Shown here: positions 1 through 21,096 of the stretch, one piece after another
How the letters are laid out: each line of letters begins with the position of its first letter
How positions within the stretch are numbered: position 1 is the first letter of the stretch
IMG/VR virus record: IMGVR_UViG_3300025118_000191
Location: 1-21,096 of that record
Source of the DNA: a virus
Direction: 5' to 3' (one strand)
DNA: 21,096 nucleotides
Made by a program: the position numbers and the translations under genes
The notes under the pieces: model-generated
What the model was told of the DNA's origin: nothing
The model's database searches: none
Seen by the model: only the letters and a program-made list of their open reading frames with translations

Positions 1-1
1 A

Positions 2-2242
2 GAAGTTTGGGCAGGATTGAAAGACACAGGGATGTGGGGTTCCCGAGATTACGACTTCGATCTCTATACCGGGAAGATTGTGCACAAAGGGCCACAGGAT
101 GAGCTTGATGAGTTGTGGGATCTCATGGACGCGGCGGATACAAAAAAGCACAAAACGTACCGCGCAACTTCCTTACCGACTGCACTGCACCGAAATCTCG
201 AGCGGGATGTTCTTCGGGAGTGGCTTAAGGCCAGAGGGATCACGGGGATTGTCTATCGCAATACCGCTGAGGGTACAGGATTGGCGGAGGGGGTCCACAG
301 TAAGCTCATGGCGGATCTCGGCAATCTCTCAAGGGAGGAAGTGATAGATCTGGTGGAGAAAATGCCCCCAACTCCCACGAGGAAAGAGCTTGTGCAAGCG
401 TTTGACCCGGGCGCTACTGGCGTAGGGGTCCCGCCGGGGGAGGGGTCCCTCAGAAAATATCGAGATCTGCCGGGGGCAGGTACCCCTGCCGATCCGCTGG
501 GGGCTTTCCAGCAGAAGTGGGAGGATTATCTATACGTTCTAAACCAGCAAGGGGGAGCTTTGAACCCCTCCCTCACAGAAAACGCACAGTATGTAACCTT
601 TTGGAAGGGGCTGCGTAAACTTCGTGGGGAATCAGACGATTACTCGGCCTTCCTTGATGACTTCACCTCAGGGCAAGACTCCTATATGGTCCTCGACCCG
701 GGCGATATTAAGGGTGTGTTCAATCAGGGGACGTGGGACCCCGGTATGAAAGACATGCTCAAGCAGACCCTGAATGGTAAGAGGGGGAATCCAAGGGGTG
801 TCCTCAAGGGTGCTATTGATTTGGCGGATGAGGCCAATGCCATCATCCACCTGACGAGACACGCAGACGTATCTACGATGATCCATGAGCTTGGTCACTA
901 CTGGCGTAGGGGATTGAACACCAAGGACTCTAAGGTCATTGAGGATTGGATCGGGTCTGCCTTTAAGAACTGGGATGTTCCCAATGAGGAGATGTTCGCC
1001 CGTGGGTTCGAGAAGTATATGAGGGAGGGCGTTGCTCCTACGGAAGAACTTGGAGATCTGTTCGATCAGGCCAAGGTCTACATGGAGTTTGTCTATGCCA
1101 AGCTACGTGGCTCCCCACTGACCGACGAGGCAATGCCTCAGGAAGTAAAGGATGTGTTCGGTAGGATATTGGGGGATGGTGCGCTTGAACTGGATGAGCC
1201 TACTATCAAGGCCCTCAATACACGTCCAAAGATTCGCAATGTCACAGACGCAACGCAAGTCGTGGGCGATTGGCTTGACCGAAATGTGGGGGTCAACTCT
1301 GCACACATCAAGTGGTCCCGAGGGTTTGGTCAGTCTGTCGAGAACAACTCTCGTATCACCCACTTCATGGGGACGCTACAGAAGGTTATGGGAGAGGGGC
1401 TGGATCTGGATCGCGGTGCCATCATGGCGAAGGATTCGGTAGACAAGTATCTGTTTGATTACAACCTTGGCCTGACAGACTTCGAGCGTAGCGTGGTGCG
1501 CCCCCTCGTCCCCTTCTATAGCTGGATGAGGTTCAACATCCCATTGCAGATCCAAACGATATTTGAGAATCCTGCTCGATACTCTAGGGTCCCCAAGCTC
1601 ATCAACAACATGGAAGCAATGACGAGGGATTGGCAGGGGATCGAAACACCGGATTACTTCAGGGAGCTTCAAGCGTTTAGACTCCCGGCCATTATGAACT
1701 CCAAGCCGGTCTACCTCAATCCCAACCTACCGTTTCAGGACCTCAACAGGACTTTGCTCACGGGGTTCCCTGATGTGCTGGCCAACCTTACACCCTTTAT
1801 TAGGGTGGCAGGAGAGTTAGTGCCAGAGAGAGGGTACTCTACGTTCCTTGAGAGTCCCATCGAAAAATACACAGGGCAACGGGCGAAGGATCTCCACCTG
1901 CCCTTCCTGCCCTCGACTACCCTCGGGGTGAGTAAAAAGTGGGAGAATGCTATCAACTCTCTCTTCCCGCCCCTTGGTAAACTTACACGTTTCAACAAGG
2001 CACAGCGTAGGGATGAAGCCTCGATGTTCCTTGCGTCAGAGATTTTCGGTATAAAGATGATGAATGTGGATACCCAACGTACCCTCCGCGGGGAAACCTA
2101 CGCCAAGCGGAAGGCTCTAACTGACCTGAAGAAGCGGCTGGAGGATGAGCATAATATCCATATCGACACGCGCCAACGTACTCGAAGGGGTAGGCGAAGG
2201 CAGAGAAAGAAGAAGGAACCACAGTCCGGGTATACCTTTTGA
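2..2242 (+). CDS. Large polyvalent (internal virion-type) protein with zinc-protease motif, 5' partial
   Basis: The frame is open from base 2, so the gene starts upstream; a TTG at 17 is only the first in-window start codon. Residue numbers count from that TTG. Residues about 65-85 (GITGIVYRN) and 222-233 (SYMVLDPGDIKG) look like the two halves of a fold common in phage polyvalent proteins, usually written as GxxGxxYRN ... SYxxFDPxxIK. They are separated here by about 140 residues of insert. Residues 290-294 are HELGH, a gluzincin HExxH zinc site. NEEMFARGFEKYM (about 324-336) could supply the third ligand. The 470-520 region (LTDFERSV...PFYSWMRFNIPLQ) resembles C-terminal modules of such proteins. 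The C-terminus is very basic. Proteins of this kind are thought to be packaged and injected with the DNA; that role is inferred. It is followed by one palindromic element and the phosphoesterase gene. Confidence 0.8.
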   Translation, partial: EVWAGLKDTGMWGSRDYDFDLYTGKIVHKGPQDELDELWDLMDAADTKKHKTYRATSLPTALHRNLERDVLREWLKARGITGIVYRNTAEGTGLAEGVHSKLMADLGNLSREEVIDLVEKMPPTPTRKELVQAFDPGATGVGVPPGEGSLRKYRDLPGAGTPADPLGAFQQKWEDYLYVLNQQGGALNPSLTENAQYVTFWKGLRKLRGESDDYSAFLDDFTSGQDSYMVLDPGDIKGVFNQGTWDPGMKDMLKQTLNGKRGNPRGVLKGAIDLADEANAIIHLTRHADVSTMIHELGHYWRRGLNTKDSKVIEDWIGSAFKNWDVPNEEMFARGFEKYMREGVAPTEELGDLFDQAKVYMEFVYAKLRGSPLTDEAMPQEVKDVFGRILGDGALELDEPTIKALNTRPKIRNVTDATQVVGDWLDRNVGVNSAHIKWSRGFGQSVENNSRITHFMGTLQKVMGEGLDLDRGAIMAKDSVDKYLFDYNLGLTDFERSVVRPLVPFYSWMRFNIPLQIQTIFENPARYSRVPKLINNMEAMTRDWQGIETPDYFRELQAFRLPAIMNSKPVYLNPNLPFQDLNRTLLTGFPDVLANLTPFIRVAGELVPERGYSTFLESPIEKYTGQRAKDLHLPFLPSTTLGVSKKWENAINSLFPPLGKLTRFNKAQRRDEASMFLASEIFGIKMMNVDTQRTLRGETYAKRKALTDLKKRLEDEHNIHIDTRQRTRRGRRRQRKKKEPQSGYTF

Positions 2243-2250
2243 CTTACAAA

Positions 2251-2267
2251 ATGTAAGTCGCTTACAA
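2251..2267. promoter_or_regulatory. Palindromic start-associated element, copy 1
   Basis: ATGTAAGTCGCTTACAA. It lies 13 bases before the ATG at 2281 and directly before its SD (AGGAGG, 2271-2276). A second overlapping dyad, CTTACAAAATGTAAG, sits at 2243-2257, so this copy is a double site. Confidence 0.85.
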
Positions 2268-2280
2268 CTAAGGAGGGTGT

Positions 2281-3360
2281 ATGAGTCTGTCTGATTCACT
2301 TGGGCCGGATATCATCAAGCTTGCGGAGGAGAAAGGGATTGGCTCTGTGTCAATCCATAAGATCCTCAAGCAGAGCGGCAGGGATGTATCAAGAACCACA
2401 GTAACGAGGATACTAAGGGACCATAGGAATAAGTTAGGTAAGCCCCGACCTAAGGGGAGTAATATTCCTGACTTTGACATAGGCAGTCTTCCTTCGAGCG
2501 GAGCTACCCTTGATGAGATTCTTCTCAATAGGAAGAAAGAGTCCAAACGAGTTGCTCATGCCAAGGAGAGCCGAAGACTCATTCCTATAGAGGTTAAGGC
2601 AGATGGACCAATAGGAATTCTCCATATGGGTGACCCCCATGTTGATGATCCCGGTGCTGATATCTTTGCCATCGAAAGAGATATCGACCTTTGCAACAGT
2701 GTGGACGGACTCTTCGCCGCGAATGTCGGTGACTTGCAGAACAACTGGATTGGAAGACTCGCCCCCCTTTGGAAGAAGCAGGGCGCGACAGCCGAAGAGG
2801 CGTGGCTTCTTGTTGAGTGGGTTGTCAAGAGTAATAAGTGGTTGTATCTGATCGGAGGTAATCACGACGAGTGGACGAATGCCCCGTCTAAGTCCAAGGG
2901 TGACCCAATTAAATGGATGATGGATCAGGGCAAGGGGGGGCTTTACGAACCTCATGGGGCAAGGATGGTCCTTAACTTTCCCAACGAGCGCAAGATACGC
3001 ATCAACGCTCGACATGATTTCCGCGGCCACTCCATGTGGAACCCTGCTCATGGCGTTGCCAAGGCGGCTCAGATGGGGTGGCGTGACCACATCCTCACGT
3101 GCGGACACCTGCATATCTCTGGTTATCAGATGCTCAAAGATCCCGCATCCGGTTTGATTTCCCATGCTGTGAGGGTTGCCTCGTATAAGAAGTACGATGA
3201 ATACGCGCACACCCTTGGCTTACCAGATCAGAATGTGTCGCCCTCGGTCGTAACAATCATAGACCCTCAGTTTTCTGATGATGACCCCCGGCTGATCACA
3301 GTTTTCCACTCATCGGAAGAGGGTGCGGAGTTCCTTAAGTGGAAGACGAGTAAAAAGTGA
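2281..3360 (+). CDS. Calcineurin-like metallophosphoesterase with N-terminal helix-turn-helix
   Basis: 359 residues. The C-terminal two thirds carry the full metallophosphoesterase signature: MGDPH (D118, H120), VGDLQNNW (GD at 150-151), GGNHDEW (192-198), an ARHDFRGHS segment (243-251) and CGHLH (274-278). These residues bind two metal ions in this family, which hydrolyses phosphodiesters or phosphomonoesters; the substrate here is unknown, and a nucleic-acid role is only an inference. Residues about 10-50 (IIKLAEEKGIGSVSIHKILK, then SRTTVTRIL) look like a resolvase or insertion-sequence type HTH, giving a possible DNA-targeting arm. The start is fixed by AGGAGG at 2271-2276. The next gene starts inside its stop codon (GTGA). 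Similar phosphoesterases are common at the end of phage late operons. Confidence 0.9.
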   Translation: MSLSDSLGPDIIKLAEEKGIGSVSIHKILKQSGRDVSRTTVTRILRDHRNKLGKPRPKGSNIPDFDIGSLPSSGATLDEILLNRKKESKRVAHAKESRRLIPIEVKADGPIGILHMGDPHVDDPGADIFAIERDIDLCNSVDGLFAANVGDLQNNWIGRLAPLWKKQGATAEEAWLLVEWVVKSNKWLYLIGGNHDEWTNAPSKSKGDPIKWMMDQGKGGLYEPHGARMVLNFPNERKIRINARHDFRGHSMWNPAHGVAKAAQMGWRDHILTCGHLHISGYQMLKDPASGLISHAVRVASYKKYDEYAHTLGLPDQNVSPSVVTIIDPQFSDDDPRLITVFHSSEEGAEFLKWKTSKK

Positions 3361-3605
3361 ACACAACGCAGACCTTTCGTGTCTTTGCCCAGATCGACAA
3401 ACAGCAGATCATAGAAGATCTTTCCGAGTCAGGCCCGGGTCCAATCCTAGGATTCGTCCTCGACCTTGTTATGTACCACGGCGACGAGGATGTGGCAGAA
3501 GCGATAAGGCAGAACCTTAAACAGCTGGAATGGTATGCGGAAGGAGAAAGTGAAGAAGAAGAAGTAGAAGAGGACGATGACGAAGAAACTGGAAAGATAG
3601 AATAG
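3357..3605 (+). CDS. Small acidic protein of unknown function
   Basis: 82 residues beginning with GTG that overlaps the phosphoesterase stop as GTGA, which implies translational coupling. The N-terminal half has mixed composition (IDKQQIIEDLSESGPGPILG). The C-terminal quarter is an almost pure Glu/Asp run (about residues 60-78) ending in GKIE. Such acidic tails occur on DNA-mimic or protein-interaction modules, but nothing here identifies a function. I do not recognise a family. Confidence 0.65.
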   Translation: MNTTQTFRVFAQIDKQQIIEDLSESGPGPILGFVLDLVMYHGDEDVAEAIRQNLKQLEWYAEGESEEEEVEEDDDEETGKIE

Positions 3606-3610
3606 ATAGA

Positions 3611-3805
3611 ATGACTGAAGCACAGATCAGATTTGACGAGATCGAAGAGGCACTCCGGTTTAAGTTCTCCAACAAGAGAGCATATGAATACGTCACTGCA
3701 TGGAGGGCAGACCGTGATGAAGTGAGGAAGTTGCGTGGTCTGCTGAACAACTTCAATCAATGCGGAGATGTAAGCCGCTTACTTAATCAGAAAGCTCTAG
3801 ATTAA
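3611..3805 (+). CDS. Small helical protein of unknown function
   Basis: 64 residues starting 5 bases after the preceding stop. It is rich in charged, helix-forming residues (RFDEIEEALRFKF; RADRDEVRKLRGLL). It is the last plus-strand gene of this block. Its final 23 bases overlap the converging minus-strand gene. Palindromic element copy 2 lies inside its last codons, encoding the VSRLL segment. The SD is weak, so translation may depend on coupling to the upstream gene. Confidence 0.6.
   Translation: MTEAQIRFDEIEEALRFKFSNKRAYEYVTAWRADRDEVRKLRGLLNNFNQCGDVSRLLNQKALD
3768..3784. promoter_or_regulatory. Palindromic start-associated element, copy 2
   Basis: ATGTAAGCCGCTTACTT, with one arm degenerate. 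This is the exceptional copy: it lies at a convergent gene junction, within the 3' ends of both genes, with no gene start after it. Confidence 0.75.
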
Positions 3806-3965
3806 ACTTCCCGCGTAAACGATCTTCAAGTTCTGTAATCCTACTGCCGTATCCATCCAAACGCTCCCTGTAGTAATCATCTAAACCACTTAAGGCTGAA
3901 GCGAAGTCCCCCTTCTCTGCTCGGGATATCGCCAGCCTTAGGTGGTTTTCTGGTATGCCCTTCAT
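3783..3965 (-). CDS. Small charged protein of unknown function
   Basis: 60 residues beginning MKGIPENH. The ATG at 3965 overlaps the upstream stop as ATGA, which is why I prefer it to the in-frame ATG at 3977. The middle (AISRAEKGDFASALSGLDDYY) resembles a short helical repeat. The end (ITELEDRLRGKFNLEL) is probably a coiled coil. It is the last gene of the leftward operon and converges with the 3611-3805 gene, overlapping it by 23 bases. No family recognised. Confidence 0.6.
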   Translation of the reverse strand: MKGIPENHLRLAISRAEKGDFASALSGLDDYYRERLDGYGSRITELEDRLRGKFNLELSD

Positions 3966-4171
3966 TCTTTGCCCCATTTCTTTAGGTCTTCAGGTAGACA
4001 TGATCCAGTCCACGCATCACTCTTATCTCTCTGGATCACTTGGATTGCCTCTCTTGCCCTGTCCAACTCCTCTTGCTTTTGACGGAGCTTCTCCTCAAGG
4101 GCACCATACCTGTTCTGTAGCTCCGTGTATTTACTCAGTTCAACCCAACTCATGCCCTTCATTCTGTGCAT
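3962..4171 (-). CDS. Small coiled-coil protein
   Basis: 69 residues. Residues about 15-45 (ELQNRYGALEEKLRQKQEEL and on) have the heptad pattern of a coiled coil. The start at 4171 follows a clear AGGAG SD and overlaps the end of the preceding gene by 13 bases. It ends in an ATGA overlap with the next gene. Coiled-coil proteins of this size in phages include lysis-associated and scaffolding proteins, but no transmembrane segment is present and I assign no function. Confidence 0.6.
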   Translation of the reverse strand: MHRMKGMSWVELSKYTELQNRYGALEEKLRQKQEELDRAREAIQVIQRDKSDAWTGSCLPEDLKKWGKE

Positions 4172-4356
4172 GGATCTCCTAAAAGCTCATACTCTGCTGT
4201 GTCGGATATTGCAAATGGCGGCTGGAGTGATTTAAGTGGGCTTGAAATGTGATCCCTGATGTGGTCTTTATCGAGGTCGAGTCGTTCACCACATAGGCGA
4301 TCCTTCCCTCCGACGCTTCTGACACACCAATTCTCAATCGGTATTTTGTAAGTCAC
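4159..4356 (-). CDS. Hypothetical protein whose start lies inside a palindromic element
   Basis: 65 residues (MTYKIPIENW...). The proposed GTG start at 4356 is the central GTG of the minus-strand reading of palindromic element copy 3, and a GGAG lies about 9 bases upstream. If the element binds a protein, initiation and binding would compete here. The gene overlaps the end of the NinG-like gene by 23 bases. It contains two cysteines but no recognisable motif. The start is uncertain. Confidence 0.55.
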   Translation of the reverse strand: MTYKIPIENWCVRSVGGKDRLCGERLDLDKDHIRDHISSPLKSLQPPFAISDTAEYELLGDPCTE

Positions 4357-4741
4357 TTACAATGTCTCCACGGTTACTGGTTTCGTAGTCTTTCCGCTTG
4401 GCGTTCATCTCATCAAGGTGTTCCTTCTTGTCCTTGCCGGTCATCTTGTAAAGCCCTCTCGCTCTTACCTTTAGGGCTTCATACTTATCATCCCCCAACC
4501 TATCTCTTACCCAATCAGCATGGTCGAGGGGGTGTTGATCCATCTCTGCGTGACACTTCCTGCACTTAGCAGAGGCGTTGTCCTCATCCCACCTGACAAC
4601 AAACTTCCTCCTCCCTATGTGGTGTGAGCATTCGACATAACCCTCTGCGCCACACACCTGACAGATATGGTTGTCCCTCGCCTTTATCATCTGGCTGAAC
4701 GCCTTATCGAGGGTCGCTTTCTTTGGTTGTTTAACAGGCAC
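4334..4741 (-). CDS. NinG/Rap-like HNH-type zinc nuclease
   Basis: 135 residues with CQVC (C27, C30), C38 in VECSHH (H40, H41), then CRKCH (C60, C63, H64). This C-x2-C ... C-x-H-H ... C-x2-C-H layout, with the phrase RWDEDN between, matches the NinG/Rap recombination nuclease family of lambdoid phages, a beta-beta-alpha-metal type that acts on branched recombination intermediates. The activity is inferred. The GTG start at 4741 overlaps the upstream stop by 11 bases. The C-terminal tail (GDIVSDLQNTD) is encoded by palindromic element copy 3. Confidence 0.75.
   Translation of the reverse strand: MPVKQPKKATLDKAFSQMIKARDNHICQVCGAEGYVECSHHIGRRKFVVRWDEDNASAKCRKCHAEMDQHPLDHADWVRDRLGDDKYEALKVRARGLYKMTGKDKKEHLDEMNAKRKDYETSNRGDIVSDLQNTD
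4346..4362. promoter_or_regulatory. Palindromic start-associated element, copy 3
   Basis: TTGTAAGTCACTTACAA. It lies within the 3' end of the NinG-like gene and contains the likely GTG start (4356) of the next gene. Confidence 0.85.
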
Positions 4742-5291
4742 AGCGGAAAAAGTTACTCCTATCCTTGGCAGTCTTCCCGGTTACCTTCTGCCACGCATCC
4801 CAAAACTCATCGTCAGCATACGCATCCATGAAATTCTCTCCTCCATTCCACGTTGTGCCGTGGTATTGGAAGTCTGTGGCGTTGCTGATGACCACCTCCA
4901 CTTCTTCCCCGATGCCACGGGCTGTCTCCTCAAGGAATTTCCGAGCCGGTTGGTTGCCAGCAATGGTGTCCATCACGTTCTCGTATAGCTCGTTGCTCTC
5001 ATCGAAGTCGGGATGCTTCCACACGTGCTTCAACCCCGTGGTAGTTCTTGGGTAGAGGAAGGCCCAGAAGAATTCCCCATTCTTAACGCTGTCCTTTAGG
5101 AAGGGGTCAACGACAGCGTTCCGATCACCGTAAAGAATTGGAGCCAACCCGTCGTTGTCTACGCGGATATTCTGCCCCGGCGAAAGGGTCATTTGCAAGG
5201 TGTTCTTAACGGAGATAACTGCGATATGCACGGCGTCTCTTCCCTCGTCACCATCAATGATTTGACCGAGGGTTTCCAGTGCGTCCTTCAT
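4731..5291 (-). CDS. Conserved phage hypothetical protein with C-terminal CxC
   Basis: 186 residues. Phrases such as DAVHIAVISV, LSPGQNIRV, VVDPFL, FWAFLYPRTTTGLKHVW and the terminal FFRCAC resemble, from memory, a widespread phage family of unknown function in which the VDPFL, FLYPR and final CxC are conserved. The terminal CxC and the DEFW segment suggest a metal or thiol site, but no reaction can be assigned. The start at 5291 is fixed by GAGG just downstream of palindromic element copy 4. The stop TAA overlaps the following NinG-like gene. Confidence 0.75.
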   Translation of the reverse strand: MKDALETLGQIIDGDEGRDAVHIAVISVKNTLQMTLSPGQNIRVDNDGLAPILYGDRNAVVDPFLKDSVKNGEFFWAFLYPRTTTGLKHVWKHPDFDESNELYENVMDTIAGNQPARKFLEETARGIGEEVEVVISNATDFQYHGTTWNGGENFMDAYADDEFWDAWQKVTGKTAKDRSNFFRCAC

Positions 5292-5434
5292 GTTGTCCTC
5301 ACTTGTAAGTTGCTTACAAAGGGGGTTAGAGAAGTACCGGATCTGCCTCCCCCCGAAGGCAGTGAGAGATTATCCGATGCGGTGCCGCTCTCCCCAGATT
5401 GGCACCTCCTCCTCCGCTTGGACGATCCAAGCAT
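5288..5434 (-). CDS. Possible 48-residue small protein
   Basis: Starts ATG at 5434 (MLGSSKRRRR...) and ends in an ATGA overlap with the start of the 5291 gene. Its last codons (FVSNLQVRTT) contain palindromic element copy 4. The overlap and the recurring VSxLQ-type tail support a real gene. The very Arg/Ser/Gly-rich composition and the poorly spaced GGGGG before the ATG argue against it. It fills the otherwise empty stretch between dnaB and the 5291 gene. Confidence 0.35.
   Translation of the reverse strand: MLGSSKRRRRCQSGESGTASDNLSLPSGGGRSGTSLTPFVSNLQVRTT
5303..5319. promoter_or_regulatory. Palindromic start-associated element, copy 4
   Basis: TTGTAAGTTGCTTACAA, 11 bases before the ATG at 5291 and directly before its GAGG SD. 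Confidence 0.85.
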
Positions 5435-5447
5435 TCCCCCTTTGCTG

Positions 5448-5495
5448 TTAGACCCTTACGAGGGAGGGATTTCTCCTATTCGATTTAGGGTCTAA
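5448..5495. repeat. Perfect 9-bp inverted repeat spanning the dnaB stop codon
   Basis: TTAGACCCT (5448-5456) and AGGGTCTAA (5487-5495) are perfect complements with about 30 bases between. The right arm contains the dnaB stop codon. A smaller purine/pyrimidine complementarity lies in the loop. No U-run follows, so it is not a textbook terminator. It could be an RNA stem controlling dnaB mRNA stability or transcript end. Confidence 0.5.
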
Positions 5496-6777
5496 ACATC
5501 GCTCGGTCAGTATCCCACTTGATAGGAAACTCACCCGTGGGTCCGAACCGTGTCTTGAGACAGAGAATCTCTGACTTCTCCTCGATCTTCTCATCCCCTT
5601 TCCACTTCTTCTGTATCTCTGGATAGAAACCGGGACGGTATATCATCATCACATTGTCCGCGTCCTGCTCTATCCCCCCTGATCCGCGTAAGTCCGCAAG
5701 CTGTGGTCGCTTATCGAACCTCGTCTCGACGGATCTGTTTAGCTGTGACATAACGATGACAGGTTCATCACAGTCCTTTGCCATAGCCTTCAACCCCTTG
5801 GATATGGAGTTGACCTGCTCGTTCTCAGAGCTACCCTCACCCTCCATCAACTGGAGGTAATCAAAGATCCACAACCCGATGTTCTCTTTCTTCATCAGGT
5901 TTTGCATCCTTGCCTTAGCGAGTGGTATCGTCATGCCAGAAGTATCGTCAATGAATAAAGGTAAATCTGACATATAGGGCAAGGCATCCTCATACATCTC
6001 CAACTCCCACGCCTCCAACTTCCCGGCCCTGAAGTCGGCTACTGATACACCGATCTCCATGCAGGTAAGGCGTTGCATCAACTGCTTACGGCTCATCTCC
6101 AGCGCAAAGAAACCGATGCCTGTCTTTTCTGCTATGGCTACGTTCCTTGCGATCTGCAAACACAGGGTGGTCTTGCCGATGGAGGGACGTGCGGCAATGA
6201 CAGTAAGCTCTGATCCGCACAGCCCGTTGATCTTGGAGTTGATATCATTGAAGCCAGTGTCCAGCCCTGCGTATCTCCTGCTACTTTCTCTTACCTCAAA
6301 GAGTTCTTTGTTCACCTCCTTCATTGTCTCTGATGAAGAGACAAACCCATCTGTTCTCATCGTGCTTGCGCGGATCTCCTTGATCTCCCCTTCAAGGGAG
6401 GCAAGTATATCCATCGCTGGCCTGTCAGCATCCACCCTCTTCATCAGCGTCTTGACCTGCTGTAACGCTGACGCCTCCTTCAACTTCGCCACGTAATCCG
6501 GTAACATGGCAGGGACAGTGGGCGAGTCGATGAGCGAGTATACGTATGGTGGGTCACCCGCTGGCATCTCTAAGTCGTTGTCCCTCAGGTAGTTAGTAAG
6601 AAGTGGTAGGTCTACCTGTCCCGCCTCACTCTCTGCTCGTATCGCTCCCATCGCAGAGTAGATTGTCCGGTGCCGCCCGTCAGTGAAGTCTCCCGGGTCC
6701 AGTTCGGCGAACACCTCATCGAACTTGTTATCCCATGACAGGATACAGCCGAGGAGTGACTTCTCTATTTCAATCAT
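5485..6777 (-). CDS. dnaB: Replicative DNA helicase, DnaB family
   Basis: 430 residues, typical length. The N-terminal domain opens with EKSLLGCILSW and has DFTDGRHRTIYSAM (about 30-43), as in DnaB. The RecA-like domain has Walker A ARPSIGKTT (K202), FFALEM (E227), Walker B LWIFDYLQL (D306), SQLNRSVE (344-351) and the DLRGSGGIEQDAD signature (362-374). RFGPTG near the C-terminus is the family's usual KxRxGPxG. It should form the hexameric 5'-3' fork helicase of phage replication. ATGA overlap with the preceding 91-residue gene suggests coupled synthesis; that neighbour is a reasonable place to look for a helicase loader. No primase or polymerase is in the window. Confidence 0.95.
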   Translation of the reverse strand: MIEIEKSLLGCILSWDNKFDEVFAELDPGDFTDGRHRTIYSAMGAIRAESEAGQVDLPLLTNYLRDNDLEMPAGDPPYVYSLIDSPTVPAMLPDYVAKLKEASALQQVKTLMKRVDADRPAMDILASLEGEIKEIRASTMRTDGFVSSSETMKEVNKELFEVRESSRRYAGLDTGFNDINSKINGLCGSELTVIAARPSIGKTTLCLQIARNVAIAEKTGIGFFALEMSRKQLMQRLTCMEIGVSVADFRAGKLEAWELEMYEDALPYMSDLPLFIDDTSGMTIPLAKARMQNLMKKENIGLWIFDYLQLMEGEGSSENEQVNSISKGLKAMAKDCDEPVIVMSQLNRSVETRFDKRPQLADLRGSGGIEQDADNVMMIYRPGFYPEIQKKWKGDEKIEEKSEILCLKTRFGPTGEFPIKWDTDRAMFRP

Positions 6778-7049
6778 AGAGCCTCAAGAATTTCTTGGAG
6801 GTGCCTCTTTTCTTGCATCCTGTTCTTGGCCACGGAGAACAGGTAAGCATACCAATCCTTCACCTCTGGTTTTGCCTGTAGCATATACGATCCGGCTGAA
6901 GCCGCACACTCCTTGTCGTGCCGGGATATGATTCTTTTTAGCTGTTGAATATTAGGATGCGTGTCCGGTTGGTAGTGCCGCGACACCTCACAAAGTAGAG
7001 CCAGTGCGTTCCTTGCCCCGAGGTTCTCAATCTCCGCGCTTAAGCTCAT
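6774..7049 (-). CDS. Small protein upstream of dnaB, unknown function
   Basis: 91 residues, mostly helical by composition (NALALLCEVSRHY; IQQLKRIISRHDKECA; KNRMQEKRHLQEILEAL). The ATG at 7049 has a modest GAGAG upstream and lies 16 bases after palindromic element copy 5. Its stop overlaps the dnaB ATG. The position directly before a helicase gene is consistent with a helicase-associated factor, but no ATPase motif is present and the sequence alone does not show this. Confidence 0.65.
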   Translation of the reverse strand: MSLSAEIENLGARNALALLCEVSRHYQPDTHPNIQQLKRIISRHDKECAASAGSYMLQAKPEVKDWYAYLFSVAKNRMQEKRHLQEILEAL

Positions 7050-7065
7050 CTACCATCTCTCATAT

Positions 7066-7082
7066 TTGTAAGCCGCTTTCAA
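7066..7082. promoter_or_regulatory. Palindromic start-associated element, copy 5
   Basis: TTGTAAGCCGCTTTCAA, with one change in the right arm. It lies 16 bases before the start at 7049. Confidence 0.8.
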
Positions 7083-7087
7083 ATCCA

Positions 7088-7282
7088 TCAACTGTTTGTT
7101 TCATTGGGGGGGTATTCATCAGGCCAATCGTTGTTGGGATTGAGTTTGTTTGCTCTTCTATATTTTCTCCTTTCTTCAAGTAATTTTGGGGTAACGGTGA
7201 TGTGGGTGTACAAGTATTTTCTGTCAGCCCCACTCGGTAGTACCTCCCGCTCAATGAAGTCCCGTACCTGAGTATACTTCAT
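7088..7282 (-). CDS. Small protein of unknown function
   Basis: 64 residues, MKYTQVRDFIERE... Residues 25-45 (YTHITVTPKLLEERRKYRRA) are basic and helical. No good SD precedes the ATG at 7282; the upstream bases are A/T-rich (AAAAAATAAAT), unlike other genes here. An overlapping frame on the same strand (7060-7254) is possible but has a less natural composition. The gene sits just downstream, in transcription order, of the structured region 7324-7510. Confidence 0.5.
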   Translation of the reverse strand: MKYTQVRDFIEREVLPSGADRKYLYTHITVTPKLLEERRKYRRANKLNPNNDWPDEYPPNETNS

Positions 7283-7323
7283 ATTTATTTTTTAACTACC
7301 CGGGTTATTATCCAACGGTGAAA

Positions 7324-7510
7324 GGTTCAGATCTGGGCAGACTCCGGTCTTGTCCCCCTGTTCACGACAGGGAGCAAGACGGAATCTACCCTTCTCTTAT
7401 CCAACGGAGCCAAGGACGAGACGGGGCATTGGGGTTGGTGTCATAACCCCCCAATCAGTTCAGCGAATCTTTCGGATCTAATGACAGACCGTCGCCCGGG
7501 CTTCTGAACC
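7324..7510 (-). ncRNA. Candidate structured RNA element
   Basis: A gene-free stretch (7283-7553) in which distant segments pair. GGTTCAGA (7324-7331) pairs with TCTGAACC (7503-7510), GGGC (7335-7338) with GCCC (7494-7497), and CGGTCT (7345-7350) with AGACCG (7486-7491). Inside are an imperfect hairpin GTCTTG...CCCTGT/ACAGGG...CAAGAC (7347-7380), which competes with the third helix, and ATTGGGGTT/AACCCC..AAT (7428-7455). TTATCCAACGG is repeated at 7308-7318 and 7398-7408. Strand is assumed from the operon direction. No T-run terminator or tRNA cloverleaf is visible. This is by eye, without folding statistics. Confidence 0.35.
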
Positions 7511-7553
7511 TAACCTACCCTGCTGATAAGGCGAGTCCCACAGTATCAGCACA

Positions 7554-7724
7554 TCACTTCTTACTGCTGCCGTTCTTCCGACCAGTAAGAATCTTCTGCT
7601 CTGCTTTGCGAATGCCCACCTTCGCAGTGTAATTCTTCTGCCATTGCTGTGAGCCGTTCCCCTTGCGACCACTCTCCCCTGCGGGGAGGCGTCTGATCTT
7701 AACGCCTTTGTATTTTTTAGCCAT
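7554..7724 (-). CDS. Small basic protein, possible nucleic-acid binder
   Basis: 56 residues from the ATG at 7724 (MAKKYKGVKIRRLP...). It is strongly Lys/Arg-rich along its whole length and ends NGSSKK. An upstream in-frame TTG at 7781 would add 19 residues rich in Pro, Ala and Leu, unlike the rest, so I reject it. No SD precedes 7724: the bases just before are a C8 tract and TTCTCAAT that close a predicted three-way junction (7733-7810). Translation may therefore depend on that structure. No family recognised. Confidence 0.5.
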   Translation of the reverse strand: MAKKYKGVKIRRLPAGESGRKGNGSQQWQKNYTAKVGIRKAEQKILTGRKNGSSKK

Positions 7725-7732
7725 ATTGAGAA

Positions 7733-7810
7733 GGGGGGGGAGCGCAAGTGGCAACCCTGAGGCAGGGGTTGGAGCCACCAATGGGTGAGTGAGGTCACCC
7801 CTCCCCCCCC
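7733..7810 (-). other. Three-way-junction RNA candidate closed by G8/C8 tracts
   Basis: Plus-strand GGGGGGGGAG (7733-7742) is the exact complement of CTCCCCCCCC (7801-7810). Inside are stem GTGGC+AACCC (7748-7757) with GGGTT (7766-7770) and GCCAC (7774-7778), and stem GGGTGA (7783-7788) with TCACCC (7795-7800). Junction linkers are 5, 4 and 0 bases. The same helices form in the minus-strand transcript. It occupies nearly the whole gap between the 8460-7819 gene and the ATG at 7724, so a leader or attenuator role is plausible. Confidence 0.45.
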
Positions 7811-7818
7811 AACCTTCC

Positions 7819-8460
7819 TTAGAAGTTCAGGTCGTGATCTGGGTCAAACCCAGAGTCAGGGTCCTTATCAAGATACAGGTTCCGTTGCTGTGCGGCAATA
7901 GAAATATGCGTAGCAACGGTCCTAACATCCTCCAATGAAACCTCAAACGCTGTCGGGCCCACCCCGTATACTTTTTCGCACACACGCACATGGATCTGTG
8001 CGTATGTCTCAATGAGCTTGTCGATCTCCTCCGATGCGTTCCCTACTTTTGCAGGTGCTGTAGCCACCACGGTGTCGCCTCCTACTTTTCCGGTTACGGG
8101 GGTGCCGCTCTTATCCACGGTCTTCCTGTCTATGTCTTTCAGGAAGAGGCCAGCCTCTTGAGGTGCTGTGATCGGGGCGACTAACCAATCGGTCTTCCCA
8201 CTGTCACCGTCCACCTTCTCTACAGTGATCGTAGAGCCTTTCCCTACGCCCACAGAGATCATTCGATCAAATAGGAAGGGGGAGACTCGGATCTGCACGT
8301 CCTCGTCGTGAGCGCCCTCTCTGTCCTCCCATCGTGCGTGGACGTTAAAGGTGTAGGAGATCCCATACTGCTCATGCTCCCAGAATCTCCCGTCATCCCA
8401 CTTGAAGTCGATCTCCACCGGGACGTTGGTGCTGAATTTGAATCTCTCATACTGTGCCAT
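7819..8460 (-). CDS. Putative phage single-stranded DNA-binding protein
   Basis: 213 residues. The first about 100 residues alternate beta-type segments (EIDFKWDD, ISYTFNVHARWE, VQIRVSPFLF, STITVEKV), consistent with an OB fold. A Gly/Thr/Ala-rich linker follows (about 115-140), then a helical segment. The last residues, DPDSGFDPDHDLNF, form an acidic tail ending in Phe, as in bacterial SSB and phage T7 gp2.5-type proteins, where the tip recruits partner proteins. The assignment rests on architecture, not a recognised signature. The start at 8460 has a perfect AAGGAGGT SD. It is the first gene of the leftward operon from the promoter at 8485-8513, with dnaB downstream. Confidence 0.5.
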   Translation of the reverse strand: MAQYERFKFSTNVPVEIDFKWDDGRFWEHEQYGISYTFNVHARWEDREGAHDEDVQIRVSPFLFDRMISVGVGKGSTITVEKVDGDSGKTDWLVAPITAPQEAGLFLKDIDRKTVDKSGTPVTGKVGGDTVVATAPAKVGNASEEIDKLIETYAQIHVRVCEKVYGVGPTAFEVSLEDVRTVATHISIAAQQRNLYLDKDPDSGFDPDHDLNF

Positions 8461-8484
8461 TACTACCTCCTTGAAGTGTAGGTA

Positions 8485-8513
8485 AATATACTAATATCAT
8501 GTCCAGTTGTCAA
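8485..8513 (-). promoter_or_regulatory. Sigma70-type promoter for the leftward replication operon
   Basis: On the minus strand TTGACA (8513-8508), a 17-base spacer and TATATT (8490-8485), so a near-consensus promoter. Transcription should start near 8478, about 18 bases before the ATG at 8460. The stretch GTATATTTACCTAC over the -10 (8491-8478) is identical to that at the 14054-14082 promoter, which suggests a shared operator or extended element. Confidence 0.85.
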
Positions 8514-8526
8514 GGTAATGTAGTGC

Positions 8527-8555
8527 TTGCAGTGCTAACTTCCTCTCGGTATATT
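8527..8555 (+). promoter_or_regulatory. Divergent promoter for the repressor gene
   Basis: TTGCAG (8527-8532), a 17-base spacer and TATATT (8550-8555). The -35 is weak (TTG plus poor match), as expected for a regulated maintenance-type promoter. The -10 carries GTATATTTACC (8549-8559), an inverted copy of the sequence at the opposing promoter. The predicted start at about 8562 gives a leaderless or nearly leaderless mRNA for the gene at 8564. The two -35 boxes are 13 bases apart, and AGTGCT is repeated directly around the plus-strand -35. Confidence 0.7.
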
Positions 8556-8563
8556 TACCCTCC

Positions 8564-8761
8564 ATGATTACTTGTCATCTACTCCGCTATTTGAAAGAAG
8601 CTGGCATGAGCCAGCGTGAGTTTGCCAAACGCTCTGGGTTGAATACCAAGATGGTATCTCGTTTGTCGAGAAACCAGATGAGCATGATTAGTTTCCTCAA
8701 CATCGAGCGAGTTTGTAAGACGCTTACAAAACCTATTGAGGAGGTGTTCACCATTGACTGA
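8564..8761 (+). CDS. Cro/CI-type helix-turn-helix repressor
   Basis: 65 residues forming essentially one XRE-type HTH domain: MSQREFAKRSGLNTKMVSRLSR (about residues 15-36), where GMSQREFAKRSGLN is the classic helix 2-turn and NTKMVSRL the recognition helix. The C-terminal TKPIEEVFTID is typical of short XRE proteins. It is divergent from the leftward operon promoter, the classical place for a phage Cro/CI regulator. No SD exists before the ATG (bases are TTACCCTCC), and the -10 box ends 8 bases upstream, so the mRNA is probably leaderless. Palindromic element copy 6 lies inside its 3' coding end, and the next gene starts just before its stop. Confidence 0.85.
   Translation: MITCHLLRYLKEAGMSQREFAKRSGLNTKMVSRLSRNQMSMISFLNIERVCKTLTKPIEEVFTID
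8713..8729. promoter_or_regulatory. Palindromic start-associated element, copy 6
   Basis: TTGTAAGACGCTTACAA, a perfect palindrome outside the central base pairs. It lies within the repressor coding sequence, 24 bases before the TTG start at 8754. Confidence 0.85.
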
Positions 8762-9443
8762 CGCACCCGCCCTCCCGGGCGAAGTAACTGACGTGGGGTA
8801 TACACCAGCGCAGACACTGACATACGAGCAATGGGAGTTCGGGTTTGACTTCCTTCGCAGTGTGAATCGGTCAGTCATGTGGTACCTTGGTGATATGATT
8901 AACTACGGTGAAAAGAAATGGGGTGATAAATACACACAGGCAATGGACGCCTCCAACTATGACTATGATACTTGCTATCGTGCCGCATACGTTGCCTCTA
9001 AGTTCCCTCAAGACAGGCGTCGTGCCGACCTGAGTTGGAATCATCATCGTGCGTTGGTAGACCTCGGACCTGAGCGACAGGACGTGCTACTTGAACACGC
9101 CTCGGATGAAGGACTCTCTGTTCAAGGGCTGAAGGATCTCCGCAAGGACCTTGAGAAAAAGTTCAACGTCCCCGCAGAGATCTATCGCCTCGGAAATAAG
9201 ACACGTGCTAAGATTCGTCAGTTGTTTGACGATGGGGTTGAGGTTGGGGAGACTTCTCATTGGAATGAGGAGATCTCTGCGGTGCGTGGTACACGCTGGC
9301 TGAAAATGGAGGTGGCCGTGACATTAGTTGACGAGTTCGACGCGCCCGTGGGTACACCTGAGCTTTCCGAACGCCTCGGACGAATAGAAGAATCACCGCA
9401 AAAAGAACCAGTACCGGAATCACCACCACAACAAGAAGCATAA
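8754..9443 (+). CDS. ParB/HTH-like DNA-binding protein
   Basis: 229 residues from the TTG at 8754, which follows GAGGAGGTG (8738-8746) at 7-base spacing and overlaps the repressor stop; an earlier in-frame TTG (8736) falls inside the SD. Residues about 30-130 (NRSVMWYLGDMINYGEKKWG, YDYDTCYRAAYVASKFP, LSWNHHRALVDL, DEGLSVQGLKDLRKDL) resemble a plasmid/phage family of ParB-like HTH proteins with the recurrent pattern W-x-GD ... VAxxFP ... LSWxHH. The C-terminal tail is rich in Pro, Glu and Gln. Co-transcription with the repressor suggests a regulatory or partition-type role. It is one candidate to bind the dispersed palindrome. The gene converges on 9447-9737 with 3 bases between. Confidence 0.65.
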   Translation: MTDAPALPGEVTDVGYTPAQTLTYEQWEFGFDFLRSVNRSVMWYLGDMINYGEKKWGDKYTQAMDASNYDYDTCYRAAYVASKFPQDRRRADLSWNHHRALVDLGPERQDVLLEHASDEGLSVQGLKDLRKDLEKKFNVPAEIYRLGNKTRAKIRQLFDDGVEVGETSHWNEEISAVRGTRWLKMEVAVTLVDEFDAPVGTPELSERLGRIEESPQKEPVPESPPQQEA

Positions 9444-9446
9444 CCG

Positions 9447-9737
9447 TCAGCATAACTTCATCCTTTGCGCCAGATACCACACACCACCTTGTGACTCTGG
9501 CCTCTTGAGTTCAACGTAGTCCTCTATCTCCACCTGCTTCCACACCCTACCTTCCATGGTGAGGTGTGGAGCGTGGGGTGTGCGACACACATGCCACCCC
9601 GGGCGGTGGGCATACCCCTTGGTGGGGTGGTCCTCTGCCGGAAGCCACTCACTATGAGGGATTCGTTGTGTCCTGTTGATAAACAGCGGACCCAATGTCC
9701 CATCCTTCCTCAGCTTGAGTAACTTCCATCCCTTCAT
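9447..9737 (-). CDS. Conserved phage hypothetical protein
   Basis: 96 residues. The phrases GTLGPLFINRTQRIP, EWLPAEDHPTKGYAHRPGWH and APHLTMEGRVWKQVEIEDY resemble, from memory, a family common in phages and prophages with no known function. Its conserved His, Trp and Cys residues may form a metal or ligand site. The start at 9737 overlaps the preceding stop (9734) as ATGA. It is the last gene of the long leftward operon. Confidence 0.75.
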   Translation of the reverse strand: MKGWKLLKLRKDGTLGPLFINRTQRIPHSEWLPAEDHPTKGYAHRPGWHVCRTPHAPHLTMEGRVWKQVEIEDYVELKRPESQGGVWYLAQRMKLC

Positions 9738-10021
9738 GGCTTCTCCACTACGAGAGTTACATATGGTTTCTCGATAGTGACTGACCCAGACCCTACGATG
9801 GTTGGAATCAATCGTTTTACCGCTGCTGGCTTTATGCCTACATCCTCAAGTGAGACAATAATCTTCAGGTTCAGCACGTCCTCGTCCGACCAAAGCCTGT
9901 GACTTCCATGCCCGTCGGCCATCCGCACAGAGGGAGGCAGGTATTCGACGGCATACTTGCACACTCTGTGTAGGGGGCGTCCGATTATAGCGGCAACCTC
10001 TGACGATGTGTGACTCCTCAT
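9734..10021 (-). CDS. MerR-like winged-helix DNA-binding protein A
   Basis: 95 residues. Residues 3-16 (SHTSSEVAAIIGRP) form an HTH. GHGSHRLWSDEDVLNLKII (about 37-56) is the wing and following helix of MerR/excisionase-type domains (xxRxWSDxDV). It lacks an effector domain and ends in a beta-rich tail (SVTIEKPYVTLVVEKP). The ATG at 10021 overlaps the stop of the next upstream gene, a related MerR-like protein; the two look like tandem paralogues. Confidence 0.75.
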   Translation of the reverse strand: MRSHTSSEVAAIIGRPLHRVCKYAVEYLPPSVRMADGHGSHRLWSDEDVLNLKIIVSLEDVGIKPAAVKRLIPTIVGSGSVTIEKPYVTLVVEKP

Positions 10022-10281
10022 GGGAACTCGATAGTGATATCATCGGATACCACACTACCTGTAACTGCACTACCGATGTGCTTCCTAATGAACCGTGGAG
10101 CGACACCGATGGACTTCATGCGCCAAGCATAATCAGCACGACGTATGTCATCCGGCGACCAGAACAGGGGATTCCCCCTACCTGCCACAGCCATCGGCCT
10201 AACGATGCGTTGATCAACGAGAAGCATGAGTTGTCGAATCGGCATCTTCAGTTTATCTGCTACCTGTTTAGAGTCCATCAT
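10018..10281 (-). CDS. MerR-like winged-helix DNA-binding protein B
   Basis: 87 residues from the ATG at 10281 (MMDSKQVADKLKMP), preceded by GGAGGA. A longer frame to 10341 lies inside the upstream gene and is rejected. The HTH SKQVADKLKMPIRQL is followed by GNPLFWSPDDIRRADYAW, which matches the wing/helix of protein A, and the protein ends in DDITIEFP, parallel to the beta tail of A. It is likely a paralogue. Both may control this phage or act as excisionase-like factors. Confidence 0.75.
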   Translation of the reverse strand: MMDSKQVADKLKMPIRQLMLLVDQRIVRPMAVAGRGNPLFWSPDDIRRADYAWRMKSIGVAPRFIRKHIGSAVTGSVVSDDITIEFP

Positions 10282-10708
10282 CGTCCTCCTCCATTGCGAG
10301 AATAAGGGCAGACACCGGATCATCCTGTGTCTGTCTACCACATATACGACATGCGATACTCTTCTCCTCTAAATATTTATAAATTTTTGGGTTCCAGACA
10401 GTTGTCCTATACAGCATCATAGGACTGTTGCAACACACGAAGTCTGGTCGAGCGGAAGCGTGTCTTCCTACGGTTGTATACTTCATATACCCTTTCGATT
10501 CTTTGTCTTGAATCAACTGGTAGATGGTCTTGTTCCAAGGCGCTTGTGTAAACCTTAAGCTCCGTCCCAACCTCCCCCAATACACTTCGCCATCACGGAT
10601 ATACCAACCCTTCTTACTCTTCCCCGCGACGTTGATCCAGTCACCATCGTAGGTTTCTTGGATGATGGGGGGGAGATCTGCGTAATGTCCGAATGCCTCA
10701 CCTGCCAT
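10268..10708 (-). CDS. Hypothetical protein with C-terminal cysteine pairs
   Basis: 146 residues from the ATG at 10708 (MAGEAFGHY), chosen because GAGGAGG and palindromic element copy 7 lie immediately upstream; a longer start at 10723 falls in the upstream gene. The first half has many aromatic residues (GWYIRDGEVYWGRLGRSLRF). FVCC and ACRICG, about 30 residues apart, may bind zinc. The end is acidic (MEEDDDGL) and overlaps the next start. No family recognised. Confidence 0.65.
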   Translation of the reverse strand: MAGEAFGHYADLPPIIQETYDGDWINVAGKSKKGWYIRDGEVYWGRLGRSLRFTQAPWNKTIYQLIQDKESKGYMKYTTVGRHASARPDFVCCNSPMMLYRTTVWNPKIYKYLEEKSIACRICGRQTQDDPVSALILAMEEDDDGL

Positions 10709-10880
10709 GTGGTTCCTCCTCACTTTGTAAGTCGCTTACAATTTCAGTCCACGGTTCCTTCGATGCTCTGTAGTATCCGCAATGACAGAAGTATCCTACC
10801 TTCCACTTCTCCTTTTGTCCGGCGAACACCACCCTTCTGGTGCCCCAATCCATACTCTGCTTACAGAAGTAGCAGATCAT
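10698..10880 (-). CDS. Small zinc-ribbon protein
   Basis: 60 residues with CYFC (C3, C6) and CHCG (about residues 32-35), a short zinc-ribbon spacing. The ATG at 10880 overlaps the stop of the VWA gene as ATGA, so the two are translationally coupled. This suggests it may serve the MoxR/VWA module. The tail EIVSDLQSEEEPHGR contains the codons of palindromic element copy 7 and runs 11 bases past the next start. Confidence 0.7.
   Translation of the reverse strand: MICYFCKQSMDWGTRRVVFAGQKEKWKVGYFCHCGYYRASKEPWTEIVSDLQSEEEPHGR
10725..10741. promoter_or_regulatory. Palindromic start-associated element, copy 7
   Basis: TTGTAAGTCGCTTACAA, 16 bases before the ATG at 10708, within the end of the zinc-ribbon gene. 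Confidence 0.85.
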
Positions 10881-12172
10881 AGCTCATCAACGGATACGTT
10901 GATCCGCTTGATCCACTCGGGCGACTTGTAAATTTCAGCGTTGCACTCGCCAAGGATACACGCTACCACCTTGAAGGGCGGGGCAGTATCGGGCCACGGG
11001 GTATACCCATCCGTCAGCACCACGCAGATATCTGGTCGTGGCCTGAGCTTCTTACATGCCTCAATCCCCACCGTCATATCTGTCCCGCCCCCACCTGACA
11101 GATCCACCTGCTTTGCGGATCGAACGGTCTTACTTGAGGACACCTCGGCATCCACCGCCAGCACCGGGGCACCCATCGACCCGATAGCCTTCAGGATACC
11201 GCTCACCTCACCTACTGCTTGGGTCAAGAGCCGCCCTTTGACACCGCCCATTGACCCCGATGTGTCCACCACAATCGCTGGCTTACACTCGGGTGCCACC
11301 ATTGCTGGCATCAGCACCTTACCAAATGCCGACTGTCGCCGTGACACCTTTGACCGGGAGAAGTCCTGCATCCCCCTCTTCTGTGCGACTGCGTTACGCA
11401 CCCACGCCTGTAACTCCTTGCGCCAGTTCACCTTGGGGTCAACCAACTCATCGGCTGTGCGCTTCAAGTGGGCAGGGACATCACCCCTTGACTTGGAATG
11501 TTGCTGGATTTCCTCAGCCACCTTGCGCTTGAGCAACTCCCCACGCTCGGTCGTGATGCCGGGAGTCCCGCCGCTCTCCTCCTTCTCTTTGGTCGGGGTT
11601 CCCTCCTCCCATGGGGCGCTACCCCCATGTGCACCGGACCCTTCGGTCCTGTCCTGCACCGTGATGTTACCGTCCTCGTCCACCTCGGCTTGTGGCCCGT
11701 GCCCACCTCCTCCCGGCGGAGGCGGGGTCACCTTGGCCTTCTGGATTAACTGCTCGTAGTAATACTCACCTACCTTGTTGTCCGGTAAGTTGAACTTGCG
11801 GGGGAGACAGTAGTTATCCCATGATCCGTGCAGTTTTAACCCCTCCTCCTTGAGATCGTCGTTGATCTCGCAGTCCATTGCGACGTTCATTATCAGCGGG
11901 TCAGCACCCTTCGCCTCTGTCCTTTCTGGGTGTGACCGAATGAGGTGTAGCACTTCGTGATACCAGCACGTAGCCATTTCCTCTACCGTCCAATCCTCCA
12001 ACAGGGCAGGGTTGTAGTAGATGCGCCAGTGCTTGTCGATCCCCATCGGCGCAGGTATATCGTGTGTCTCCTTCATGTTCATGTTGAACAGGGCTGTTGC
12101 CAGATACGGGCGCTGAGTTTGTATCCTCACTCTCGACGCTTGCATCTTGAGGGCGGCACTTTTCTTTGCCAC
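10877..12172 (-). CDS. VWA-domain protein with N-terminal putative metallopeptidase domain (DUF2201-like)
   Basis: 431 residues. The N-terminal domain has WYHEVLHLIRSH with HEVLH at 72-76, a zinc-metallopeptidase motif, and MNVAMDCEINDDL downstream, as in the VWA-like/DUF2201 family. A Pro/Gly-rich low-complexity linker covers about 150-205. The C-terminal von Willebrand A domain has a complete MIDAS: DTSGS (303-307), Thr364 in GGGTDM and Asp388 in LTDG, so metal-dependent ligand binding is likely. In bacteria such proteins work with MoxR AAA+ ATPases as chaperone or metal-insertion machines; a MoxR gene lies just upstream. The phage target is unknown. The GTG at 12172 follows GGAGG. Confidence 0.85.
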   Translation of the reverse strand: MAKKSAALKMQASRVRIQTQRPYLATALFNMNMKETHDIPAPMGIDKHWRIYYNPALLEDWTVEEMATCWYHEVLHLIRSHPERTEAKGADPLIMNVAMDCEINDDLKEEGLKLHGSWDNYCLPRKFNLPDNKVGEYYYEQLIQKAKVTPPPPGGGGHGPQAEVDEDGNITVQDRTEGSGAHGGSAPWEEGTPTKEKEESGGTPGITTERGELLKRKVAEEIQQHSKSRGDVPAHLKRTADELVDPKVNWRKELQAWVRNAVAQKRGMQDFSRSKVSRRQSAFGKVLMPAMVAPECKPAIVVDTSGSMGGVKGRLLTQAVGEVSGILKAIGSMGAPVLAVDAEVSSSKTVRSAKQVDLSGGGGTDMTVGIEACKKLRPRPDICVVLTDGYTPWPDTAPPFKVVACILGECNAEIYKSPEWIKRINVSVDEL

Positions 12173-12381
12173 TTATCTATCCTCCATCGTATAGATGAGC
12201 TTGTCTGTGCGGGAGATGAGGGTGTCAACGTCCCTCCCCCTCACCCACTCGGCCTTGTCTGTATATCGAGTCATGCCACAGTTGTCGCACGTCTCCTTCT
12301 TTGCCTCATCGAACGACTCCGGACCAGTTTGAGGATAGACAACACCTCAACGAGGTTCATCACTCGCTCATCGTTTGTCAT
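12173..12381 (-). pseudogene. Small Cys-pair protein split by a frameshift
   Basis: An ATG at 12381 opens MTNDERVMNLVEVL in one frame, but that frame soon becomes Arg-rich and stops (TGA near 12274). From about 12342 the -1 frame reads VYPQTGPESFDEAKKETCDN, then CGMTRYTDKAEW, and continues to a TAA at 12175-12173, adjacent to the VWA start. The second frame has convincing composition and a CDNC pair but no start codon of its own before the cysteines. Total length 209 bases is one off a multiple of three. It may be a one-base assembly error, a true mutation, or a programmed shift near TTGTCTATCC. Confidence 0.5.
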
Positions 12382-12396
12382 GTAAGCCACTTACAT
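12380..12396. promoter_or_regulatory. Palindromic start-associated element, copy 8
   Basis: ATGTAAGCCACTTACAT. It fills the gap between the MoxR stop (12396-12398) and the ATG at 12381, overlapping both. It is one of the few copies that abut the start codon. Confidence 0.8.
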
Positions 12397-13493
12397 TACC
12401 TCGCTTCCTCTAAGATTCCCGACTCTTTCAAAACCTCCACGAAGGGCTGGAGTTCCTGCTTCGGCATGTCCAGCCCAGACCCCTTCTTCCATTCATGTGC
12501 CAGATCTCGGGCGGCACCAGTTGCCACGTCCACTGCCCCATCCTCGGCGGCAATGTGCATGATCTTCCACGCGGCCATCCACCTGTCGTTGGTCAGGTTC
12601 GCAATGGTCCGCGCAGTGATAGCACCCAACACTGCATACTGTTGGTCACCCCGCGCAGGTAGCTGGAAGCTATCGGGGTCCTTCAACAGTTCCTCTGGGT
12701 CTGGCAGGTCCAGATTCTCCACGTAGTTCACGAACTCAAACCCCTGCCCAGACCCCACCGATCCGGTCGCCAACTCGATCACCGTGTCTGCTCCTGCACC
12801 CACGGATTGAGCGGCACCCATCAGATCTGCAAGCATATCCCACGTCCGTGGCGACGGCCACGCAGATCCCTGATCTACCTCGGCATCGGGTAGCTTGTAG
12901 AGAAACTCGGGGCGGGACCGGATATATCCAGCCACCAGCGCCCGCTTCTCTCCCACGTATGAGCGCCAGTTGTCAGGCAGGACCGGCACCTCGGGCGTAG
13001 GGAATCCCGACAGGAATCCATCCACCCACTCCGCTTGGTCCACCACCCAATCCACGTGGAAGAATCTGTTTGCCAGAGGTGGAGCAAGCTCCCATCCTCC
13101 TGCGGCAATGTCAGCAGGGTTAGCCGCGGCAATCACCATCGTGTCGGGATGCATCTTCTCATCCTCGATTGCCAGTTCATTCACCACGCGCAGGGCGGGA
13201 GCCTGAACAGCAGGGGCGGCGGTCGATAGCTCGTCGAGGAACAGGATGCCCGGATCTTCTTGCAGATTGCGGAACCACTGTGGCTTGGCGGTCACCTTCT
13301 GGTCATCCTTGTTGATGAACGGAAGGCCCGTCACGTCAGCCGGATCACACGTGGACAGGAGCAATGTCTCAACGTGCCTATCGAGTGCGTCACCAAGTGA
13401 GTAGGTATACTTGGACTTTCCAACTCCCGGCCCAGCCTTGAGGAGGACAGGCCAACCACTCTGTGCGGCAATGCAAAGTGAATTGCGACTCAT
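12396..13493 (-). CDS. MoxR-type AAA+ ATPase
   Basis: 365 residues. Walker A is GPGVGKS (21-27, K26), Walker B is ILFLDEL (D87, E88), and IAAANPAD after it is the sensor-1 region (Asn at about 125). The N-terminus is very short before Walker A, as in MoxR proteins. LPFINKDDQK (about 57-66) resembles the MoxR 'GxP' segment. MoxR ATPases remodel or load metal into client proteins together with VWA partners, and the VWA gene lies downstream, separated only by a short gene. GGAG before the ATG at 13493 supports the start; palindromic element copy 9 precedes it by 19 bases. Confidence 0.9.
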   Translation of the reverse strand: MSRNSLCIAAQSGWPVLLKAGPGVGKSKYTYSLGDALDRHVETLLLSTCDPADVTGLPFINKDDQKVTAKPQWFRNLQEDPGILFLDELSTAAPAVQAPALRVVNELAIEDEKMHPDTMVIAAANPADIAAGGWELAPPLANRFFHVDWVVDQAEWVDGFLSGFPTPEVPVLPDNWRSYVGEKRALVAGYIRSRPEFLYKLPDAEVDQGSAWPSPRTWDMLADLMGAAQSVGAGADTVIELATGSVGSGQGFEFVNYVENLDLPDPEELLKDPDSFQLPARGDQQYAVLGAITARTIANLTNDRWMAAWKIMHIAAEDGAVDVATGAARDLAHEWKKGSGLDMPKQELQPFVEVLKESGILEEAR

Positions 13494-13512
13494 TTCAAAA
13501 TCTCCATTGATT

Positions 13513-13529
13513 TTGTAAGCAGCTTACAA
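13513..13529. promoter_or_regulatory. Palindromic start-associated element, copy 9
   Basis: TTGTAAGCAGCTTACAA, 19 bases before the ATG at 13493, in the gap after the 13531-13755 gene. Confidence 0.85.
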
Positions 13530-13530
13530 A

Positions 13531-13755
13531 CTATCGTGATCGTGAGATGCCACGCATTACCCGTTCAAGGTAATGATCTTCGGCCACAGTCTTTGCCTCC
13601 TCCAGACTGTTAGCCCTAAAGGATGGTTCCACGGTCTGTGTTTTCCACGGTATGTGGCGAACGTCCCATCGTTTACTATGCATCTTTGCGAGTCTGTATA
13701 CCTCACCCTCATACAGTAGGATATACCTACCCTTATCTACTCGTATCGTCCTCAA
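13531..13755 (-). CDS. Small beta-rich protein of unknown function
   Basis: 74 residues from a TTG at 13755, chosen because GAGGAG lies 7 bases upstream; a TTG at 13770 lies next to that SD and lacks its own. RYILLYEGEVYRLAKMHSKRWDVRHIPW looks like a small beta sheet. NSLEEAKTVAEDHYLERV is a helix, a pattern seen in phage 'DUF'-type small proteins that pair a strand region with an EA-rich helix. It overlaps the end of the membrane-protein gene by 23 bases. Confidence 0.6.
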   Translation of the reverse strand: MRTIRVDKGRYILLYEGEVYRLAKMHSKRWDVRHIPWKTQTVEPSFRANSLEEAKTVAEDHYLERVMRGISRSR

Positions 13756-14032
13756 TATTAGGCTCCTCAAACGCAGGTTGGTTACCCGCCTCCAACTCCA
13801 ATACTTCCATCATTTCAATCATGTCCCTGTGGAAATCTGATATGTCGGAGAAGTCCACCATCACACGGTATCCAAAGTATGAAAGCACAGCCAGCGGTAC
13901 GAACAAGAAGTTCTCTTCATTCATTTGATACACAGCACCCGCCCCACTTCCAGCGGCAACCACACACATGGTCCAAGCGTATAGCAACGCAAGCCACTTG
14001 GATATCTTGGACTTGGCCTTGGTTGTTACCAT
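13733..14032 (-). CDS. Small membrane protein, two transmembrane segments
   Basis: 99 residues from the ATG at 14032 (MVTTKAKSKISKW). An in-frame ATG at 14062 lies on the -10 region of its own promoter and cannot be in the transcript. Residues 14-36 (LALLYAWTMCVVAAGSGAGA) and about 43-60 (FLFVPLAVLSYFGYRVMV) are hydrophobic spans. The N-terminus is basic, so probably cytoplasmic, and the C-terminal half is acidic (MIEMMEVLELEAG). It is the first gene after the promoter at 14054-14082. Exclusion or host-takeover roles are possible but not shown. Confidence 0.7.
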   Translation of the reverse strand: MVTTKAKSKISKWLALLYAWTMCVVAAGSGAGAVYQMNEENFLFVPLAVLSYFGYRVMVDFSDISDFHRDMIEMMEVLELEAGNQPAFEEPNIEDDTSR

Positions 14033-14053
14033 ATCTCTATTGCCTCGTAGGTA

Positions 14054-14082
14054 AATATACACACATCAACACCCTTTGTCAA
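14054..14082 (-). promoter_or_regulatory. Sigma70-type promoter within the leftward operon
   Basis: On the minus strand TTGACA (14082-14077), a 17-base spacer and TATATT (14059-14054), with transcription likely starting near 14047. GTATATTTACCTAC over the -10 (14060-14047) matches the 8485-8513 promoter exactly. A half copy of the palindrome (TGTAAGTGAC, about 14106-14097) lies upstream of the -35. This promoter can drive the membrane protein, MoxR and VWA genes independently of the promoter at 18114-18142. Confidence 0.85.
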
Positions 14083-14095
14083 GGACTTTCTTTTG

Positions 14096-14404
14096 TCACT
14101 TACATTCCGCTGAGTTGTACCCGATTGCCATACGGTCCTTCTTCTTCTCACCCCGAATCTTACTGTCTCTCCGTGCATAGAATACCTTCTCACATACAGG
14201 GCAGATGCGTTGGTCGTCTCGTATGTATCCATCTACCCACTCAAGGCTGTAGTAGTCCTCGATTGCATACCACGAGTTTCTTTTGTCCCACAGCTTGGAA
14301 GTTATTGCATCACCACAGCATGTAGTATCGCTGATCATACTATCAATCCACTTATTGCGATCCACCAGACAGAGGCGATACCTCCTCCCTGCGATAGCGG
14401 TCAT
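14096..14404 (-). CDS. Hypothetical zinc-binding protein
   Basis: 102 residues from the ATG at 14404 (MTAIAGRRYRLCLVDRNKW). A longer frame to 14581 runs inside the upstream gene and is rejected, so the start is somewhat uncertain. CC at about 29-30 and CPVCEKVFYARRDSKIRG near residue 70 suggest a zinc knuckle, with a final Cys in NSAECK. The last codons (ECK stop) are encoded by a half copy of the dispersed palindrome. No family recognised. Confidence 0.55.
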   Translation of the reverse strand: MTAIAGRRYRLCLVDRNKWIDSMISDTTCCGDAITSKLWDKRNSWYAIEDYYSLEWVDGYIRDDQRICPVCEKVFYARRDSKIRGEKKKDRMAIGYNSAECK

Positions 14405-14408
14405 TGCG

Positions 14409-14669
14409 TCAGCTAAACAATCCTCCGATGTAGCTGATAGCTTGTCCTGCTTCGAGTTCTTCGAGGCACTTGTCACAGATCCTCTCTTTCGGTATGTGTT
14501 CCATGTCCCAGTCAGGGAAGGACACCACGTTCTCCGTTGCCCCACACACCCCTTCGTATGCTGTCCCACCAAGGGATTCAACGTGGATGTGCACGGTGCC
14601 CTCGGTCTGGGCGTATTTTTTATGCACCATCTTGGACACCAGAGCCTGTGCCCTCTCTTGGTCAGTCAT
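14409..14669 (-). CDS. Hypothetical protein with Cys pair
   Basis: 86 residues. It opens MTDQERAQALVSKMVHKKYA. The middle is beta-like (TVHIHVESLGG). C67 and C70 in ERICDKCLEEL form a CxxC; a further Cys is in EGVCGATENV. The ATG overlaps the upstream stop (AATGACTGA). A short zinc-ribbon fold is possible. Function unknown. Confidence 0.65.
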   Translation of the reverse strand: MTDQERAQALVSKMVHKKYAQTEGTVHIHVESLGGTAYEGVCGATENVVSFPDWDMEHIPKERICDKCLEELEAGQAISYIGGLFS

Positions 14670-14853
14670 TTTGGCCAGCCTGTCCGCTCGGAAGTTTATC
14701 AGTCACCTCTTCTATTCCCTCGTAAAGTTCAGTCACCTCAATCTTAATCCGACCTATCGCCTCATCGAATTCCTTCTGGGTTATGGGTGATCCGGTCCTC
14801 GCCCGGGATTGTGCATCCAAAATTGCCTTGGCCAAACACTCTCGCCAGTTCAA
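14662..14853 (-). CDS. Small helical protein of unknown function
   Basis: 63 residues from a TTG at 14853 that overlaps the upstream stop as TTGA. GGGGAG lies 8 bases before it, and palindromic element copy 10 is 26 bases upstream. The content is largely helical with many charged residues (KEFDEAIGRIKIEVTELYEG). It ends SGQAGQND. No motif recognised. Confidence 0.6.
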   Translation of the reverse strand: MNWRECLAKAILDAQSRARTGSPITQKEFDEAIGRIKIEVTELYEGIEEVTDKLPSGQAGQND

Positions 14854-15269
14854 TACATTAACTCCCCGTCATCCAGCTTTTGTAAGCCGCTTACATATTG
14901 AGATTTGCCACCCGCAACAATGGCGCAAGGTGGGTCTAACTCATCGAGAATAAAGCACGTCTCACCATCCTCCTTCATGGCATCCTTCACGGTATCGAGA
15001 AAGGAAAACTTTGTCTCACCATCCTCCACGTAGGGCAGACCCTGTATGTCAGCCGCATCCACCGCTTCCCGCTGTTCGTTATGCTCCCGTTCATGTGCAT
15101 ACAGTTCACGTGCACACCTCACTGCCCCACGCAGTGCACCATAACGGGTCATGTACCTGCCTACCTCAAACTCCTTACCGTTATACTCAACCCACGCATA
15201 GTACATGCGGGGCGTCAACCGGTCGGCGGACCTTGTGATAAAAGCTGTTGGCTTATTCGGCTTATTCAT
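14850..15269 (-). CDS. Hypothetical protein, 139 residues
   Basis: MNKPNKPTAFITRSADRLTP begins a basic segment. MYYAWVEYNGKEFEVGRY is a beta-strand region. RYGALRGAVRCARELYAHER is an amphipathic helix. The C-terminal half is acidic. The ATG at 15269 overlaps the upstream stop (ATGA), with GAGGA ahead of it and palindromic element copy 11. The tail (QYVSGLQKLDDGELMY) is encoded by element copy 10. Function unknown. Confidence 0.65.
   Translation of the reverse strand: MNKPNKPTAFITRSADRLTPRMYYAWVEYNGKEFEVGRYMTRYGALRGAVRCARELYAHEREHNEQREAVDAADIQGLPYVEDGETKFSFLDTVKDAMKEDGETCFILDELDPPCAIVAGGKSQYVSGLQKLDDGELMY
14880..14896. promoter_or_regulatory. Palindromic start-associated element, copy 10
   Basis: TTGTAAGCCGCTTACAT, inside the end of the 14850-15269 gene and 26 bases before the TTG start at 14853. 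Confidence 0.85.
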
Positions 15270-15448
15270 CTGTCATCCTCACTTTGAAAGCGGCTTACAT
15301 TTTCAGCGATCATCTTACTACCCACGCCCCAACCTCGGGCGACGATGAAATCATCCTTCTCCTTCAGGGTAATCAGCCCCAACCTGAAGTCATTACGTGC
15401 GGCACGTATATCCAGCGCCATCATCAACCGCCGGTCATCGAGTATCAT
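15266..15448 (-). CDS. Small hypothetical protein
   Basis: 60 residues, MILDDRRLMMALDIRAARND..., with a central LGLITLKEKDDFIVARGWGVG segment. Starts and stops are both ATGA overlaps with its neighbours, so it belongs to a coupled chain. The C-terminal NVSRFQSEDDR is encoded by palindromic element copy 11, another case where the element supplies a V-S-x-x-Q tail. Confidence 0.6.
   Translation of the reverse strand: MILDDRRLMMALDIRAARNDFRLGLITLKEKDDFIVARGWGVGSKMIAENVSRFQSEDDR
15284..15300. promoter_or_regulatory. Palindromic start-associated element, copy 11
   Basis: TTGAAAGCGGCTTACAT, left arm changed at one base with no matching change on the right. It lies 14 bases before the ATG at 15269. 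Confidence 0.8.
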
Positions 15449-15648
15449 CTCTCAAGGCCACACGCCAGCCGAAACTTGGCAGCATCGAACCGTGGGTTGA
15501 TACGTTTGAACTCGGTGCACAGTGTGTTGATACAGTCACGCCAGACCAGATCAGATCCTCGCAAGACACCACCGTTTCCAATGTCGCTCGGAGCAATCAT
15601 GCTCAACGCCTCGGCAATGGCAATGAAATGTTTCTTAGTCATCGGCAT
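15445..15648 (-). CDS. Small phage/plasmid-type protein (MTKKHFIAIA family)
   Basis: 67 residues. The pattern MTKKHFIAIAEAL ... CTEFKRINPRFDAAKFRLACG resembles a family of short proteins found in many phages and plasmids (xKKHFxxIA ... NPxFDxxxFxxACG); its function is unknown. Of two in-frame ATGs (15648 and 15642) I choose 15648 for its 5-base spacing to GAGGA. Its stop overlaps the next ATG. Palindromic element copy 12 lies 12 bases upstream. Confidence 0.75.
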   Translation of the reverse strand: MPMTKKHFIAIAEALSMIAPSDIGNGGVLRGSDLVWRDCINTLCTEFKRINPRFDAAKFRLACGLER

Positions 15649-15660
15649 CGGTTCCTCACT

Positions 15661-15677
15661 TTGTAAGCGGCTTACAT
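15661..15677. promoter_or_regulatory. Palindromic start-associated element, copy 12
   Basis: TTGTAAGCGGCTTACAT, 12 bases before the ATG at 15648, followed on the minus strand by AAGTGAGGA, the commonest SD context of this family. Confidence 0.9.
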
Positions 15678-15697
15678 TTTCGGATACGAATCCGTAT

Positions 15698-15805
15698 TCA
15701 TTTGGTTAGTGCCCACGCTACGTGAGCCAGCACGTAGGCAAGGACCAAGCCCGGGAAACAGGACAGCAACGCGACACCCACAGCCTCAAAATACTTCCGC
15801 ATCAT
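15698..15805 (-). CDS. 35-residue single-span membrane peptide
   Basis: A GGAGGTGA SD precedes ATGATG at 15805. The product (MMRKYFEAVGVALLSCFPGL, then VLAYVLAHVAWALTK) has a short basic N-terminus and one hydrophobic stretch from about residue 8 to 33. It starts 9 bases after the stop of the 15815-16030 gene. Tiny membrane peptides of this kind are frequent in phage early operons; no role can be assigned. Confidence 0.65.
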   Translation of the reverse strand: MMRKYFEAVGVALLSCFPGLVLAYVLAHVAWALTK

Positions 15806-15814
15806 TCACCTCCC

Positions 15815-16030
15815 TCACGGTTTCCCGCTCAGATCACCAACTTCTACCTCACGAGCGGCGGTCGGGTGCGGACCCACCTCCACCATTCCCCACGGGGCAA
15901 TGTCCTGTGCTGACAGGTCCCAAGGGAGCCATTCATTCCGTGCGTTCCGGGTGCGTTGCACCCACAGGAGCTTGCCAAAGTACCAATACTGGCCGAACTC
16001 GTGGGTCTGGTTGTGGCAGAGATTATACAT
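15815..16030 (-). CDS. Small hypothetical protein
   Basis: 71 residues with many aromatic residues (FGQYWYFGKLLWVQ, NEWLPWDL) and an acidic end. The ATG at 16030 follows GTGAGGA and palindromic element copy 13. It is an isolated cistron with clear gaps on both sides. No family recognised. Confidence 0.65.
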   Translation of the reverse strand: MYNLCHNQTHEFGQYWYFGKLLWVQRTRNARNEWLPWDLSAQDIAPWGMVEVGPHPTAAREVEVGDLSGKP

Positions 16031-16045
16031 CGGTCATCCTCACTT

Positions 16046-16062
16046 TTGTAAGCGGTTTACAA
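16046..16062. promoter_or_regulatory. Palindromic start-associated element, copy 13
   Basis: TTGTAAGCGGTTTACAA, 15 bases before the ATG at 16030. The minus-strand form TGTAAACCGCTTACA is shared with copies 14 and 15. Confidence 0.85.
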
Positions 16063-16341
16063 TTACCCCTCGGGATAGAGTTCAGGGTAGTCCTCCCAGA
16101 TGCACTCCAACTCCTCCTCAAACCTTTCCAACATCGCCGTCGCCGTTCTCACCCACCCGACTCGACGTGCCCGTTCGCCGCGTTCAGCTAACTTCCTGCA
16201 CGCATCCAGCATTTCCCACAGATACTTGGCCCGATCAGCCACCTGTTCCGGCGACAGCGGGGGCGGGACACCAACACTCTCCGCAAATTCAAACAGGTCT
16301 CTCCTGTAAGGGCGGGGACGCTTCTTATGAATACTATTCAT
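16063..16341 (-). CDS. Helical charged protein of unknown function
   Basis: 92 residues. A basic N-terminus (HKKRPRPYRRDLFEF) is followed by ADRAKYLWEMLDACRKLAER and TATAMLERFEEELECIWEDY helices. The ATG at 16341 has GGAGGA upstream and palindromic element copy 14 behind it. The TAA stop abuts element copy 13. No recognised domain. Confidence 0.65.
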   Translation of the reverse strand: MNSIHKKRPRPYRRDLFEFAESVGVPPPLSPEQVADRAKYLWEMLDACRKLAERGERARRVGWVRTATAMLERFEEELECIWEDYPELYPEG

Positions 16342-16354
16342 CTTGTCCTCCGTT

Positions 16355-16371
16355 TTGTAAGCGGTTTACAT
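16355..16371. promoter_or_regulatory. Palindromic start-associated element, copy 14
   Basis: TTGTAAGCGGTTTACAT, 13 bases before the ATG at 16341. Its TGTAA supplies the stop codon of the 16366-16524 gene. Confidence 0.85.
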
Positions 16372-16524
16372 TTCCTTCAGGATCTGAGCACGTACTACCT
16401 GCCGACAGCGACGGCGGTACTTATTCTTGATCCGCTTACGCTCGCCGGACTTCCACATATACCAGCGTTTCATCCGCGTGAGCGCGTCCATTTCGTCGCC
16501 GTCGATGAAAGGTATCTCGGTCAT
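16366..16524 (-). CDS. Small basic protein, 52 residues
   Basis: ATG at 16524 overlaps the upstream stop as ATGA. The product MTEIPFIDGDEMDALTRMKR continues with WYMWKSGERKRIKNKYRRRC, so it is strongly basic in its second half, which suggests nucleic-acid binding. The TAA stop lies inside palindromic element copy 14. Confidence 0.65.
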   Translation of the reverse strand: MTEIPFIDGDEMDALTRMKRWYMWKSGERKRIKNKYRRRCRQVVRAQILKEM

Positions 16525-16739
16525 GCCTCTTCCCTTATGTGCGAGATCGCCACTTCGATGTCGCCGTTAGGGGTGATCAGGAACTGTCGGAGGTGGTAGC
16601 GCGTCGCATCCTCCCACTCGTCGCCGAGGATGACGTACCACTTCTTCATCTTCTTGTATTCGTCTGGCGTGAGCTTGAACACCTCCACGATCAGGCCACT
16701 CCGCCAGATACACGCCAACACCATCTCTTCTTTCGTCAC
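16521..16739 (-). CDS. Small hypothetical protein
   Basis: 72 residues from a GTG at 16739 (MTKEEMVLACIWRSGLIVEV). AAGGAG precedes it and palindromic element copy 15 is 20 bases upstream; the open frame up to 16838 belongs to the neighbour's shadow. LTPDEYKKMKKWYVILGDEW resembles small phage proteins of mixed alpha/beta type. Function unknown. Confidence 0.65.
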   Translation of the reverse strand: MTKEEMVLACIWRSGLIVEVFKLTPDEYKKMKKWYVILGDEWEDATRYHLRQFLITPNGDIEVAISHIREEA

Positions 16740-16759
16740 GGCGTCACTCCTTCGGGTAT

Positions 16760-16776
16760 TTGTAAGCGGTTTACAA
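16760..16776. promoter_or_regulatory. Palindromic start-associated element, copy 15
   Basis: TTGTAAGCGGTTTACAA, 20 bases before the GTG at 16739. Its TAA is the stop codon of the 16771-16887 gene. Confidence 0.85.
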
Positions 16777-16887
16777 TTCGTACTGGATGATCTTGCTCCA
16801 CTTCTGGACAGCGACCGTATGGCTGTATAGCCAACCACATGCTGGCATCGGGTACAACTCGATCATTTTTGCTTTGATCTTTGTCAC
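16771..16887 (-). CDS. 38-residue small protein
   Basis: A GTG at 16887 follows GGAGG at 7-base spacing. The product is MTKIKAKMIELYPMPACGWL and then YSHTVAVQKWSKIIQYEL. It is bounded by elements 16 (upstream) and 15 (its stop codon lies inside). The strong SD and the cassette-like placement are the evidence. Function unknown. Confidence 0.6.
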   Translation of the reverse strand: MTKIKAKMIELYPMPACGWLYSHTVAVQKWSKIIQYEL

Positions 16888-16902
16888 CTTTGTGCCTCCG
16901 TT

Positions 16903-16919
16903 TTGTAAGCCGCTTACAT
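16903..16919. promoter_or_regulatory. Palindromic start-associated element, copy 16
   Basis: TTGTAAGCCGCTTACAT, 15 bases before the GTG at 16887. Confidence 0.9.
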
Positions 16920-16920
16920 T

Positions 16921-16947
16921 GCCCCGGCCTTGAGGTAGCGCCGGGGC
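16921..16947 (-). terminator. GC-rich hairpin after the 16959-17165 gene
   Basis: GCCCCGGC (16921-16928) pairs with GCCGGGGC (16940-16947), 8 perfect GC pairs with an 11-base loop. It lies between a gene stop and palindromic element copy 16. There is no T-run, so it is at best a weak or factor-dependent terminator, or an mRNA end stabiliser. Confidence 0.45.
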
Positions 16948-16958
16948 GTGAGTCCTAC

Positions 16959-17165
16959 CTACTCACCAAAGAGGACGTAACGAGCCAGATCAAGTGCCTC
17001 CGCCGAGGTGAGGCGGAACGTGTAACGGTGGCCGGTCGAGGCGTCGATGTCGATTTCAAATTCTTGATCGGCGCGCGGTCGAACGATGTAAAACTTCCCA
17101 TCTTCTTTGTGCGCGATACACGCGGCGTTTTTCCGGTTCGGACTGTGTCGGATAATGCTTGCCAT
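16959..17165 (-). CDS. Small hypothetical protein
   Basis: 68 residues from the ATG at 17165, after AAGGAAGG. KEDGKFYIVRPRADQEFEID is beta-rich, and SAEALDLARYVLFGE is a C-terminal helix. A competing frame on the same strand (to 17218) has unnatural Ser/Arg-rich composition and is rejected. Its leader contains a strong hairpin (17184-17198). Confidence 0.65.
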   Translation of the reverse strand: MASIIRHSPNRKNAACIAHKEDGKFYIVRPRADQEFEIDIDASTGHRYTFRLTSAEALDLARYVLFGE

Positions 17166-17183
17166 TTTCTGACCTTCCTTTTG

Positions 17184-17198
17184 CTCCCCTTTGGGGAG
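17184..17198 (-). other. Leader hairpin before the 17165 start
   Basis: CTCCCC-TTT-GGGGAG, a perfect 6-bp GC-rich stem with a 3-base loop, sits between palindromic element copy 17 and the SD. It spaces this element unusually far (38 bases) from its start codon. Confidence 0.5.
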
Positions 17199-17203
17199 TC
17201 GTT

Positions 17204-17220
17204 TTGTAAGCCGCTCACAT
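17204..17220. promoter_or_regulatory. Palindromic start-associated element, copy 17
   Basis: TTGTAAGCCGCTCACAT, with one arm change, 38 bases before the ATG at 17165. Confidence 0.8.
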
Positions 17221-17258
17221 TTTTGTCAGGAGTTAGGACCTGATCTTACCGGCTTTCA

Positions 17259-17283
17259 GGCGGGGCCAGTGGCGCGCCCCGCC
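17259..17283 (-). terminator. GC-rich hairpin after the 17298-18098 gene
   Basis: GGCGGGGC (17259-17266) pairs with GCCCCGCC (17276-17283), 8 perfect GC pairs with a 9-base loop, 14 bases past the stop of the first gene of the operon. No T-run follows. It may attenuate read-through into the small genes. Confidence 0.45.
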
Positions 17284-17297
17284 CCCTCCAGCCTATC

Positions 17298-18098
17298 CTA
17301 CTTTCCAGCCTCTGCCGCCTCCTGAGCCGCCCACTGCTCGGCCTCAGGGATGACCGTATTCTTGAGATACTTGCTCAGGACCGCCTCGTTTTGCGCGACC
17401 TTGCCAGTCCGAGCCGTGTACAGCTCGCCAAGTGCCTTGAACGCTTCGCTGTGCGGAGTAGGCTCCCCGGTGTCTTTCTTTGCGTCTTTGCCGCAACCCG
17501 GACCGCGCTTCTCGACGATCTGAGTAGCCGACAGATTCTTGTTTGCAGGGTCCTTCGCAAACTTGCCTAACTCCTCAAGGTCCCGGTCTGCATAGACTCC
17601 GCCGGCCTTGCCAATAGCTACCACAATCTCGTTTTTCATGGTACGGGTTAGCTTGTTTTCTTTGGCCCCAGCTATGAACCGGAGGGACTTGACAGATCCA
17701 CAGTTACCAAAAGCCTCGATGCTGGCAGGGTCGATCATTTCCCCGATCTTGAACCAGTGAATCACGGACCGCCCTTCAACCTCCCGGCCTTGGTTCATAG
17801 GCGCGATTCTCTTCCCAATCTCGGTCTGAAACTCCTTCAGTCCCTCGGTCCCGAAAGATTTCCGAAAGTGGGACTCGGTCTTGAACACCAGCCCGCAAAG
17901 ATCATACAGCCCCTTGTTGGTGTTTTTGATCATCACCGCCACTTTGGAGGCGAAATCATTAAGCGGCTCACTGTGCTTCAACCAGAGTTTACGCATTACT
18001 CTAACCTTTGTTTGAAACCGGTTTCCGGTTTCGGTTTCAGCCGCTTCCGTTAGAGGGACAGTTTCCCTCCGCTTGTGCGGCTGTGGTGCGTGGTGCAT
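17298..18098 (-). CDS. First gene of leftward early operon, unknown function
   Basis: Up to 266 residues from the ATG at 18098; an internal ATG at 17996 (MRKLWLKHSEPLNDF) is also possible, giving 232 residues and a leader of about 110 bases with repeats and a hairpin. I see no catalytic motif. The protein is helical and basic, with FASKVAVMIKNTNKGLYDLC, FKTESHFRKSF, MKNEIVVAIGKAGG and a C-terminal Ala/Glu-rich helix. The position next to the repeat-rich 18.2-19.1 kb region, as first gene after a strong promoter, suits an initiator, an early regulator or a host-takeover protein. I cannot choose between these. Confidence 0.65.
   Translation of the reverse strand: MHHAPQPHKRRETVPLTEAAETETGNRFQTKVRVMRKLWLKHSEPLNDFASKVAVMIKNTNKGLYDLCGLVFKTESHFRKSFGTEGLKEFQTEIGKRIAPMNQGREVEGRSVIHWFKIGEMIDPASIEAFGNCGSVKSLRFIAGAKENKLTRTMKNEIVVAIGKAGGVYADRDLEELGKFAKDPANKNLSATQIVEKRGPGCGKDAKKDTGEPTPHSEAFKALGELYTARTGKVAQNEAVLSKYLKNTVIPEAEQWAAQEAAEAGK
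18014..18062. repeat. Palindrome and repeats at the start of the first early gene
   Basis: GAAACCGGTTTC (18014-18025) is a perfect 12-bp palindrome followed by further CGGTTTC and GGTTTC copies. GAGGGA and TCCCTC flank a 5-base loop just beyond. They lie in the first codons of the long form of the 17298-18098 gene, or in its leader if the ATG at 17996 is used. Confidence 0.45.
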
Positions 18099-18113
18099 GT
18101 TGAACGTGGACTG

Positions 18114-18142
18114 AATATAAACACGTTTTTGTTATTTGTCAA
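18114..18142 (-). promoter_or_regulatory. Sigma70-type promoter of the leftward early operon
   Basis: On the minus strand TTGACA (18142-18137), a 17-base spacer and TATATT (18119-18114). The spacer is A-rich. Start is expected near 18107, giving only about 9 bases before the ATG at 18098 and no SD there, which favours either a near-leaderless start or the internal ATG at 17996. Palindromic element copy 18 lies 19 bases upstream of the -35. Confidence 0.85.
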
Positions 18143-18160
18143 GAGTTATTTTCGGCACCC

Positions 18161-18177
18161 CTGAAAGCCGCTTACAT
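18161..18177. promoter_or_regulatory. Palindromic start-associated element, copy 18
   Basis: CTGAAAGCCGCTTACAT, the most degenerate copy. It is the only one sited upstream of a promoter rather than before an SD. Confidence 0.7.
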
Positions 18178-18236
18178 TTTCGTTTCTGTCCCTGCAACGT
18201 GGGTAAAGCTAAACACAAACCAAAATCTCCGCAAGC

Positions 18237-18629
18237 TGTACAAATGTGCACCTACTTCCGGGGCACCACCAACCACAGCCACCACTACTGCACAAATGTG
18301 CACCTAAATACGCCTCCTCGACCGTCTGGAGGCAGGAGAAACACCTGCACAAATGTTCACCCAAAAACAGATAAAACAGACCACAAATAGACAAGGAAAC
18401 TACTGCACAAATGTGCAGGTAAATGGCACAAATGTGCACCTAAAAAAGCACCCAAAAAAGTGACGTAACTTCAATAAAAACAACGACAGGTGCACATATG
18501 TTCATAGGCCCCAGAGGCTCTCAGAAGCCGCCTGACGCGTTTGGGCATCTACAGGAGTCCTCACCCCGGGGTGCCTCAGCAAGTCCAAGAGGCGGGTTTC
18601 GGAACATTTTTCCCGTGCACACTTGTGCA
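18237..18629. repeat. Palindromic repeat array, consensus TGCACAAATGTGCACCTA
   Basis: Copies at 18237-18250, 18289-18302, 18346-18359, 18404-18417, 18425-18438, 18491-18504 (centre AT) and 18616-18629 (centre CT). A degenerate one is at 18841-18854. Each is a TGCACA-nn-TGTGCA dyad; several are followed by CCTA, and copy six has the inverse TAGG context. Spacings run 52, 57, 58, 21, 66 and 125 bases, irregular but several near multiples of the helical turn. A/T-rich DNA lies between copies three and six. The arrangement suits an iteron origin or a multi-operator array. Confidence 0.75.
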
Positions 18630-18659
18630 CTATAACCCAAGGGGTATGTATTACCACAT

Positions 18660-18895
18660 GATACTACGCTTCGGCCATCTGTCCGATGCCTGTTTTTGCC
18701 CCCTGAATCGGCCGATAGCCCCCCCACTTTTGGCCCGCCTCAGGGAGGAACCAACGTCGGTATCACTTAGTATCAGATACTGAGGCCAGCATACTACGTA
18801 GTATCAAGCGCCCACTGTGCCGGGGAGCAGGGGATTTACCTGCTCAAATGTATAGTAACGATAATGCCCCTTATGAATACTATACTAAGTAGTAT
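18660..18895. repeat. Second dyad family, ATACTAmGTAGTAT
   Basis: ATACTACGTAGTAT (18791-18804) is a perfect 14-bp palindrome. ATACTAAGTAGTAT (18882-18895) has the same arms. Both are followed by CAAGC. AGTATC-A-GATACT (18769-18781) is a variant dyad, and GATACTACGC (18660-18669) a half site. They lie between the iteron-like array and the rightward promoter. Confidence 0.65.
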
Positions 18896-19016
18896 CAAGC
18901 TCCCCCAGAGACCCTCAGATCATATCCAAAGCACCCCAGAGCGGGAGGCAACCCCCGCAATAGGGGTCCCATCATTATTATGGATGGCCCCCCTAAAATT
19001 TAGAGTAAAAAATGGG

Positions 19017-19045
19017 TTGACCTACACATGAAATACACATAGATT
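19017..19045 (+). promoter_or_regulatory. Candidate rightward promoter
   Basis: TTGACC (19017-19022), a 17-base spacer and TAGATT (19040-19045), one or two bases off consensus in each box. It points at the terminase-containing operon, starting near 19052. A TGTGCAGGTGCACA dyad (19071-19084) lies just downstream and resembles the arms of the 18.2-18.6 kb array. Confidence 0.6.
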
Positions 19046-19145
19046 GGGTTTTTCGGGTTGTTACGTAGACTGTGCAGGTGCACAACGATAGTGGGCGCAT
19101 AGCGGCCGGGAGGAAGAGGATGTTTAAGATTACGACGATCTTTAC

Positions 19146-19382
19146 TTGGAGTATGTGGAGGGGTTCTGCGTTGAGGACGGAGATCTGATTGTTATAGCTG
19201 GGGATAGGCAGTATCGAGCTTTTGGGGACCCTTACGAGATCATCGAAAATTACTTGGAACAGGAGAAGAAGGAACGTGCAGAGTGGGACAAAAGGATCTT
19301 CGAGAAGGCTACACCTACAGGTGGACACAGACGTGTGGGAGAAGATTCACTCGATGAAGGGGACGCAGAGACATATAGTTGA
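19146..19382 (+). CDS. Small acidic protein at head of the rightward operon, start unclear
   Basis: Up to 78 residues from a TTG at 19146, without an SD. The convincing protein sequence (DYDDLYLEYVEGFCVEDGDL and on) is open from just after a TAA at about 19125. The best ribosome binding site (GGGAGGAAGAGG) precedes an ATG at 19120 whose frame is off by one and stops near 19188. A one-base change after ATGTTTAA would join them. So the gene is probably 19120-19382 with a frameshift or sequence error, or starts weakly at 19146. Function unknown. Confidence 0.45.
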   Translation: MEYVEGFCVEDGDLIVIAGDRQYRAFGDPYEIIENYLEQEKKERAEWDKRIFEKATPTGGHRRVGEDSLDEGDAETYS

Positions 19383-19470
19383 GGAGGCGGTGAGGGCGTA
19401 CAAGGAGGTAGATCTGCTAACCTTAGAGGAAAGACTGCGGAGGCTAGAGAACAGCATGGGCGAACGATGA
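19276..19470 (+). CDS. Probable ribbon-helix-helix-like protein
   Basis: 64 residues from a GTG at 19276, after GGAGAAGAAGGA. RRLHLQVDTDVWEKIHSMKG followed by TQRHIVEEAVRAYKE has the strand-helix-helix layout of CopG/MetJ-type regulators. The remaining LTLEERLRRLENSM is a coiled-coil-like tail. It overlaps the preceding gene by 107 bases and ends ATGA with the next gene. It is a candidate binder of the dyads just upstream. Confidence 0.6.
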   Translation: MQSGTKGSSRRLHLQVDTDVWEKIHSMKGTQRHIVEEAVRAYKEVDLLTLEERLRRLENSMGER

Positions 19471-19610
19471 GGGGGGCACGGGCCAAGGAGTTGAGGAAGC
19501 TGGCGGTAGAGCTTCATAGGGTTATGCCGGATACGCAGAAGAACCTGTATCGTCTTTTGAAAGCCGCTTACAAACAGGCGAGGAGAGACGGTAAGGAGTG
19601 GAGGAGATGA
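19467..19610 (+). CDS. 47-residue basic protein
   Basis: Starts with ATG in the ATGA overlap at 19467 and ends in another ATGA at 19607. MRGARAKELRKLAVELHRVM begins a basic, helical peptide ending RRDGKEWRR. Codons LKAAYKQ contain palindromic element copy 19. Overlaps at both ends support it. Function unknown. Confidence 0.6.
   Translation: MRGARAKELRKLAVELHRVMPDTQKNLYRLLKAAYKQARRDGKEWRR
19557..19573. promoter_or_regulatory. Palindromic start-associated element, copy 19
   Basis: TTGAAAGCCGCTTACAA, inside the 19467-19610 gene, 33 bases before the ATG at 19607. It shares the GAAAG arm variant with copies 11 and 18. Confidence 0.8.
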
Positions 19611-19951
19611 GACCCTCAAAGGAGATGTTGAAGCTTCCAGATTGTATAATTGTTAAGGTAAACGACGGGAAAGTAGAGTTTCATGGCTATCAGCAGGGAG
19701 AAGCAGGAGGTATTCCTGCACCACTTCGCGCAAACAATGAACGTGTCCCAGAGCGCAAGGAGAGCGGGGCTGAAGTCCCCTCGGGAGGTACAGAGGGAGA
19801 GGGAGTCGAATCCGAAGTTCGCAGAGGAGTGGGAGATGATCGAGGAGTCCAAACTCGATCAACTGGAAGCAGAACTGTGGAAGGACGCGCTGGAACACAA
19901 GGAAGACAGACGATGGGTTCTTTCAAAGCTCAGAAAGAGGTGGGCAGATAA
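19607..19951 (+). CDS. Uncertain ORF overlapping terminase small subunit
   Basis: The ATG is in an ATGA overlap with the preceding stop and follows GGAGGA. The first about 28 residues (MRPSKEMLKLPDCIIVKVND, then GKVEFHGY) look like genuine protein. After 19683 the frame runs through the terminase small gene and becomes Gly/Arg/Glu-rich shadow sequence. Either a short gene has lost its stop, or a long overlap is real. Confidence 0.35.
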   Translation: MRPSKEMLKLPDCIIVKVNDGKVEFHGYQQGEAGGIPAPLRANNERVPERKESGAEVPSGGTEGEGVESEVRRGVGDDRGVQTRSTGSRTVEGRAGTQGRQTMGSFKAQKEVGR

Positions 19952-20186
19952 AAAGAAGGTGGAGGGAGTAATAAACCACAATGTCGATATCAAAAGCCTC
20001 TCAAAGGCAGACCTCCTTAAAATCGTCGGGAGACCTGTCGAAGCAGAGTTTACTGCGGTCCGTGAAGACAACCCGCGAACTCACTTGGGCACACGCCGTC
20101 CAAACGACGGCGGAACAGATGGAACAGATTCCACCGCAAAAGAAAAGATTGGACCTGACGGCGACACAGGAACTGAGGTTGATTGA
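19683..20186 (+). CDS. Terminase small subunit
   Basis: 167 residues. MAISREKQEVFLHHFAQTMN then VSQSARRAGLKSPREVQRER is the HTH typical of small terminases (FLxxxAxxxNVSxSARxAGxS), the DNA-recognition domain. FAEEWEMIEESKLDQLEAEL follows, also typical, and NVDIKSLSKADLLKIVG resembles the later helical part. Small subunits bind pac/cos sites and pass DNA to the large subunit, encoded 350 bases downstream. The SD is weak (GTAGAG, 4 bases away). The C-terminus is rich in Gly, Asp and Thr. Confidence 0.8.
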   Translation: MAISREKQEVFLHHFAQTMNVSQSARRAGLKSPREVQRERESNPKFAEEWEMIEESKLDQLEAELWKDALEHKEDRRWVLSKLRKRWADKKKVEGVINHNVDIKSLSKADLLKIVGRPVEAEFTAVREDNPRTHLGTRRPNDGGTDGTDSTAKEKIGPDGDTGTEVD

Positions 20187-20376
20187 CGCCATCTGGGAAG
20201 AGCAACAGAAGAAGATCGCGCAGTTAATAGCAACTGAGACCCCCACATCCCAGTGGGAACCCTACCTACTTTCAGTAGAAGAGGACGTAGAAGGGGAAAT
20301 GAGGGAAACATTCGATGATGAGGCGCACGTTGAGATACTTGCTGCCATTGCAGGAAAGCGAACCACGGGGCTTTAA
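20119..20376 (+). CDS. Small acidic helical protein between terminase genes
   Basis: 85 residues from the ATG at 20119 (MEQIPPQKKRLDLTATQELR). A TTG at 20179, overlapping the terminase small stop as TTGATTGA, is an alternative start. The frame further upstream is shadow of the terminase. LIDAIWEEQQKKIAQLIATE is helical, and the C-terminal half acidic. Function unknown; possibly accessory to packaging by position. Confidence 0.55.
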   Translation: MEQIPPQKKRLDLTATQELRLIDAIWEEQQKKIAQLIATETPTSQWEPYLLSVEEDVEGEMRETFDDEAHVEILAAIAGKRTTGL

Positions 20377-20620
20377 GCGTAAGTTCCACAGGAATGCAGA
20401 GAACAAATACGCCAAATTGCACCATGATTTGACCGGAAGATGCCTCAACGGGGGGGATAAGAGGTGTCAGGGGACTGTATTTTCAGGTATAGACACCTGC
20501 ATATATTGTTACGCAAAGGATAGAGTGAAGGAACATGGAAGAAAACTCTGGAGAGTCGGGAGCAAACGACCACCAAAAGGAAGCCGCAGAAGAGTTATTA
20601 AAGAGAACAGAGGCCCATGA
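20315..20620 (+). CDS. Small basic Cys-rich protein before terminase large subunit
   Basis: 101 residues from ATGATG at 20315, with AGGGA upstream. GRCLNGGDKRC (two Cys), then DTCIYCYAKDRVKEHGRK (CxxC) suggests a zinc-binding or HNH-like knuckle; HH in KLHHDL precedes it. Many phages carry an HNH protein beside the terminase that assists packaging, but no full HNH motif is visible. It overlaps both neighbours, by 62 and 86 bases. Confidence 0.55.
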   Translation: MMRRTLRYLLPLQESEPRGFKRKFHRNAENKYAKLHHDLTGRCLNGGDKRCQGTVFSGIDTCIYCYAKDRVKEHGRKLWRVGSKRPPKGSRRRVIKENRGP

Positions 20621-21096
20621 CAGGCTGATTCCTTTCGTAGAGTACACCCTTCCTGCGTATGAAGCGGGAACGCATCACCGTTACATAGCTGAAAAGCTCG
20701 AAGCCGTTGCGAAGGGGGAGTTGAAGCGCCTGATCATACAGGCACCTCCCCGGCACGGGAAATCCCAACTTGGGACAATCCACTTCCCTGCGTGGTATCT
20801 CGGCCACAATCCTGCACAGCAGATTATCACAGCATCCCATAACACAGATCTAGCAAGAGCGTTTGGTAGACAGGTGAGGAACCTGTGTGCCAATCCCTTG
20901 TACCAGAATGTCTTTGAGGATATCGAGCTTGCCGCAGACGCAAAGGCGGCGAACTACTGGCACACCTCGATGGGTGGGGCTTATCTCTCAGTGGGTGTGG
21001 GAGGGTCTCCTACGGGGCGTGGTGGCCATCTGATTGTAATTGATGACCCGATCCGTGGTCAGCAGGACGCAGACTCCAAGTCAGTCAGAGAGGCAA
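20535..21096 (+). CDS. Terminase large subunit, 3' partial
   Basis: 187 residues are visible and the frame is open at the window end. APPRHGKS (70-77, K76) is the classic P-loop of phage packaging ATPases, and HLIVIDDP (165-172, D170/D171) is Walker B. SVGVGGSPTGRGGHL just before is the typical segment preceding Walker B (GxxxxxTGRGxxL). The protein powers DNA translocation into the prohead; the nuclease domain lies beyond the window. AAGGA precedes the ATG at 20535. Confidence 0.95.
   Translation, partial: MEENSGESGANDHQKEAAEELLKRTEAHDRLIPFVEYTLPAYEAGTHHRYIAEKLEAVAKGELKRLIIQAPPRHGKSQLGTIHFPAWYLGHNPAQQIITASHNTDLARAFGRQVRNLCANPLYQNVFEDIELAADAKAANYWHTSMGGAYLSVGVGGSPTGRGGHLIVIDDPIRGQQDADSKSVREA

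Follow-up and report, generated by a model that had tools for sequence, protein, structure and literature searches.

Our analysis of a 21,096-base viral record, referred to below as the window, confirmed a real phage array of a kind that is already known, either regulatory or part of an origin, in which the 14-letter palindrome TGCAC-N4-GTGCA is present seven times within 393 bases (positions 18237 to 18629). We tentatively favor the interpretation that this array constitutes the protein-binding part of a phage replication origin region over the interpretation that it is an array of operators. This preference is based on the occurrence of the same dyad within replication-initiator genes of other viruses, on an A-rich stretch beside the dyads, on the presence of a DnaB-type helicase encoded by the phage itself, and on a minimum of the cumulative GC skew in the same intergenic gap. 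If the array is indeed an origin, it shows where replication begins in a group of uncultured phages, presumably marine to judge by their IMG sample numbers, and narrows the search for the initiator to a few candidates.

The existence of seven dyads, as first proposed from inspection of the sequence, is far above chance expectation. In the 1,023-base gap from 18099 to 19121, TGCAC-N4-GTGCA occurs seven times with at most one mismatch, compared with a mean of 0.04 and a maximum of 1 in 500 dinucleotide-preserving shuffles of that gap. The corresponding search with the 18-mer TGCACNNNTGTGCACCTA, allowing up to three mismatches, returned 9 matches, whereas shuffled sequences gave 0.38 on average and never more than 3, and no 14-mer family of equal size was found in the other 1-kb stretches tested across the window. 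The full 18-letter consensus that had been put forward fits only copy 2: the sequence following the dyad varies among copies (Table 1), being CCCA after copy 3, and one half-site is weakened (GTTCA) in copies 3 and 6. A related dyad had also been placed just past the rightward promoter. It is present there and is retained in relatives. The order of its half-sites is reversed, however (TGTGCA-GG-TGCACA versus TGCACA-N2-TGTGCA), making it a related but different dyad.

Table 1. Positions of the dyads and of neighboring or functionally associated features in the window.
Feature	Positions	Strand	Description
DnaB-type replicative helicase	5485..6777	-	Member of the leftward block
Cro/C1-type HTH protein (HTH_26)	8564..8761	+	Pfam match; alternative candidate binder
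First gene of leftward operon, 232 aa	17298..17996	-	No recognized family; weakened candidate binder
Leftward promoter candidate PL	18114..18142	-	TTGACA-17-TATATT, 11/12
Dyad 1	18237..18250	+	TGTACAAATGTGCA, then CCTA
Dyad 2	18289..18302	+	TGCACAAATGTGCA, then CCTA
Dyad 3	18346..18359	+	TGCACAAATGTTCA; relatives L011 and L012 have TACACAAATGTTCA
Dyad 4	18404..18417	+	TGCACAAATGTGCA, then GGTA
Dyad 5	18425..18438	+	GGCACAAATGTGCA, then CCTA
A-rich stretch, candidate unwinding region	18439..18487	+	From composition; putative function
Dyad 6	18491..18504	-	TGAACATATGTGCA on the minus strand, then CCTG
Dyad 7	18616..18629	-	TGCACAAGTGTGCA on the minus strand
Degenerate copy	18834..18857	-	Inverted repeat I1, 79% complementary to 24 bases around dyad 4
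Rightward promoter candidate PR	19017..19045	+	TTGACC-17-TAGATT, 9/12
Related dyad	19071..19084		TGTGCAGGTGCACA; leader of the rightward promoter; half-sites reversed in order

The array lies inside a noncoding gap of about 1 kb that separates an early operon read leftward from the terminase genes read rightward. This layout agrees with the original prediction, with the DnaB gene on the left and the genes for the small and large terminase subunits (TerS and TerL) on the right; the leftward block also encodes a MoxR-like ATPase and a VWA protein. The two candidate promoters, PL and PR, both matches to the promoter consensus, face outward on the two sides of the array. Two more leftward TTGACA-17-TATATT promoters are found inside a 38-base repeat (D9) at 8478 to 8515 and 14047 to 14084. 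Between the array and PR, from 18658 to 18904, there is a second, unrelated set of dyads, comprising ATACTANGTAGTAT and GATACTA/TAGTATC half-sites. Near 19134, the window lacks one base that its relatives L009, L011, and L012 have, and the reading frame of the first rightward gene is interrupted there; the missing base is either real or an assembly error.

The A-rich DNA that had been described as lying between the dyads is mainly confined to positions 18340 to 18490, where A reaches 60% and T falls to 5% on the plus strand, while positions 18500 to 18600 are GC-rich. The segment from 18440 to 18479 has 55% A and 15% T, and at 70% A+T it equals PL and PR in A/T content. The suggested GC-skew analysis placed the cumulative minimum within the gap, at 18993, but this minimum does not provide independent evidence, since the skew changes where the genes change direction. 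At 4-fold degenerate sites, the skew is negative over 10.9 to 18.0 kb and ranges from 0 to +0.13 in TerS and TerL. The window contains no Rfam match.

Support for an origin comes from the settings in which the same dyad is found in other viruses. A scan of viral contigs for two dyads no more than 35 bases apart returned eight stretches; L150 and L151 came from a further scan that required three dyads. In L029, L033, and L036, the repeats lie within a phage replication-initiator gene, with Phage_rep_O Pfam E values of 4.7e-23 for L029 and 2.1e-26 for L036. In L029, L036, and L032, the tandem repeats are 19 to 24 bases apart and are apparently iterons of the lambda type; in L036 they fall between the Phage_rep_O and DnaB_2 domains, and in L032 they lie within an HTH_36 gene. 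A relative of the L032 protein, from cyanophage KBS-S-2A, is encoded by a gene that contains another iteron, 24 bases long, which indicates that proteins of this type carry their own iterons. Three perfect copies of AGGTGCACATTTGTGCACCT occur in L034, 30 bases past a small uncharacterized gene whose product appears winged-helix-like by eye and has no significant Pfam hit, and the dyads of L151 adjoin an AAA_25 helicase gene. No replication gene was seen beside the array in the inspected parts of L030/L035, L031, and L150. The association with initiators comes from a small viral sample of about seven independent groups, with two firm and two suggestive cases.

Lambdoid origins, which lie inside gene O and are bound by the O protein, consist of iterons and an AT-rich tract (PMC7466680). 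The present array resembles this arrangement in that several dyad-type repeats, seven copies of one short repeat in 393 bases, precede an A/T-rich stretch, here a candidate unwinding tract, and the phage has a DnaB-type helicase, and in that the same TGCAC-N4-GTGCA sequence occurs in tandem within other viral Phage_rep_O genes. It differs in being noncoding and not within an initiator gene; the idea that the dyads are part of a protein-coding sequence, like the lambda iterons in O, was rejected because the spacings of 52 and 58 bases break the frame. In addition, the dyads lack the regular spacing of about two helical turns, the center-to-center distances from dyad 1 to dyad 7 being 52, 57, 58, 21, 66, and 125 bases and thus irregular and mostly 52 to 66. 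Furthermore, the scanned proteins of the window gave no Phage_rep_O or HTH_36 Pfam hit, and the helicase is encoded 11 kb away, with neither an initiator nor a loader recognized among the genes of the window.

The array could act much as the iterons and AT-rich tract do with lambda O. In this scenario, a dimer of a phage-encoded initiator would bind the TGCAC-N4-GTGCA dyads, the A-rich stretch beside the first five dyads would open, and the phage DnaB helicase would be loaded there, so that replication would start at this site. Since the array is flanked by PL and PR and a related dyad is found in the PR leader, this protein may in addition modulate transcription. The irregular spacing, the lack of a recognized initiator, the absence of a DnaA box (with up to one mismatch) between 18000 and 19200, the absence of the dyads from the gap of a distant relative, the small viral sample, and the mostly LacI-linked occurrence of the tandem dyad in bacteria argue against an origin. 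The original shortlist of origin or operator still holds; within it, the repeats in initiator genes strengthen the origin, and the uneven spacing and missing recognizable initiator weaken it. An origin whose dyads are irregular in spacing and far apart (about five helical turns), served by an initiator from an unrecognized family such as, possibly, the 232-amino-acid protein encoded next to the array, is a variant that we regard as unlikely; in that protein, the first two-thirds are exchanged between near-identical phages, while the C-terminal part, like the array, stays constant.

The second interpretation, which we consider possible though with less confidence than an origin, is that the dyads are operators for a dimeric repressor or activator of the phage or host, which would control the activity of PL and PR, perhaps through DNA looping. 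The protein may be the Cro/C1-like HTH protein, a MerR-like protein, or a host protein of the LacI or LexA type. A perfect or near-perfect dyad of 14 bases is a typical dimer operator, and the related dyad lies about 20 to 33 bases into the PR leader, as counted from the predicted start site. Dyads 1, 2, 4, 5, and 7 are near whole helical turns apart, a phasing that does not reach significance for all seven dyads (Rayleigh test by hand, P ~ 0.09). In bacterial genomes, moreover, tandem copies of the dyad are mostly found upstream of genes for LacI-type regulators or for sugar uptake (sugar-binding proteins), as in Nostoc, Armatimonadetes, Burkholderiales, and alphaproteobacteria, with other occurrences being plain tandem repeats; bacterial LacI-type regulators appear to use the same dyad. 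The operators of LacI-family regulators in Nostoc and others share with the phage array the 6-2-6 dyad TGCACA-NN-TGTGCA, present in at least two copies upstream of a gene. However, they usually comprise two copies, 23 to 45 bases apart, near a promoter or start codon, whereas the phage array has seven, all of them distant from PL and PR. Among the proteins scanned in this 21-kb fragment, no LacI Pfam hit was found.

A similar comparison can be made with LexA boxes of the NNAC-N4-GTNN class, which include CGAACN4GTTCG in Bacillus and AGTACWNWTGTACT in cyanobacteria (PMC3091678). The phage dyad has the same length and the same four-base center. The LexA site of Fibrobacter succinogenes has the form TGCNC-N4-GTGCA, which the phage dyad matches exactly. 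LexA boxes overlap promoters, though, and occur in one or two copies, whereas none of the dyads here overlaps the hexamers of PL or PR. This distance from the promoters weighs against operators in general: none of the seven dyads overlaps a promoter core, and they are situated about 95 to 490 bases upstream of PL and at least about 390 bases upstream of PR. The leftward TTGACA-17-TATATT promoters near 14082 and 8513 likewise have no dyad nearby. Finally, no integrase was found among the scanned early-block genes of G005, a distant 41-kb relative whose large terminase and DnaB are 69% and 47% identical to those of the window, respectively; its early block does contain a gene for a TnpB/OrfB-type transposase (G005:C1:25256-26860). 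Considering that the dyad recurs in unrelated settings, both as an apparent iteron and as an apparent operator of the LacI type, the motif alone cannot name its binder, a caution that applies to motif-only assignments of binding proteins. In the literature searched, no match to the exact motif was found.

Comparison with close relatives bears on the identity of the binding protein. The contigs with L009, L011, and L012 all carry the array, and the sole base change inside the dyads is in copy 3. Because the window and L012 share about 98% identity over the whole block from 18000 to 21096, on both sides of the array, this conservation is weak evidence of selection, and we did not retain it as proof. 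Within this otherwise about 98% identical pair, two segments have been exchanged, 16520 to 17200 and 17400 to 18000, covering small genes together with some two-thirds of the gene for the 232-amino-acid protein.

This gene, the neighbor of the array, was originally read as the frame from 17298 to 18098, and its product was the suggested partner for a gel shift with the dyads. The probable start is instead at 17996, where similarity to the relative begins (MRKLW/MKKLY). DNA identity between the window and L012 is only about 58 to 75% over most of 17400 to 18000 and 95 to 97% in the last third of the gene (17200 to 17400). With the bulk of the protein swapped and the array unchanged, its case as the binder is weakened. 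Neither Pfam nor a structure model of moderate quality (pLDDT 66) revealed a DNA-binding fold, a family, or a fold match for it. With no family and no fold match, and with the protein largely exchanged while the array stays, the 232-amino-acid protein was dropped as the obvious binder. Searches with this protein, and with DnaB in viral contigs, returned no further relatives that bear the array.

In addition to the Cro/C1-type protein and the 232-amino-acid protein, now a weaker candidate, the possible binders include two MerR-like proteins, the small terminase, the product of 8736 to 9440, which has a weak ParB-HTH match (E value of 0.024), and a frame at 19318 to 19467 that is ribbon-helix-helix-like by eye and has no Pfam hit. 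As the window is a viral record of 21,096 bases, the true partner may also be encoded outside it. Binding of the small terminase to dyads about 1 kb upstream of its own gene would make the array a pac or cosB-like packaging site, which we consider improbable. While the array does lie upstream of TerS and TerL, where pac and cos sites are often located, and stays linked to the terminase genes in L011 and L012, this linkage is uninformative in DNA that is near-identical, and the contig ends (15081, 16504, 18070, and 18886) do not cluster at the array. Short-dyad arrays also form plasmid centromeres. The least probable of the uses considered here is that the array is bound in a partition-like or nucleoid-type manner or has some other role, such as a centromere for a plasmid-like state. 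The weakly ParB-HTH-like product of 8736 to 9440 would suit such a role but fits the dispersed palindrome of this phage at least equally well, and the window genes that were checked included no ParA or ParM partner.

The dispersed palindrome, TGTAAGCSGCTTACA, occurs in 19 copies between 2252 and 19572, mostly at gene junctions, and is shaped like the plasmid KorB site, TTTAGCSGCTAAA. The earlier expectation of a second DNA-binding protein, distinct from the one acting on this palindrome, is likely correct: the palindrome and the dyad have no common arms, G005 has no copy of TGTAAGCSGCTTACA, and its gap has no dyads. G005 nevertheless encodes a protein that resembles the 8736 to 9440 product by eye.

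The corresponding gap of G005 (L014), which lacks the TGCAC-N4-GTGCA array, instead contains some six hairpins that share a conserved center of 8 bases, GNCYGWAR (L014:1711-2250). Their 6-base stems vary yet are self-complementary, which suggests a structured element. Their presence in this gap suggests that such an array may be conserved in position but not in sequence. Dyads of the GATACTA/TAGTATC type also precede rightward genes in this distant relative (L014:2950-2985 and L014:3163-3179). In another relative, L020, two TGCA-N5-TGCA dyads with AGGT flanks (CGTGCAATTCTTGCAGGTTAGGTGCATTTTTTGCAGGT) are located 20 bases apart at about 2100 to 2150, upstream of rightward genes, and are possibly the same kind of site.
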